DNA of 64,000 bases from Paucilactobacillus hokkaidonensis JCM 18461 (lineage in GTDB: Bacteria > Bacillota > Bacilli > Lactobacillales > Lactobacillaceae). This document shows, one piece after another, positions 1 to 64,000 of the stretch. The DNA is taken from the NCBI RefSeq assembly GCF_000829395.1, contig NZ_AP014680.1, positions 558,001 through 622,000 of the forward strand, given 5' to 3'. How positions within the stretch are numbered: the first letter of the stretch is position 1; every line of letters begins with the position of its first letter. Position numbers and translations under genes: made by a program. Under the pieces are notes generated by a model. It was not told the DNA's origin and did no database searches. It saw only the letters and a list, made by a program, of their open reading frames with translations.

Positions 1-37
1 TGATGCCAACCGTGCGTTTGCACATTATCGTTGGTAG
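1..37 (+). CDS. rpsG: 3' end of rpsG (30S ribosomal protein S7), partial
   Basis: The first bases, read from position 2, give DANRAFAHYRW followed by a TAG stop. This is the usual C-terminus of bacterial S7, the 16S rRNA 3'-domain primary binder. Only 11 codons lie in the window. The rpsL-rpsG-fusA order of the str operon fits the fusA gene that follows. The assignment rests on the short tail and on context. Confidence 0.85.
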   Translation, partial: DANRAFAHYRW

Positions 38-78
38 ACTGGTTCTAACCAATAGATGTGGAAACATAATCCGTTAGG

Positions 79-116
79 GTGGCTGTTATATGAAATCATA
101 TAGGAGCCACTTTTTT
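79..116 (+). terminator. Hairpin with T-run between rpsG and fusA
   Basis: GTGGCT (79-84) pairs with AGCCAC (105-110), enclosing a second AT-rich arm pair, and six T follow (111-116). This looks like an intrinsic terminator or attenuator that would set fusA expression relative to rpsL-rpsG. Strength is not measurable by eye. Confidence 0.7.
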
Positions 117-171
117 CCGAGTTAGATGACTAATTAATTTGATTAATATTTGGAAGGAGAAACACTTTAAA

Positions 172-2271
172 ATGGCTAATAAACGAGAATTTCCACTCGA
201 AAAGACTCGCAATATCGGGATCATGGCTCATATTGATGCCGGTAAGACCACAACCACAGAACGAATTCTTTACTATACTGGTAAGATTCATAAAATTGGT
301 GAAACCCATGATGGTGCTTCACAAATGGATTGGATGGAACAAGAACAAGAACGTGGTATTACGATTACTTCAGCTGCAACCACTGCTGCATGGAAAGATC
401 ACCGAATCAACATTATTGATACCCCAGGACACGTGGACTTCACTATTGAAGTTGAACGATCACTTCGGGTTTTGGATGGTGCTGTTGCGGTACTAGATGC
501 ACAGGCTGGTGTTGAACCACAAACAGAAACTGTTTGGCGTCAAGCTTCTGACTATAGTGTTCCTCGGATTGTTTTTGCTAACAAGATGGATAAGCTAGGT
601 GCTGACTTTGATTTTTCAGTTTCTACTATTAAGGATCGGTTGCAAGCAAATGCTTTACCAATTCAAATGCCAATTGGTGCTGAGGACGACTTTGAAGGAG
701 TTATTGACCTTGTTGAAATGAAGGCTGATATCTATGACGAAGATGTACTTGGTTCAAAGTGGGATACAGTAGATGTTCCTGATGACTACAAAGAAGAAGC
801 TGCTAAGCGTCGTGACGCAATGATTGAACAGCTTGCTGATATTGATGATGGCATCATGGAAAAATATTTGGGTGGGGAAGAAATCTCTATTCCAGAAATT
901 AAAGCTGCAATTCGTCGCGGTACTTTAAATCTTGAATTATTCCCTGTTTTAGCTGGTTCAGCTTTCAAAAATAAGGGTGTTCAAATGATGTTGGATGCAG
1001 TTATTGACTATCTTCCATCACCATTGGATGTTAAGCCTTACAACGCAACTGACCCAGATTCAGGCGAAAAGATTGAACTAGTTGCTGGGGACGAAAAGCC
1101 ATTTGCTGCCTTAGCATTTAAGATTGCAACTGATCCATTCGTTGGCCGTTTAACTTTCATTCGTGTTTATACTGGGACACTTGAATCAGGTTCATATGTT
1201 CTGAATACTAGTAAAGACAAACGTGAACGTGTTGGTCGTTTACTACAAATGCATTCTAATCACCGTCAAGAAATTCCTGAAGTTTTCTCTGGCGATATTG
1301 CTGCTGCAATTGGTCTGAAAAATACCACAACTGGTGATTCATTGACTGATCCAGCCCATCCAATTCAACTAGAATCAATGGAATTCCCTGATCCAGTTAT
1401 CCAAGTTGCCGTTGAACCTAAATCAAAGGCTGATCAAGATAAGATGGATATTGCTTTACAAAAGTTAGCTGAGGAAGATCCTTCGTTCAAGGCTGAAACT
1501 AACCCTGAAACCGGTGAAACATTGATTGCCGGAATGGGTGAGTTGCATTTGGATATTATCATTGACCGGATGAGACGTGAATTTAACGTTGAAGCTACAG
1601 TTGGTAATCCACAAGTTTCATATCGTGAAGCATTTACTAAGAGCACCAAAGTTCAAGGTAAATTTATTCGCCAATCTGGTGGTAAAGGTCAATATGGGGA
1701 TGTTTGGATTGAGTTCTCGCCAAACGAAGAAGGAAAAGGATTCGAATTCGAAGATGCAATTGTTGGTGGAGTTGTTCCTCGTGAATATATCCCAGCAGTT
1801 GAACAAGGTTTGAAAGAATCATTAGCTAATGGTGTTCTTGCTGGATACCCATTGGTTGATGTAAAAGCTAAGTTATATGATGGTAGTTATCATGAAGTCG
1901 ATTCTAATGAATCAGCCTTTAAGGTTGCTGCATCAATGGCATTGAGAAATGCTGCTAAGACTGCTGGTCCTGTTATCTTGGAACCAATCATGAAAGTTGA
2001 TATCGTTATTCCAGAAGAATACATGGGCGATATCATGGGCCAAGTTACAGCTCGTCGTGGTCGGATCGAAGGAATGGAAGAACGTGGAAATGCACAACAA
2101 GTTCATTCATACGTACCACTAGCTGAAATGTTCGGTTATGCAACTACACTTCGTTCTGCATCACAAGGTCGTGGTACATTTACAATGACCTTTGATCATT
2201 ATGAAAAAGTACCAAAGTCAGTTCAAGAAGAAATTATCAAGAAAAATGGTGGTTCAAACGTCAAGGAATAA
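172..2271 (+). CDS. fusA: Elongation factor G
   Basis: Translational GTPase that moves tRNAs and mRNA through the ribosome and helps recycle it. The start is ATG 172 ([11 protein letters not shown]), 11 nt after AAGGAGA (154-160), rather than an in-frame ATG further upstream; this gives 699 aa, the normal EF-G length. The G1 loop AHIDAGKT is at residues 19-26, followed by the switch segment [13 protein letters not shown] (G3), NKMDKLGAD (G4) and the C-terminal domains IV-V. It is followed by its own terminator, so it is probably not cotranscribed with rpsJ. Confidence 0.98.
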
Positions 2272-2284
2272 TTGATGTGCAACC

Positions 2285-2320
2285 AAAAAGCATCCCGGAA
2301 TTATGCTGGGGTGCTTTTTT
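2285..2320 (+). terminator. Terminator after fusA
   Basis: An arm starting AAAAAGCA with CCC pairs with GGGGTGCTTTTTT (2308-2320), giving a GC-containing stem with a T-run just downstream of the fusA stop codon. Confidence 0.85.
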
Positions 2321-2606
2321 AATACATATAATTCGGATTCAAAATATCCTACTAGAATTGAAAAGAGAAATTAGGAATGTACCATCGCAAAACTACTTAG
2401 TAATGTTTGTTAAAAATTAGGTCTTTGATATTAGATCTTTTTCACTTATGCCATGTTCCAAGTGAAAAGTAGTATAAATTTTTCGAAAATTAATTGATTT
2501 TTAGATAATTATACATAAAGTAGTAATTATTTTAATGCCGAATTCATTTTAGCCAATAAACTGACGAAATAAAATTAAAAAAATAAAATTAAATGACAGA
2601 AAACAC
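2321..2606. other. AT-rich intergenic stretch without a gene
   Basis: No credible reading frame with a ribosome-binding site was seen. One hairpin is present: TTTTCACTT (2439-2447) with AAGTGAAAA (2460-2468), without a following T-run. Otherwise it is AT-rich spacer leading to the rpsJ promoter. Confidence 0.5.
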
Positions 2607-2635
2607 TTGAATTCAAGGCGTTTCTCTAGTATCAT
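2607..2635 (+). promoter_or_regulatory. Promoter of the S10-spc-alpha block
   Basis: TTGAAT (2607-2612), a 17-bp spacer and TATCAT (2630-2635) match a sigma-70/SigA promoter. It would start transcription near 2642, leaving a leader of about 160 nt before rpsJ. Confidence 0.7.
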
Positions 2636-2641
2636 AGAAAA

Positions 2642-2803
2642 GTGCTTGAGCTTTGAACAGGGAGAAGTATGCCCTGTGCTTAGTTTGGGTTGAACAGCGT
2701 TGATGTGGAAGGTTGCGACACACCCGGCCGCTTTGCCACAGGATGTGGCGGTAATTTTCACGGAGCTAGTCAAATTTAAAATATTGACGAAGGAGGGAAC
2801 AAA
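2642..2803 (+). promoter_or_regulatory. Structured 5' leader of rpsJ (candidate r-protein leader)
   Basis: This GC-rich leader lies between a good promoter and the rpsJ ribosome-binding site. It contains GCCAC-AGGAT-GTGGC inside an outer CCGC/GCGG pairing (about 2730-2755), in strong contrast to the AT-rich DNA upstream. Leaders of S10 operons elsewhere bind a ribosomal protein such as L4; whether this one does is inference only. Confidence 0.45.
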
Positions 2804-3112
2804 ATGGCAAAACAAAAGATTCGTATTCGGTTGAAGGCTTATGAGCATCGTACTTTAGATCAGTCTGCTGACAAAATCGTCGAGACTGCTAAGAGAACGG
2901 GTGCTACAATTTCAGGCCCAATTCCGCTACCAACGGAACGGACACTTTACACTGTGATCCGAGCAACACATAAGTTTAAGGATTCTCGTGAGCAATTTGA
3001 AATGCGCACACACAAGCGTTTGATTGATATCATTGATCCAACACCTAAGACAGTCGATTCATTAATGAAGCTTGACCTGCCTAGTGGTGTCGACATTGAA
3101 ATTAAGCTTTAA
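2804..3112 (+). CDS. rpsJ: 30S ribosomal protein S10
   Basis: First gene of the S10 cluster, 102 aa as usual. It reads [20 protein letters not shown] and has the conserved [11 protein letters not shown] loop that reaches into the small-subunit head. AAGGAGGG lies 8 nt before ATG. The protein also serves as NusE in transcription antitermination in known bacteria. Confidence 0.98.
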
Positions 3113-3145
3113 GAAAAATAATTACAATATATAGGAGGTGTACCC

Positions 3146-3811
3146 ATGACTAAAGGAATCTTAGGAAAAAAGGTCGGAATGACACAGGTTTTTACCGAAT
3201 CTGGTGAATTAGTCCCTGTCACTGTTGTTGACGTTACTCCCAACGTTGTTTTACAAGTTAAAACACTTGAAAATGATGGTTACGATGCTGTTCAATTAGG
3301 CTTCGATGACAAACGTGAAGTGCTCAGCAACAAGCCCGAACAAGGTCATGTAGCAAAAGCAAAAGCTACTCCTAAGCGCTTCATCAGTGAAATTCGTGAT
3401 GCGCGATTAGGAGAAGATACAAAAGTCGGTGACGAAGTTAAAGCAGATTTATTTGCAGCTGATGAAGCTGTCGACGTCACAGGTACGACTAAGGGACATG
3501 GTTATCAAGGTAACATCCATAAGGATGGACAAAGCCGCGGTCCTATGTCTCATGGTTCTCGTTATCACCGTCGCCCAGGTTCACTTGGTGCAATTATTAA
3601 CCGAGTGTTCAAGGGTAAGCCACTTCCAGGACGTATGGGTGGCAACACAGTTACAATGCAGAATTTAAAAATTGTCCGTGTTGATACAGACAACAATGTT
3701 TTATTGATTAAGGGAAATGTTCCTGGCGCCAACAAATCATATGTGACTGTTCAAAACTCGGTTAAAGCAAACACAAAGAAAAATCTTAGCAAACAAAAAA
3801 ATAAAGCTTAA
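3146..3811 (+). CDS. rplC: 50S ribosomal protein L3
   Basis: Binds 23S rRNA near its 3' end and initiates large-subunit assembly. Starts [16 protein letters not shown] and carries the [14 protein letters not shown] and [10 protein letters not shown] segments of the L3 extension. At 221 aa it is slightly longer than the common 206-210, because of a Lys/Asn-rich C-terminal tail ([15 protein letters not shown]). AGGAGGTG precedes ATG. Confidence 0.98.
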
Positions 3812-3829
3812 GAAGGGAGGAACTAGGTA

Positions 3830-4456
3830 ATGACAACAAGCGTTGCATTATACAAACAAGATGGAAGTCAAAAAGGCTCAGTTGAATTAAATGCTGATGT
3901 ATTCGGTATTGAACCAAATGAAAATGTCGTTTTTGATGCAGTTTTGCGTCAGCGTGCTTCACTTCGCCAAGGAACACATGCGGTTAAAAATCGTAGTGCC
4001 GTTCGTGGTGGTGGAAAGAAGCCATGGCGTCAAAAGGGAACAGGTCGTGCTCGTCAAGGATCAATTCGATCACCACAATGGCGTGGCGGTGGAGTTGTCT
4101 TCGGACCAACACCTCGTTCATACAGTTTCAAATTACCTCGCAAGGTTCGCCAATTAGCAATTAAATCAGCCTTATCACAAAAGGTATTGGATGATAATTT
4201 AGTTGTTGTCGATGCATTATCGTTTGACCAACCAAAAACAAAGGAATTTTCTGCTGTTTTGAATAACTTAAAGGTAACAGAAAAGACCTTATTAGTACTT
4301 GATAAAGACAGCCAAAATGCTGCATTATCAGCACATAACTTGCCAAATGTTACGGTAGTTTATGCTAATGGTGTTAACACTTTGGACGTAGTTAATAACA
4401 ATAAGTTAGTAATTACCCAATCAGCTCTTTCTCAGGTAGAGGAGGTGCTCGCATAA
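3830..4456 (+). CDS. rplD: 50S ribosomal protein L4
   Basis: 208 aa with the L4 loop [19 protein letters not shown], which lines the peptide exit tunnel. Its stop overlaps the rplW start by one base (TAATG), a sign of translational coupling. In other bacteria L4 regulates its own operon, so it is the natural candidate ligand for the rpsJ leader. Confidence 0.98.
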
Positions 4457-4743
4457 TGGAAGCACGTGATATTATTTTACGCCCAGTTGTTACAGAAGCA
4501 ACAATGGCAACAATGGATGATAAGCGCTACACATTTGATGTTGATGTACGAGCTACCAAAACACAGGTTAAAAAAGCTATCGAAGAAATCTTCGATGTTA
4601 AAGTAGTTAAAGTTAATATTATGAATGTTCGCGGTAAGTTAAAGCGTCAAGGACGTTACGTCGGTTATACAAAGAAGCGTCGTAAAGCAATTGTGTCTTT
4701 ATCTGCCGATTCTAATGAAATTAAGTTATTCAATGAAGAATAA
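4456..4743 (+). CDS. rplW: 50S ribosomal protein L23
   Basis: 95 aa, normal length. Starts [17 protein letters not shown] and has the basic extended loop [21 protein letters not shown]23 sits at the tunnel exit, where trigger factor and SRP dock. It is coupled to rplD by a one-base overlap. Confidence 0.98.
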
Positions 4744-4770
4744 TTAAATCTGGAATAGGAGGAAAGTAAA

Positions 4771-5616
4771 GTGGGAATTCGGAAATACAAACCAACCACT
4801 AACGGTCGTCGTAATATGACGGGCTCAGATTTTGAAGAGATTACTAAAACTACTCCTGAAAAATCATTGTTAGCTCCTAAGAAACGTACTGCTGGCCGTA
4901 ATAGTTACGGACACATTACCGTTCGTCACCGTGGTGGTGGTACAAAGCGTCAATATCGTATTATTGATTTCAAACGAATCAAAGACGATGTGACTGCTAC
5001 AGTTAAAGCAATCGAATATGATCCAAACAGAACAGCAAACATTGCTTTACTTGTTTATTCTGATGGAACTAAGTCATATATCATTGCGCCTAAGGGATTA
5101 ACAGTTGGCATGCAGGTTGAATCAGGACCACAAGCTGATATCAAAGTCGGTAATGCATTACCATTAAATAACATTCCTGTTGGTACTATTATTCATAACA
5201 TTGAATTGAAGCCTGGTAAGGGTGGACAAATTGCTCGTTCAGCTGGTGCGTCTGCTCAATTACTTGGTAAAGAAGGTAAGTACGTTTTAGTACGTCTAGC
5301 TTCAGGTGAAGTTCGAATGGTGTTATCTACTGGCCGCGCAACAATTGGTGCTGTTGGAAATGAACAACATGAATTGATTAACATTGGTAAGGCTGGTCGG
5401 AAGCGCTATTCTGGTCAACGCCCACATGTTCGTGGATCTGTAATGAACCCTAACGATCACCCTCATGGTGGTGGTGAAGGTAAAGCACCAGTTGGTCTTC
5501 CATCACCTCTATCTCCATGGGGTAAGAAGACTGTTGGTAAGAAGACTCGTTCACACAAAGCACGTTCAAACAAATTGATTGTTCGTGATCATAAACGTGG
5601 ACCACATACTCGTTAA
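4771..5616 (+). CDS. rplB: 50S ribosomal protein L2
   Basis: 281 aa. It starts with GTG after AGGAGGAAAG and reads [17 protein letters not shown]. The C-terminal [13 protein letters not shown] segment holds the conserved histidine near the peptidyl-transferase centre. L2 is needed for subunit association. Confidence 0.98.
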
Positions 5617-5654
5617 AATTTATTGCAATGTAAAGTCCGAGAGGAGGTAACATA

Positions 5655-5936
5655 ATGGGTCGTAGTTTGAAAAAAGGACCTTTTGCCGATGCACACCTTT
5701 TAAAGAAGGTTGAAGCACAAGCAGATCAAGAAAAGAAAACGGTCATTAAGACATGGTCACGTCGTTCAACAATTTTCCCCAGTTTCATTGGTTACACATT
5801 TGCTGTCTATGATGGACGCAAACACGTACCAGTTTATGTTCAAGATGATATGGTTGGACATAAACTTGGAGAATTTGTTCCTACACGAACATTCCACGGT
5901 CACTCCGGTGCCGATAAAACAACTGGAGCTAAGTAA
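5655..5936 (+). CDS. rpsS: 30S ribosomal protein S19
   Basis: 93 aa, [19 protein letters not shown], with the family's [13 protein letters not shown] and [12 protein letters not shown] segments. Located in the small-subunit head. GAGGAGG precedes ATG. It sits between rplB and rplV in the standard order. Confidence 0.98.
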
Positions 5937-5949
5937 AGGAGGGTGAATA

Positions 5950-6297
5950 ATGGCAGAACAAATCACATCAGCTAAAGCAACTGCTACAACAGTGCGAGTT
6001 TCTTCTCGTAAAGTGCGACTAGTATTAGATACTATTCGTGGCAAAAATGTTGCCGAAGCCTTTGCAATTCTGAAGTTCACTCCTCGTGGTGCATCTTCAG
6101 ATGTTGAAAAAGTTTTAAAATCTGCTGTTGCAAACGCTGAAAATAACTTTGATTTAGATCGTGAATCATTGGTTGTAAGCGAAACTTTTGCAAATGAAGG
6201 ACCAACGTTAAAACGTTTCCGTCCCCGTGCTAAGGGCTCAGCTTCTCCAATCAACAAACGAACAAGTCATATTACAGTGGTTGTATCAGAAAAATAG
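5950..6297 (+). CDS. rplV: 50S ribosomal protein L22
   Basis: 115 aa with [20 protein letters not shown] near the N-terminus and the tunnel-lining beta-hairpin [22 protein letters not shown]22 with L4 forms the tunnel constriction. AAAGGAGGG precedes ATG, 13 bp after rpsS. Confidence 0.98.
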
Positions 6298-6309
6298 GAG
6301 GAATAACAA

Positions 6310-6981
6310 GTGGGTCAAAAGATTAATCCAACTGGATTCCGTGTCGGTGTCATTCGTGACTGGCAAGCTAAATGGTATGCAGAAAAAGATTTTGCTACTT
6401 TCCTAAACGAAGACTTACGGATCCGTAAATATATCACAAAACGACTTGCTGAAGCCTCTGTTTCAACCGTTGAAATTGAACGTGCTGCTAATAAAGTTAA
6501 CGTTTCAATTCATACAGCCAAACCAGGAATGGTTATTGGTAAGGGTGGTTCAGAAGTAGAAGCACTTCGTAAAGAATTAAACAAACTTACAGGTAAACGA
6601 GTACACATTAACATTGTGGAAATTAAAAAGCCTGATTTGGATGCTCACCTAGTTGGTGAAAGCATTGCTCGTCAACTCGAAGGACGGGTTGCATTCCGTC
6701 GCGCAATGCGTGGAGCAATGCAACGCACAATGCGTTCTGGTGCTAAGGGTATTAAGACGCAAGTTTCTGGTCGTTTGAATGGAGCCGACATGTCACGTGT
6801 TGAATCATATTCAGATGGAACGGTTCCTCTGCATACGCTTAGAGCTGATATCGATTATTCATGGGATGAAGCACATACAACTTATGGACAACTTGGTGTT
6901 AAAACTTGGATTTACCGGGGAGAAATTCTTCCTGAAAAGAAGGGCGTTCAAACGAACGTTAAAGAGCAAGGAGGGAAATAA
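6310..6981 (+). CDS. rpsC: 30S ribosomal protein S3
   Basis: 223 aa, GTG start after AGGAGG. Begins [18 protein letters not shown] and has a KH-type RNA-binding motif at about residues 72-80 ([14 protein letters not shown]). S3 forms part of the mRNA entry channel. It is 2 bp from rplP, so translation is probably coupled. Confidence 0.98.
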
Positions 6982-6983
6982 GC

Positions 6984-7418
6984 ATGCTAATACCGAAACG
7001 AGTTAAGTTTCGTCGTGAGCACCGTGGACATATGCGTGGTGAAGCCAAGGGTGGAAAAGAAGTTACCTTTGGTGAATATGGAATTCAAGCATTAGAATCA
7101 CATTGGATTTCAAACCGCCAGATTGAAGCTGCCCGTGTTGCGATGAACCGTTATATGAAGCGTGGTGGAAAACTTTGGATCAAAATTTTCCCTCACAAAT
7201 CTTACACTGCTAAAGGTGTTGGAGTTCGAATGGGTAATGGGAAAGGTGCACCTGAAGGATGGGTTGCCCCAGTTAAACGCGGTAAGATAATGTTTGAAGT
7301 AGGCGGTGTTTCTGAAGAAGTTGCCCGTGAAGCATTACGTTTAGCAAGCTATAAATTGCCCGTACGGACAAAGATTGTAAAACGTGAGGAAGTAGGTGGC
7401 GAATCAAATGAAAACTAA
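6984..7418 (+). CDS. rplP: 50S ribosomal protein L16
   Basis: 144 aa, [19 protein letters not shown], with the conserved RVGMGKG-like block ([19 protein letters not shown]). Organises the A-site region of 23S rRNA. Its 3' end overlaps the rpmC start by 11 nt. Confidence 0.98.
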
Positions 7419-7614
7419 AGATTTCGTTCAAGAATTAAATGGATTATCCGCTGCTGAAATGCTAGATAGAGAAAAAAGCTTGAAGGATCAATTGTTTAAC
7501 TTACGTTTCCAATTAGCTACTGGTCAATTGGAAAACACTGCAAGTCTAAAAAAAGTTCGTAAAGACATTGCACGAGTTAAGACAGTTCTTCGTCAACAAG
7601 AATCAAATAACTAG
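7408..7614 (+). CDS. rpmC: 50S ribosomal protein L29
   Basis: 68 aa with start ATG 7408 ([10 protein letters not shown]), chosen because AGGTGG lies about 8 nt upstream and because this gives the normal family length; an earlier in-frame ATG would add four residues not typical of L29. The middle block [19 protein letters not shown] is the family signature. It overlaps the end of rplP. Confidence 0.96.
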
Positions 7615-7640
7615 AATACGGAAAAAAGGAGGATGAACAT

Positions 7641-7907
7641 ATGACTGAAGAACGTAATGCCCGTAAGGTATATCAAGGGCGCGTCGTTTCTGATAAAATG
7701 GATAAAACCATTACTGTTAAATTCGAAACATACAAGAACGATCCGAACTATGGCAAGCGAGTTAAATATTCAAAGAAGTACTATGCACATGATGAGAACA
7801 ATGAAGCTAAAATTGGCGATCTTGTTAGTATTATGGAAACTCGACCATTGTCTGCAAAAAAACGTTTCCGTCTTGTATCGATTGTTGAAAAAGCAGTTAC
7901 TATCTAA
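7641..7907 (+). CDS. rpsQ: 30S ribosomal protein S17
   Basis: 88 aa OB-fold protein, a primary 16S rRNA binder. Contains [16 protein letters not shown] and the terminal [20 protein letters not shown] block. AAAGGAGG precedes ATG. Confidence 0.98.
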
Positions 7908-7958
7908 ATCATCACTTAAATTCGTATTCTGATTTGAAGATGGAAGGAGGACATAACC

Positions 7959-8327
7959 GTGATTCAACAAGAAAGTCGGTTGAAAGTTGCTGATAATTCT
8001 GGTGCTCGCGAGATTCTAGTAATTAAGATTCTAGGAGGCTCACGTGTCAAAACGGGAAATATTGGTGATATCGTTGTTGCTACTGTTAAACAAGCAACAC
8101 CAGGTGGCGTTGTCAAAAAAGGTGACGTTATTAAAGCAGTCGTTGTTCGGACTAAATCAGGTCTTCACCGTACTGATGGTTCGTATATCAAATTTGATGA
8201 AAATGCAGCTGTACTTATTAAGGATGATAAGAGCCCACAAGGTACTCGTATCTTTGGACCTATCGCTCGTGAACTACGTGATAATGATTTCATGAGAATC
8301 GTATCATTAGCTCCGGAAGTACTGTAA
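7959..8327 (+). CDS. rplN: 50S ribosomal protein L14
   Basis: 122 aa, GTG start after [29 protein letters not shown] and the [22 protein letters not shown] end are characteristic. Forms an inter-subunit bridge and is the docking site of the silencing factor RsfS. Confidence 0.98.
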
Positions 8328-8361
8328 ATTCATCTTAAAAATAAGGAGGTGCGCTATCAAC

Positions 8362-8670
8362 ATGTTTGTAAAAACTGGTGACAAAGTTCGAGTAATCAGC
8401 GGTAAGGACAAGGGTAAAGAAGGCACTATTACTAAGACCTTGACTAAAGATAACCGTGTGATCGTCGAAGGCGTCAATATGGTTAAAAAACACCAAAAAC
8501 CAAATAATGAGTTCCCACAAGGTGGCGTGATTGATAAAGAAGCGCCAATTCAAGTTTCAAATGTCATGCTTATTGATCCTTCAAACAACGAATCTACACG
8601 TGTTGGTTCTAAGGTTGTTGATGGTAAAAAAGTTCGTGTGGCTAAAAAGTCAGGACAAACTCTTGATTAA
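8362..8670 (+). CDS. rplX: 50S ribosomal protein L24
   Basis: 102 aa with a KOW motif near the N-terminus ([18 protein letters not shown]) and the [18 protein letters not shown] segment. Early 23S assembly initiator. AAGGAGGTG precedes ATG. Confidence 0.98.
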
Positions 8671-8698
8671 TTTTTAAAGGAAGGAGGAACAAAACTTC

Positions 8699-9241
8699 AT
8701 GGTAAACCGTTTGAAGGACAAGTATGTTAATGAAGTTACACCTTCATTAGTTGAAAAGTTTAATTATACTTCTATTATGCAGACACCTAAGATTGATAAA
8801 ATTGTTTTGAACATGGGTGTCGGTGATGCAACGACTAACGCTAAAAATCTTGATGAGGCTGTTGAAGAATTATCATTGATTTCTGGTCAAAAACCTTTGG
8901 TTACAAAGGCTAAAAAGTCAATTGCCGGCTTCCGTCTTCGTGAAGGAATGTCAATTGGTGCGAAAGTTACATTGCGTGGTGAACGCATGTATGATTTCTT
9001 GGATAAATTGGTTAATGTTTCGCTCCCTCGAGTTCGTGATTTTCACGGTGTTAGTAATAAAGCATTTGATGGTCGCGGAAACTATACTTTAGGGGTTAGA
9101 GAACAATTAATTTTCCCAGAAATCAATTATGATAATGTTAATCGTGTTCGGGGTTTAGATATTGTTATTGTTACAACAGCAAATACTGACGAAGAATCAC
9201 GTGAACTATTGGCACAATTAGGTATGCCATTTGCTAAATAA
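8699..9241 (+). CDS. rplE: 50S ribosomal protein L5
   Basis: 180 aa. Contains [31 protein letters not shown] and [16 protein letters not shown], typical of L5, which carries 5S rRNA into the central protuberance. GGAAGGAGG precedes ATG. Confidence 0.98.
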
Positions 9242-9259
9242 ATAAGGGGGTTCCACACA

Positions 9260-9445
9260 TTGGCAAAAAAATCTCAACTTGCTAAAAACAAGCGTCCAGC
9301 TAAGTTTTCAACACAGGCGTACACTCGCTGTGAGCGTTGTGGACGTCCACACTCTGTTTATCGAAAGTTCCATTTATGCCGTATCTGCTTACGGGATCTT
9401 GCCCACAAGGGTCAAATTCCTGGTATGAAAAAGGCTAGCTGGTAA
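9260..9445 (+). CDS. rpsN: 30S ribosomal protein S14, zinc type
   Basis: 61 aa, TTG start after AAGGGGG. This is the short zinc-binding form: two CxxC pairs, CERC and CRIC, with the typical spacing (RCERCGRP...[10 protein letters not shown]). The longer Zn-free paralogue is not in the window. TTG starts are frequent in this block. Confidence 0.97.
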
Positions 9446-9480
9446 ACAATTTAAACCAACAAAAAGGAGGATAAACATCG

Positions 9481-9879
9481 ATGTCTATGACTGATCCAAT
9501 TGCAGATTTCTTGACTCGTATTCGTAATGCGAACATGGTTCGTCACGAGTCACTAGAAGTTCCTGCATCAAAAATTAAGCATGACATTGCTGAAATCTTG
9601 AAAAATGAAGGTTTTGTACGCGATGTCGAATACGTTGATGATGACAAGCAAGGTATCATCCGTGTATTTTTAAAGTATGGTAAAGACAACGAACGTGTTA
9701 TTTCTGGTTTGAAACGTATCTCAAAACCTGGTTTGCGTTCATATGTTAAAGCTGACGCTGTTCCTAAGGTTTTAAACGGTCTTGGAATTGCAATTATCTC
9801 TACATCAGAAGGTGTTGTAACAGATAAAGAAGCTCGTGCTAAAAAAGTCGGTGGAGAAGTTCTCGCCTACGTCTGGTAA
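9481..9879 (+). CDS. rpsH: 30S ribosomal protein S8
   Basis: 132 aa, [18 protein letters not shown], ending [27 protein letters not shown] as in other S8 proteins. Central-domain 16S binder and, in E. coli, the spc operon repressor. AAGGAGG precedes ATG. Confidence 0.98.
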
Positions 9880-9909
9880 TACAATAAATATAGTAAGGAG
9901 GTGCGCATA

Positions 9910-10446
9910 GTGAGTCGTATTGGTTATAAAACAATTGAATTGCCAGCTGGCGTTGAAGTTAAGCGTGATGGTGATGATGTTACAGTTAAAGGACCTAAGG
10001 GTTCGTTGACGCGAAAGGTTTCTCCAATTATCACAATGAATGTTGATGGTAATGAAGTTAAATTTGATCGTCCTGATGACAACAATAAGACACGTGCCAT
10101 TCATGGTACAACTCGTGCTAATGTTAATAACATGGTTGAAGGTGTCGTCAATGGGTTCTCTAAGACATTGAAACTTGTCGGTGTTGGATATCGTGCACAG
10201 TTAAAGGGTACAAAATTAATTTTAGCTGTTGGATATTCACATCCAGTTGAATTTGAAACTCCAGAGGGCCTAAAGCTTGAAGTTCCCGATAACACTACAA
10301 TTAAAATTGATGGTATTGGTAAGCAAGCTGTTGGTGACTTTGCTGCGGAAGTTCGTGCCGTTCGTTCACCAGAACCTTATAAGGGTAAAGGTATTCGTTA
10401 TTCAGACGAAGTTGTTCGTCGTAAAGAAGGTAAGACTGGTAAATAG
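9910..10446 (+). CDS. rplF: 50S ribosomal protein L6
   Basis: 178 aa from GTG 9910 ([17 protein letters not shown]), chosen because AAGGAGG (9895-9901) is 8 nt upstream; the GTG at 9901 overlaps that sequence. Contains [12 protein letters not shown] and the terminal [21 protein letters not shown]. Locates near the GTPase-factor binding site. Confidence 0.97.
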
Positions 10447-10482
10447 TCTTAGTTAAAAAATTAAAATAAAGAGGTGACTGTT

Positions 10483-10839
10483 GTGATTACAAAACCAGAT
10501 AAGAACCAAACCCGCCAACGTCGTCATGCACGCGTTCGTGGAAAGATCTCTGGTACTGCGGAGCGCCCACGCTTAAATGTTTTTCGTTCAAACCAAAACA
10601 TCTACGCTCAATTAATTGATGATGTAGAGGGTGTGACGCTCGCAAGTGCCTCCACAATAGACAGTGAAGTAAGTAGCAAAACCAAAACAGAACAAGCAGC
10701 AGAGGTTGGTGCCTTAATCGCTAAGCGCGGTTCAGACAAAAACATTTCTGACGTTGTTTTTGATCGTGGTGGCTATTTATATCACGGACGTGTCCAAGCT
10801 TTGGCTGAAGCAGCACGTGAAAATGGATTGAAGTTCTAA
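10483..10839 (+). CDS. rplR: 50S ribosomal protein L18
   Basis: 118 aa from GTG 10483 ([19 protein letters not shown]); the upstream GTG at 10474 lies inside the GAGGTGA ribosome-binding site (10471-10477). Contains [20 protein letters not shown] and [20 protein letters not shown] 5S rRNA binder. Confidence 0.97.
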
Positions 10840-10861
10840 AGAAAAGGAGGAATAACCCGTA

Positions 10862-11362
10862 ATGGCATTTATTGACCCATCAAAATTAGATCTTGAAGAT
10901 AACGTTGTTTCAATCAACCGGATCACTAAAGTTGTTAAAGGTGGACGTCGTCTTCGTTTTGCCGCATTAGTAATTGTCGGTGATAAAAAGGGCCACGTTG
11001 GCTTTGGTACAGGTAAAGCACAAGAAGTTCCTGAAGCGATTCGGAAAGCTGTTGAAGCCGCAAAGAAGAACTTGATCGAAGTTCCAATTGTTGGCACAAC
11101 CTTACCACACCGAGTTCTTGGCGTTTATGGCGGTGGCCGAATCATGTTGAAGCCTGCCGTTGAAGGTTCTGGTGTTGCCGCTGGTGGTGCTGTTCGTTCC
11201 GTGATGGAATTGGCTGGCGTTGCTGATGTAACATCAAAACGTTTAGGTTCTAATACTCCTGTTAATGTTGTTCGTGCAACATTTGAAGGCTTAAAAGAAC
11301 TTAAGAATGCAGAAACAGTTTCAGGTCTACGTGGCGTTTCACTCGAACATTTAGCACAATAG
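10862..11362 (+). CDS. rpsE: 30S ribosomal protein S5
   Basis: 166 aa with a dsRNA-binding-like N-terminal half ([30 protein letters not shown]) and the C-terminal [20 protein letters not shown] block. Part of the decoding and mRNA helicase region. AAAGGAGGA precedes ATG. Confidence 0.98.
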
Positions 11363-11375
11363 TAGGAGGACAATT

Positions 11376-11558
11376 ATGGCTCAAGTAAAAATTACTTTAA
11401 TTCGTAGCGTGACCCACCGTCTTCCAGCTCAACGTGCAATTGTTAAATCGTTAGGGTTAGGACGCGTGAACAGCTCAGTTATCAAACCTGATAATGATGC
11501 AACACGCGGCGCTATTTTTAAAATCGCTCACTTAGTTTCTGTTGAAGAAGTTAAGTAG
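11376..11558 (+). CDS. rpmD: 50S ribosomal protein L30
   Basis: 60 aa, [20 protein letters not shown], with the typical [14 protein letters not shown] core. GTAGGAGG precedes ATG. Confidence 0.97.
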
Positions 11559-11590
11559 TTAACAAAAATATACAAGGAGGTGCCTACCAA

Positions 11591-12024
11591 ATGAAGTTAC
11601 ATGAATTACAACCTGCCGAAGGTTCTCGTGGGACTCGCGTTCGTCGTGGTCGCGGGACATCAGCCGGCAATGGTAAAACATCCGGCCGTGGCCAAAAAGG
11701 TCAAAAGGCGCGTAGCAAAACACGTGTTGGATTTGAAGGGGGCCAAATGCCTCTCTATCGTCGTATTCCTAAACGTGGATTTACAAACATTAGTCGTAAA
11801 GAGTATGCAATTGTAAGTTTATCAGCTTTGGATCGTTTCGATGATGGTAGTGAAGTTACACCAACAATGTTGGTTGAGAACGGAATTGTCAAAGACGAAA
11901 AGAATGGCGTTAAGATTCTCGGCAATGGTTCATTGTCAAAGAAGTTAACAGTCAAAGCAAACAAGTTTTCTGCTTCTGCTGTTTCAGCAATTGAAGCTGC
12001 AGGTGGTAAAACTGAGGTGATTTA

Positions 12025-12025
<1 letters not shown>
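11591..12025 (+). CDS. rplO: 50S ribosomal protein L15
   Basis: 144 aa. The N-terminus is Gly/Arg/Lys rich ([24 protein letters not shown]), followed by [17 protein letters not shown]. Late assembly protein of the large subunit. Its stop overlaps the secY start by one base (TAATG), giving coupling. Confidence 0.98.
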
Positions 12026-14008
<1,983 letters not shown>

Positions 14009-14027
14009 GAAGCCAATGACCCCATTC

Positions 14028-14056
14028 TTGCTTTGATTAGTAACCTGTGGTAAACT
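14028..14056 (+). promoter_or_regulatory. Promoter before infA
   Basis: TTGCTT (14028-14033), 17 bp, TAAACT (14051-14056). It would give infA-rpmJ-rpsM-rpsK-rpoA-rplQ an extra start independent of the rpsJ promoter. Confidence 0.5.
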
Positions 14057-14083
14057 ACTCTAGGTTTAGCTAGAAAAATGCAA

Positions 14084-14108
14084 GGTGGAACAGGGTTTCC
14101 ACCATTTT
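14084..14108 (+). terminator. Hairpin with short T-run in the infA leader
   Basis: GGTGGAA (14084-14090) pairs with TTCCACC (14097-14103), with A then four T after it. It lies between a candidate promoter and infA. It may be a weak terminator of the adk transcript, an attenuator, or an r-protein leader hairpin. Confidence 0.55.
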
Positions 14109-14151
14109 TACGTCAAATTTTATGAAGTCTCAGCAAGGAGGAACCTGTTTA

Positions 14152-14370
14152 GTGGCAAAAGACGATGTTATTGAAATAGAAGGTAAGGTTACAGAAACTT
14201 TACCAAATGCAATGTTTAAAGTTGAATTGGAAAATGGACATGAAATTTTGGCACATGTCTCTGGTAAAATTAGAATGCATTATATTAAAATTTTACCCGG
14301 AGATCGTGTTCAAGTTGAAATGTCGCCATATGATCTTTCAAAAGGTCGTATTACATTTCGCTTTAAATAA
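14152..14370 (+). CDS. infA: Translation initiation factor IF-1
   Basis: 72 aa from GTG 14152 ([15 protein letters not shown]), chosen because AAGGAGGA lies about 10 nt upstream and 72 aa is the family length. OB-fold protein covering the ribosomal A site during initiation; [21 protein letters not shown] and ITFRFK are diagnostic. Confidence 0.97.
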
Positions 14371-14411
14371 AAAAATTTATTGGACTTTTAACTTTCTAGG
14401 AGGTTATTCAG

Positions 14412-14531
14412 ATGAAAGTAAGACCATCAGTAAAGCCAATGTGTGAACACTGTAAAGTGATCAAACGTCATGGCCGTGTTATGGTGATTTGTTCTGCAAA
14501 TCCTAAGCACAAACAACGTCAAGGTAAGTAA
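14412..14531 (+). CDS. rpmJ: 50S ribosomal protein L36, zinc type
   Basis: 39 aa, [20 protein letters not shown]. This is the C+ form with zinc ligands CEHC, a third Cys (ICSANP) and His (PKHKQRQGK). AGGAGG lies 8 nt upstream. It is followed by rpsM in the usual order. Confidence 0.96.
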
Positions 14532-14561
14532 TTTATTAACGAAATGGAGGTGCAGTAATAA

Positions 14562-14927
14562 ATGGCTCGTATTGCAGGTGTCGATTTACCTCGTGATAAG
14601 CGAATCGTAATCGGTTTAACTTATATTTTTGGAATTGGTGATACAACTGCTCAACAGATTTTGGCCGAAGCTGGCGTTTCTGAAGATGTTCGTGTACGCG
14701 ATTTAACTCCAGATCAAGAAGACAAGATCCGTGCATCAGTGGATTCATTAAAGGTTGAAGGTGATCTTCGTCGTGAAGTATCATTGAATATCAAACGGCT
14801 TCAAGAAATTGGATCATATCGTGGCATGCGTCATCGTCGTGGTTTGCCAGTTCGTGGACAACATACAAAAAATAATGCTCGTACTCGTAAGGGTAAGACT
14901 GTTTCCATTGCTGGCCGCAAAAAATAA
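14562..14927 (+). CDS. rpsM: 30S ribosomal protein S13
   Basis: 121 aa, [26 protein letters not shown], with [22 protein letters not shown] near the C-terminus. Small-subunit head protein that contacts the P-site tRNA. Confidence 0.98.
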
Positions 14928-14956
14928 ATTAGTAGAAAAGGAGGTTTGACATTTCT

Positions 14957-15346
14957 ATGGCTACAAGAAAAGGTACGCGTAAGCGTCGAGTAAAAAAGAA
15001 TATTGAATCCGGTGTAGTTCACATCCATTCAACTTTTAACAATACTTTAGTTATGATTACGGATATGCAAGGTAACGCCGTTGCCTGGTCTTCAGCTGGT
15101 TCATTGGGATTTAAGGGAAGCCGTAAGTCAACACCATTCGCTGCTCAAATGGCTGCAGAAGCTGCTGCTAAAGCATCAATGGAACAAGGCTTGAAGACTG
15201 TCGAAGTTGCTGTTAAGGGACCAGGTTCAGGACGTGAATCTGCTATCCGGGCACTTCAAACAACTGGACTTGAAGTTAGCGCAATTCGTGATGTGACACC
15301 AGTGCCACATAATGGTTCTCGTCCTCCAAAGCGTCGTCGTGTTTAA
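14957..15346 (+). CDS. rpsK: 30S ribosomal protein S11
   Basis: 129 aa. [34 protein letters not shown] and [13 protein letters not shown] are typical. Platform protein near the E site. AAAGGAGG lies upstream. Confidence 0.98.
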
Positions 15347-15436
15347 TTCACAATGCATTTCCGTGGAGAGGTTCTTCATACCAATGTAATTTCGTATTAA
15401 TAACGGACCACGTTTTGAAAGGGGTAAAAGATAAGA

Positions 15437-16381
15437 ATGATCGAATTTGAGAAACCTAACATTCATAAAGTTGATGAAAGTAATAACTATGGCAAGTTTG
15501 TCGTAGAACCACTCGAACGCGGTTATGGAACAACTCTTGGAAATTCACTCCGTCGAATTTTACTTGCGTCACTTCCTGGTGCGGCTATTACTAGCATTCA
15601 AATTGATGGTGTGTTACATGAGTTTTCGACCGTTGAGGGCGTTACTGAAGATGTTACACAGATTATTTTGAACATGAAAAAGGTATCTTTGAAAATTGAT
15701 ACTGAAGAAGACAAAACATTAGAAATTGATGTTAAAGGCCCAGCCGATGTTACTGCCGGTGATATTCAAACTGACGGTGATGTAACTGTGCTTAATCCTG
15801 ATCTTCATATTGCTACAGTTGCTGATGGGGCTGAACTTCATATTCAAATGACGGCCGATAAGGGTCGTGGGTATGTTTCAGCTGATGATAATAAAGCTCG
15901 CATGGATGATCTTCCAATCGGTGTTTTGCCAATTGATTCCATCTATACCCCAATCGAACGCGTAAACTATACAGTTGAAAGTGCTCGTGTTGGTCAACGT
16001 AACGATTATGATAAGTTAACGCTTGATGTTTGGTCAGATGGTTCTATTACACCGAGTGAATCAGTTAGTTTGGCTGCTAAAATTTTAACAGAGCATTTAA
16101 CAATGTTTGTTGATCTAACAGATACTGCTAAAAATGCTGAAATTATGGTCGAAAAAGAAGAGACCCATAAAGAAAAAATGTTAGAAATGACAATTGAGGA
16201 ATTGGACTTGTCTGTTCGTTCGTACAACTGTTTGAAGCGTGCCGGTATTAATTCCGTACAAGAATTAACTGATCGTTCAGAGGCTGATATGATGAAGGTT
16301 CGTAATTTAGGACGTAAGTCACTGGAAGAAGTAAAGGCTAAGTTAATTGATTTAGGCTTATCACTTCGCCAAGAAGATTAA
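15437..16381 (+). CDS. rpoA: RNA polymerase alpha subunit
   Basis: 314 aa. The N-terminal dimerisation domain (about 1-230) begins [21 protein letters not shown] and has [20 protein letters not shown]; a linker follows, then the C-terminal DNA/activator-binding domain (about 245-314) with [16 protein letters not shown] and [15 protein letters not shown]. Nucleates RNA polymerase assembly. Confidence 0.99.
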
Positions 16382-16408
16382 TTATTCACAAAAGGAGGAA
16401 GCCAGTTC

Positions 16409-16792
16409 ATGAGTTATCGTAAATTGGGTCGTACAAGTTCACAACGTAAAGCTTTATTACGTGATTTAACTACCAATCTAATTGTCAATGGTCGCATCGA
16501 AACTACCGAAGCACGTGCTAAGGAAGTTCGTCGTTCTGCCGATAAAATGATTACACTCGGTAAGCGTGGAGATTTGCATGCTCGTCGTCAAGCTGCTGCT
16601 TTTGTTCGTAACGTTGTTGCGGATGTTAAAGAAGACGGTGATGATGTTCGTGTACAGTCTGCTCTTCAAAACTTATTTGAAGAATTAGCACCTAAGTATG
16701 CTGATCGTAATGGTGGATATACACGAACTTACAAGACCATGCCTCGTCGAGGAGACGCAGCACAAATGGTTATCTTGGAATTTGTAGATTAA
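16409..16792 (+). CDS. rplQ: 50S ribosomal protein L17
   Basis: 127 aa, [20 protein letters not shown], last gene of the alpha operon. [14 protein letters not shown] closes the protein. AAAGGAGGAA lies upstream. Confidence 0.98.
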
Positions 16793-16821
16793 TCCATAAA
16801 ATTAATTAAATACGTAGTAAA

Positions 16822-16929
16822 GAATCACTATGGTTGATGGTATAGAGCGTTATGATGGTGGAAGTTGATTCCTAGTCTAGCTTGAATGCGGAATTTATTT
16901 CGTGCGCCGCAATTGTAAGTGATTTTTTT
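16822..16929 (+). terminator. Long-range hairpin and T-run after rplQ
   Basis: AATCACT (near 16823-16829) can pair with AGTGATT (16918-16924), which runs into seven T. The arms are about 90 nt apart and the region between holds smaller inverted pieces. This probably ends the ribosomal transcript; a structured 3' UTR is also possible. Confidence 0.4.
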
Positions 16930-16952
16930 ATACATAAAAGTTAAGTTTACTA

Positions 16953-16981
16953 TTGGTCATGTGTCAGGTATGGTATTATAA
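16953..16981 (+). promoter_or_regulatory. Promoter of ecfA1-ecfA2-ecfT-truA
   Basis: TTGGTC (16953-16958), 17 bp, TTATAA (16976-16981); TATAAA with an 18-bp spacer is the alternative reading. It lies 32 bp before the ecfA1 start. Confidence 0.5.
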
Positions 16982-17013
16982 ATTTATCGTTTAACACGGG
17001 AGTAACGAATAAT

Positions 17014-17844
17014 ATGACAGCAATGATTACCGCCAAAAATATTTCGTACCATTATCCGGATGAAAAGACAGATGCACTTCATCAGTTATCTTTTGAGATT
17101 AACACTGGTGAATGGGTCGCCATCGTCGGTCACAATGGGAGTGGTAAAAGTACCCTTGCTAGAGCAATCGATGGGCTTATAGTATTAGATGAGGGTCAAA
17201 TTTTAATCAATGGTGAATTGGTTGAAGAGAAAAATGTTTGGGAAATTAGGAAAAAAATCGGACTTGTGTTTCAAAATCCTGATAATCAGTTCGTTGGTGC
17301 AACGGTTGAAGATGATGTAGCGTTTGGCTTGGAAAATCGGCACATGCCACGTGAAGAGATGGTTACCAAGGTAGCTGAAGCACTTAGATTAGTTGGCATG
17401 AGTGAATTTGCAAAACGTGAGCCAGCAGCATTATCCGGTGGTCAAAAGCAACGAGTTGCATTGGCGGGGGTGGTAGCGATGCGACCAGATATTTTATTGC
17501 TTGATGAGGCAACTAGTATGCTGGATCCAGAAGGACGTGCCGATATTTTAGCGTTATTGCAACAATTACGGCAACAGTATCATCTAACGCTTGTGTCAAT
17601 TACTCATGATATTGATGAAGCTGCGCTTGCAGATAAAGTGATGTTAATTAATGATGGTCAATTGGTTACAAATGGATCTCCAGAAGAAATTTTGAATCAG
17701 GGCGATCGGCTGATTAAGCTCGGATTGGATGTGCCATATGGTGAAAAACTTAAGCGAGCTTTGAAAAGTAGAAAGATAAATGTCCCTGAAGAATATATGG
17801 ATAGTAGCAGGATGGTGGATTGGCTGTGGCAGAAATTGAATTAA
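17014..17844 (+). CDS. ecfA1: ECF transporter ATPase A1
   Basis: One of two ATPases energising the shared energy-coupling module for vitamin and metal uptake. 276 aa. Walker A GHNGSGKST at residues 39-47, Q-loop FQNPDNQFVGATVEDDV, signature LSGGQKQR, Walker B LLLDEATSMLD. Its 3' end overlaps ecfA2 by about 25 nt. The substrate-binding S components are not in this window, as is usual for group II ECF systems. Confidence 0.97.
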   Translation: MTAMITAKNISYHYPDEKTDALHQLSFEINTGEWVAIVGHNGSGKSTLARAIDGLIVLDEGQILINGELVEEKNVWEIRKKIGLVFQNPDNQFVGATVEDDVAFGLENRHMPREEMVTKVAEALRLVGMSEFAKREPAALSGGQKQRVALAGVVAMRPDILLLDEATSMLDPEGRADILALLQQLRQQYHLTLVSITHDIDEAALADKVMLINDGQLVTNGSPEEILNQGDRLIKLGLDVPYGEKLKRALKSRKINVPEEYMDSSRMVDWLWQKLN

Positions 17845-18692
17845 ACCAAGTAGACTTTGTTTATCAACCGGGGACCCCATTTGAGGTTGCCGCGCTTCAT
17901 AATATTAATTTGACGATTGAATCAAACTCATATATGGCAATTGTGGGTCATACCGGCAGTGGTAAGTCCACGTTAATCCAGCTTTTGGATGGATTATTGC
18001 AGCCCACTGCGGGTCGCCTCACCGTTGCCGGGAAAACGATTGATGTCAACAGTTCCAATCGGGAACTGGCGCAATTGCGACAACACGTTGGCATTGTGTT
18101 TCAATTTCCTGAAAATCAGTTGTTTGAAGAAACGGTAATTAAAGATATCGCTTTTGGTCCACAAAATTTTGGAAAAAGTGAACCAGAGGCAATTGAGTTA
18201 GCCATGCAAGCAATGCACCAAGTTGGTTTGGCTGATGATTTAGCCACTAGATCTCCGTTTGAGCTGTCTGGCGGACAAATGCGGCGGGTAGCGATTGCGG
18301 GTGTGCTGGCAATGCAACCGCAAATTCTAATTTTAGATGAACCCACGGCTGGACTAGATCCACGGGGACAACATGAAATTATGGATTTATTTGCACGCTT
18401 GCAACAAGAACAGCAACTGACAGTCGTTTTAGTAACGCACCAGATGGAAGATGCAGCTAAATATGCTGATATGGTTGCAGTGATGAACCATGGTCGGATA
18501 GTTAAAGTTAGTTCACCAAGGGAGATCTTCATTGATCCAGATTGGTTAAAGGCCAATCATCTGATGGTGCCTAAAACAACTGAATTTGCACAAAAGTTAC
18601 AACAGCATGGTTTCCACTTTGATCCGTTCCCAATGACTGTCGCTGAGCTCGCCCAACAAGTTAGTCAGCAACTAGAAAGCGGGGCGCAATAA
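17820..18692 (+). CDS. ecfA2: ECF transporter ATPase A2
   Basis: Second ATPase of the module. About 290 aa from TTG 17820; GTG 17826 is an equally plausible start. Walker A GHTGSGKST, Q-loop FQFPENQLFEETV, signature LSGGQMRR, Walker B LILDEPTAGLD. It overlaps ecfA1 and ends one base into ecfT (TAATG), so the three genes are translationally coupled. Confidence 0.97.
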   Translation: MAVAEIELNQVDFVYQPGTPFEVAALHNINLTIESNSYMAIVGHTGSGKSTLIQLLDGLLQPTAGRLTVAGKTIDVNSSNRELAQLRQHVGIVFQFPENQLFEETVIKDIAFGPQNFGKSEPEAIELAMQAMHQVGLADDLATRSPFELSGGQMRRVAIAGVLAMQPQILILDEPTAGLDPRGQHEIMDLFARLQQEQQLTVVLVTHQMEDAAKYADMVAVMNHGRIVKVSSPREIFIDPDWLKANHLMVPKTTEFAQKLQQHGFHFDPFPMTVAELAQQVSQQLESGAQ

Positions 18693-19492
18693 TGTTTTCT
18701 AAAATATTATTTGGTCGTTTTGTCCCGACAAACTCGATTATTCATCGGCTAGATCCGCGAGCCAAATTAATGCTCAGCTTTTATTTTATTATTATTATAT
18801 TTTTTGCCAATAACTGGCTATCGTATACATTTTTGGCACTATTTACTTTAGCAATTATTTTGTGCACGCGGGTTAAGCTAAGTTTCTTTTGGGATGGCAT
18901 TAAGCCATTGATTTGGATCATTTTATTTACGGTTATTTTACAGATGTTATTTAGCACTGGTGGCCACGTTTATTGGCATTGGGGAATTTTTACGATTACG
19001 CAGTTCGGGCTGGTCAATGGTGGCTATATTTTTTGTCGGTTTTTACTGATTATCTGTATGTCGACTGTTTTAACGCTCACTACGCCACCACTGTTAATTG
19101 CTGATGCCGTGGAGTCATTAATGAAGCCATTAGTTAAGATTAAGGTGCCGGTATATGAAATTGCACTAATGCTGTCAATCGCGTTACGCTTTATTCCAAC
19201 GTTGCTTGATGAAACACAGAAAATAATGAATGCGCAACGGGCGCGGGGAGTTGATTTTGGGACGGGCAGCATTTGGAAACGAATCAAATCAATTGTACCG
19301 ATTTTGATTCCACTATTTATTAGCGCATTTAATCGCGCAGATGAACTGGCAACTGCGATGGAGGCACGAGGCTACCGCGGTGGTGAGGGACGGAGTAAGT
19401 TTAGAATTTTGCAGTGGCATGGTAAAGATACAATTGCGTGTCTAGTTATGGTCGCAGTCACAATTATTTTGGTAGGAGCAAGGCACTATTAA
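18692..19492 (+). CDS. ecfT: ECF transporter transmembrane subunit T
   Basis: 266 aa with several membrane helices. Two Ala-Arg-Gly coupling motifs are visible near the C-terminus, AQRARGVDFG and AMEARGYRGG; in this family they dock the two ATPases. It scaffolds exchangeable S components. It overlaps truA by one base. Confidence 0.97.
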   Translation: MFSKILFGRFVPTNSIIHRLDPRAKLMLSFYFIIIIFFANNWLSYTFLALFTLAIILCTRVKLSFFWDGIKPLIWIILFTVILQMLFSTGGHVYWHWGIFTITQFGLVNGGYIFCRFLLIICMSTVLTLTTPPLLIADAVESLMKPLVKIKVPVYEIALMLSIALRFIPTLLDETQKIMNAQRARGVDFGTGSIWKRIKSIVPILIPLFISAFNRADELATAMEARGYRGGEGRSKFRILQWHGKDTIACLVMVAVTIILVGARHY

Positions 19493-20262
19493 TGAATAAA
19501 GAGAAATCACGTTATAAAATTACGTTCGAGTATGACGGGTCCAATTTTGCGGGGATGCAGGTACAGCCACATCAGCGCACGGTGGAATTAGTATTGACGA
19601 ATGCAATCAATAAAATCGCAAAAAAACCACAACCGCCAATTGCACTGATTGCCTCTGGTAGAACAGATGCAAAGGTACATGCTTTGGGACAAGTGGCGCA
19701 TTTTGATCTTCCGTTCTCAATTAAACCAGAAGCATTATTGAAAGCACTCAATAGTAGTTTGCCATTGGATGTGTTAATCAAATCAGTAGAATTGGTTAGT
19801 CCTGATTTTCATGCTAGGTATAACGCCCATCATAAGCGTTATCGGTATCGTGTGTCCCAAGGTGAGTTTGTGGATCCATTTAAGCGTAATTATACTGGTC
19901 ACTTTAAATATCCGTTAGACGTTGCGAGAATGCAGCAGGCTGGGCGGGACTTAGTTGGGGAACATGACTTCACTAGTTTTGTGGCTTCGGGTAGCCATGT
20001 TAAAAGTAACGTTCGCACAATTTATGAAGTATCCGTTAATCGTGATGAACAGCGAGATGAAATTGTAATGGAATTTTCAGGCAGTGGATTTTTGTATAAT
20101 CAGGTAAGAATTATGGTAGCTGTGTTACTAGAGATTGGTACCGGGCAACGGGCAGTCGATGACATTCCTCGGATCTTGGCAGGAAAAGATCGACAGTTGG
20201 CTCGCTGGACAGCCCCGGCAAATGGTCTGTATTTAGTCAGCGTTGATTATGATGACGACTAA
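19492..20262 (+). CDS. truA: tRNA pseudouridine(38-40) synthase
   Basis: 256 aa from ATG 19492, which overlaps the ecfT stop (TAATG) and has AGGAGCAAGG upstream. Isomerises U38-U40 in tRNA anticodon arms. The catalytic Asp lies in ASGRTDAKVHALGQ; RYRYRVSQG and GSGFLYNQVRIMV are further family blocks. The ecf-truA linkage is standard in lactobacilli. Confidence 0.97.
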   Translation: MNKEKSRYKITFEYDGSNFAGMQVQPHQRTVELVLTNAINKIAKKPQPPIALIASGRTDAKVHALGQVAHFDLPFSIKPEALLKALNSSLPLDVLIKSVELVSPDFHARYNAHHKRYRYRVSQGEFVDPFKRNYTGHFKYPLDVARMQQAGRDLVGEHDFTSFVASGSHVKSNVRTIYEVSVNRDEQRDEIVMEFSGSGFLYNQVRIMVAVLLEIGTGQRAVDDIPRILAGKDRQLARWTAPANGLYLVSVDYDDD

Positions 20263-20289
20263 ATAATCTGAATATTGAGCCGAAAGGCA

Positions 20290-20318
20290 TTGACGGAACG
20301 GTAAATCTAAAGTAGAAT
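20290..20318 (+). promoter_or_regulatory. Promoter of rplM-rpsI
   Basis: TTGACG (20290-20295), 17 bp, TAGAAT (20313-20318): a strong SigA-type promoter starting transcription near 20325. Confidence 0.75.
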
Positions 20319-20324
20319 AGTCGT

Positions 20325-20388
20325 TGGTATTCTTTGTCCACCCAATGGGCCCGGTACGCTTATAACGTTGACGAAGATAACAGAAAAT
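20325..20388 (+). promoter_or_regulatory. 5' leader of rplM (candidate L13 leader)
   Basis: About 65 nt between the promoter and the rplM ribosome-binding site, with a GC-rich core (CACCCAATGGGCCCGGTACG). An L13 leader RNA is described for Bacillales and relatives in this position. The match here is by position and compact structured look; the consensus was not aligned. Confidence 0.45.
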
Positions 20389-20401
20389 GGAGGATTCAAC
20401 A

Positions 20402-20845
20402 TTGAGAACTACTTACTTAGCAAATCCAAATGAAATTGACCGTAAATGGTATATTGTTGACGCTACAGACATTCCAATGGGACGTTTATCAACAGTAGTT
20501 GCATCAATTTTACGCGGAAAAAACAAGCCAACTTTTACCCCTAACGTGGATACGGGTGATAATGTGATTGTTATTAACGCATCTCAAATTAAATTAACTG
20601 GACATAAAGCTACTGGCAAGATTTATTATCGCCATTCAGATTACCCTGGTGGTTTGAAAGAACGTACAGCTGGTGATTTGAGAGCGAAGAACCCAGAAAA
20701 ATTGATTGAAATGTCTGTTAAGGGAATGTTACCTCACAATACGCTTGGGCGTAAAATGGGGATGAAACTTCATGTATATGCTGATGCAAATCACAAGCAT
20801 GAAGCCCAAAAACCCGAAGTATTAGACATTACAAATTTAATCTAA
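20402..20845 (+). CDS. rplM: 50S ribosomal protein L13
   Basis: 147 aa from TTG 20402 ([21 protein letters not shown]). GGAGG (20389-20393) is 8 nt before this TTG, while the upstream in-frame ATG 20387 overlaps the ribosome-binding site. [24 protein letters not shown] and [18 protein letters not shown] mark L13. Confidence 0.97.
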
Positions 20846-20858
20846 GGAGGAAATGGAA

Positions 20859-21251
20859 TTGGCTCAAGTACAATATAGCGGCACAGGTCGTCGTAAAAAT
20901 TCAACTGCACGTGTTCGATTAGTACCCGGTTCAGGTAAGATTACAATGAACGGGAAAGATATCGCAGATTACATTCCATTTGCTAACTTACGAGAAGTGG
21001 TTCTGCAACCATTCACAGCAACAGAAACAACTGGTAACTATGATGTTTTAGTTAACGTCAATGGTGGTGGTTTTTCTGGTCAAGCTGGAGCAACTCGTCA
21101 CGGTATTGCCCGTGCGTTGCTAGGTGTTGACCCAGACTTCCGTGGACCTTTGAAGCGCGCAGGTTTATTAACCCGTGATGCTCGTATGAAGGAACGTAAG
21201 AAGCCAGGTCTTAAGAAGGCTCGTAAAGCTAGTCAATTTTCAAAGCGTTAA
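20859..21251 (+). CDS. rpsI: 30S ribosomal protein S9
   Basis: 130 aa from TTG 20859 ([19 protein letters not shown]); AAGGAGG (20844-20850) is 8 nt upstream, whereas ATG 20853 is only 2 nt from it. It ends [12 protein letters not shown], the basic tail that reaches the P-site tRNA. Partner of rplM. Confidence 0.97.
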
Positions 21252-21278
21252 TATACCTGGTATATCAGCGTTTAACAG

Positions 21279-21313
21279 GTGTTTCGCAACTATGTTGTGG
21301 AGCACTTTTTTTG
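21279..21313 (+). terminator. Terminator after rpsI
   Basis: GTGTTTCGCAAC (21279-21290) pairs over 12 bp with GTTGTGGAGCAC (21294-21305), allowing G-U pairs, with eight T following. A near copy occurs at 49109-49139. Confidence 0.85.
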
Positions 21314-21580
21314 TCGAACACATTACTTACCGGTTGGTACGCTTTTTGCTTTTTAAGCGATTAGTGCGGCAGTTGTCAAAAAGATTTCCATTGTTCGTCG
21401 CCAAATATTTTTTAGTTTTTTTGAAAAGCGGGTTAAATTGACTATTATTTTACTTGTTGAGATTCAATACTTATGTATTTCAATTGATAATTAGCTTCTT
21501 AAATTGTGAATAATATCTTAATATAGTAATTCATAGATATTATTATATATTACAATAGTTTATCAATTAATAAATTTAAA
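21314..21580. other. AT-rich intergenic region upstream of the regulator
   Basis: No reading frame with a ribosome-binding site was seen. It contains T-rich and A-rich runs and should hold the promoter for the leader ORF and regulator, but no -35/-10 pair stands out. Confidence 0.4.
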
Positions 21581-21595
21581 GAGGAGGTTTAACTA

Positions 21596-21634
21596 ATGTG
21601 TAATAAACCCAATATTGTTCATTGCACTTGTTGA
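21596..21634 (+). CDS. 12-codon cysteine-containing leader peptide (candidate)
   Basis: ATG 21596 follows a near-perfect GAGGAGG (21581-21587) at 8 nt and reads MCNKPNIVHCTC before TGA (21632-21634). The ribosome-binding site is better than that of the regulator gene downstream. The last codons coincide with TTGCACTT (21622-21629), which pairs with AAGTGCAA both immediately downstream and over the start codon of the next gene. The position suggests translational control; it is not recognised as a known peptide. Confidence 0.5.
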   Translation: MCNKPNIVHCTC

Positions 21635-21641
21635 AGTGCAA
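21622..21641 (+). promoter_or_regulatory. Leader hairpin with alternative partner at the regulator start codon
   Basis: TTGCACTT (21622-21629), loop GTTG, AAGTGCAA (21634-21641) make a perfect 8-bp stem enclosing the leader-peptide stop. The identical AAGTGCAA recurs at 21730-21737, covering the GTG start of the downstream regulator. The two pairings are mutually exclusive. Confidence 0.5.
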
Positions 21642-21693
21642 AATTATCTAATTGAAATAACTGATGAATGTGTTTAAATAAACATTGTAATGG

Positions 21694-21705
21694 CTTTCCG
21701 GAAAG
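21694..21705. promoter_or_regulatory. Perfect 12-bp palindrome upstream of the PRD regulator
   Basis: CTTTCCGGAAAG is a perfect palindrome 27 bp before the GTG start. It may be an operator or part of the leader RNA structure; no regulator can be named. Confidence 0.35.
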
Positions 21706-21731
21706 TATTTCTTTGAAGAGGTGACAGAAAA

Positions 21732-23573
21732 GTGCAACTTTCAAATAGAGAAATTAAAATTACCTTACTACTACTTGAAAATGACAAGGCGATAACTGCT
21801 AAAGACTTATCTGAGCATTTTAATATTAGTGTAAAAATGATCAAGTACGATCTTGATAATGTTCGAGATTGGCTTAACTATGATAAAAAATTTTTTTATT
21901 CGAAACGAAATCGTGGATTTTGGATCGAGGCGGATCATAAGCAACGTGAAAAATTAAAAGTGCAGCTTTTAAGTCGTAACGAATTTGAATATTATCCAGC
22001 ACCAGAACAACGAGCCAATCAATTAATTACGATCATGTGTTTAACTGATGGATATATTACTGGTCAGCAATTTGAAAATAAAATGAATGTTAGTAAAACA
22101 ACAATTCTAAGCGATTTAAATCGGGTAGAAAAAATTGCAAATCAGTATTCTGTTCGATTAGAAAGAAAGAATTACTATGGGTATTCTTTGGTGGGTGGTG
22201 AAAAGAATATTCGTGGATTATTTGAATCAGTTTTACAGCACAGCTTTAGTAATTATGATATATATACAATTATGAATTTATTAGCAAGTGAAAGTACTGA
22301 AAAAAAGCATGCTATTACATTTGGAATGAATGCCGAAATTGAAAATGTACTTAAAATTGTTTTGGAAACAGCAGCTAAGAGTCAGAAATCATTGGCGCAA
22401 ACCAAATTTGATGATGATGATTTACTAACGATTATGATTAGGATAACAATTTCAGTTGCACGTTTAAGTATTAATCATCCGATGAATAGCTATCATGTTT
22501 TAAAACTTCCAAATGATGAACAAGATGTAATTTACCATATGGCCAAGCAAGTTAATGAAAGGTATGGTTACTCATTACTAGAAGATGAATATTCTTTCAT
22601 TATAGGAGGTACACAAAGCTTAGGCATAGACGAAAAAAACATTGCTAAAATGACAGACCATATCATTCATTATGTCAGTGAGAAAACTGGTCATTCATAT
22701 GGAAGAGACCAGCAACTACAAAATAATTTATTTTATCACATGATGAAATTAACTAGTAAATATCAGTTTACTAGTGAGTATAATCCGTTTGTAGACGATA
22801 TTAAAAAAAATCATTTAACATTATTTAATGCGATATATGATGTTAGCAGACTCGAAATATCCGATAATCCATCTATAGTTAATGATTCTTTTGTTGCGTA
22901 CATTGCACTACATTTTCTAGTCTCTCTAGAGACAAAAAATATTACGCCTCGTAATATAAGAATTGTATACGTATGTTCAACAGGTCTTGGTGTAACTAAT
23001 TTAGTTCAGAAAAAAATTCAGGAAGAAATTGATAATGTTGAAATAGCAGGATTTACTTCATACTTGAATGCTAAAGTAGCGATTAATTCATTAAAACCGG
23101 ATTTAGTTGTTAGTATATTTCCTTTAGATATTTCGAATATTCCAGTGATTCGTGTCAGCCCATTGCCATCCGGACAGGACATTGAAAAAATAAAAGGTGA
23201 AGTTGTAAAATTAGGCGGTAAAAATCAGAAGTACGAAGTGTCTCAGAGAAAAGCAACGCATAGTGATTTTAATTTAAAAGATGAAAGTCGAGATATTATT
23301 TTAAAAGGATTTTCAGTTTTTGAAGCGGTAAAACTAATTTTACCTGGTAATTTTGATTCAGAGTACTCTGATGCATTGCTATTGCATGTTTTTATGGCTG
23401 TCCATCGAATTTATTTTTCAGAACAGTATGAGGAAATCAGCAGTCGACGATTTAGTGAAAAAGAAGTTAAATTACTTAATAAAGTTAAAGATATCTTTAA
23501 CGATAATGAATTATCTATAAATAACTCAGAGCTTCAGGCCTTTGGTGAATATCTAACTTTAGTAGCAAACTAA
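21732..23573 (+). CDS. PRD-containing transcriptional regulator (MtlR/LicR-like)
   Basis: 613 aa, GTG start after GAGGTGA. An N-terminal helix-turn-helix pair (about 1-150; KAITAKDLSEHFNISVKMIKYDL, then MNVSKTTILSDLNRVEK) is followed by PTS-regulation-type helical domains (about 190-390), an EIIB-like domain with CSTGLGVT (Cys415), and a further PRD-like C-terminal part (LLLHVFMAVHRIYF). Such proteins are normally controlled by phosphorylation from PTS proteins. It directly precedes the SFCGS/DUF4310-4312 operon and is its probable activator. The presence of an EIIB-like Cys domain suggests that the substrate is PTS-handled. Confidence 0.85.
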   Translation: MQLSNREIKITLLLLENDKAITAKDLSEHFNISVKMIKYDLDNVRDWLNYDKKFFYSKRNRGFWIEADHKQREKLKVQLLSRNEFEYYPAPEQRANQLITIMCLTDGYITGQQFENKMNVSKTTILSDLNRVEKIANQYSVRLERKNYYGYSLVGGEKNIRGLFESVLQHSFSNYDIYTIMNLLASESTEKKHAITFGMNAEIENVLKIVLETAAKSQKSLAQTKFDDDDLLTIMIRITISVARLSINHPMNSYHVLKLPNDEQDVIYHMAKQVNERYGYSLLEDEYSFIIGGTQSLGIDEKNIAKMTDHIIHYVSEKTGHSYGRDQQLQNNLFYHMMKLTSKYQFTSEYNPFVDDIKKNHLTLFNAIYDVSRLEISDNPSIVNDSFVAYIALHFLVSLETKNITPRNIRIVYVCSTGLGVTNLVQKKIQEEIDNVEIAGFTSYLNAKVAINSLKPDLVVSIFPLDISNIPVIRVSPLPSGQDIEKIKGEVVKLGGKNQKYEVSQRKATHSDFNLKDESRDIILKGFSVFEAVKLILPGNFDSEYSDALLLHVFMAVHRIYFSEQYEEISSRRFSEKEVKLLNKVKDIFNDNELSINNSELQAFGEYLTLVAN

Positions 23574-23601
23574 TAAATAATTAAGAAAAGAGATAGCAAA
23601 A

Positions 23602-23934
23602 ATGCAAGTTAATTCTGATACTGAAAGGATAATTGAAGACTCCAAGTTTCCAAGTGAAACCAAAGAAGCGCTGAATTTCACATTGGACAAAATGAAAGCG
23701 TTTAACATTGTACCTACCGATGTTCAGGTTACCATTTTAACCAATCATATAGCGGAAATGGTAGCTAGATCTAAATCAGGAGAAAAGTTAATGGATGTGG
23801 ATCCAACAATGTTTGATGAGGTATCTACTGAAGCGATGACAATTGCGGATGACCTTGTTAAACATATTGGAAATTTAGCTGTTTCAGAAAAATATGTAGT
23901 TTCGATTCATTTTGAGACTGCTAAGAATAATTAA
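23602..23934 (+). CDS. PRD-domain mini-protein (EF_0829-like)
   Basis: 110 aa, essentially one PRD domain without DNA-binding region. Histidines in PRD-like settings: H49 (TNHIAEMVAR), H88 (LVKHIGNL) and H103. It is the first gene of a tight operon and is conserved in that position in the EF_0829-EF_0839 / AHA_3910-3917 type clusters as I recall them. No biochemical role is established. Being an isolated PRD beside membrane proteins, it could be a phospho-acceptor or regulatory subunit of the transport system (inference). Confidence 0.75.
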   Translation: MQVNSDTERIIEDSKFPSETKEALNFTLDKMKAFNIVPTDVQVTILTNHIAEMVARSKSGEKLMDVDPTMFDEVSTEAMTIADDLVKHIGNLAVSEKYVVSIHFETAKNN

Positions 23935-23949
23935 AGGGAGATAGTTATT

Positions 23950-24312
23950 ATGATTAAAGTAGTTATTGCAGATCGTATGGGTAAAGGACAAGAAGTTGCT
24001 AAAGGCGCGGAAAAAGCAGGTGCGAAAGCGGTTGTTGTTCCGGGTATGGGAGCAGACATGAGGCTTGGTGACGTCATGCAAAAAGAAAATGCTGATATTG
24101 GTTTTTCATTTTGTGGTAGCGGTGGAGCAGGAGCAATTACAGCTCATACTAAGTATGGTTATCCAGAGCGTCATGGAATGCGTTCAGTCCAAGAAGGCAT
24201 TACTGCAATCGAAGAAGGAGATACTGTCCTCGGTTTTGGTTTCATGGATAAGCAGGAATTAGGTGAACAGATTGTTAAAGCATTTCAGAAAAAATACCCA
24301 GAAAAAGAATAG
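23950..24312 (+). CDS. Glycine-rich SFCGS family protein
   Basis: 120 aa soluble protein with the namesake block GFSFCGSGGAGAITAHTKYG (Cys55), and a Rossmann-like beginning MIKVVIADRMGKGQEVAKGAEK. The family is uncharacterised. A single invariant Cys followed by a Gly-rich loop recalls the phospho-cysteine loop of PTS IIB proteins, but no homology is shown. AGGGAG precedes ATG; it lies 15 bp after the PRD gene. Confidence 0.8.
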   Translation: MIKVVIADRMGKGQEVAKGAEKAGAKAVVVPGMGADMRLGDVMQKENADIGFSFCGSGGAGAITAHTKYGYPERHGMRSVQEGITAIEEGDTVLGFGFMDKQELGEQIVKAFQKKYPEKE

Positions 24313-24342
24313 CGGTTTATTTCACTGAAGGAGATGGCAAAA

Positions 24343-24717
24343 ATGATTAATGACAGTGTTGCTAAACAAAAGTTTGAGACTTTAAGGCTAGTTGGGCAAG
24401 GAACAAAGAAGCAGCAAGCTTTTGCAAATGCGTTTGCTAAAATTCAAAAAGATTTAGTTAAAGATGAATCAAAGGTTACGGTACGAATAGAACCTATAGA
24501 AGTTAATTTAGTTAGTGCGGTGAAGGAAAGTTATAAAGAAAAATTTCTATTTTTCTTTTTTCCACGTACACGCGTTAACTATTCGGTTACATTGGATGTC
24601 AAAGTGAAGATAACTGATATTGATATAAATTCTTTAAATTTTGTATCACAACAATTACCTTCTCCAGATAAAATCAATATTCCACATTTTGGCATATTTG
24701 CTAAGGAGGAAAAGTAA
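24343..24717 (+). CDS. DUF4312 family protein
   Basis: 124 aa from ATG 24343; GAAGGAGA (24327-24334) is 8 nt upstream, while the earlier ATG 24334 is inside that site. Soluble, mixed alpha/beta, with a distinctive FLFFFFPRTRVNYS segment. It is conserved between the SFCGS gene and DUF4311 in this cluster type. Function unknown; probably a cytoplasmic component of the transport system (inference from linkage). Confidence 0.75.
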   Translation: MINDSVAKQKFETLRLVGQGTKKQQAFANAFAKIQKDLVKDESKVTVRIEPIEVNLVSAVKESYKEKFLFFFFPRTRVNYSVTLDVKVKITDIDINSLNFVSQQLPSPDKINIPHFGIFAKEEK

Positions 24718-24719
24718 TT

Positions 24720-25496
24720 ATGCACATCGTAATAGTTTTAATTCAATCAATTATTATTGGTGGCCTTGTTGGTTTTGCAACAGGAGTTGGTGCTGCCAGA
24801 ATGTGGAATGCACCAACAGTTCAAGCTTTGGGAGCATGGCGAACACTTGGAGAAATGAACGCGTGCGAAGGGGATGCTGCATCTCATTTTGCCTTCGGAC
24901 TTGGTTTCTTCTTTAATGCATGGGCCTCAACAGTTGGAGCAGGTGCCTTTACACAAGATGTTACCCATCGTGTTATTCCAAACTGGGCAGCCGCTAGTTT
25001 ATTAATTCGTAATAAGGATATTAAAAAGACTGTACAGAATCCTAAGGCAATGGGAATTGCCGGTGGATTAATTGGAATGGTTATTGTGGCCTTGTTAAAC
25101 ACGACCGCCTCGGCTATTCCAGAGTCATTGCAAGTTACAGCTATTCACGTCCTAGTTCCTGCAGCTACTATTTTAATTAACACAGTTATGCCTGTACTTT
25201 TTTGGTTAGCCGCAATAGATGCAGGTCGTCGATCGGGGCTTATGGGGACTATTTTTGCCGGATTAGCTCAATTGATTATGGGAAATGCTGTACCCGGAGC
25301 CGTACTTGGTATTTTAGTGGGTAAAGGTGTTGATGAACTTGGCTGGACCAAAACAACTAAAATTATGTTAACAGCTGTAATCTTGCTATTTGTCTTGAGT
25401 GGGTTCTTCCGCGGGTTTGATATGTTGCTGTTAAAGTCGTTCAATCTTGGCGTACCTGGCTGGTTAAATAGCTTGCATAACGCAATTGGTGGCTAA
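24720..25496 (+). CDS. DUF4311 family membrane protein
   Basis: 258 aa with about six hydrophobic segments. The first begins at residue 5 (VLIQSIIIGGLVGFATGVGAA). Conserved-looking polar residues lie between helices, such as GEMNACEGDAASHFAFG and GAFTQDVTHRVIPNW, which could line a substrate path. It starts 3 bp after DUF4312. Paired with DUF4310 it is the likely permease; its substrate is unknown, and the downstream enzymes point to an amino-sugar acid derivative. Confidence 0.8.
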   Translation: MHIVIVLIQSIIIGGLVGFATGVGAARMWNAPTVQALGAWRTLGEMNACEGDAASHFAFGLGFFFNAWASTVGAGAFTQDVTHRVIPNWAAASLLIRNKDIKKTVQNPKAMGIAGGLIGMVIVALLNTTASAIPESLQVTAIHVLVPAATILINTVMPVLFWLAAIDAGRRSGLMGTIFAGLAQLIMGNAVPGAVLGILVGKGVDELGWTKTTKIMLTAVILLFVLSGFFRGFDMLLLKSFNLGVPGWLNSLHNAIGG

Positions 25497-25516
25497 ACAA
25501 AGAGGGGTGAAAAAAT

Positions 25517-26176
25517 ATGGAAAATGATTTGAAAGACTTAGAACATGCTAAAAGTTTTTGGTTTGCTGATTGGTCGTTTCCAATTATTGTAGCGATAATG
25601 TCAGCTGGAGTATTTGCTGGGACATCAGTTTATTATAATTATGGTGTTGGTGCTTTTAATGAAGTTGCGATTGTTGCAATGCTCAAAGCAGGAATTAGCG
25701 GTGGTTCATATGGGGCCGCTGCAGCATTTGGCGCTAGCTTTCTATTTGCCAGAGTTTTGGAAGGGTCCCTTGTTGGAATCTTGGATTTAGGTGGTTCGAT
25801 ATTAACTGGTGTAGGAATTGGTATTCCGGCTTTACTACTTAGTATGGGGATGAAAACTCTTGTATCTAACTTTCCGTTAGCACTTTTAACTGGTCTAATA
25901 ATTGGTCTGGTTATTGGTTATGTTATTATTTTGGTTCGTAAATACACGATCAATCAATCGGATGCTACCTTTGGTGCAAACATCATGATGGGAGCCGGAA
26001 ATGAAACGGGACGATTCTTAGAACCATTGATTATTTTAAGCGCTTGTTTAGCTAGTATTCCAATTGGGATTGGTTCAGTTCTCGGTGCTGCAGGGTTTTA
26101 TGCCTGGAAAAAACCAATAGCTGGTGGAGCAATTTTAGGTGCAATGATACTAGGGGCGTTTTTCCCAATCAAATAG
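25517..26176 (+). CDS. DUF4310 family membrane protein
   Basis: 219 aa with about six membrane segments and a cytoplasmic-looking N-terminus (MENDLKDLEHAKSFWFADWSF). Polar motif NIMMGAGNETGRFLEPLI sits between helices. Probable second permease subunit with DUF4311. GAGGGG precedes ATG. Confidence 0.8.
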   Translation: MENDLKDLEHAKSFWFADWSFPIIVAIMSAGVFAGTSVYYNYGVGAFNEVAIVAMLKAGISGGSYGAAAAFGASFLFARVLEGSLVGILDLGGSILTGVGIGIPALLLSMGMKTLVSNFPLALLTGLIIGLVIGYVIILVRKYTINQSDATFGANIMMGAGNETGRFLEPLIILSACLASIPIGIGSVLGAAGFYAWKKPIAGGAILGAMILGAFFPIK

Positions 26177-26192
26177 GAGTTGAAATATTATC

Positions 26193-27308
26193 ATGATAGA
26201 CCTATATATTAAAAATGGTAAAAATGAAAATAACGAACCAATTGAATTAGGGATTGATAATGGAAAAATTGTAGCTGTCGGACCAAAGCTTGCAGGGATG
26301 GAAGCAAAAAAAGTGATCAATCTAAAAAGGGAATCGTATGTTTCAGCAGGATGGATTGATGACCATACACACTGTTATGAAAAACTGACATTATACTATG
26401 ACGATCCAGATATTGATGGATATCAAAGTGGAGTTACAACTGTTATCGATGCAGGTTCAACAGGAGCCGATAATATCGATGATTTTTATAATATTACACG
26501 TAATAAAAGAACCAATGTATTAGCAATGTTAAATATCTCTAAAACAGGTATCACAGCGCAAGATGAACTTGGAGATATTGATAAAATTCAAGATAAATTA
26601 ATGGAACAAAAACTTGAACAATATCCTGGTTTTATTGTGGGAATCAAGGCACGTATGAGTCACTCAGTAGTATTAGATAATGGTTTAAATCCTTTAAAGA
26701 GAGCAAAAAAAATTCAAAAAGAAAATTTTGATTTACCACTAATGGTACATGTTGGTTCTAATCCACCAGAGTTAGATGGAATTTTAAATTTGATGGAAGA
26801 AAATGATATTTTAACGCATGCATATAATGGAAAACCAAATGGTATCCGCGACGACGAAGGCAATATTAAAAATTTTGCATGGGATGCATATCATAAAGGT
26901 ATTATCTTTGATGTAGGGCACGGATCTGATAGTTTTAATTTTCAGACAGCGAGAACAGCTTTCCAAATTGGTTTAAAACCTAGATCATTGAGTACAGATA
27001 TTTATCATCGTAATCGTGAAAACGGGCCGGTTTATGATATGGCAACTTGCGTTGAAAAAATGCTTGAGTTGGGGTACGACTTAAACGAAGTTATACCAAT
27101 GATTACTTCTGCACCAGCTGATAATTTTCATTTGGTACACAAGGGTGAATTAAAAGAAGGATACGATGCTGATGTAACAATTTTTAATATCGAGAATGGC
27201 ACTAAAGAGCTGACAGACTCAGATGGTAATAAAATGACAACGCATACTTTGGTTAAGCCAGTAGCAGCGATAATTGCAGGTAAAGATTTTCAATTAGGAG
27301 GGAAATAG
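26193..27308 (+). CDS. Amidohydrolase/deacetylase family metallohydrolase
   Basis: 371 aa TIM-barrel amidohydrolase of the dihydroorotase-like type. Metal-site residues visible: DDHTH (first pair), a probable carboxylated Lys in VGIKARMS, His in LMVHVG and LTHAYNG, and catalytic Asp in LSTDIYHRN. Expected reaction: hydrolysis of an amide bond, perhaps deacylation of an N-acyl amino-sugar acid before DgaE. The substrate is unknown. It belongs to the EF_0837/AHA_3915-like family and is 2 bp from the next gene. Confidence 0.85.
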   Translation: MIDLYIKNGKNENNEPIELGIDNGKIVAVGPKLAGMEAKKVINLKRESYVSAGWIDDHTHCYEKLTLYYDDPDIDGYQSGVTTVIDAGSTGADNIDDFYNITRNKRTNVLAMLNISKTGITAQDELGDIDKIQDKLMEQKLEQYPGFIVGIKARMSHSVVLDNGLNPLKRAKKIQKENFDLPLMVHVGSNPPELDGILNLMEENDILTHAYNGKPNGIRDDEGNIKNFAWDAYHKGIIFDVGHGSDSFNFQTARTAFQIGLKPRSLSTDIYHRNRENGPVYDMATCVEKMLELGYDLNEVIPMITSAPADNFHLVHKGELKEGYDADVTIFNIENGTKELTDSDGNKMTTHTLVKPVAAIIAGKDFQLGGK

Positions 27309-27309
27309 G

Positions 27310-28410
27310 ATGTCAGATGTTTATGAAAAATATGGTTTAAAGAGAGTAATTAATGCGAGCGGCAAGATGACAATTTTGGGGGTATCTAAGGTTTCAGACG
27401 GAGTGTTAGAAGCTCAAAAATTTGGTGGACAACACTTCTTTGAAATGTCAGAGTTAGTTTTGAAAACCGGTCAACATATTGCCAAATTATTAGGAGCTGA
27501 AGATGCTATTATTGTAAACTCAGCTTCAGCAGGAATTGCACAGGCTGTGGCCGGTGTTATTGGACAAGGAAGCAAGTATCATGCATATCATTCAGGAACT
27601 GAGCGAATTACTAGACGTGACATAGTTATACCCAAGGGGCAGAACGTTGATTATGGTGCACCTGAAGAAGTGATGATTCAATTAGGCGGTGGACATGTTG
27701 TGGAGGCGGGGTATGCTAACATGTGCTCTCCAGAACATGTGGATATGATGATTAATGATAATACGGCAGCTGTTTTGTATGTGAAAAGTCACCACGCTGT
27801 ACAAAAAAGTATGTTAGAGGTTGCAGATGCGGTTAAAGTGGCGCATGCACATAACTTACCACTTATTTTAGACGCAGCTGCTGAAGAAGATCTCAAAAAG
27901 TATCTTGATTTAGATGTAGATATCATTATTTTTAGTGGTGCAAAATCACTTGAAGGACCTGCTTCTGCACTTGTCTATGGGAAGCAAAAATATATTGAAT
28001 GGATTCGACTACAAAGTATTGGTATCGGACGGGCAATGAAAATTGGAAAGGATAATATTCTTGGGCTGACTGCGGCCATTGAGGAATATCTCAAAATTGG
28101 ACCTGAGAATGGCGATAAAATGAAACAACGATTGGCACCATTTTTATCAGATTTAAATAAAATTAATGGGATTCAAGCAAAAGAGGTTCAGGACGGAGCT
28201 GGAAGAGATATTTATCGTGCTAGTGTGACTGTAAAAGATGATTCCCCTTTAAATGCAAAAGAGGTTACTGCGAAGTTAAAAGAAGGCAATCCTGCTATTT
28301 ATACTCGTGAATATCGAGCAAACGTCGGCATAATTGAATTTGATATTCGAGCTGTTGATGGTGAAGAAATGGATAAAATTGTTACAAGATTAAATGAAAT
28401 TTTAAAATAA
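27310..28410 (+). CDS. dgaE: DgaE-like PLP-dependent ammonia lyase
   Basis: 366 aa, SelA/aspartate-aminotransferase fold. The probable pyridoxal-phosphate lysine is K212 in IIFSGAKSLEGP, with the cofactor Asp D188 in LILDAAAEED. In Salmonella DgaE removes water and ammonia from D-glucosaminate 6-phosphate to give 2-keto-3-deoxygluconate 6-phosphate. The same type of beta-elimination is expected here, but neither the exact sugar acid nor whether it is phosphorylated is known. Overlapping context with the aldolase gene supports the pathway. Confidence 0.85.
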   Translation: MSDVYEKYGLKRVINASGKMTILGVSKVSDGVLEAQKFGGQHFFEMSELVLKTGQHIAKLLGAEDAIIVNSASAGIAQAVAGVIGQGSKYHAYHSGTERITRRDIVIPKGQNVDYGAPEEVMIQLGGGHVVEAGYANMCSPEHVDMMINDNTAAVLYVKSHHAVQKSMLEVADAVKVAHAHNLPLILDAAAEEDLKKYLDLDVDIIIFSGAKSLEGPASALVYGKQKYIEWIRLQSIGIGRAMKIGKDNILGLTAAIEEYLKIGPENGDKMKQRLAPFLSDLNKINGIQAKEVQDGAGRDIYRASVTVKDDSPLNAKEVTAKLKEGNPAIYTREYRANVGIIEFDIRAVDGEEMDKIVTRLNEILK

Positions 28411-28424
28411 AGGAAGTCAATGAA

Positions 28425-29165
28425 ATGCAATTAAAACCAAATTATTTAGATGATAGAATTTGTTTGAATGTTTTAGCCAATTCAGTGGAGAATGCAGAAG
28501 CTTGCTATGAAGCAGCTGAAGGGCATGTAGTATTGGGTGTTTTAACGAAGAATTATGACACTGATGATGCTGCAATTGAAGATATGAAGAGATACCAACA
28601 TGTAACAAATAATGCGTTATCTGTTGGGCTAGGTGCTGGCGATCCTAATCAATCCCAAATGGTTAGTCGGGTGTCAAAGGTATTACAGCCACAGCACGTT
28701 AATCAAGTATTTACAGGTGTTGGCACGAGTCGAGCATTGCTTGGTCAAAGTGACACTGTGGTAAACGGATTAATGTCACCAACTGGAAGAGTTGGATTTG
28801 TAAATATTGCCACAGGTCCCAAAAGTAGTCAAAAACCTAGTGCAGAAGTTCCAATTGAAACTGCTATTGCTTTACTACAGGATATGGGTGGTACGTCTGT
28901 CAAGTTCTTCCCTATGCACGGATTAGAGCATGAAGAGGAATTTAAAGCTGTTGCTAAAGCCTGTGCTGATGCTGGATTTAACTTAGAGCCAACAGGTGGT
29001 ATTACATTAGATAATTTTGAAGAAATTGTGCAAATTGCTGTAGACGCCGGAGTTAAAGAAATTATTCCCCATGTTTATAGCTCGATTATAGATAAAAAAA
29101 CTGGGAATACTAAACCGGAAGATGTAAAAAAACTTTATGGAATGATTAAGAGAATTTTAGGTTAA
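28425..29165 (+). CDS. dgaF: DgaF-like KDGP aldolase
   Basis: 246 aa TIM-barrel aldolase of the 2-dehydro-3-deoxy-phosphogluconate aldolase type. Blocks: VVLGVLTKNYDTDD near the N-terminus, SVKFFPMHGLEHEEE (probable Schiff-base lysine), and LEPTGGITLDNFEEI (phosphate loop). It should split KDGP into pyruvate and glyceraldehyde 3-phosphate. Last enzyme of the operon, followed by a terminator. It could also serve galacturonate breakdown from the adjacent pectin region, since both converge on this intermediate. Confidence 0.85.
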   Translation: MQLKPNYLDDRICLNVLANSVENAEACYEAAEGHVVLGVLTKNYDTDDAAIEDMKRYQHVTNNALSVGLGAGDPNQSQMVSRVSKVLQPQHVNQVFTGVGTSRALLGQSDTVVNGLMSPTGRVGFVNIATGPKSSQKPSAEVPIETAIALLQDMGGTSVKFFPMHGLEHEEEFKAVAKACADAGFNLEPTGGITLDNFEEIVQIAVDAGVKEIIPHVYSSIIDKKTGNTKPEDVKKLYGMIKRILG

Positions 29166-29220
29166 TTATGTAGTATTAGTTAGAACGATTGATTAGCTGT
29201 ATTTAATGAAATATCCAGTC

Positions 29221-29250
29221 AACGGACCTCCTTATAAGTGTCCGTTTTTT
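29221..29250 (+). terminator. Terminator after the SFCGS/DUF4310-Dga operon
   Basis: AACGGAC (29221-29227) pairs with GTCCGTT (29240-29246), leading into six T. It separates the operon from the HTH-PfkB gene, which must have its own promoter. Confidence 0.85.
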
Positions 29251-29318
29251 GTTGTGCGCTGGATAATGAATAAACTGTTATACTGATTAAATACAATACG
29301 AAAATGGAGATTTGAATA

Positions 29319-30395
29319 ATGATTTCACGTGAGCAACAAATTTTTGAATGGATAAAGCAAAATCCTATGATTAGTCAGAATGAATTGGCAGAATTAGCGG
29401 GAATTACTAGGTCGGGGGTTGCTGCACATATCTCTAATTTAGTTAAAAAAGGTTTTTTACAAGGAAAGGGGTATATCGTTGCACCGGAGAATTATGTAGC
29501 TGTTGTCGGTGGAATTACAATGGACGTTTTTGGAATTCCAAATGATGAGGTTATTGAAAAAAAGTCAAATACGGGTGTAATTTATTCTGATGTTGGTGGT
29601 TTAGGTAGAAATATTGCTGTTAATTTGACTAAACTTGATATTCCTAACTATTTTGTCTCTATTTACGGGCATGATTCTGCTGGTGAGGAATTCAAAACCG
29701 ATGCGTTAAAAAATAATCTAGATATTACATATGCTAAGCAAATTTCAAATAAACCTACTTCACGTTATCTTTATATCAACCAAACAAGTGCTAAGCGAAT
29801 TTTTGGAGTAGATGATAGTCGAATTCATGACGAGATTACACCTGAATTTTTACAAGAGAGAATCGACGTTTTAAAAAATGCAAATATGATAGTTGTTGAT
29901 CCCAATTTACCTGAGTCAACGATTTCCTGGATTTATAATCATTTTGAACAGCCATTGTTGGCCGATTCAATTAATAAAGTTCAACGATTAAGGAACGGAA
30001 TTGGTGCGCTCGATACGTTGGTTCTAAATGCGGATGAGTCAAAGATAATTGCTGGTATCAAAATTATTGATCGTGAAACGGCTAAAAAATGTGCCGATAA
30101 ACTATTAATGATGGGAATTTCAAATATATTTATTTATGATGCTGAGATTGGATTTTTGTATCAAACAAAATCTGAGTCTTTTTATTTTCCTGTTGCTTTA
30201 AAAAAAGTTCTAAATACTAATGGTGTCGGGGCTGCCGCGATTGCTGCTATAATTTATGCACATAGATTGAACATGAATGCATCACAGACGGCGAATGTTG
30301 CAAGAGCGGCCGCTGAGAAAACCATGACGACTTATTTAAATGTTTTTGAAGGTATGAATTCGAAGCTATTAAAGAAAGATAAATATGTAGATTGA
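29319..30395 (+). CDS. Winged-helix / PfkB-fold fusion protein, probably a sugar-sensing regulator
   Basis: 358 aa. The N-terminal winged helix (about 1-55; MISQNELAELAGITRSGVAAHISNL) is fused to a ribokinase/PfkB-fold domain (about 60-350). The substrate-side motif GGLGRNIAVNL (93-103) is intact, but the catalytic anion-hole motif normally ending GAGD reads NTNGVGA (299-305): the base Asp is Ala. It may therefore bind a ligand without phosphorylating it and act as a regulator. It sits between the Dga-type operon and the pectin cluster, and could control either. AATGGAG precedes ATG. Confidence 0.85.
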   Translation: MISREQQIFEWIKQNPMISQNELAELAGITRSGVAAHISNLVKKGFLQGKGYIVAPENYVAVVGGITMDVFGIPNDEVIEKKSNTGVIYSDVGGLGRNIAVNLTKLDIPNYFVSIYGHDSAGEEFKTDALKNNLDITYAKQISNKPTSRYLYINQTSAKRIFGVDDSRIHDEITPEFLQERIDVLKNANMIVVDPNLPESTISWIYNHFEQPLLADSINKVQRLRNGIGALDTLVLNADESKIIAGIKIIDRETAKKCADKLLMMGISNIFIYDAEIGFLYQTKSESFYFPVALKKVLNTNGVGAAAIAAIIYAHRLNMNASQTANVARAAAEKTMTTYLNVFEGMNSKLLKKDKYVD

Positions 30396-30409
30396 TGTTT
30401 ATATACAAG

Positions 30410-30435
30410 GGCTGAAAAAATTTCAGTCTTTTTTT
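30410..30435 (+). terminator. Terminator after the HTH-PfkB gene
   Basis: GGCTGAAA (30410-30417), AAA loop, TTTCAGTC (30421-30428), then seven T. Confidence 0.85.
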
Positions 30436-30448
30436 GTAATGTCATATC

Positions 30449-30484
30449 GTAAACAATTGTTTACTAAGATAAACAATTGTTTAC
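30449..30484. promoter_or_regulatory. Twin palindromic operators upstream of the GH28 gene
   Basis: GTAAACAATTGTTTAC (30449-30464) is a perfect 16-bp palindrome, and its 14-bp core TAAACAATTGTTTA recurs at 30470-30483. The centres are 20 bp apart, about two helical turns. The second copy overlaps the -35 box. The spacing suggests cooperative binding of two dimers of an unknown regulator. Confidence 0.7.
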
Positions 30485-30508
30485 AGAAACGCGATAATGT
30501 GATATCCT
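30480..30508 (+). promoter_or_regulatory. Promoter of the GH28-transporter operon
   Basis: TTTACA (30480-30485), 17 bp, TATCCT (30503-30508). The -35 box lies in the second palindrome and a cre box follows just downstream of the predicted start point. Confidence 0.55.
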
Positions 30509-30518
30509 TTGTTTGTGA

Positions 30519-30533
30519 ATGTAAGCGCTTACG
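30519..30533. promoter_or_regulatory. cre box (CcpA site) upstream of GH28
   Basis: ATGTAAGCGCTTACG agrees with WTGNAANCGNWNNCW at 14 of 15 positions and contains a perfect 12-bp palindrome. Lying just after the promoter, it should allow roadblock repression by CcpA when glucose is present. Confidence 0.75.
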
Positions 30534-30625
30534 TCATAATTATATAGTCTGTAATTATTTTAAACGGGATATTTTTTAAGTTTATTGATCGATTGTGGAT
30601 ATACCCGTGGGAAAGTTGGAATGTC

Positions 30626-31927
30626 ATGTTAATGGTTAAAGTAGAAATATCGGAGAATATACAAGAAGCAATTAATAAAATCAAACTGGCCGGGGGTGGT
30701 GAATTAGTGCTTTCCTCTGGAGAGCATCTCACGGGTCCAATCGAATTAGTATCAAATTTAACAATTACGTTTCAGACTGGTGCAGTTCTTAAATTTAAGG
30801 ATGATCCAATGTTGTATCCACCAGTGTGGACACGATGGGAAGGAATTGAATGTTATGCAATGCATCCATTACTATATGCGGATCAAAAAGAAAATATTGT
30901 AATTAAAGGTAATGGTGTTATTGATGGCTCCGGAACCGAATGGTGGAATAAGTTTAGAAGTATTGAAAGTGAAGATAGAACGTTGCCAAAAGAAAAGTAT
31001 GAGTTTGCTCTAGCAAAATTAAATCCTGATTATAAAACTCGTACTGGAGGTGGCGGACGACCCTCTACTCAATTTCTAAGACCGCCTTTGGTTCAATTTT
31101 GGAAATGCCATAATATTATTTTAGATGGTATCACTTTGAAGGATTCGCCATTTTGGACTTTGCACATGGTTTATTCTGATAAAATCAGCATACAAAATAT
31201 GACTTTCTCAAATCCTGCAAACGCTATTAATACCGATGCGATGGATATTGATTCTAGTCAAGATGTTACTGTGAAACACTGTTTACTTGATGTTGGGGAT
31301 GATGGTGTAACACTTAAATCTGGTTCTGGTAAAGATGGTATTCGCGTTAATCGCCCAACAAAGAATGTAAAAGTCACTGACTGTAAAATTTTGGCCAGCC
31401 ATGGTGGAATTGCTATTGGCTCTGAAACGGCTGCTGGTATAAGTGATGTTGAAGTTACAGATTGCACCTTCGATGGCACTCGTCGTGGAATTCGATTGAA
31501 ATCTCGTCGTACACGTGGAGGAACAATTGAAAATATTACACTTTCTAATCTTAAAATGGATTCTTGTTGGTGTCCGATTTCGTTAGAGCAGTATTTTGCT
31601 CCTGGGGTTTTACCAGAAGAAGAGTCTACTGTACTTGATGAAGGGCTACAACCAGAGAATGAAACAACACCGCATATTCGAAACATCAATATTAAAAATA
31701 TTAAGGCTACGAATGTTCGCGCAACCGCTGCATTTATTGTTGGTTTACCTGAAGCAAATATTGAGAATATCAATATTGAAAATTTTAATTGGTCGCTGGC
31801 AGAAGAGAAAAATTTATTACCAACTGAAAAAGCTGAGGAAACGGGTGGACGGTTCCATAATAGCGATCGTGGTATTAAAACTATTAATGTTACTAATTTA
31901 TCGATTAACGGTAAAAAAATTAGTTAA
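30626..31927 (+). CDS. Glycoside hydrolase family 28 (polygalacturonase-like)
   Basis: About 433 aa right-handed beta-helix enzyme. Start ATG 30626 is a choice among several (30593, 30626, 30632), none with a strong ribosome-binding site. GH28 catalytic blocks are present: NTD (202-204), DD (225-226), H259 in SHGG and RLK (290-292). The family hydrolyses alpha-1,4 linkages in polygalacturonate or related pectic chains. No signal peptide is seen, so it is probably an intracellular enzyme acting on imported oligogalacturonides. It is followed by a transporter gene 27 bp downstream. Confidence 0.88.
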   Translation: MLMVKVEISENIQEAINKIKLAGGGELVLSSGEHLTGPIELVSNLTITFQTGAVLKFKDDPMLYPPVWTRWEGIECYAMHPLLYADQKENIVIKGNGVIDGSGTEWWNKFRSIESEDRTLPKEKYEFALAKLNPDYKTRTGGGGRPSTQFLRPPLVQFWKCHNIILDGITLKDSPFWTLHMVYSDKISIQNMTFSNPANAINTDAMDIDSSQDVTVKHCLLDVGDDGVTLKSGSGKDGIRVNRPTKNVKVTDCKILASHGGIAIGSETAAGISDVEVTDCTFDGTRRGIRLKSRRTRGGTIENITLSNLKMDSCWCPISLEQYFAPGVLPEEESTVLDEGLQPENETTPHIRNINIKNIKATNVRATAAFIVGLPEANIENINIENFNWSLAEEKNLLPTEKAEETGGRFHNSDRGIKTINVTNLSINGKKIS

Positions 31928-31954
31928 CCTAGGGTAGAAATTTGGAGGAAAAAA

Positions 31955-33487
31955 ATGGAGAATCAAAAAAAACGGTGGGTGTATACTCCACATAAGATTT
32001 CTGTTTGGCGTTCTATTGGCTATGGGATTAATGATATGAACGGAGCATCATGGGGAACGTTGGTTGGTTCCTATCTTATGTTTTTCTTGACCACGTATGG
32101 TAAATTATCGGCTGCTTCAGTTGGTCTTTTATTCTTAATTGGTAAGTTTTTGAATGCAATTATGTCAATGTTGGCCGGCTCAATTTCAGATCGATTATAC
32201 TCGACTAAAATTGGAAGACGTTTTGGTCGGCGACATCTATTATTGTTGGTTGGTGCACTTCTAACTATTATATTTTTCCCGTTACTATTTACGGTTGTAC
32301 CTGGTAGCTTCTGGTGGTATCTGGTAGCCTTTGTCATGGTTGAAACTGCTAATGTCATTATAGGTACTGCGTACGAAACTTTGGCAACTGAAATGACACC
32401 CAATGCTGATGATAGGGTTAAAATGTCTTCAATCAGGTTGTTTATTTCAGCCTTTGCTACTTTTTCAGTTTCGGCTTTGCCCGCAACATTATTAGCTGTA
32501 CTAGGCCAAGGAGCTAAGGCTTATACAATTTCTGGTATTGTATTTGGAATTGTTTTTGCAATTTCTACTTTAATTACTTATCGTTCAACTTGGGAACATT
32601 CGCCTGAAGAAGTTGAAGAATTTGAAAGTTCTAATCGCTCAACAGATGATAGTAAAGAGAACAGCTTTATGAGTTCTATACGTGATTATTGGGAAATGTT
32701 GCGTAATAAATCTGCTCGGTATATGGTTTCAATTTATTTTTTGACATATTTTGCGAAAGATTGTTTCTCAACGGCCTTTCTGTACTATGTCGTGTTTGTT
32801 CTTGGATTCTCTCAAACGCTTGGTCAGGGAATAGCGTCATTATCATTTATTGGAATGATAGTTGTGCCAGTCGCAGCCTACATGCTGATTAAAACGAAAA
32901 ATCCAAAGTTAAACTGGTCAACTTCTTTTAGCATAATATTTGTAGTTATGGCAGGATTCTTTGTACTTTCCTTGCAACATTCTAGCCTTGGTAAGGGTAA
33001 TACAATTATAACCTTGATCGTCTTAGGTGTTTTATGGCAAATAGGTCGTCAATTTTTGGAATATACTGCATGGCAAGTTATACCACTTGTTCCAGATGTT
33101 GATACAATCGTTTCAAGTAAATTAAGAACAGGAACCTTTGCTGCCGTGCAATCATTTACACGTCAGCTAACAGGTGCTCTTGGGTCAGCCTTGTTAGGCT
33201 TTATCCTAGAATGGGGTGGCTTTAAATCTGGTGCATTGCATCAAACAGCTCAGGCTCAGGATGCAATCCTTGTCGTATTGATTGTAGTTCCAGTTATTTC
33301 CATTTCAATTGCTTGGTGGATGGTATCACGTTTTAATCTAAATCAACGAACTCATAAAATTTTACATGATGAAATTGAACGTTTGCAGGCAGGCGGAAAT
33401 AAAGACGATGTTGCTCCAGAAACAAAGGCAGTAGTTGAAAATCTTACTGGTTACAAGTGGGATAAAGTTTGGCAAAAAAATAGTTAG
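31955..33487 (+). CDS. GPH-family sugar:cation symporter (MFS fold)
   Basis: 510 aa, about 12 membrane helices. The N-terminus (YGINDMNGASWGTLVGSYLMFF) and loop LAGSISDRLYSTKIGRRFGRRH are typical of the glycoside-pentoside-hexuronide:cation symporter family. A long hydrophilic C-terminal tail follows the last helix. Position after the GH28 gene suggests uptake of galacturonide or a related oligouronide (inference). TTGGAGGA precedes ATG. Confidence 0.85.
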   Translation: MENQKKRWVYTPHKISVWRSIGYGINDMNGASWGTLVGSYLMFFLTTYGKLSAASVGLLFLIGKFLNAIMSMLAGSISDRLYSTKIGRRFGRRHLLLLVGALLTIIFFPLLFTVVPGSFWWYLVAFVMVETANVIIGTAYETLATEMTPNADDRVKMSSIRLFISAFATFSVSALPATLLAVLGQGAKAYTISGIVFGIVFAISTLITYRSTWEHSPEEVEEFESSNRSTDDSKENSFMSSIRDYWEMLRNKSARYMVSIYFLTYFAKDCFSTAFLYYVVFVLGFSQTLGQGIASLSFIGMIVVPVAAYMLIKTKNPKLNWSTSFSIIFVVMAGFFVLSLQHSSLGKGNTIITLIVLGVLWQIGRQFLEYTAWQVIPLVPDVDTIVSSKLRTGTFAAVQSFTRQLTGALGSALLGFILEWGGFKSGALHQTAQAQDAILVVLIVVPVISISIAWWMVSRFNLNQRTHKILHDEIERLQAGGNKDDVAPETKAVVENLTGYKWDKVWQKNS

Positions 33488-33527
33488 TTTATTTTAAGAA
33501 ATTAATACTCAGATTTATGAATAACAG

Positions 33528-33545
33528 AAATAATTTATCTTGCTA
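33528..33545. repeat. 18-bp repeat, copy 1
   Basis: Identical 18-mer AAATAATTTATCTTGCTA occurs at 42074-42091. Each copy lies shortly after the stop codon of a sugar transporter gene; similarity continues weakly for about 8 more bases. Confidence 0.6.
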
Positions 33546-33616
33546 AGGGTGTTGCAGAATCAATAACCCAGGTTGTTGCAGTCCGTTGGATTAATTTTTA
33601 GCAAATAAAAGTCAAT

Positions 33617-33664
33617 GTGAGTTATATTCCGAAAGAAAAGTATTACTTTCAGGGTATAGCTCAC
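33617..33664 (+). terminator. Long hairpin, probable terminator of the GH28-transporter operon
   Basis: Arms 33617-33635 and 33646-33664 pair with few mismatches (GTGAGTTATA against TATAGCTCAC, CCGAAAG against CTTTCAGG), with a 10-nt loop and TTTGAATT after it. The T-run is poor, so it could instead be an mRNA 3'-stabilising hairpin. Confidence 0.5.
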
Positions 33665-33911
33665 TTTGAATTATTGTTAGAAACTGACGAATATACTTTG
33701 AGGTACGACTTTAAGTCGGCTAATAATTAATCTATAAAATATTACGAAGGTTTTTTGTTAATTGAAATCACTAAATACGTAGCAAATATTATTATAGGAA
33801 AAATAAATTTAGTACATGTATTTGGTATATTATTTAATTTTATTGCGGATTAGGGCCAGTTTCGTGTGAATTACACACTTTTTAATTTTAAATATATTGT
33901 TATCATTTTAG

Positions 33912-33926
33912 TTGTAAGCGTTTACT
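33912..33926. promoter_or_regulatory. cre box upstream of the oxidoreductase operon
   Basis: TTGTAAGCGTTTACT matches the cre consensus at all 15 positions. It lies 28 bp before the next start codon. Confidence 0.8.
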
Positions 33927-33954
33927 TTAGATGATCAAATTGAGGAGGATTCTG

Positions 33955-35091
33955 ATGGAAGTAGAAAAAATCAAAGTTGCAGTGATTGGTTGTGGTGTAA
34001 TTAGTGATATTTACATTCAATCATTGCAGGACAAGTTTACTATTACTGATGTAGTGGCTTGTTATGACCTGAATACAGATAAAATGAACGAAAAAGCAAA
34101 AAAATATCATTTGAAAGCAATGAGCATTGATGATATTTTGTCTGATTCGACGATTAAAATGATTGTTAATCTAACTAATCCAGCAGCCCATTATGATGTT
34201 ATTAAATCTGCATTAGAACATGGGAAAAATGTATTTTCGGAAAAAATGATTGCAGTTAACTTAGATGATGGAAAAAAATTATGTCAATTAGCAAAGGATA
34301 AGGGCTTGAGATTGGGAGTCGCTCCAGACACATTCTTGGGTGGCGGAATTCAAACAGCTAAGTATATTGTTGATAAAGGATTGATTGGAACGCCACTTTC
34401 AACCGTTGTTTCATTAAATCGTAATTTTGATGTGTATGCAGATATTTTTCCGCATATGAATAAAAAAGGTGGCACATTACCATTTGATACTGGTTGTTAT
34501 TATCTGACAGCATTAGCTAGTATTCTAGGGCCTACTAAACGCGTAAGTAGTTTTGGACGCTGCTACAAGCCAGATCGGATTGGCAAGCGAGTTGATAAGC
34601 CATGGTTTGGAGAGAAGAGTGTTGTTGCCGACAAAAATATTTTGACAGCAACTTTGGAATATCAAAATGGAGTTTTAGGTACCGTTCACTTTAATTCTGA
34701 GTCTATTCAAAATGAGCAGATATGTTTAGATATTTATGGTACAGAGGGTATTTTAAAACTTGGTGATCCTAATAATTTTAACTCACCAAACCTATTATTA
34801 AAGCAACAAAATGAACCAGTTGAGTTTCCATTTACTCATGGATATTTAACTAATTCACGTGGACTGGGAGCTGCAGAAATGGCTTGGTCAATTCAAAATA
34901 ATCGGCCACATCGTGCTAGTATGGAAATGGCTTATCACGTATTTGAATTAATTCATGGTATGTATATTAGTGCAACCACAGACAGTGTATATGGCATGAA
35001 ATCAACGTTTGATAAACCGACATCTTTGCCAACTGGATATCTCGATAACGGTTTTTGGGGCCCCACGGAAGAAAGTGCACTAGCATTTTAA
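33955..35091 (+). CDS. Gfo/Idh/MocA family oxidoreductase
   Basis: 378 aa from ATG 33955, 8 nt after TGAGGAGGA; an upstream ATG (33931) precedes that site. Rossmann start VAVIGCGVISDIYIQSL and the family's EKP-type motif as SEKMIAVN, then the C-terminal alpha/beta substrate domain with DTGCYYL. NAD(P)-dependent sugar or cyclitol dehydrogenases are typical; the substrate is not deducible. Probably one operon with the VOC and UPF0303 genes. Confidence 0.88.
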   Translation: MEVEKIKVAVIGCGVISDIYIQSLQDKFTITDVVACYDLNTDKMNEKAKKYHLKAMSIDDILSDSTIKMIVNLTNPAAHYDVIKSALEHGKNVFSEKMIAVNLDDGKKLCQLAKDKGLRLGVAPDTFLGGGIQTAKYIVDKGLIGTPLSTVVSLNRNFDVYADIFPHMNKKGGTLPFDTGCYYLTALASILGPTKRVSSFGRCYKPDRIGKRVDKPWFGEKSVVADKNILTATLEYQNGVLGTVHFNSESIQNEQICLDIYGTEGILKLGDPNNFNSPNLLLKQQNEPVEFPFTHGYLTNSRGLGAAEMAWSIQNNRPHRASMEMAYHVFELIHGMYISATTDSVYGMKSTFDKPTSLPTGYLDNGFWGPTEESALAF

Positions 35092-35107
35092 ATTGGAGGA
35101 ATAACAA

Positions 35108-35521
35108 ATGAATATTAATGGATTAGCACATGCATCATTTAAAGTTAGCGATATGGATAAAGCAGTTAAGTTTTATTTTGATGGCTTGGGTTTTAGAGAT
35201 AAATTTGAATTAAAGGATGAAAATGGAAAACCATGGATTAAGTATTTAGAAATTAAACCTGGTCAATTTTTAGAGTTATTTTACGATTTTGAAGGTCTTG
35301 AAAAAGCAACTCATGGTTATGATCTGGTCGGTTATTTGCATTTAAGCTTAGAAGTAGAAGATATCAAGAAAACTGCAAAAGATTTGCAAGATAAGGGTAT
35401 TCACCTAGATAGTGAAATTAAATATGGCCCAGATTACTCGTATCAGTTATGGTCATCTGATCCGGATGGTAATCAAATTGAATTTATGCAGTACACTGAT
35501 AAATCACTACAACTTAAGTAA
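35108..35521 (+). CDS. VOC superfamily (glyoxalase-like) protein
   Basis: 137 aa with two beta-alpha-beta-beta-beta units: HASFKVSDMDKAVKFYFDGLGF and GYLHLSLEVEDIKKTAKDL, ending DPDGNQIEFMQY. Potential metal ligands are His (AHASF), Glu (LELFYDF), His (YLHLS) and Glu (IEFMQ). Members are lyases, isomerases or dioxygenases. 17 bp after the oxidoreductase, so it may act on that enzyme's product. Confidence 0.85.
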   Translation: MNINGLAHASFKVSDMDKAVKFYFDGLGFRDKFELKDENGKPWIKYLEIKPGQFLELFYDFEGLEKATHGYDLVGYLHLSLEVEDIKKTAKDLQDKGIHLDSEIKYGPDYSYQLWSSDPDGNQIEFMQYTDKSLQLK

Positions 35522-35555
35522 TTAGGATGCTTTTTTATAGAATAGGTGGTTTAAT

Positions 35556-36008
35556 ATGGTCAATATTAAAGAAGTGGAAGCGCAAGAAAAAAAGTATCAG
35601 TTTAATGATTTTAGCAATGAAACAGCACTTCAATTAGGAGCAAAATTAGTCCAGTTGGCCTCTAGTAGATCAAATTCAGTTACAATTGATATTACGAGAG
35701 CGCGACAGCAATTGTTTCATGCAGCTATGCCAGGAACTGCTATAGATAATGATCAGTGGTTAAAGAGAAAAATTAATACTGTTTATGAATTTGGGACGAG
35801 CAGTCTCAGATGTCAGCTTGATATGGAAGATCGCGATCAATCGTTAGAAGATGCAACGTTATTAGACAAGCACCTATTTGCTGCAGCTGGTGGGGCATTT
35901 CCAGTTAATGTTAAGAAAACAGGATTTGTTGGTACGATTGCCGTTTCTGGACTCGCGTCTGAAGAGGATCATCAGTTAATAATTGATTGTTTAGAAGAAT
36001 TTTTATAA
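35556..36008 (+). CDS. UPF0303 / heme-degrading-domain-like protein
   Basis: 150 aa, GlcG/HbpS-like fold. Recognisable blocks: TIDITRARQQLFHAAMPGTA, WLKRKINTVYEFGTSS and GGAFPVNVKKTGFVGTIAVSGL. The biochemical role of this family is unsettled despite the 'heme-degrading' name. Linked here to sugar oxidoreductase genes, it may have a metabolic role instead. Confidence 0.75.
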   Translation: MVNIKEVEAQEKKYQFNDFSNETALQLGAKLVQLASSRSNSVTIDITRARQQLFHAAMPGTAIDNDQWLKRKINTVYEFGTSSLRCQLDMEDRDQSLEDATLLDKHLFAAAGGAFPVNVKKTGFVGTIAVSGLASEEDHQLIIDCLEEFL

Positions 36009-36067
36009 GTTTATTAATTCAAAGCGGAGTATACTGTATCCAATTATGAAGTGGGGGACGATGTGAA

Positions 36068-36924
36068 GTGGATACTTTTCCGTTAATAAACACTCAATTT
36101 ACTTTATTTGGTGGGCATAAAGAGACTGTTGTGCCTGGTTGGCACTGGAAGCCAGAAGCACATCTGGCCTTTGAATTAATGTATATTATTGCTGGTACTC
36201 AAAAAACAATTTCCGAGCTCGGTGATATGCTTGTTCATGCGGGTGAATTTATTATTATACCTTATGGTACTAGGCATAATAACTTTGTTTATGGCGACAA
36301 ATCCATGACTTATTTTGCAGTTCATTTTAATCTTGATGATCCAACATTAAAATATTTGTTAACACAAAGATACGCTAATAAAATAATTAAGCCTAGCGAT
36401 GTTGAGTATGAAGGGCTAAAAAGCACGCGTCTGAACTAATAAAGTTGTTCAAACCCAGCTACGAATTGGCTGATCGATTAAATATTCAGATAACAATGGT
36501 TAATTTGATAATGTATTTAGTTAATACGATTAAAAACGGGGATGATTTTAGTGTTCACGAAACTAATATTAATCAGTTTATGTTGTGTCAAAAAATAGCT
36601 GGTTCTATCAAGCAAAAATTAGATAACCAAATATATTACTCCAATTCACCAACCCGCATTTTACTTTCTCAAATTATTGAAGACTATAACATCAGTCAAA
36701 GTTATGCATTGGATCTATTTCAAAAATATTATCATCAGTCACCACAGGCCTACCTGATCAAGCTTAAGTTAAATGCTGCTAAAAATTTATTGCGACAACC
36801 ACAAACACATATTAACGAAGTGGCAGAAAGATTAGCATATTCAGATCCAAGTCATTTCAGCCGTGAATTTAAAAAACATTTTAAAATGACACCGAAAGAG
36901 TATATGAAACAAGAAGACCTGTGA
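36068..36924 (+). pseudogene. AraC-family regulator split by a frameshift
   Basis: The first part (GTG 36068 to stop 36439, 123 aa) is a cupin sensor domain with PGWHWKPEAHLAFELMYI. The second part (to 36924) carries the AraC-type double helix-turn-helix, ending YSDPSHFSREFKKHFKMTPKEYM. The frames join if one A is added to the five-A run at about 36418-36422, giving YEGLKKHASELIKLFKPSYE. Hence a probable one-base deletion, a sequencing error, or slippage. The intact protein would be about 285 aa. Confidence 0.8.
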
Positions 36925-36982
36925 ATAATTGGTGTAAGTGTGATTTACAAATTAGTAAAGACACATTTTAAATCTATTTGAG

Positions 36983-37016
36983 CAACTAATCACTTTATGA
37001 CGATTAGTTGTTTTTT
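36983..37016. terminator. Bidirectional terminator between convergent regulators
   Basis: CAACTAATC (36983-36991) pairs with GATTAGTTG (37002-37010), and six T follow. The minus-strand side is poorer in T. Confidence 0.75.
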
Positions 37017-37102
37017 ATTTTATTTTATTTAATGATAAAGCCTAATCGTTTGGAGTTACCTTTTCCAAAGAATTTGAATTCAATTAGTAATTTAGTCGAT
37101 TT

Positions 37103-38293
37103 TTAGCCAATATTAATGTTAACAAAATTATATAGATGCCAATTATCAACTAAATGTGGATTTCTGCGAGCTTTACTTGGTGTAACACCAACAAATTTAA
37201 CAAATTCTCTAGTTAAATGAGCCTGATCTGAGAAATTTAAAATATCAGATATTTCCGCGAGAGGCAAATTTGTTGTATGTAAAATTTCTATCGTTCTGTT
37301 AATTTTCACTAAGATTTTGAATCGGGTAATAGTAATTCCAACTTCTTTTTTGAAGTTTGTTGATAAATGATGTGGAGATAAGCCCAACTGGTTAGCAAGT
37401 TCCTCAATTGTGATCCTTGTTTCTGGTGTGTTCATTATTATTTGATATGCTCTTCGGACCGCTGTAGATAAGTGAACAGATTTTAGTTGATTTACTCTTT
37501 GAGCCATATCAACTACCATTTTTTCTATCATTGTCATGACCTCATCATAGGAATTCAAAGTTTCCAATGTTCTTACGTAGTGGTCATTAAGCGAATAGGC
37601 CTGATCGTAGTCCATCCCAGTGTTAATTGCTGCACGTAAAGTTACTGATGTACATATAATTCCCCAGTTTTTTACGTTACGTAAATTGCTTTCGTCTGAT
37701 AGGATTCCGATTCTACCAGAATTAACTAGACCGATAAAAGCATCATGGACCATAGACGGCTTACCAAGCTCCACTGCAGTTTTTAGGGCCTTTTCATACG
37801 CATAACTAACATGAGCACCTTCATCATTAAAATTAACTAAAATGAGTTTATCATTGAATTGATTTGATTTTGTTGGGTTGTCAAATGCCTCTTTGATTTC
37901 TGTAATCGTTAAATTTAAACCAATTAATTTTGTAAACATTAATATTTGGTTGATACTTTGTTTTTTTTCAACTGAATATGTAGTTAATAATTGAGGTAAA
38001 TAGATTGTTTTTGATTCGCCATTGAAAGCATGATTTTCTGCTATGGCGTCAGTTAAAATTATTGGTCCTAAAATATACTTCATTTTTTGATTGGCTACGT
38101 AAAAAGAAAATAAATTTTGACTATGTTTCAATATTAAAAAATGCTTATTTTGTGGTACTTCTTTAAGCATGGACGTGTAAGCGGCAGTGAGGATTTTACC
38201 GTTTTTATATACTGGATTTACATTTTGTGAATTTAATTTAAATTCAATCGCGGGTATGTTTAAAGCCTCTATGTAAAGGCGATCGAGTTCCAT
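37103..38293 (-). CDS. AraC-family transcriptional regulator
   Basis: 396 aa. An N-terminal sensor region (about 1-280) of the type seen in large lactobacillus AraC regulators is followed by a C-terminal double helix-turn-helix (about 290-385; ITIEELANQLGLSPHHLSTNFKKEVG and LAEISDILNFSDQAHLTREF). It is divergent from the beta-helix gene, with two cre boxes between them, so it probably controls that gene. Inducer unknown. Confidence 0.85.
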   Translation of the reverse strand: MELDRLYIEALNIPAIEFKLNSQNVNPVYKNGKILTAAYTSMLKEVPQNKHFLILKHSQNLFSFYVANQKMKYILGPIILTDAIAENHAFNGESKTIYLPQLLTTYSVEKKQSINQILMFTKLIGLNLTITEIKEAFDNPTKSNQFNDKLILVNFNDEGAHVSYAYEKALKTAVELGKPSMVHDAFIGLVNSGRIGILSDESNLRNVKNWGIICTSVTLRAAINTGMDYDQAYSLNDHYVRTLETLNSYDEVMTMIEKMVVDMAQRVNQLKSVHLSTAVRRAYQIIMNTPETRITIEELANQLGLSPHHLSTNFKKEVGITITRFKILVKINRTIEILHTTNLPLAEISDILNFSDQAHLTREFVKFVGVTPSKARRNPHLVDNWHLYNFVNINIG

Positions 38294-38350
38294 AATGTCA
38301 TCAACTTTCTACGTTTTGTTCAAAAAATAGGACTTTTATTCAAAACATTT

Positions 38351-38365
38351 AGGTAGCGCTTTCAT
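38351..38365. promoter_or_regulatory. cre box 1 in the divergent AraC / beta-helix promoter region
   Basis: The minus-strand reading ATGAAAGCGCTACCT matches the cre consensus at 15 of 15 positions. It abuts a TATAAT (38365-38370) that may be the -10 box of the beta-helix gene. Confidence 0.75.
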
Positions 38366-38375
38366 ATAATGTAAA

Positions 38376-38390
38376 TTGTAAGCGCTTATA
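38376..38390. promoter_or_regulatory. cre box 2 in the divergent AraC / beta-helix promoter region
   Basis: TTGTAAGCGCTTATA matches cre at 14 of 15 positions, 25 bp from the first box. Two sites suggest strong catabolite repression of the beta-helix enzyme. Confidence 0.7.
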
Positions 38391-38561
38391 TGTATTATAT
38401 CAGTTATGTCACTTGGAGGTGGAAAGATCATAAAAGTGCATTGAGTGAAATCCAATGATTAAGTAATCTAATATTATTGGTCTACTTACTATGTTTAAGA
38501 AAATTTCAAAGTGTTTAGTAGGGAATGTATGTAATTTTAATTATTAAAGGAGATGGCATTT

Positions 38562-40571
38562 TTGAAAATTTACGTTGATGGGAATGCAAGGTTTGATGGG
38601 AATGGTACCAAAAAGCGTCCCTACAAATTAGTTAATGAAGCTGCAAAAGTTGCTATGCCAGGTGATGAGGTCGACGTTTTTCCCGGCACATATCGCGAGA
38701 ATGTTAACCCAGTTCATGCTGGAACTGAAGATGCACATATCACATATCGAAGTGTTGAACCCTTAAAAGCGATTATTACAGGCGCCGAATTAACTGATAA
38801 TTGGGAAAAATATCAGGACAATGTATGGGTTACTAAGATTAATAATAGCATTTTCGGATCATATAATCCTTATACAACATATGTAAAGGGTGATTGGTAT
38901 TTAGGGCCAGTGAATAAGCATACTGGCGCTGTTTACATGAACGATCTTCAATTTTATGAAACAACATCATTAAATGAATGTGTCAAAGGTGAAATCTATC
39001 AAAGGTCTTGGGATCAAGAAAATTCGGTTTATAAATGGTATACCGAACAGGATGAAGAAAAAAATGAAACTATTATTTATGCTAATTTTCAGGGTGAAAA
39101 TCCTAACCAAGAGAATGTGGATATTAATGTGCGCCGTGAAGTATTCTGGCCACAAGAAACTGGAGTTAACTATATTACAGTTAGTGGATTTAAACTGAAT
39201 AAAGCTGCTACTACTTGGGCTCCACCAGCATCATATCAAGATGGTTTAGTTGGACCACATTGGTCAAAGGGTTGGACTATTGAAAATTGTGACATCAGTC
39301 ATAGCCGATGTGCTGGTATCTCACTTGGTAAATATAGAGATCCAGAAAATGACCAATTTTTCACTTACCAACATGTTAAGAGTCCAACACAAATGGAACG
39401 TGACGCGGTATGTCGTGGGCAGTATCATGGTTGGACAAAAGAGAATATTGGACATCATATTGTACGTAATTGCAATATTCATGATTGTGAGCAAGACGGA
39501 ATTGTTGGTCGCCAAGGTGGTGTATTTAGTTTAATTGAGGATAATCATATTCACCATATCAACAATATGCAAGAATTAGCAGGTGCAGAAATTGCTGGTA
39601 TTAAGCTGCATGCAGCAATTGATGTCATTATTAGACGAAATCATTTTGATCATACCACTATGGGGTTATGGTGCGATTGGGAAGCTCAAGGAACTCGGAT
39701 TACACAAAACTTGTTTGATCATAATTACGCCCCAGAAGGTACGGCAAAGCGCTTGGAAGGTGCAATGTTAAGCCAAGATATTTGGGTTGAAGTTAGCCAT
39801 GGACCAACATTAATTGATAATAATTTACTGTTATCTAAGGGATCATTGAAGATACCAACACAGGGGCTTGCTGTTGTTCACAATTTAATATTAGGATCAT
39901 TCACGTATGTTGGTGAAGGTACCGATACTCCAGGACATGGTGCTCCGCAGCCTCGCTATACACCTTACCATATTCGGCATCGAACGGAAGTGGCCGGATT
40001 TATGACTATTTTGCATGGAGATGATCGTTTCTATAACAATATCTTTATTCAAAAATGGCCAGCCAAAGATCCAGATCCAGAAGAAAACTTAGAAGTTGGG
40101 ACAGCGGTATTCGATGATTATCCAACTTATGACGAATGGTACAAACCTTTTAAACGTTTAGAGGGAACATTTGCTAGAGAAACAGATATGGAAGATTTGA
40201 TGGAAGACCACTTCGGTCATTTACCAATTTGGGCAAGTGGGAATGTTTATCTAAATGGAGCAAAGGCCTGGAAAAAAGAATCGAATAATATAGTTAATGA
40301 TAAAGATAAAGTTGAATTTGAATTAGTCGAAACAGACGGACAACCAGAAATTAAAACTAATTTATATGACTTTATTGGTAATTTTAAAAATAAAATTATA
40401 AATACTGATACTTTAGGTAAAGCATTCGAACCTGAACAAAGGTTTGAAACTCCAGATGGAGACGATATTGATTTTAATGAAGATTATTTCGGTAATCATC
40501 GCGGAGTATCAACAATTCCTGGACCTTTCACATCTGAAGAAGTTTCAGTTAAAACATTGTGGGAAAAGTAG
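38562..40571 (+). CDS. Large right-handed parallel beta-helix protein (pectate-lyase-like fold)
   Basis: 669 aa from TTG 38562, 9 nt after AAAGGAG; the in-frame ATG 38553 touches that site. The N-terminus resembles DUF1565-type beginnings (YVDGNARFDGNGTKKRPYKLVNEAA...PGTYREN), followed by many beta-helix turns such as IVRNCNIHDCEQDGIVGRQGG and LIEDNHIHHINN. No signal peptide. The fold is used by pectate lyases and exo-acting uronic-acid enzymes; the exact family is not identified here. A role in intracellular breakdown of a pectic or other uronate oligosaccharide is inferred from its neighbours. Confidence 0.75.
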   Translation: MKIYVDGNARFDGNGTKKRPYKLVNEAAKVAMPGDEVDVFPGTYRENVNPVHAGTEDAHITYRSVEPLKAIITGAELTDNWEKYQDNVWVTKINNSIFGSYNPYTTYVKGDWYLGPVNKHTGAVYMNDLQFYETTSLNECVKGEIYQRSWDQENSVYKWYTEQDEEKNETIIYANFQGENPNQENVDINVRREVFWPQETGVNYITVSGFKLNKAATTWAPPASYQDGLVGPHWSKGWTIENCDISHSRCAGISLGKYRDPENDQFFTYQHVKSPTQMERDAVCRGQYHGWTKENIGHHIVRNCNIHDCEQDGIVGRQGGVFSLIEDNHIHHINNMQELAGAEIAGIKLHAAIDVIIRRNHFDHTTMGLWCDWEAQGTRITQNLFDHNYAPEGTAKRLEGAMLSQDIWVEVSHGPTLIDNNLLLSKGSLKIPTQGLAVVHNLILGSFTYVGEGTDTPGHGAPQPRYTPYHIRHRTEVAGFMTILHGDDRFYNNIFIQKWPAKDPDPEENLEVGTAVFDDYPTYDEWYKPFKRLEGTFARETDMEDLMEDHFGHLPIWASGNVYLNGAKAWKKESNNIVNDKDKVEFELVETDGQPEIKTNLYDFIGNFKNKIINTDTLGKAFEPEQRFETPDGDDIDFNEDYFGNHRGVSTIPGPFTSEEVSVKTLWEK

Positions 40572-40644
40572 TATTAAAAATATTTAGGTATTGACAATCA
40601 ATAATTGAAAATTTATTAATGGCAATATTTGTCATTGCAAAGTG

Positions 40645-40695
40645 GCTCTTACTAGGAATAAGAATATTTAATTATTGTTTCTAGCAAGAGCTTTT
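40645..40695 (+). terminator. Terminator after the beta-helix gene
   Basis: GCTCTT (40645-40650) and AAGAGC (40686-40691) form the base of a stem extended by CTAG on both arms, then TTTT. Confidence 0.65.
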
Positions 40696-40763
40696 GTAAT
40701 AAAAAAACGTTATAAACTGGCTAAAGTTTTAAACTCGCGAATTTTTATTGGAGGATAAAAACT

Positions 40764-42002
40764 ATGGAAAATAAACAAACAGCATCAAAGGGTAAATTTC
40801 CGTATCGATTAGGATTTGGAATTTTACTAGGATTGTTAGGGTGGCTGATTCCTTATTTAGGTGTTAACACAACACTGTTGCCTGCAAAAATTATGCAAAT
40901 TGCACCTAATCAAAAAGTTCAAATTGTTGCCATGCTGGCAACAATTGCTATGATTGTGGCAACGATTGCTAATATTATTGAAGGTGCCCTTTCAGATAGA
41001 ACGGTAAGTCGTTGGGGTAAAAGAAATCCTTGGATTTTTTTAGGCATGATTTGCACACTGATTTGTTTCTTCTTTTTGACTAAGGTAACGACAATTTCTG
41101 GAATTATTATTAACTGGTCACTTTTTCAAGTTGCATTAAATATGATGGTTGCTCCATTAGTTGCTTTTATTGCTGATAAAGCTCCTAAAAAATATAGAGG
41201 ATCAATTTCGGCGTTTTATGGTGTAGGAATGAATATTGGTACACCGGTTGGTACTATGATTGCATCACGGTATCTTACTAATATTAATGGTGGTATCTAC
41301 ATTTTCATGATTTTTGAAGTTATTTTTACACTTGCTGGATTATTCTTAGTTGGTGATGGTAGTAATAAAGGAGAGAAAGTTAAAAAATTACATGGTTCTG
41401 AATTGCTTGAAGCCTTTTTCTTTCCCATTCATGGGGATGTAAGAGATTTTTACTTGGCGGTTTTTGGTAAGCTATTATTTGTCTCTGCTCAGTTTCTCAT
41501 CACTGGCTATCAATTATATATTTTTATAGACTACATGAAACTGTCATCAGCAAGTGCCACTCATAATTTGTCTATTATGTCTATAATTCTTTTGATTGCA
41601 GGCGTTTCCTTCGGGATTATTGGGGGGCCACTTGCAGATAAATTTCATAGTTTAAAACTGTTAGTTGCAGCTGCAACTGTTGCTATGGCATTTGGTGTAA
41701 CTATACCAGCAATTGACCCAGCACCATGGACTATGTTTGTATATGCTGGTTTAAGTGGATCCGCTATGGGAATGTATAATTCAGTTGATCAAGCCTTGAA
41801 CGTTTCAGTTTTGCCTAATCCAGATAGCGCTGCAAAAGATTTGGGGATTGTTAACCTAGCTAATTCTCTTGGACAGGTTTTTGGGCCAATCGTTGCTTCT
41901 GTGATTATTAGCACTATTGGATATCGAATGATGTTTCCAGCTGCAGGTGTTATGTGTTTAGTAGGTGCGGGTTTAATTCTCATGATTAAAAAGGTCCGTT
42001 AG
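40764..42002 (+). CDS. MFS transporter (sugar/oligosaccharide type)
   Basis: 412 aa, about 12 membrane helices. Characteristic loop EGALSDRTVSRWGKRNPWIF after helix 2. It is a paralogue of the minus-strand transporter at 45135-46376 (shared SDxTxSRxGKRxPWI motif). Position downstream of the beta-helix enzyme suggests uptake of its oligosaccharide substrate. TGGAGGA precedes ATG. Confidence 0.85.
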   Translation: MENKQTASKGKFPYRLGFGILLGLLGWLIPYLGVNTTLLPAKIMQIAPNQKVQIVAMLATIAMIVATIANIIEGALSDRTVSRWGKRNPWIFLGMICTLICFFFLTKVTTISGIIINWSLFQVALNMMVAPLVAFIADKAPKKYRGSISAFYGVGMNIGTPVGTMIASRYLTNINGGIYIFMIFEVIFTLAGLFLVGDGSNKGEKVKKLHGSELLEAFFFPIHGDVRDFYLAVFGKLLFVSAQFLITGYQLYIFIDYMKLSSASATHNLSIMSIILLIAGVSFGIIGGPLADKFHSLKLLVAAATVAMAFGVTIPAIDPAPWTMFVYAGLSGSAMGMYNSVDQALNVSVLPNPDSAAKDLGIVNLANSLGQVFGPIVASVIISTIGYRMMFPAAGVMCLVGAGLILMIKKVR

Positions 42003-42073
42003 TTTAGTGTCTTTAACTTATATTATGTCAAGAAAATATAAATATATGTAGTTCCTGTTTGGAACAATGTAAA

Positions 42074-42091
42074 AAATAATTTATCTTGCTA
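42074..42091. repeat. 18-bp repeat, copy 2
   Basis: Exact copy of 33528-33545, again just after a transporter gene. Function unknown. Confidence 0.6.
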
Positions 42092-42154
42092 GAAGTGTTA
42101 GCTAGCATCAGCATTCAAAGCTGGTGTACTCCTTTGGCTTACTTTCCAGCATCG

Positions 42155-42188
42155 AACAAAAGAGTTTTTTTATGACTCTTTTGTTTTT
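42155..42188 (+). terminator. Terminator after the MFS gene
   Basis: AACAAAAGAGT (42155-42165) pairs with ACTCTTTTGTT (42175-42185) over 11 bp, then T-run. Confidence 0.85.
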
Positions 42189-42238
42189 TGTACATGTAAT
42201 TAATTTTTTATGGATTCGTATTATTTTTATAATAACTG

Positions 42239-42267
42239 TTCACACAATGGCAATTATGGTATAAAAT
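42239..42267 (+). promoter_or_regulatory. Promoter of the interrupted alcohol dehydrogenase
   Basis: TTCACA (42239-42244), 17 bp, TAAAAT (42262-42267), 45 bp before the start codon. Confidence 0.45.
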
Positions 42268-42312
42268 AGTCTGATTGTTAAATAGTGATCAATAATTTAG
42301 GAGGATATTATT

Positions 42313-42618
42313 TTGAAAATTAAAGTTGCGATAGCTCGAGAAGCCAATAAGCCACTAACTATTGAGAATGCAGAACTTTCAGATCTTAAAACGGATGAAG
42401 TGTTAGTGAAAATGGTTGCAAGCGGTGTTTGTCATACTGATGCCGTGGGACGTGATGCGGGTATGGCAGGATATCCTGTTGTACTTGGTCATGAAGGTGC
42501 AGGAATAGTTGAAGAAATCGGTGATGCTGTAAAGACAGTTAAGCCTGGAGATCATGTGGTTTTGTCATTTAACTCATGTGGAGTATGTGAAAATTGTTTG
42601 TCAGGTCATCCTGCAGAG
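42313..42618 (+). pseudogene. Zinc-dependent alcohol dehydrogenase, N-terminal part (interrupted by IS)
   Basis: 102 codons of a GroES-like ADH. Catalytic zinc ligands C40 (SGVCHTD) and H60 (GHEGAG), and three of the four structural-zinc cysteines C89, C92, C95 (CGVCENC). The frame is broken after GAG 42618 by the IS element. The remainder lies at 44209-45000; joined, they give a 365-aa aryl-alcohol-dehydrogenase-like protein. Start TTG 42313 after AGGAGG. Confidence 0.92.
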
Positions 42619-42622
42619 ATAA

Positions 42623-42634
42623 TATGAAGTGACC
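42623..42634 (+). repeat. Left sub-terminal inverted repeat of the IS
   Basis: TATGAAGTGACC, perfect inverse of 44193-44204, 4 bp inside the deduced left end. Confidence 0.9.
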
Positions 42635-42728
42635 CCCTAAGTTGCCAAGTCGGGGATTTGAACTCATAATGTGGTTTGTACAAGCAAAACACAATACGGG
42701 TTCTACCCCATGACAATAGGAGGTCACT

Positions 42729-43841
42729 ATGAAAAGTATAGTTTACGTTTGAATGGATGTCCATAAGGCTAGTATAAGTTTATGTGCCTTAGATGATGAA
42801 ACCGGTGAAATTATTGGTGAGACAAAATGTGCGAATGACCCTAAACTAGTAGTTAAGTTTGTAAAAACTTTGAAAAAAAAGGTGGATGCAGAAACTACGT
42901 TTCGGTCAGGATATGAGGCTGGTTGCTTAGGCTACGCTCTGTGTAAAGGCTTAACTAAATTAGGCATTAGCTGTGATATTATGGCACCTACCACAATGTA
43001 CAATTCTTCAAAACATAAAATGGTTAAAAATGATCGTATGGATGCGAAGATGATTGCTAGAAATTTAGCTAGTGGAACTTATAAATCTGTTTATATACCA
43101 GACGAAGAGGATCTAGATGTTAAAGAGTATGTTCGGATGCGAAAAGATTTTATACTAGCTTTAAAAAAAATCAAGCAGGAAATTGGTGCGCTAACTTTAC
43201 GTCATGGTTATAGTTATTCGTTGGGCAAATCACGATGGACAATTGCGTACTTTAAGTGGTTGGATGATCTACCATTATCCAGAATGTTAAGAATGACTTT
43301 AGATGAATATGTAATTCAATACGAAGAGCTTACTAAAAAAATTAAACGTTTTGACCAGCAGATCGAAGAGCTGTCGCATAATGTTCGCTTTGAAGAACCG
43401 GTTCAAAAATTACGTTGTATTAAAGGGATTGATACCTCAGCGGGTATGACAATTCAAGTTGAAATTTCAGATTTTTCACGGTTCCCAACTGCACAAGCAT
43501 TTTCATCTTATTTAGGTTTAACACCGAGTGAACACTCCAGTGGTGAACATACAAGAAATGGAGCCATTACTAAGCAAGGTAATAGAACTGTTCGATCAAC
43601 ATTGATTGAATGTGTTAATTCACTTGCGAAAGGTAAAGTTGGTCATAAATCAAAACGGATTAATGCACGACAAAAAGGTCAACCCGCTAGGATTATTAGT
43701 TATGCAGATCAAGCAACTGAACGCTTACAGCGTAAATTCTATCGTATGATTGACAGCGGTAAGCCTAGAAACGTCGCTATAACGGCAGCTGCAAGAGAAT
43801 TAGCTTGCTTTATCTGGGGAATTGAAACAAATAATGTTTAA
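42729..43841 (+). CDS. IS110-family DEDD transposase with early stop codon
   Basis: The natural start is ATG 42729 after AGGAGG, reading MKSIVYV then TGA at 42750-42752, then MDVHKASISL. The stop falls where the family has Gly in the VGxDVHK catalytic block (GGA to TGA is one base). ATG 42753 follows directly and could reinitiate, giving 362 aa that keep the first catalytic Asp. The N-terminal DEDD domain includes NDRMDAKMIARNLA; the C-terminal transposase_20 domain includes IKGIDTSAGMTIQ and SYLGLTPSEHSSGEHTRNG. Activity is doubtful. Confidence 0.9.
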
Positions 43842-44208
43842 CTTTGGGGAATGCGTCGAAGATGCATCATGTTAATAAATTAGAACAAATTAAAAGCAAC
43901 ATGCAATAGGTTTAACATCAGTGGTGTAGCTAAGCTTCAGAATGGACACACGGTCTGGCTACTTACGTTCGCACTCTTCTGGCACAAATCTTAGATTGAT
44001 ATTTGGCCATAGCAGTTTAACAATAAATTTGTGATCCACGTATAGAGATTATATAAGCCTTTGACGGACCATTAACCTGTGGTAACCAATCCACGAATAA
44101 CAGAGTGGTTAACTGTCGATGGACTTATATTCTGGGGCTTAACTATGCCACTGATGGCATAAATTTAATATTTTAATTTATGACTTGACAATGGTCACTT
44201 CATAACAG
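43842..44208 (+). ncRNA. Candidate bridge RNA region in the IS right end
   Basis: 367 nt of non-coding DNA lie between the transposase stop and the right end, where IS1111-group elements carry their bridge RNA. Two hairpins with unpaired segments are visible. Hairpin 1: GCTA (43958-43961) with TAGC (44010-44013), inner stem 43980-43989 with 44001-44009; the 5' internal loop holds GCACTCT (43971-43977), identical to the target strand across the CT core. Hairpin 2: TTAACC (44072-44077) with GGTTAA (44107-44112), inner GTGG/CCAC; its 3' bulge holds ATAACAGA (44097-44104), identical to the joined element ends. A third hairpin is at 44144-44161. Confidence 0.5.
44193..44204 (-). repeat. Right sub-terminal inverted repeat of the IS
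   Basis: GGTCACTTCATA, perfect inverse of the left repeat, 4 bp inside the deduced right end. Confidence 0.9.
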
Positions 44209-45000
44209 TGCATAGAATTAAATAAAATTAATTTCGGTGGACGTCGTAAAGATGGTACGGCTGCAATTACTAAAAATGGAGCAGAAATATCTAACTTTTT
44301 CGGTCAGTCATCGTTTAGTACTCATTCTGTAGTATCAGAACGTGGGGTTGTTAAAGTAGACAATGAAGTTGATTTGCGTTTACTTGGACCTCTAGGATGC
44401 GGAATTCAAACTGGAGCAGGTACAGTATTGCAATATTTTCAGCCTAAATTTGGTGATTCAATTGTTGTATTCGGCGCAGGTGCAGTTGGCCTAGCCGGAG
44501 TAATGGCCGCAAAATTAATGAATATGGAACATATTATTGTTGTTAATCGTCCTAATTCATATCGATTAGATATGGCGAAACAACTTGGAGCAACGGATAT
44601 CATTGAAAGCAAAGATGGCGTGGATGTTGTTGCAGAAATAAAAAAAATTACAGGTAATGGAACTGATTTTGCATTGGAGACTACTGGAGCTACATCATGT
44701 ATTAAGGCATCGGTAAATAGTATCAAGCCACGTGGTATTGATGCAGTTGTTGGTATTGCTGGAGATGTTACGTTTAATGTTAATGATGATATTATGGGGG
44801 ATAGCAAAACAATTTCAGGTGTTATTGAAGGAGATGCTGTACCTCAATTATTCATTCCTAAAATTGTTAGGTATTACAAGAAGGGACTCTTTCCATTTGA
44901 TAAGTTAACTAAGTTCTATGACTTTGACGATATTAATCAAGCATTCGATGATTCAGCATCAGGGAAAGTGATTAAACCAATTGTTGTATTTGATAAGTAA
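44209..45000 (+). pseudogene. Zinc-dependent alcohol dehydrogenase, C-terminal part
   Basis: 263 codons that begin with TGC, the fourth structural-zinc cysteine (C103 in the joined protein), then IELNKINFGGRRKDGT. The Rossmann fold is clear (SIVVFGAGAVGLAGVMAAK), ending VIKPIVVFDK. Without the first 102 residues it lacks the catalytic zinc ligands, so the enzyme is inactive unless the element excises precisely. Confidence 0.92.
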
Positions 45001-45060
45001 CTTACTGTTATTTAATATAAGCGTAATTGGAATTAAAATGTTCCATTTGAAATTTACTCA

Positions 45061-45098
45061 AATAAAGATCATCTGCCTAAAGACAGATGATCTTTATT
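45061..45098. terminator. Bidirectional terminator between ADH and the convergent transporter
   Basis: A perfect 15-bp stem: AATAAAGATCATCTG (45061-45075), 8-nt loop, CAGATGATCTTTATT (45084-45098). The inner ATCATCTG/CAGATGAT core is shared with the terminator at 49665-49706. Confidence 0.85.
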
Positions 45099-45134
45099 AT
45101 TTATATATAGGGGGTATTATTAAAAAGTATTTTA

Positions 45135-46376
45135 TTACCGTTTTACAGACTTAATTGATAGCATTGATATTCCACCAATCAGTGAAAATACAAAAGATAC
45201 AATGAATATTGCTGAGAATCCGAACCATGAAATCACAACAGCGGCGATAACTGGAGCAATTGCTTGCGTGATAGTGTTACCTAAGTTATAAACACCAAGG
45301 AAAAAAGCTACTCGATTTTCATCAGGGATAACCTCTAGATTTAATAAGTTATCTAGTGAGTTCCACATGCCCATTCCAATACCAGCGGCGAAAGCGTAGA
45401 TAATTATACCGGCATCATTTCTGAAGAAAAATAGTGTCAACGCACCAATTGCAAGAAAAATAGTCGAAAAGCCAACGGGATATTTAAGAATTTTAAGTTT
45501 ATCTGAAACAGGCCCAGCAACGAATCCCATAAAGATTCCAAACACTAACATGATTATATTTATCATTTGAATTGTAGATTGAGTTTGACTTCCACGATGT
45601 AAAAAATCGGTCATGATGTACAGAATATATCCTGTAATAGCAAAGTTACCAACACCTTGAAATAATTTACCAATTAAAGCGAGGTAGTAGTCACGGCCAA
45701 CGGACCAACTTGGAAAGATAGTTTTAATATCATGCCATGATAGTTTTGGTTTTTCCTTCTTTTCTGTTGCTACTTCTTCATTATCTAAGTTTGATGGTTC
45801 ATGAACAATAAGTGTTGCAATTAAAGTTCCAATAAAAGTAAAAACACCAAATATAACAAAACCTAATCTATATTGACTTAAGAACATTGCGCCGATAACA
45901 TTGAATCCATTATTACCGAGTGCCATTCCTAATCCACCATAAGCTGAAGAAGCCGTTCCACGTCCTTCTTTAGGTGCAAAGTCAATCCATGCAACCATTG
46001 GGGCTACGATAAAGTTTAATGCTGCTTGACCCACCATCCAAGCTCCTAATAGAAAGGCAATACCTTGTGATGTTGAGGCAACAATCATTGCGAGCATGAA
46101 TACGAATGACCCACCAATTATCCAGGGCGCGCGTTTACCAAAACGAGATTTAGTTTTATCTGATAATGCACCAGCAATCATATTAGAGAGTGCGGCAACG
46201 ATCATGCCGCATGTTGAGAATAGTGCCACAAGTTGAATCTTGTTAGGAGCATCTAAATGTTGAATGATTGCTGGAAGAAATAGACTATTCATTACTATAT
46301 ATGGACCAAGCCAACTGGCTGGTCCGATTATAAGCCCAGGTACCAGACGTTTTAACGAAATTGTTGTTTTTTTCAT
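45135..46376 (-). CDS. MFS transporter (paralogue of the one at 40764)
   Basis: 413 aa, about 12 membrane helices, with the loop AGALSDKTKSRFGKRAPWII matching the plus-strand paralogue. It lies 15 bp downstream of the GH43 gene on the same strand and so probably imports the oligosaccharide that GH43 cuts. No signal of truncation. Confidence 0.85.
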   Translation of the reverse strand: MKKTTISLKRLVPGLIIGPASWLGPYIVMNSLFLPAIIQHLDAPNKIQLVALFSTCGMIVAALSNMIAGALSDKTKSRFGKRAPWIIGGSFVFMLAMIVASTSQGIAFLLGAWMVGQAALNFIVAPMVAWIDFAPKEGRGTASSAYGGLGMALGNNGFNVIGAMFLSQYRLGFVIFGVFTFIGTLIATLIVHEPSNLDNEEVATEKKEKPKLSWHDIKTIFPSWSVGRDYYLALIGKLFQGVGNFAITGYILYIMTDFLHRGSQTQSTIQMINIIMLVFGIFMGFVAGPVSDKLKILKYPVGFSTIFLAIGALTLFFFRNDAGIIIYAFAAGIGMGMWNSLDNLLNLEVIPDENRVAFFLGVYNLGNTITQAIAPVIAAVVISWFGFSAIFIVSFVFSLIGGISMLSIKSVKR

Positions 46377-46391
46377 AATTGAAACTCCCTT

Positions 46392-48056
46392 TTACTTATT
46401 TATAACTTTGTAATAATCAAAGTCAGCAAATGAATCGTGCTGATGGGCATCTACTGAACCGATAAAGTTAAACATAGCTGTAAATCCGCCAACTTCACCC
46501 GGTTCACCATTGACACCTTCATCAGATAAATATGAAACATCTAATTGATCTCCAAGCTGTTTCCAGTCATCGTTTTCCGAAATTTTGTACATGATTTGTG
46601 TGGTGCCAAGGTTGTAATTAATTTTAATTTCAGCAAAGTTGTTTGGTACACGAACTTCATCGAAAATATAATCAATCCGATCGCCTAATTTTGCTTGTAG
46701 TAATCTTAATACTGTTCCATCTTCTTTATCAGATTGACATAATCTAGCGTAAATCCAGTTGTTTGAATCGTAATATAAGCCTAAACCAGCAGTTTCTGAG
46801 TAATGATCCGGTTTGAAAGATACGCTGGTTTGGGCGGTGTAGTTTAGAGATGTGGCACGCGTGGCCATAATTGCTGGATTTACTTGAGAGAAAAATGAGT
46901 TACCACCATAAATTCTTAAATTTCCTGGATGTTCAGTTGTATTCACCCACGAAGATTTCTGTTCACGATAAGGAGTCATGAATCGTAAATCATATCTAGA
47001 ATTGTTAAAATCGTCATCAATATTGTTTAGTTGATCAGATTGAATTGTGGCATCACTATTCCTTAATCCTGGAACTTCCATTTTAGCCAAGTTAGATCCA
47101 TCGATCATTTGAAGCCAACCATCTTTCGTCCAAGTCATTTTTTGAAGAGATGTTTCACGTCCTAATGGATTTAGTTTAGTATTTGGTAAAGGCCGAGCCA
47201 TTAAATGTGCTATATACCATTCATTAGTGGTCGTGTGTACTAAAGATCCGTGGCCTGCTTTTTGCATAACAGATTTTGGGTTGTACATTTCAAAATGACC
47301 AGAATCTGGATCTCCTAGGGAGAAAAGGTGGTGTGGAGATGACGTAATAATTGGCTCACCGGATGGGTTTGCTTCATATGGTCCAAAGATATTTTTTGAC
47401 CGTCCCATTTCAATTCCGTGTGCATATCCAGTACCACCTGATGCAATCATTAAGTAGTAATAACCATTGTGTTTGTAAACCTGGGGTGCTTCGGCACATC
47501 CACGGGTTGTAAATCCTGTGGTAACACGATGCCAGTTGCCTATAATGCCACCTTTTTCTAAATCAATCTCTGCAATTACGATGTGACCTGGAGCTTGATA
47601 TCCAGTTCTTGTTTCCCATTCCAAAATAGAAACGTAGTGTTTACCATTCTCATCGTGGAAAACAGCTGGATCAAATCCAATGGAGGTTAAATAAATTGGA
47701 TCTGACCATGGCCCTTGAATATTGTCTGACCACATAGCAAATGAATCAGAATTAAATTCGCGTCCTGCCATATTTTGCATGTGGGAATAGGCTAGCCAGA
47801 ATTTACCACTTTGTTTATCGTAGGACAGATGGGGAGCCCAGATGCCTGCGGGTGTATTTGTCCCACGTAAGTTAACTTCACCCTTGGTTAGGGCATATGA
47901 AATCAGTTTCCAGTTAGCCAAGTCTGTTGAATGAAAAATTTGAACAGCTGGATTCCAATGAAATGTTGAAGTTGCGATGTAGTAATCTTTATCAACTCTA
48001 ATGATTGATGGGTCTGGTGCCATTCCAGGAATAATTGGATTTTTAATATTTGCCAT
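46392..48056 (-). CDS. Glycoside hydrolase family 43 (xylosidase/arabinofuranosidase type)
   Basis: 554 aa from ATG at 48056 (MANIKNPIIPGMAPDPSII), placed by GGAG 8 nt upstream; an earlier ATG (48071) overlaps that site. Five-bladed propeller (about 1-320) with the Asp base in APDPSI, the second acidic residue in FDPAVFHDE and the putative acid Glu in CAEAPQVYKHNGYYYL; a C-terminal beta-sandwich (about 350-554; WVNTTEHPGNLRIYGG). Cytoplasmic, with no signal peptide. Members remove arabinose or xylose from oligosaccharides; the specificity cannot be fixed here. Confidence 0.9.
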   Translation of the reverse strand: MANIKNPIIPGMAPDPSIIRVDKDYYIATSTFHWNPAVQIFHSTDLANWKLISYALTKGEVNLRGTNTPAGIWAPHLSYDKQSGKFWLAYSHMQNMAGREFNSDSFAMWSDNIQGPWSDPIYLTSIGFDPAVFHDENGKHYVSILEWETRTGYQAPGHIVIAEIDLEKGGIIGNWHRVTTGFTTRGCAEAPQVYKHNGYYYLMIASGGTGYAHGIEMGRSKNIFGPYEANPSGEPIITSSPHHLFSLGDPDSGHFEMYNPKSVMQKAGHGSLVHTTTNEWYIAHLMARPLPNTKLNPLGRETSLQKMTWTKDGWLQMIDGSNLAKMEVPGLRNSDATIQSDQLNNIDDDFNNSRYDLRFMTPYREQKSSWVNTTEHPGNLRIYGGNSFFSQVNPAIMATRATSLNYTAQTSVSFKPDHYSETAGLGLYYDSNNWIYARLCQSDKEDGTVLRLLQAKLGDRIDYIFDEVRVPNNFAEIKINYNLGTTQIMYKISENDDWKQLGDQLDVSYLSDEGVNGEPGEVGGFTAMFNFIGSVDAHQHDSFADFDYYKVINK

Positions 48057-48159
48057 ATATAAACGCTCCATTCAATGAAATTTATACATAGATGAATAAC
48101 ATAAACGTCATATTAATAGAATAACGGGGTTTTCGTCTTGTGTATGGTTATATGTTATT

Positions 48160-48174
48160 ATGGAAGCGCATTCA
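48160..48174. promoter_or_regulatory. cre box between GH43 and AraC genes
   Basis: ATGGAAGCGCATTCA matches the cre consensus at 15 of 15 positions. It is in the 190-bp divergent region, so CcpA could repress the GH43-transporter operon, the AraC gene, or both. Confidence 0.75.
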
Positions 48175-48260
48175 GGTCAATGAAATTAGTATCTTATGTC
48201 GATAAATTACTTTTAAAAAGTAATAAAAGTAATATTATGGAATAGAAGGGATTGATTTAA

Positions 48261-49088
48261 GTGGTTAGAAAACATCATGAGAATGTTGTATCAAATTTAG
48301 GTATAGGAGTTCGATTTTATGAATCCAATGTAACTACAAATGGGTATGTTCCATTTCACTGGCATAGTAGTATTGAACTAGTATGTGTTATGTCAGGACA
48401 GTTAGTATTTAAATTTGACGGAGCAACTCATACTATAGGCCCCAATCAATTTATTATTATTTCTTCCAGTGTGGTTCACGATGTTACGAACGGTCCTAAC
48501 AGAGCGTTTGTATTGCAGATTCCACTTGCTTTTATTGAAAAATATTATAGTAAACCAGAACAACTTAATTTTGTTACAAGGGATTTAAAATCTACGAATT
48601 ATAAAAAAATAGTGGATTTGTTTTCAGAGCTAGATTATGTAAATAAATACAAAAAGTCAGGCTATTTATTCGATTTTGGCATTATATTATTAATTATGCT
48701 GAAAAATTTAATTTTAAACTTCAGTGAAGATAAAAAGAATATAGGAAGAGTTACTAGTGATTTAAAGGACATAATTATATTCATTAACGATCATTATGCT
48801 GAAGAATTAAGTGTCCAAAATCTAGCCTATAAGTATGGTTACAATGCTAGCTATTTATCCAGATTATTTAAAAAGCAGACTGGAATTACACTGATTCAAT
48901 ATGTTTATAAAATTAGACTTAACAATTTGTATCAGGATCTTATTAATTCAGATATTTCAATCAATAATTTGATGAAAAAGCACGGGTTAACCAACCAACG
49001 TACAGCTAGAATTATGTTTAAAGAAATGTTTGGTGAGTTACCTAATCAGGTTAGAACCAAGTACAAAATGAATGTACGATTAAAATAA
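48261..49088 (+). CDS. AraC-family transcriptional regulator
   Basis: 275 aa. An N-terminal cupin (about 20-100; VPFHWHSSIELVCVMSGQLVF) is followed by a C-terminal double helix-turn-helix (about 175-270; LSVQNLAYKYGYNASYLSRLFKKQTG). It is divergent from the GH43-MFS pair, the usual arrangement for a local activator sensing the transported sugar. GTG start. Confidence 0.9.
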   Translation: MVRKHHENVVSNLGIGVRFYESNVTTNGYVPFHWHSSIELVCVMSGQLVFKFDGATHTIGPNQFIIISSSVVHDVTNGPNRAFVLQIPLAFIEKYYSKPEQLNFVTRDLKSTNYKKIVDLFSELDYVNKYKKSGYLFDFGIILLIMLKNLILNFSEDKKNIGRVTSDLKDIIIFINDHYAEELSVQNLAYKYGYNASYLSRLFKKQTGITLIQYVYKIRLNNLYQDLINSDISINNLMKKHGLTNQRTARIMFKEMFGELPNQVRTKYKMNVRLK

Positions 49089-49108
49089 TAGTTCCATTTT
49101 TGTTATCG

Positions 49109-49139
49109 TGCTTCGCAACTTTGCTGTGGAGCATTTTTT
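49109..49139 (+). terminator. Terminator after the AraC gene
   Basis: TGCTTCGCA (49109-49117) pairs with TGTGGAGCA (49125-49133), then six T. Closely similar to the rpsI terminator at 21279-21313. Confidence 0.8.
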
Positions 49140-49391
49140 GAACCGAACATAGCATTATTCCTAGATGAAATTTATTATAGCAATTAATGATAAAATCACC
49201 CCATTGAGGACGTAATACGTTCGATAATAAATATATACCAATCGTGTAATTATAGTTATCATGTCACGTTTAAAAGTAACTGCCAAGCTATACCAATCTA
49301 TTAAGAAAGCCTTAAGAAACTGCTTACATCATTGTCTCTTCTTCCATTAGCCGTTAGTATTTGTTCATAACCTATGAGGAGGTACTTATTA
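49140..49391. other. Intergenic region before the 69-aa protein
   Basis: About 250 bp with no supported gene and no clear promoter pair. It precedes a strong GAGGAGG ribosome-binding site (49377-49383). Confidence 0.4.
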
Positions 49392-49601
49392 ATGGAATAT
49401 GGAATTAACATTTATCATCGGGATGATATCGAGATTTGTTTTGTCGATTGGAATACACAAGAATGGTTTAGTTCTGAAGAGGAGCGAAATGTTCGTTTGG
49501 CAGAATTAAACCAACAGGCTATTGAAGAAGAGGCACATCCAAAACATAGGTTGCGGATCGATGTCAAAACGTATACCAAAATTGAAAAACAAATTGCTTA
49601 A
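49392..49601 (+). CDS. Small hypothetical protein
   Basis: 69 aa from ATG 49392, 8 nt after GAGGAGG; the longer frame starts inside the ribosome-binding site. Acidic and charged, MEYGINIYHRDDIEICFVDW, no membrane segment, helical middle (SSEEERNVRLAELNQQAIEEEA). Not recognised. The strong ribosome-binding site and own terminator support a real, separately expressed gene. Confidence 0.65.
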   Translation: MEYGINIYHRDDIEICFVDWNTQEWFSSEEERNVRLAELNQQAIEEEAHPKHRLRIDVKTYTKIEKQIA

Positions 49602-49664
49602 ATTAAAAAAATTGAACAAATTGAAGCATGATTCTAATAAAATATATATTAAATATATTCTATC

Positions 49665-49706
49665 AAAAAAGTATCATCTGGCTATAGTGACAGATGATAC
49701 TTTTTT
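49665..49706. terminator. Bidirectional terminator
   Basis: A perfect 16-bp stem: AAAAAAGTATCATCTG (49665-49680) and CAGATGATACTTTTTT (49691-49706). It serves the small protein gene and the convergent membrane-protein gene. Confidence 0.9.
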
Positions 49707-49718
49707 CACTTGATCAAT

Positions 49719-51476
49719 CTATTTTAAATTACTATTACTAAAATCAGTGACATTGCCGACTGATTTACCGTTTTTAACTTGAGCGGTGGCCTTGACCTCG
49801 TCACCAGCACGAGTAAGTAGGGCTTTTTGGTAATCCTCACCATCTACAGTGTAAATGGTGTTACTGCCTTGCAAAGTAAATAGCAATACTTGGCTACTGC
49901 CTTTAGCAGTGATTACAGCCCGATCGATCTTGCCAGATATTTTTTGTTTCTTACCTTGAGAAGTATTACCGGCATTACTGCCATTATCGATTAATGCTTG
50001 CCTAAAGTTCTCAACAGCTTCGTTGGCACTATCCCCAGTTGCATGCACTGATTGGTCTGAAGCATCAATGTAGTAATAACCACGAAAGGCATTAGTGTTA
50101 TCCAAAATTGATAATACCCAAGTTGGTTTGCCATTAATATTGTAAATCACGGGCATCGATGACTTCCATTGTTGGGCCTTGTAGTTATTATTAGCATTAG
50201 CCTTGGCACCATCAGAGTCCATGATACCATGAGTCTTATAGTAGACTAATTTCCCAGTCCGCGCATTAATCATTGAATAACCAAGTGCACTATCTGCGTC
50301 CGAACGGGGGTTGGTGAAATCAGTAAAGTACTGAACATTTCCCTGCTTATCAAATGTTGAGATAACACTGTCACTAGTGGGTAACTGGATTCCAGTTTTA
50401 CTCAAGTACATATTTAAAAAACCACGTTGATATTTACCATAGGCTTCGTTCATTGAGTCTGCCACTTCAGTTGTAATTCCTTCATCAATCCACCTTGGAA
50501 GGTGATTAAGCGTATATAGATTTGTTTTACCGGTTTCAGCATTAACCACAACTACGTGCAGTCTTGAATAGTTAATTCGGTGACTTAATGCCATTGACTT
50601 ATATGTCGTTTGTACATAATAAGGCGTTCCGTTGTCATCAACTTCAAGCTGAGGCTGGCTTCCATTAGCGGCTAACCAAGTTGGATGTTGAGAGTAAATT
50701 CGTCGGGCAGCGTTCCGGTTAAAGTAGCTGGTGTTAGTGTACTTGATGTTTTTCTTCACGAAATGCGGTTCGGCATTGACTGAAGTTGCATCAATAATGA
50801 AGTAACCAGGAACGGTTTGATGGGCAGAATAATATTTGAAGAAACCATCAAATTCAACTGGCGCAATGTAGACTGGTTTACCCTTATAGTATTGTGCCTG
50901 AATATCACCTAACCGGAAATACTGCGAGTTAGGTACGTCACTCATATTTTTATTCATTCGGTTTTTAACTGTTTTAGGCGATATAGCAACCGGAGTAACT
51001 CCTTTTTTGAAGGTTGGAGCAGAATTGCTGTCTATCTTTTCTGATTTGATGCTTTTAGCAACTGGTTTAACTGATAGTGATGAATGAGCCTCACCAAAGC
51101 CGACAAGAATTAAGATAACTACTAAGATTGCACCACCAATTCTAGTTTGTGTCTTCATAGTAGTTGAGCGGCTTGTGGTATTAAAGGTTAGCGAAACCAT
51201 GATTGCCAACATAATTGCTCCCCAGATTAGGTTCGATCCTAAAATCGAGAGTGTGTTTCGCGATGACAAAGAAAAGTAGGTAATGATTGATTTAAACACA
51301 ATCATTGCGACCATTACTGCTAACCCGAGTAAAGTCACAAACTTTTTATTGATTGTTACCGTAGTAGTAGCATTGGTACTTCTTGGAAAAACCTTGTTCT
51401 TAGTCGGAAATTTGATTAAAAAGACGAGCCAAATTAGTAATGGGGCAATTAAGCTTGCCAGTGTGATGTATAGCAT
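49719..51476 (-). CDS. Unrecognised membrane protein with large extracytoplasmic domain
   Basis: 585 aa. Four hydrophobic segments in the first 135 residues (near 1-20, 48-68, 78-100 and 112-130) are followed by about 450 polar residues rich in Tyr, Asn, Ser and Thr. Internal blocks such as YFIIDATSVNAEPHFV, LHVVVVNAETGKTNLY and GYSMINARTGKLVYYKTHG look like a repeated PepSY-like beta-strand unit. No catalytic motif was recognised. Possibly a cell-envelope protein; no function is claimed. Confidence 0.6.
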   Translation of the reverse strand: MLYITLASLIAPLLIWLVFLIKFPTKNKVFPRSTNATTTVTINKKFVTLLGLAVMVAMIVFKSIITYFSLSSRNTLSILGSNLIWGAIMLAIMVSLTFNTTSRSTTMKTQTRIGGAILVVILILVGFGEAHSSLSVKPVAKSIKSEKIDSNSAPTFKKGVTPVAISPKTVKNRMNKNMSDVPNSQYFRLGDIQAQYYKGKPVYIAPVEFDGFFKYYSAHQTVPGYFIIDATSVNAEPHFVKKNIKYTNTSYFNRNAARRIYSQHPTWLAANGSQPQLEVDDNGTPYYVQTTYKSMALSHRINYSRLHVVVVNAETGKTNLYTLNHLPRWIDEGITTEVADSMNEAYGKYQRGFLNMYLSKTGIQLPTSDSVISTFDKQGNVQYFTDFTNPRSDADSALGYSMINARTGKLVYYKTHGIMDSDGAKANANNNYKAQQWKSSMPVIYNINGKPTWVLSILDNTNAFRGYYYIDASDQSVHATGDSANEAVENFRQALIDNGSNAGNTSQGKKQKISGKIDRAVITAKGSSQVLLFTLQGSNTIYTVDGEDYQKALLTRAGDEVKATAQVKNGKSVGNVTDFSNSNLK

Positions 51477-51688
51477 TCAATACTCCTCCAATTTAGTAAC
51501 ACAATAAGTTCTTATTAATAACACTTCAATTGTATCAGACTATGAGCCATAAAGCTGAGAGTTATAATAACTTTTTACATACAGATTTTAAAAAGTTGAA
51601 ATATTGATTCATTGATTAATAGTATGGTACAGTTATCATATGTTAAGTGGAGCCAAAATTAAGCTATTATCTGAAAGGAAGATGCAAA

Positions 51689-51925
51689 ATGGAAAAAACA
51701 TTTACTAAAGAAGAACTAGCAAAATTTGATGGACAAAATGGTACCAAATCTTACGTTGCAATCGATGGCGTTGTTTATGATGTTAGTGATGTGGATGCCT
51801 GGAAAGACGGCCAGCATCATGGAAACACAGCCGGTAAAGATTTAACTGAGGTAATTGATAATCAATCGCCCCACAAACGAAGCGTTTTAGCAAAGTTAAC
51901 AGCGGTCGGCAAATACGTTGGCTAA
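51689..51925 (+). CDS. Cytochrome b5-like heme-binding protein
   Basis: 78 aa from ATG 51689 after GAAAGGAAG; the upstream in-frame ATG has no such site. MEKTFTKEELAKFDGQNGTKSYVAIDGVVYDVSDVDAW is the cytochrome b5 fold; axial-heme candidates are in GQHHGNTAGKDL and SPHKRSVL. Soluble, with no signal peptide. Electron partner unknown. Heme-dependent cytochrome bd genes occur 11 kb away. Confidence 0.85.
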   Translation: MEKTFTKEELAKFDGQNGTKSYVAIDGVVYDVSDVDAWKDGQHHGNTAGKDLTEVIDNQSPHKRSVLAKLTAVGKYVG

Positions 51926-51930
51926 ATTCT

Positions 51931-51971
51931 AAAAAAGCTCATCTCGAAATTTTACGAGATGAGCTTTTTTT
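51931..51971 (+). terminator. Terminator after the cytochrome b5-like gene
   Basis: AAAAAAGCTCATCTCG (51931-51946) pairs with CGAGATGAGCTTTTTT (51955-51970); perfect 16-bp stem. Confidence 0.9.
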
Positions 51972-52087
51972 AGCAGTCATATAATGAAATGTTAACGGTA
52001 AAATTAAATTCGGCTAAATATGTTACCTATCGATCAATAAAAGCGTTAAAATATATTCCAAGCATAGGAACGATAGGGAGCGATTTG

Positions 52088-53044
52088 ATGAAAAAAACAA
52101 CTGCAATGGGATTGGCAATGCCGGCAATTCTAGCTGCTGGCACAGCTGAGGTGGTAGAGCACCTCTATAAATTTGCATTTAAACGAGTGGATGAAGTTCC
52201 TGCCACTTCCGCGGAAAAGCAAAAGTATGCCGATGACTACTATAAATATATTGATTGGCTACATAAACAACCGACCATTACTTGGCAATTACATCAGTTG
52301 GATCCAAAACAACGGTTGCTTGCAACATATTTACCAGCTGAGCAACCAACTACTGATTCGGTCATTATTGCGCATGGTTACAAGGGGAACGGTGAAACAA
52401 TGGCTAATTATGCCAAAATGTTTCATGAATTAGGGTACAACGTTTTGTTGCCAGATGATCGGGCGCATGGTAAATCTGCAGGGAAGTATATTACTTTCGG
52501 TTGGCTGGATCGGTTGGATTACGTGGAATGGATTAATCGCATCATTGAAACGGTTGGTCCGGATTCACGGATCACTTTATTTGGCGTTTCAATGGGCGGA
52601 GCAACAGTGGAAATGTTGGGTGGCGAAAAGATGCCAGAGCAGGTTAGGTGCATTATCGCAGATTGCGGCTACTCCAATATTAGTGACGAGATGACTTATT
52701 TACTTAAAAAATCATTTCATCTGCCAAAGTATCCATTTTTCCCCGCAGTTGATCTGCTGAATCGCCGGCGGCAGGGCTTTGACTTGAAACAAGTTTCGTC
52801 GGTTGATCAGTTAAAACATAATCATTTACCAATTTTATTTATTCATGGGCAAAAAGATATTTATGTGCCGGCTGAAATGTTGAATGCCAATTATGCTGCT
52901 ACTCAGGGTCCTAAGGAAAAATGGGTTGTCCCTGAAGCTACGCATGCTGAAAGTTTTTGGGTTAATCCAACTGCTTATCGGGATCACGTGAAAAGTTTTA
53001 TTGACCGGTATATTGCATATCACCCAACCAGTTTAATCAAATAA
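52088..53044 (+). CDS. Alpha/beta hydrolase with N-terminal hydrophobic segment
   Basis: 318 aa from ATG 52088 (MKKTTAMGLAMPAILAAGTAE), preceded by AGGGAG; the longer frame from 51989 lacks a ribosome-binding site. Nucleophile Ser in FGVSMGGATVEM, Asp in HGQKDIYVP and His in EATHAESF form the triad. The hydrophobic N-terminus may anchor it at the membrane. Substrate unknown. Its 3' end overlaps the convergent HAD gene by 12 bp. Confidence 0.85.
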   Translation: MKKTTAMGLAMPAILAAGTAEVVEHLYKFAFKRVDEVPATSAEKQKYADDYYKYIDWLHKQPTITWQLHQLDPKQRLLATYLPAEQPTTDSVIIAHGYKGNGETMANYAKMFHELGYNVLLPDDRAHGKSAGKYITFGWLDRLDYVEWINRIIETVGPDSRITLFGVSMGGATVEMLGGEKMPEQVRCIIADCGYSNISDEMTYLLKKSFHLPKYPFFPAVDLLNRRRQGFDLKQVSSVDQLKHNHLPILFIHGQKDIYVPAEMLNANYAATQGPKEKWVVPEATHAESFWVNPTAYRDHVKSFIDRYIAYHPTSLIK

Positions 53045-53851
53045 ACGATGATAAATTTCAGTAATTGGATTGTCATTATTAGTCGCTGTCAGCGTGAGCT
53101 GGGCGACTTTTTTAATAGCTGGAATACTATTGTTGACGGCAATGCCCATCCCCGCGGCCTCAATCATTGCTAAATCATTATTATTATCACCGAGCGTAAT
53201 GATCTCACTTGGAAGGACCTCCAATTTTTGTCCCAGTTCCAGGACTGCGCGGCCCTTATCAATTCCGGCCGGGTTAAATTCCAAATAGCGGTTGGATGAA
53301 AAGGTCATTGCAAGTGGCGTAGAAATAGTAGCCAAAACTTTTTGCTGAAAGGTTATTAATTTTTGGTGCTCTAAATTAGCTACGAGTATTTTGACAATTG
53401 GTCGCTGATTAAAAAAATCTAAATTAGGCTCATCAAAATTGATAGTCCTCACTTTTCGTGAATGAATATACGCTAGCTCATCTTCATTAATATTGTAGGT
53501 ATAAACTTCGTTGAGTGTGTAAATATGAACGCCTAAATCCGGTCGCTGACGTGCTAATTGATAGATTTGTTCCGCAATTTCGTGGGCTAAATAGTGACTA
53601 GCTAAAACTTTGTTTTGGTGATTTTCAACAATCACACCGCCGTTATATGAAATAACATATTCATTGGGCTGATTAACAGTTCCAATTTGAGTAAGTAATG
53701 GTTGAACCGATGTAAATCTCCGGCCTGTATTTGGTACAAATTTAACCCCACGTTGCTGCAGTTGAGTGATGCTGGCTAAATCTGTGGCAGAAATATTACC
53801 TGTGTCGTCTAATAATGATTCATCAAGATCACTGATCAGTAGTTTGTACAT
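53033..53851 (-). CDS. Cof-type HAD-family phosphatase
   Basis: 272 aa with motif I LISDLDESLLDD (nucleophile Asp; Glu replaces the common Gly), a C2-type cap, and motif IV GDNNNDLAMIEAAGMGIAVNNS. Members dephosphorylate sugar phosphates, flavins or pyridoxal phosphate; specificity unknown. It lies 20 bp downstream of the ABC permease gene on the same strand. Confidence 0.88.
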   Translation of the reverse strand: MYKLLISDLDESLLDDTGNISATDLASITQLQQRGVKFVPNTGRRFTSVQPLLTQIGTVNQPNEYVISYNGGVIVENHQNKVLASHYLAHEIAEQIYQLARQRPDLGVHIYTLNEVYTYNINEDELAYIHSRKVRTINFDEPNLDFFNQRPIVKILVANLEHQKLITFQQKVLATISTPLAMTFSSNRYLEFNPAGIDKGRAVLELGQKLEVLPSEIITLGDNNNDLAMIEAAGMGIAVNNSIPAIKKVAQLTLTATNNDNPITEIYHRLFD

Positions 53852-53870
53852 ATTTGCTCCTTATGTTTGA

Positions 53871-56357
53871 TTATTCGTTTGATTTTAAGGCATCCACCAT
53901 GTCGATTTTGGTTAATTTATAATGTGTGAAGATCGTGACAATAATGGTGAAAACTATTGTTAATAGTGCTGCGATGGCATAACCGCTCCATCCAATTACT
54001 AATGGAAAGATGACTGCGTCGGAGGCAGCTTTTTGTAAGATAAAGGCAGTCAATAAATTACCCAAACCGTAGCCAAATATAATTCCGACGATGGTTAACA
54101 CAATGTTTTCTCTGGTTACATACATTGTCACTTCACGATCAAAGAAGCCTAAAACTTTGATGGTTGATAATTCTCGAATTCGTTCTGAAACATTGATATT
54201 AGTTAAATTATATAACACAACAAAGGATAGGAGTGCTGATAAAATGATAAAGATAAACACAATCGGGTCAAGGGTATGGGCCTCTTGATCAATAATTTTC
54301 TTTTGCGCAGAAATGTAAGATACATTTTCGGCACCACTAGCAATTAACTGTTGCGCCAGCTTATGTTCTTGTGTAGTTGATAAATGGGTTAATTTTAGCA
54401 GTTCTGCATTAGTCTGATACTTTGTGCCAGTGGCTTGGTGAAACTGCTTTGCGTTCATGTAAACAAAGTTACCGGTATAGTTTTTGGCAATTGCACCTAT
54501 TTTAACCGAATAACTTTGGTTAGTAGCAGTTTTAATTTTAACATGTTCGCCAACAGTGACATCCAAAGTCTGGGCCGCTTTTTTGGTTAAAATAATTCCA
54601 CTGGAAGCTAATGATAGGGGCTTTTTAGTAGTAGTAGATTCTAATTTAATATATTTTTTGAGCGTTTGAGGTTGGTTAGTTGCTAGTTGCGTGACTTGAG
54701 CCACTTGGTGACCACTTTTACTGACAGTGACAGTATTGGTATTAACCGCGGTGGCAGAACGAAAGTGACTATTTTGTTGTAATGACTGATTAACTTTGGC
54801 GCGTTTTGTTTGATTGACCATCATTAAAGCTTGGTAGTTAGTGATTTTACCAAACTGTTGTGTGCTAGCAGCGCCGATTGAATCTCGCAATCCGAAGCCG
54901 GTCAAAATCAATGCTGTTCCACCAGCGATGCCGATGATAACCATCCACATGCGAGACTTAAACCGGAACAGGTTACGGCAAGATACCTTCGCATTAAAAC
55001 TAAGATGACGCCAAAGGGGAGTAATTTTTTCTAACAAAATTCGTTGTCCTGCTTTTGGGGCTTTGGGCAATAGCAGGGTTGCTGGCTTCGATCGTAGTTC
55101 GGCCAATAATGCAATTAACACCGCAGTGAGCGTCGCTAACACGGAGAAGATTACCGCTAAAACAATTGCTGATTGACTATACAGTAGTGGTTGCGCGGTA
55201 AAAATGTATTGATGCATGGCACCGTAAACGATCTTGGGCAGCGTGTTGGTTCCCAAAATAACACCTAATAAGCAGCCAAATGTTGCAGCAATGAGGGCAT
55301 ATAATAAATAGTTTAATGCAATTTCGTTGCGGTGATACCCCAATGCTTTTAACGTCCCGATTTGCATTCGATCTTCTTCCACCATCCTGGTCATCGTAGT
55401 AAATGTAATTAACGCGGCCACGAGGAAAAAGAATAACGGAAAGACATTCGCGATCGAGGTTATGCGGTCGGTTAATTCAAAATAACCACTAACGCCAGGG
55501 CGATCTTTGATGCTAGTGATGCTATAAACAGATCGGCTCTGGGACGCCAGATCAGCTTGCTTGGTGGCTGGCAGACTGATCCCCATAGCAGCATATTTTT
55601 GCTGTGTGGCTTGAATAATTTCATTAGTTCGTTGCGCTGCACGACCCTTAAACTGTTGATTTACCAATTTTTGATCAGCCTTCAGTTTGGCTTTATACTC
55701 TGATGAAAAAACAGAGAACTTAGTCAGGTTTTTAAACTTTATTCCAATAGTGGAATAGACTGGTTGATTAAAGTTACTTTGTGGTAAATAGGCAAAGTAA
55801 TCGACCTGGCCATTACCGATATTAGCATTGCCACGGGTTTGGTTATCAATAAACTGCGGGGATGTCACAAATCCGACAATCCGGTAGCTCTGCCGTCCGA
55901 GTTGACTAGTCTTAAGCTGGTATGTGTCACCGATTTTAAATCTATATTGTTTAGCCGCTTGGTCCAAAACAATTTCACCGTTATGTCTGGGAAAATGGCC
56001 ACTGACTAGTTTGGGACGGTCAAGTTTGTCTGTACTAGAAGACATCACTTGGACTACGTGGTTATCTTTTCGATCCAAACTAAAAATGGATTTATTGGCT
56101 TTCACCGTTGTGCCTTTAATTGAACGCGCTAACTTTAAATCTTGCTTGGTTAGACCAGTGGTTGAGGTCAGGGTGAGATCAGCACTTTTTTGTTGTTTAT
56201 AAAGTTGATTGGCACTTTGATGCATGTCTGGGCCCACGGATTTAATCCCGACAAACATTAAAGTTCCTAACATAATAATTAAAATAATAGCGATCAGGCG
56301 GCCCTTGGTGGCCCAAATATTACGCCATAACGATTTTAATAGTAGTTTTCTACTCAT
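53871..56357 (-). CDS. FtsX/MacB-type ABC transporter permease
   Basis: 828 aa. First helix near residues 18-38; large extracytoplasmic domains; FtsX-type membrane blocks at about 300-420 and 710-820 (VVLYNLTNINVSERIRELSTIKVLGFFDREV is the coupling-helix region). This is the large Gram-positive permease type that works with a separate ATPase, often for peptide or lipid stress responses. The cognate ATPase gene is immediately upstream, 11 bp away. Confidence 0.88.
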   Translation of the reverse strand: MSRKLLLKSLWRNIWATKGRLIAIILIIMLGTLMFVGIKSVGPDMHQSANQLYKQQKSADLTLTSTTGLTKQDLKLARSIKGTTVKANKSIFSLDRKDNHVVQVMSSSTDKLDRPKLVSGHFPRHNGEIVLDQAAKQYRFKIGDTYQLKTSQLGRQSYRIVGFVTSPQFIDNQTRGNANIGNGQVDYFAYLPQSNFNQPVYSTIGIKFKNLTKFSVFSSEYKAKLKADQKLVNQQFKGRAAQRTNEIIQATQQKYAAMGISLPATKQADLASQSRSVYSITSIKDRPGVSGYFELTDRITSIANVFPLFFFLVAALITFTTMTRMVEEDRMQIGTLKALGYHRNEIALNYLLYALIAATFGCLLGVILGTNTLPKIVYGAMHQYIFTAQPLLYSQSAIVLAVIFSVLATLTAVLIALLAELRSKPATLLLPKAPKAGQRILLEKITPLWRHLSFNAKVSCRNLFRFKSRMWMVIIGIAGGTALILTGFGLRDSIGAASTQQFGKITNYQALMMVNQTKRAKVNQSLQQNSHFRSATAVNTNTVTVSKSGHQVAQVTQLATNQPQTLKKYIKLESTTTKKPLSLASSGIILTKKAAQTLDVTVGEHVKIKTATNQSYSVKIGAIAKNYTGNFVYMNAKQFHQATGTKYQTNAELLKLTHLSTTQEHKLAQQLIASGAENVSYISAQKKIIDQEAHTLDPIVFIFIILSALLSFVVLYNLTNINVSERIRELSTIKVLGFFDREVTMYVTRENIVLTIVGIIFGYGLGNLLTAFILQKAASDAVIFPLVIGWSGYAIAALLTIVFTIIVTIFTHYKLTKIDMVDALKSNE

Positions 56358-56368
56358 ATCTTAATCGC

Positions 56369-57073
56369 CTACCATTCAATTTGATCGATTGACAAGGGAT
56401 GCTGATTATCAATAATTTCACGTACTTTAGCATCGTTAATATGAATGACGCGATCAGCAATGGGAGCAATGGCGGAGTTATGTGTGATGATAATGACTGT
56501 TTTGTGACGTTTACGACTGACATCTTGCAGCAACTGTAACACCTGCTTACCGGTCTGATAATCTAATGCACCAGTTGGTTCATCGGCCAGCAACAATTTT
56601 GGATTTTTGGCTAGTGCACGTGCAATTGCAACCCGTTGTTGCTCACCGCCGGAAAGTTGAGAAGGAAAGTTATCCAGCCGGTCAATCAACCCCACATCAC
56701 GTAAAATATCAGTTGGATCAAATGCATCGGGTGCCACAGCACTAGCTAGTTCTACATTTTCTTTAGTAGTCAAATTAGGAATTAAATTATAAAACTGAAA
56801 GACAAAGCCAACATCAGTTCGCCGATAGGCAGTTAACTGTTTATCTGAAAATTGGGCAATATCTGCGTCATCGATGATTACTTGACCACTAGTTGGTGAA
56901 TCCATACCACCAATGATGTTTAAAATAGTGGATTTACCAGCACCGGATGGACCTAAAATAACGACTAATTGGCCCTGCTCAATGGTAAATGAAACGTCAC
57001 TGTTTGCTGCAATAGTAGTTTCTCCCATTTGGTAGTGCTTAGATTCGCCTTTGAGTTCAATATAACTCCCCAT
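56369..57073 (-). CDS. ABC transporter ATP-binding protein (MacB/LolD type)
   Basis: 234 aa from ATG at 57073 ([18 protein letters not shown]); the ATG at 57091 overlaps the GAGGAG ribosome-binding site. Walker [11 protein letters not shown]-loop [20 protein letters not shown], signature LSGGEQQR and Walker [12 protein letters not shown] are intact. Energises the adjacent FtsX-type permease. No sensor kinase pair is adjacent. Confidence 0.93.
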
Positions 57074-57383
57074 ATGTAATCTGCTCCTCATTAATTTATT
57101 AATACGTTCAAGATACCATTAAAATAAAGTGTGAACAACCGTAGTAGTGTGTGGATATAGCCGAGATAAACTGTATGATATTGGAAGGTAAGAATAAATA
57201 AACATTCTTTTAGGAAAACCAGTTAAAATAACAAATTTTGATCAAAACTTTTAGCTACTTTAGCTGATGTCAATTGAAAAAATGTAATTTATAATAACTA
57301 CTATACAAAGGGAGGGTTAAATAGCAGATAAAATATTTAATAGACTGATCCTAATAAATCCAGGTTGGGAATACCTATCACTA
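57074..57383. other. Intergenic region between the ABC operon and the PTS gene
   Basis: Divergent AT-rich spacer with no supported gene. Promoters for both directions should lie here; none is convincing by eye. Confidence 0.4.
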
Positions 57384-57399
57384 ATTGGTCTAAATTAAT
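57384..57399. promoter_or_regulatory. NagR/YvoA-like operator 1 (weak)
   Basis: ATTGGTCTAAATTAAT resembles the GntR-family NagR/DasR palindrome ATTGGTNTAGACCAAT with a clean left half. The regulator gene is not in the window. Confidence 0.45.
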
Positions 57400-57437
57400 G
57401 CAAAATCCATTCAAAATGGTAATCGACATCGCTTACA

Positions 57438-57453
57438 TATGGACTAGGCCAAT
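57438..57453. promoter_or_regulatory. NagR-like operator 2 (weak)
   Basis: TATGGACTAGGCCAAT matches about 11 of 16 positions of the palindrome, with a clean CCAAT right half. Weakest of the three. Confidence 0.3.
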
Positions 57454-57466
57454 AAAAATATGGTCG

Positions 57467-57481
57467 TTGAAAGCGCTTAAC
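57467..57481. promoter_or_regulatory. cre-like box upstream of the PTS gene
   Basis: TTGAAAGCGCTTAAC keeps the TGAAAGCGCTTA core; 13 of 15 positions agree with the cre consensus. Confidence 0.6.
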
Positions 57482-57494
57482 TACAGGTGTCTGC

Positions 57495-57510
57495 AGTGAT
57501 ATAGACCAAT
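57495..57510. promoter_or_regulatory. NagR/YvoA-like operator 3
   Basis: AGTGATATAGACCAAT matches ATTGGTATAGACCAAT at 14 of 16 positions, the best of three sites before the NagE-like gene. Confidence 0.6.
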
Positions 57511-57606
57511 TTAAAATGGCAATATTTTGCTTGTAACGCGTATCCATTAACGGTAAGATTTAGTCCGTAATCAATTATTTATTCGATACTTTAGGAGGAA
57601 GAAGAT

Positions 57607-59592
57607 ATGAAGACATATCTGCAACGAATGGGTCGTTCCCTTCAGTTACCAGTAGCCGTTTTACCAGCTGCCGCCTTACTGGTTGGGGTTGGTCATTATA
57701 TGCCTGATAGCTGGGCGGTTGCCCAGTTCTTACAGGCTGGTGGTAATGCAATTTTAGGCCAATTGGCTTTGTTGTTTGCGGTTGGATTAGCAATTGGAAT
57801 GTCCAAAGATAAGGATGGTGCCGCTGCATTAGCCGGTGTCGTAGCCTATTTCATTCCAGTTTCTGTTTTGGCACCAACATCAGTTGCACTATTGAAAGGA
57901 ATTAAGGAATCGCAGGTTGATCCTGCCTTTACAGCGATTAGCGGTAACGTGTTTATTGGTATTATTTCTGGATTAATTGCCGCCGCATTGTACAACCGAT
58001 TCCATGAAACTAAACTGCCAATGGCATTATCATTTTTTAGTGGTAAGCGGTTAGTACCAATCATGGCTGCTTTGGTAATGCTGGCTGTCACAGTACTATT
58101 ATTTTTCATCTGGCCACCAGTGTATGAAGCATTGGTTGCCTTTGGTAAGTTCTTCGTTGGTATGGGAGCAGCTGGAGCCGGGTTATATGGTTTCTTCAAT
58201 CGACTTTTGATTCCGACTGGGCTACATCAGGCGTTAAACCAAGTATTTTGGTTCAACACAGCTGGAATTAATGATATTGGTAATTTCTGGGCTAGCAAGG
58301 GGATTAAGGGAATTACTGGTATGTATCAGGCTGGCTTTTTCCCAGTAATGATGTTTGGTCTACCTGCCGGTGCATTTGCTATTTATCGGAATGCACGGCC
58401 AGAACGAAAAAAAGAAGTGGCTGGTTTAATGATGGCTGGTGCGTTTGCTTCTTTCTTTACAGGGGTAACAGAACCACTTGAATTCTCATTTATGTTCGTT
58501 GCATGGCCACTATATGTATTGCATGCAGCTTTCACTGGTTTATCAATGGCGTTTGCGGCATTCATGCATTGGACGGCCGGATTCACGTTTAGCGCCGGGT
58601 TGGTCGACTTTACGCTTAGTTGGCACATGCCACTGGCCAATCATCCATTGATGTTATTAGTGCAAGGGGTTGTCATGGCATTTATTTACTACTTTGGTTT
58701 TGATTTTGCCATTAAGAAATTCAATCTTCTAACACCTGGACGCGAACCAATTGAAGAGACTTCTGGTGCTGCTGATGATATTGAAGTAGCAACTAATGCA
58801 TCTGATGATAAATATACAATTGAAGCTAAGAAAATTTATGCAGCAATTGGTGGAAAAGAAAATATCAAAGTGATTGATAATTGTACAACACGACTACGAT
58901 TACAGTTACAAGATACAGCTAAGGTCAATCAGGCCGGTGTTAAGGCTGCTGGCGTTGCTGGGGTTAATGTTTTAGATAAAAGTAATATTCATATTGTGGT
59001 TGGCACTGAAGTTCAATTTGTGGCGGATGCATTATCTAAACTTTATCAAAATAATGCTCCCATTAGTACAGTGGCCGCCAATAACTCGGCATCAGCAACA
59101 TCGGATGAAGATAGTGATGTTAAATCAGGCGAAACGGATGTCTTTTATAGTGTTGCACAAGGACGAGTGGTCGACATTGAAAAAGTATCGGATCCAACGT
59201 TTGCACAGAAGATGATTGGTGATGGATACGCTGTGGAACCAGAAACTGGATCGATTGTATCTCCAGTAGATGGTGAAATTTTAACCGTATTCCCAACTAA
59301 ACATGCTGTGGGAATCAAAACGGATAATGGACTCGAAGTATTAGTTCATATGGGATTGGATACAGTTGAATTAAATGGTGCACCGTTTGATGTGAAAGTA
59401 ACTGAGGGTCAAAAGATTAAGCATGGTGAAGTGATTGCTAACGCGGATTTGGCTGCGATTGAAGCCGCGGGCAAGAAAACTACTATGATTGTGATTGTTA
59501 CGAATATGCAACATGTATCATATATGAAATTTGACCAGTTAAATCGACCGGTTGCAGTTGATGAACAGGTCGTTAAGGTAATGACAAAATGA
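57607..59592 (+). CDS. nagE: PTS transporter IICBA, NagE-like (N-acetylglucosamine/glucose family)
   Basis: 661 aa in C-B-A order. The IIC domain (about 1-370) begins YLQRMGRSLQLPVAVLPAAALL and has LLIPTGLHQALNQVFW and FTGVTEPLEFSFMFVAWPLY; IIB (about 400-480) has the phospho-cysteine in NCTTRLRLQL; IIA (about 515-655) has the phospho-histidine in VLVHMGLDTVEL. Imports and phosphorylates its sugar using HPr. The similarity reads closest to NagE, and the NagR-like sites upstream agree with N-acetylglucosamine, but glucose cannot be excluded. AGGAGG precedes ATG. Confidence 0.85.
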   Translation: MKTYLQRMGRSLQLPVAVLPAAALLVGVGHYMPDSWAVAQFLQAGGNAILGQLALLFAVGLAIGMSKDKDGAAALAGVVAYFIPVSVLAPTSVALLKGIKESQVDPAFTAISGNVFIGIISGLIAAALYNRFHETKLPMALSFFSGKRLVPIMAALVMLAVTVLLFFIWPPVYEALVAFGKFFVGMGAAGAGLYGFFNRLLIPTGLHQALNQVFWFNTAGINDIGNFWASKGIKGITGMYQAGFFPVMMFGLPAGAFAIYRNARPERKKEVAGLMMAGAFASFFTGVTEPLEFSFMFVAWPLYVLHAAFTGLSMAFAAFMHWTAGFTFSAGLVDFTLSWHMPLANHPLMLLVQGVVMAFIYYFGFDFAIKKFNLLTPGREPIEETSGAADDIEVATNASDDKYTIEAKKIYAAIGGKENIKVIDNCTTRLRLQLQDTAKVNQAGVKAAGVAGVNVLDKSNIHIVVGTEVQFVADALSKLYQNNAPISTVAANNSASATSDEDSDVKSGETDVFYSVAQGRVVDIEKVSDPTFAQKMIGDGYAVEPETGSIVSPVDGEILTVFPTKHAVGIKTDNGLEVLVHMGLDTVELNGAPFDVKVTEGQKIKHGEVIANADLAAIEAAGKKTTMIVIVTNMQHVSYMKFDQLNRPVAVDEQVVKVMTK

Positions 59593-59631
59593 GAGTGCGT
59601 AACAAGGCGCATAGATTCTGAGCATTAACGT

Positions 59632-59678
59632 AATTTAGACCATGATCCCTGAACTTGGGATCATGGTCTAAATTTTGT
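59632..59678 (+). terminator. Terminator after the PTS gene
   Basis: AATTTAGACCATGATCCC (59632-59649) pairs perfectly over 18 bp with GGGATCATGGTCTAAATT (59657-59674), then TTG. Confidence 0.85.
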
Positions 59679-59796
59679 TAAGCGCAGGAATCTGCCTTGT
59701 GGAGCACGTTCAATCTATAAATGAGGGTAAGGGTTACAGCCTAAAATAAATGATAGTGTGGTATTCAAAAATTGAAATCTGATAATAATGCGTATT

Positions 59797-59846
59797 AAAA
59801 AAGGCAGTTAGCGAGAATCACATAATTATCGCTAACAGCCTTTTTT
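59797..59846. terminator. Terminator of the APC permease gene (minus strand)
   Basis: AAAAAAGGC-GTTAGCGA (59797-59814) and TCGCTAAC-GCCTTTTTT (59829-59846) pair almost perfectly; it works on both strands. Confidence 0.9.
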
Positions 59847-59859
59847 AAAGTACAACCAC

Positions 59860-61296
59860 TTATTTATTTTTATTCTCAAGATATGAATGCCGAGTTCCAT
59901 AACTAAAGTAGATAACTAGACCGAGGAGAAACCAAATACCCGCATAAATCTTAGCATCAATACTAAGTCCCCAGAAAACAAGCAATGCGCCTAGAAAAGC
60001 TAAAGCAGGCATTACAGGGTATAGTGGCATTTTGAAGCTCGGATTTGGGATATCTTTACCTTCACGTGGTCGTAAACCATAAATCCCTAATGCAACAAAC
60101 ATGAAAGCAATCAAAGTTCCGGCTGAAATTAGCTGAGCTAGAAAAGCAAATGGAAATAGTGAACCGATCACAACCCCAATGATAGTTAATAGCGTTAAAG
60201 CATGGTTTGGACGATTTTTACTATCTAATTTACCTAACCATTTGGGAAGCATGCCATCACGGCCAAATGAATACAATAATCGTGATCCGGCTAACATCAT
60301 TCCAATTAAAGCAGTAAACATACCGATAACAGCAATTGCTTGGACAACAGTAGCAACAACCTCATGACCGCTTTGCCGCAAGGCCCAACCAACTGGTTCT
60401 GCGTTGTTAGCATAATCGGAATATTTAAACATACCAACTAAGACCAAGGCCACAGCGACGAATAAAACAACCGCGATTACAAGTGAACCCAGAATTCCAC
60501 GTGGCATTGTTTTTTGTGGATTAATTGCCTCAGCAGAGTTAGCAGCAATTGAGTCAAATCCAATATATGCCAAGAAAATCATTGAAACACCAGCATATAT
60601 TCCTTGCCATCCACCAAAAGCACTACCATCAGGATTGGCGTGATACGCGGGGATGAATGGAACGTAATTGCTGAATCTAATTGCAGACGCGCCAACAACT
60701 ATGAATAGGATAACGGCTAAAACTTTCAGGACAACAAGCACATTTTCAACCCGCGCAGCTTCTGAAACTCCACGAGAAAGTAATAATGCCACTAAAATGA
60801 TTGCAACGGCCGCTACGATATCGATAACACCACCGTCAGTTCCAAAGGCGTTAGCTAAGTATTTTGGAAAATGGACACCGAGTGGCTCAATCAATCCTCG
60901 AAAATTAGCGGATAACCCAGAACCGACAAAGGCAACGGCGATGAAGTATTCTGCTAATAACGCCCAACCGGCAATCCAACCGAAAAACTCACCAAAAATC
61001 ACGTTTATCCATGAATATGCCGAGCCAGCAAATGGCATGGCGGCAGACATTTCTGCGTAGGCAAATGCGACTAGACCAGCTACAATTGCGGCTGCCAGGA
61101 ATGACAACGCAACTGCAGGGCCAGCATGCTCAGCCGCCACAACACCAGGCAATGTAAAAATAGAAGTTGAAACAATCGTTCCGACCCCTAATGCTAAAAA
61201 GTCACGAACACGCAATGTTCTGGTTAAATGAGAATCTTTATCTTCGTAAACACTTGGATCTTCCTTACGAAAAATCTTTTCTTTAAAACTAGCCAT
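59860..61296 (-). CDS. APC-family amino acid permease
   Basis: 478 aa, about 12 helices, cytoplasmic N-terminus. Conserved blocks LALGVGTIVSTSIFTLPGVVAAEHAGPAVALSF in helix 1 and the FDSIAANSAEAINPQKTMPRGI loop resemble the cationic-amino-acid-type branch (YfnA-like). Substrate not deducible. It is followed by its own terminator and has a separate promoter region. Confidence 0.9.
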   Translation of the reverse strand: MASFKEKIFRKEDPSVYEDKDSHLTRTLRVRDFLALGVGTIVSTSIFTLPGVVAAEHAGPAVALSFLAAAIVAGLVAFAYAEMSAAMPFAGSAYSWINVIFGEFFGWIAGWALLAEYFIAVAFVGSGLSANFRGLIEPLGVHFPKYLANAFGTDGGVIDIVAAVAIILVALLLSRGVSEAARVENVLVVLKVLAVILFIVVGASAIRFSNYVPFIPAYHANPDGSAFGGWQGIYAGVSMIFLAYIGFDSIAANSAEAINPQKTMPRGILGSLVIAVVLFVAVALVLVGMFKYSDYANNAEPVGWALRQSGHEVVATVVQAIAVIGMFTALIGMMLAGSRLLYSFGRDGMLPKWLGKLDSKNRPNHALTLLTIIGVVIGSLFPFAFLAQLISAGTLIAFMFVALGIYGLRPREGKDIPNPSFKMPLYPVMPALAFLGALLVFWGLSIDAKIYAGIWFLLGLVIYFSYGTRHSYLENKNK

Positions 61297-61517
61297 AAAT
61301 TCCTCCTGCTCTGACAGCCAAATAGCTGCATATGTATTTAGTGAAAATTAAAATGTTGTTATTATGTTCTCATGAAACACAAAGGAAATTTTAACATAAT
61401 ATCCATATATGAGCAATATCAGATTAGAAGAAAGTAGTATCAAAACAAGAGGTTAAAATCTGGGAAGACTCGCATTTACTGAGTGAATGCGCTATCATAA
61501 CTATGAGGTGAGAAACA

Positions 61518-62531
61518 ATGCGATATGTAACCAGTAGCAGCACAGATATTCGATATAATTTGGCATTAGAAACCTATTTAATGGAACATGCAGATTTAAC
61601 TGAGCCAATTCTTTACTTTTATATTAATTCACCCTGTATTATTTTAGGCCGTTATCAAAATGCTTATGAGGAAATTAATCAAAAATACGTGGATGATCAT
61701 AATATCATTATTACGCGACGTACATCCGGTGGTGGTGCAGTTTTTGATGATTTGGGCAATGTAAGTTTTAGCTTTATTACTAAAGATGACGGGGATGCGG
61801 TCGGCAACTTTACCCGTTTTACTGAACCTGTGTTGAAGGCACTGCACCAACTAGGCGCAACAGGGGCAAAGCTGAGTGGACGCAATGACCTTCAAATTGA
61901 TGGAAAAAAGTTTTCGGGAAACGCAATGCACGCTCAAAATGGACGTTTATTTGCTCACGGGACACTAATGTACGATGTTGATTTAACTCAAATTGAACAT
62001 GCGCTAAATGTTCCTAAGGATAAGATTGCCTCAAAGGGCATTAAATCAGTGCATAGTCGCGTCACTAATTTAAAGCCACACTTCAGACCTGAATTTCAAC
62101 AACTAACAATTGAACAATTTCGTGACAAACTAGCGCAACAAATATTGGAATTATCAGATTTGAACGCGGCTAAGCGCTATCCAATTAATGATCAAGTTCA
62201 ACAAGGAGTACAAGACTTACTCGATCAGTACTACCAAAATTGGGACTGGGTATATGGTAAGTCACCAGCATTTAGTCTCCAGCATCGAAATCACTTTCAA
62301 GCTGGTACGGTTGATTATCGCCTGAATGTTGAAAATGGTAAAATTTCACAGATAAAAATTTATGGGGATTTCTTTGGTCAAGGAGCGATTCAAGACGTAG
62401 AGCAAAAACTACTTGGTGTTCGGTTTGAAAAACAAGCGGTGACAGCAGTTTTTTCTACTTTTGATGTATCTTTTTATTTCGGTAAAATTAAGGCTGAAGA
62501 ACTGGTCAATCTGTTGGTAGAGCAGGGCTAA
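61518..62531 (+). CDS. lplA: Lipoate-protein ligase
   Basis: 337 aa. Attaches exogenous lipoate to E2 or GcvH lysines through lipoyl-AMP. Shows the binding block RRTSGGGAVFDDLGNVSFSF, the family Lys in QIDGKKFSGNA, and SKGIKSVHSRVTNL; the C-terminal accessory domain runs from about 260. GAGGTGAG precedes ATG. Lipoylated complexes such as pyruvate dehydrogenase should exist in this organism. Confidence 0.95.
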   Translation: MRYVTSSSTDIRYNLALETYLMEHADLTEPILYFYINSPCIILGRYQNAYEEINQKYVDDHNIIITRRTSGGGAVFDDLGNVSFSFITKDDGDAVGNFTRFTEPVLKALHQLGATGAKLSGRNDLQIDGKKFSGNAMHAQNGRLFAHGTLMYDVDLTQIEHALNVPKDKIASKGIKSVHSRVTNLKPHFRPEFQQLTIEQFRDKLAQQILELSDLNAAKRYPINDQVQQGVQDLLDQYYQNWDWVYGKSPAFSLQHRNHFQAGTVDYRLNVENGKISQIKIYGDFFGQGAIQDVEQKLLGVRFEKQAVTAVFSTFDVSFYFGKIKAEELVNLLVEQG

Positions 62532-62588
62532 TTACGAGCCAAATTGATTTACATTTAAAAATAAAATTGATCAATTGTTAACTAGCTA

Positions 62589-62617
62589 TTGTCAAATGAT
62601 TTATCACTCGATATAAT
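62589..62617 (+). promoter_or_regulatory. Promoter of cydA
   Basis: TTGTCA (62589-62594), 17 bp, TATAAT (62612-62617): near-consensus. About 75 nt of leader precede the start codon. No clear Rex site was seen. Confidence 0.75.
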
Positions 62618-62700
62618 GTAAGCGGATAGATAAGTTACTTATCATTGAATAGGTTATTTATTTTTGATAGGTTTGCTATTATTAAAGGAGGGGTATTAGA

Positions 62701-64000
62701 TGTTGAACATCGGTATTAGTATTGTTTTTCTTGCGCGATGGCAATTTGCAATGACTACTATTTTTCATTTCTTTTTCGTGCCATTTTCAATCGGTCTAGG
62801 TTTTGTCGTAGCTATTATGGAAACTCTTTACGTAATCAAAAAAGACGCCGTGTATAAACAGATGACAGTCTTTTGGGGAAAGATTTTTCTACTGAGTTTT
62901 GCAGTCGGGGTTGTTACCGGACTAATTCAAGAGTTCCAGTTTGGAATGAACTGGTCCAATTATTCTCGGTTTATGGGTGATATTTTTGGAGCACCACTGG
63001 CCATTGAAGCGTTGGCAGCATTCTTTATGGAATCAACGTTTATTGGTTTATGGATTTTTACGTGGGATCGATTTCCCGCTTGGCTCCATTGCTTAATGAT
63101 TTGGCTAGTTTCATTTGGAACGATGCTATCTGCATTGTGGATTTTAGCTGCTAATAGTTTCATGCAAAATCCTGTTGGTTATATGATTGATCCAAAGACT
63201 GGTCGGGCCAACATGGTTAGCTTCTTTGATGTCATCAACAATTATCAGTTAAAGATGGAGTTCCCACATGTTATTTTTGGTGCGTGGGCTACTGCTGCGA
63301 TTGTGATTGCAGGGATGTCTGCCTGGGCATTAATTCGCAACAAAACTAAGTTTATTGATTTCTGGCGTAAGTCAATTAAAGTCAGCTTAATTGTTGGCTT
63401 AGTAGCTTCTATTGGAGTGATTGCCGCCGGTGATTTGCAAACCCGTTACGTTATGAATGAACAACCAATGAAATTTGCTGCGATGGAAGGGGTCTACAAG
63501 ACGACTGATAGTCCTGCCCCATGGTCCGCAATTGCTAGTTTGAATACAAAAGATCATAAAACTAACTGGTCATTGGATGTTCCATACGCACTGTCAATGT
63601 TGTCATATCATAAAACAACTGGTGCTGTTAAAGGAATGAATGAAGTAAATAAGACGTTACATGCTAAGTATGACAAGCAGTTTGGTAAGTCAATTAATTA
63701 TTATGTACCTACGAAGACGTTATTCTGGAGCTTCCGAGTAATGGCTTTATCGGGTGGCTGGTTTGCATTAGTTTCTATAGTTGGATTATGGATGAACCGG
63801 AAATCATCGCAATCCATTCTCAATCAACGGTGGTTCTTGTATGTATTAGGAATTACAATGTGGCTGCCATTTGCGGCTAACACAGCTGGGTGGATGATTA
63901 CTGAATTTGGTCGGAATCCATGGGTCGTCTATGGACTCTTTACTATTGCTGACGCGGTTTCGCCAAATGTTTCAGTGGCTTCCTTGTTGACTTCTAATAT
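62701..64000 (+). CDS. cydA: Cytochrome bd ubiquinol/menaquinol oxidase subunit I, 5' part
   Basis: 433 codons to the window end, with no stop. AAAGGAGGGG precedes ATG. MLNIGISIVFLARWQFAMTTIFHFFFVPFSIGLG contains the family's first helix with a conserved His; FQFGMNWSNYSRFMGDIFGAPLAIEALAAFFMESTFIGLW holds the heme b595-region Glu; GWMITEFGRNPWVVYG is the GRxPW block. Oxygen-reducing terminal oxidase; lactobacilli need added heme and menaquinone for it to work. cydB and cydCD are expected just beyond. Confidence 0.97.

Follow-up and report, generated by a model that had tools for sequence, protein, structure and literature searches.

A conserved PRD-SFCGS-DUF4312-DUF4311-DUF4310 gene module as a candidate phosphotransferase-linked importer of a glucosaminate-like acid

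We describe a five-gene module, PRD-SFCGS-DUF4312-DUF4311-DUF4310, that most likely imports an (N-acyl)glucosaminate-like acid, fed by the PTS and probably phosphorylating its substrate. Its five conserved families occur in hundreds of species (at least 496 stretches of DNA), including enterococci, lactobacilli, Pantoea and Aeromonas; in the open-access literature we found no paper on DUF4310-4312/SFCGS or on the EF_083x loci. If the module is indeed a PTS permease, it would represent a new group-translocation route, and the PRD domain would gain a carrier role beyond regulation.

Results

We analyzed a window of 64,000 nucleotides that spans 558001-622000 on contig 1 of a Bacillota genome of 2.4 Mb. 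An earlier note on this DNA had described an operon of a lone PRD protein, SFCGS, DUF4312, DUF4311, DUF4310, an amidohydrolase, a DgaE-like lyase and a KDGP aldolase; open reading frames together with Pfam and TIGR profile matches recovered all of these genes at window positions 23602-29165 (Table 1). From the upstream regulator through the aldolase, neighboring genes are separated by 1-28 nt, and we therefore treat these genes as a single operon. Control of the operon by a regulator with PRD and EIIB domains had also been claimed; the two PRDs are clear, and the EIIB-like part is recognizable by its VCSTGLG motif, with a Pfam PTS_IIB match that falls under the cut-off (E 0.098). Sites resembling terminators occur at 21277-21307 and 30407-30431, although the number of such sites is at chance level. 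None was found between DgaF and the HTH-PfkB gene that follows it (29165-29319), which may thus share the transcript. The HTH-PfkB protein reads NTNGVGAAA in place of the DATGAGDAL of an intact relative and so is probably no working kinase; its gene was not seen adjoining the operon in the other loci compared.

Table 1. Genes of the operon and its immediate neighbors, in window coordinates
Feature	Position	Strand	Basis and remarks
PRD-containing BglG/MtlR-type regulator with EIIB-like domain (VCSTGLG)	21732..23573	+	HTH_11, Mga, 2 PRD
Lone PRD protein with invariant H49 and H103, a proposed phosphocarrier	23602..23934	+	TIGR03582 (116.5 bits); fold of relative is PRD
SFCGS protein, predicted RpiB-like fold, C55 invariant	23950..24312	+	PF14272 (E 2e-57)/TIGR03577 (E 2e-61); fold of relative
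DUF4312; predicted to be a small, soluble dodecin-like protein; contains the hydrophobic stretch FLFFFFP	24334..24717	+	PF14189/TIGR03578; model of relative
DUF4311 membrane protein, proposed translocator subunit	24720..25496	+	PF14188 (E 6e-106)/TIGR03580 (E 5e-133)
DUF4310 membrane protein, proposed translocator subunit	25517..26176	+	PF14187 (E 9e-98)/TIGR03579 (E 1e-104)
Amidohydrolase/deacetylase, EF_0837 family (PDB 2ics relative)	26193..27308	+	TIGR03583
DgaE-family PLP ammonia lyase; DGL Arg301/332/346 phosphate cluster kept	27310..28410	+	TIGR01437
DgaF KDGP aldolase, above NCBIfam equivalog cut-off	28425..29165	+	PF07071/TIGR03581
Winged-helix and PfkB protein with broken catalytic motif; perhaps sensor/regulator	29319..30395	+	Window-specific neighbor

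A scan across genome contigs yielded at least 496 SFCGS-encoding stretches, the best 80 of which were kept for comparison. Among these best 80 of at least 496 loci the five genes are adjacent, in the same order, wherever the contig is uncut, and the amidohydrolase, DgaE and DgaF genes usually lie downstream of the five-gene block. The families TIGR03577-03583 match in order and above trusted cut-offs in the window; this bears out its assignment to the EF_0829-EF_0839 / AHA_3910-3917 type of cluster, whose members share these families (hypothetical equivalogs) and their order. Most operons have a PRD regulator at their head or tail. In many enterococcal loci there are also genes for an EIIC of the lactose/cellobiose/chitobiose type and a glycosidase of the MupG family, and a KDG-kinase-type PfkB lies beside or after the operon in 12 loci, mostly enterococcal; compared with this form the window lacks EIIC, MupG and KdgK, and has the degenerate HTH-PfkB gene in addition. 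A distant Bacillota set places the amidohydrolase 5' of the PRD and a HAD phosphatase 3' of DgaF, and the phosphatase adjoins DgaF in four loci (L098-L101), consistent with phosphorylated intermediates. In two minimal loci (L045 and L052) the five genes and the regulator stand without any adjoining enzyme gene, from which we conclude that the five genes are the core module.

The lone PRD protein is strongly conserved: in an alignment of its relatives H49 is kept in 91 of 91 sequences, H103 in 90 of 90 and Arg56 in 91 of 91. Two invariant histidines would suit a IIA-type carrier, but the PRD fold is that of a PTS target and differs from the IIA fold. Two loci, L060 and L074, have a GntR-type regulator nearby and no visible PRD regulator, yet both histidines persist there, which argues for a role beyond serving a PRD regulator. 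In another locus, L101, PRD and SFCGS are naturally fused in a single protein. An AlphaFold2 model of this fusion has a pLDDT of 91 but a pTM of 0.59, which makes each domain trustworthy but not the way the two are placed relative to each other; the PRD half matches a stand-alone PRD structure, 3nuf, with Z 14.7.

The earlier note had put forward, as a check, a comparison of SFCGS with PTS IIA/IIB folds. The SFCGS half of the same model matches RpiB (3s5p; VIA Z 12.2 over 114 residues at 2.5 Å). Profile comparison agrees: hhalign gives P 4.8e-5 against RpiB and 0.19 against lactose/cellobiose-type PTS IIB, PF14272 matches an RpiB at E 4e-4 (under its own cut-off), and a Pfam PTS_IIB match to SFCGS is absent. 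We therefore rejected SFCGS as a PTS IIB on both fold and profile. The model indicates that SFCGS has the fold of the RpiB/LacAB isomerases, with which it shares a Cys-Gly-(Ser/Thr)-Gly loop: its C55-G-S-G aligns with the RpiB catalytic loop CGTG, placing a cysteine that is invariant in 100 of 100 sequences at the RpiB catalytic Cys. The likeness does not extend to the rest of the isomerase active site. Across the same 100 sequences the invariant or nearly invariant residues are D8, R9, K12, D36, S57, R78, S79 and D100; none of them is a counterpart of the RpiB-invariant active-site residues H97 and N98 or of the phosphate-binding R131 and R135, no histidine is invariant, and the RpiB tail GGRHxRRVDKI, with its C-terminal arginines, is missing. 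SFCGS thus appears to share the RpiB fold but to have a pocket of its own, which is positively charged.

For the remaining three proteins we folded DUF4312-DUF4311-DUF4310 from one locus (L054) as a single chain reading through two stops, a modeling device that corresponds to no real protein (pLDDT 78). DUF4312 adopts a beta-alpha-beta-beta fold in this model, and its top 18 VIA matches are all dodecins or dodecin-like proteins (60-75 residues, Z at most 7.5), a tentative sign of a dodecin-like protein. DUF4311 and DUF4310 are each modeled with several membrane helices plus short broken helices. This mid-confidence model gave no convincing match of either to a known transporter or other PDB fold, and neither has a IIC Pfam match at E 1. 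DUF4310 and DUF4311 were also considered as paralogous halves, an idea discarded because hhalign detected no similarity between them.

A link to EI and HPr is apparent both across genomes and within operons. Frequent occurrence of the cluster in genomes lacking EI/HPr had been named in the earlier note as evidence against its proposal; we found EI in all 45 carrier genomes examined, compared with 118 of 299 genomes in an even, phylum-wide sample of Bacillota, in which all six carriers have EI. Chance would yield six in six with a probability of 0.0035, and the result for four distant carriers with 0.018, both values ignoring phylogeny; in Lactobacillales and enterics co-occurrence with EI is near-trivial. 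All of these figures concern co-occurrence rather than function. Within operons, the L099 locus ends with its own HPr and EI genes, and on a 55.7 kb Bartonella plasmid (L103) the last gene of the operon encodes an HPr-EI fusion. Both operons lack an EII gene, and in both the HARP and GG..SH phosphorylation motifs are intact. We conclude that PTS coupling of the five-gene module is likely.

The enzymes indicate what the module might deliver. DgaF passes its NCBIfam equivalog cut-off (388.1 versus 300). The DgaE-like lyase passes that of the wider DgaE subfamily (545.7 versus 385.3) but fails that of the glucosaminate-6-P lyase equivalog (372.6 bits versus 600). It retains Arg301, Arg332 and Arg346, which line the phosphate site of D-glucosaminate-6-phosphate lyase (DGL); because Arg332 and Arg346 look kept in the remote SelA family too, these residues are a weak sign of a phosphorylated substrate, and we dropped them as proof of one. 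Judged by family membership, the TIGR03583 deacetylase, DgaE-family lyase and DgaF would fit N-acyl-D-glucosaminate or an epimer.

Discussion

We infer the following route, including every phosphotransfer step, the substrate and the direction of transport. The five proteins would form one uptake machine that draws phosphoryl groups from EI and HPr. The lone PRD would be the likely point of entry, at His49/His103, and SFCGS, with its invariant Cys55 loop, Arg9, Lys12 and Arg78, the likely next station or the site of substrate phosphorylation. DUF4312 may act as a dodecin-like coupling protein, and DUF4311 and DUF4310 as the membrane channel. The imported acid, probably N-acyl-D-glucosaminate or a close epimer, would arrive as its 6-phosphate, to be deacylated by the amidohydrolase, deaminated to KDGP by the DgaE-like lyase and cleaved by DgaF to pyruvate and glyceraldehyde-3-phosphate.

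Of the explanations considered we most favor transport-linked phosphorylation via PRD and SFCGS, although we place it slightly below an even chance. The earlier suggestion of PTS-like import and phosphorylation keeps its PTS coupling, favored by the PRD histidines, the PRD-SFCGS fusion, the operon-borne HPr and EI, the absence of carriers without EI among those examined, and carriers that lack a detectable KDG kinase; a resemblance to known components gained no support, as SFCGS is no IIB and no IIC likeness of DUF4310 or DUF4311 was found. More tentatively, the module may be a PTS permease of a new class, with no relation to the sugar Enzyme II classes known so far; the PRD would then be a IIA-like carrier, the RpiB-fold Cys protein a IIB-like phosphodonor, and a dodecin-like subunit would accompany a two-protein channel of unrecognized fold.

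Because DgaF cleaves KDGP, phosphate must enter the pathway at some step, and the principal rival places that step after uptake. The amidohydrolase and lyase would then convert the unphosphorylated acid to KDG, which a KDG kinase encoded elsewhere would turn into KDGP for DgaF, as in the Ong pathway, a demonstrated precedent in which deacetylation and deamination precede KdgK (PMC9537276). The earlier note had argued from the lack of a competent kinase; this is true of the operon, given the broken PfkB motif, but not of the genome, which encodes a KDG kinase at G000:C1:2053470-2054420 within a KduI-KduD-KdgT-KdgK-Eda operon. An argument from missing kinase to phosphorylating transport is therefore not binding here. 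KdgK-type PfkBs were found in 27 of 34 Bacillota carriers, and the KdgK that adjoins the operon in 12 loci (chiefly in enterococci, where EIIC and MupG are present too) counts against phosphorylating uptake, as it would be needless if the substrate always entered phosphorylated. The enterococcal EIIC and MupG could deliver a disaccharide whose second sugar is freed unphosphorylated, which would explain the adjoining KdgK. Against uptake of the free acid stand the other 7 of the 34 carriers, which have DgaF but no detectable KdgK-type PfkB, although several are drafts and other kinase families are possible: G051, G144, L. xiangfangensis, L. songbeiensis, Tetragenococcus solitarius, Periweissella fabalis and Lactococcus garvieae EP01. 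The PfkBs of G051 and G144, each read individually, are of ribokinase, 1-PFK, HldE-like, ThiD or PdxY type, and DGOK is absent from both; the operons of G051, G144, Bartonella and the Pantoea group contain no kinase gene. We consider non-phosphorylating uptake unlikely.

Somewhat less probable still is a PTS link that is regulatory only, in which HPr~P would phosphorylate the PRDs of the regulator and the lone PRD, the latter gating an ordinary secondary transporter. PRDs are known phosphorylation targets of HPr and EIIB, which we count in favor of such a link, along with the placement of PRD regulators at operon ends and the Bartonella regulator, which combines PRD and EIIA_2 domains; operon-encoded EI and HPr could serve the PRD regulator alone. 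Gating does not readily account for the retention of both PRD histidines beside GntR-type regulators or for a PRD fused to an RpiB-fold domain that looks catalytic, and carriers without detectable KDG kinase would still require a phosphorylation step. SFCGS might alternatively be an RpiB-type isomerase of the pathway, with DUF4312-4311-4310 alone as the transporter. Its fold (Z about 12), the PF14272 match to RpiB and the common Cys loop are what such an enzyme would show, but the lack of an invariant histidine and of the RpiB tail, a set of enzymes that already closes the pathway without an isomerase step, and the persistence of SFCGS in the minimal loci without those enzymes together make this highly improbable.

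A PTS-fed, phosphorylating importer would have a partial parallel in the Salmonella dgaABCDEF system for D-glucosaminate, where, according to Miller et al. 2013 as cited in PMC9529869, uptake is by the mannose-type PTS DgaABCD. Both systems would use a DgaE-family lyase and DgaF after PTS-linked uptake, and the lyase phosphate-site arginines are kept in the window; the window differs in lacking an EII, in its additional amidohydrolase and in a lyase that scores under the DgaE equivalog cut-off. With the Ong pathway of Pseudoalteromonas, which handles C1-oxidized chitin using D-aminoacylase-type and D-amino-acid-deaminase-type enzymes, an SSS-family transporter and a KdgK encoded in the cluster, the window pathway would have in common deacetylation, then deamination, then KDG-6-P (PMC9537276). 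C1-oxidized chitin was rejected as a general source of the substrate: LPMO genes occur in only 12 of 51 carriers (carriers only were counted), and the window genome has none.

The E. coli yhfSTUWXYZ-type operon, also seen in locus L167, encodes a stand-alone PRD, YhfU and YhfT. We rejected YhfU as a homolog of SFCGS and YhfT as a homolog of DUF4311 or DUF4310, as profile similarity is not significant even though the Cys motifs align. The two operons nevertheless share an organization, combining a small PRD-like protein, a small soluble protein with a Cys loop, and a membrane protein.

Variants of the operon

At L026, L029, L036, L043 and further enterococcal loci the operon takes an expanded form: DUF4310 is separated from the amidohydrolase by genes for a lactose/cellobiose/chitobiose family EIIC, a small membrane protein and a MupG-family glycosidase, and a KDG-kinase-type PfkB gene lies 3' of DgaF. 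Other copies travel with their own HPr and EI (see table). The Bartonella plasmid bearing one of these is 55.7 kb, its operon adjoins the type VI secretion genes tssA and tssM, and SFCGS also occurs on a similar plasmid in HY761; the source genome of L099 has three EI-type genes. The yhf-type operon of L167 is similar in architecture to the PRD-SFCGS-DUF4312-DUF4311-DUF4310 module.

The lone PRD gene of Companilactobacillus tucceti (L063, 9514-9702) is broken by an in-frame stop past residue 63, and is unbroken in the related L074. Two records entered as plasmids in the plasmid collection, NZ_AP026896.1 and CP125156.1 (4.9 and 5.4 Mb), look like chromosomes.

Genes flanking the operon

The degenerate PfkB protein is possibly a sugar-sensing regulator derived from a dead kinase. 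The genes downstream of the operon, combined with KduI/KduD elsewhere in the genome, suggest plant pectin use.

Features of the window and of comparison loci
Feature	Location	Remarks
Winged-helix + PfkB protein	window, 29319-30395	catalytic Asp lost, GVGA in place of GAGD
GH28 family protein, transporter, GFO/IDH/MocA oxidoreductase	window, 30593-35091	downstream of operon
Operon with dedicated HPr, EI and HAD phosphatase	L099, 683-11129	
Complete operon with HPr-EI fusion	L103, NZ_CP104895.1, 272-10062	Bartonella sp. HY406 plasmid
yhf-type operon: small PRD-like protein, phosphotriesterase-like protein, YhfU, YhfT	L167, 175-3132
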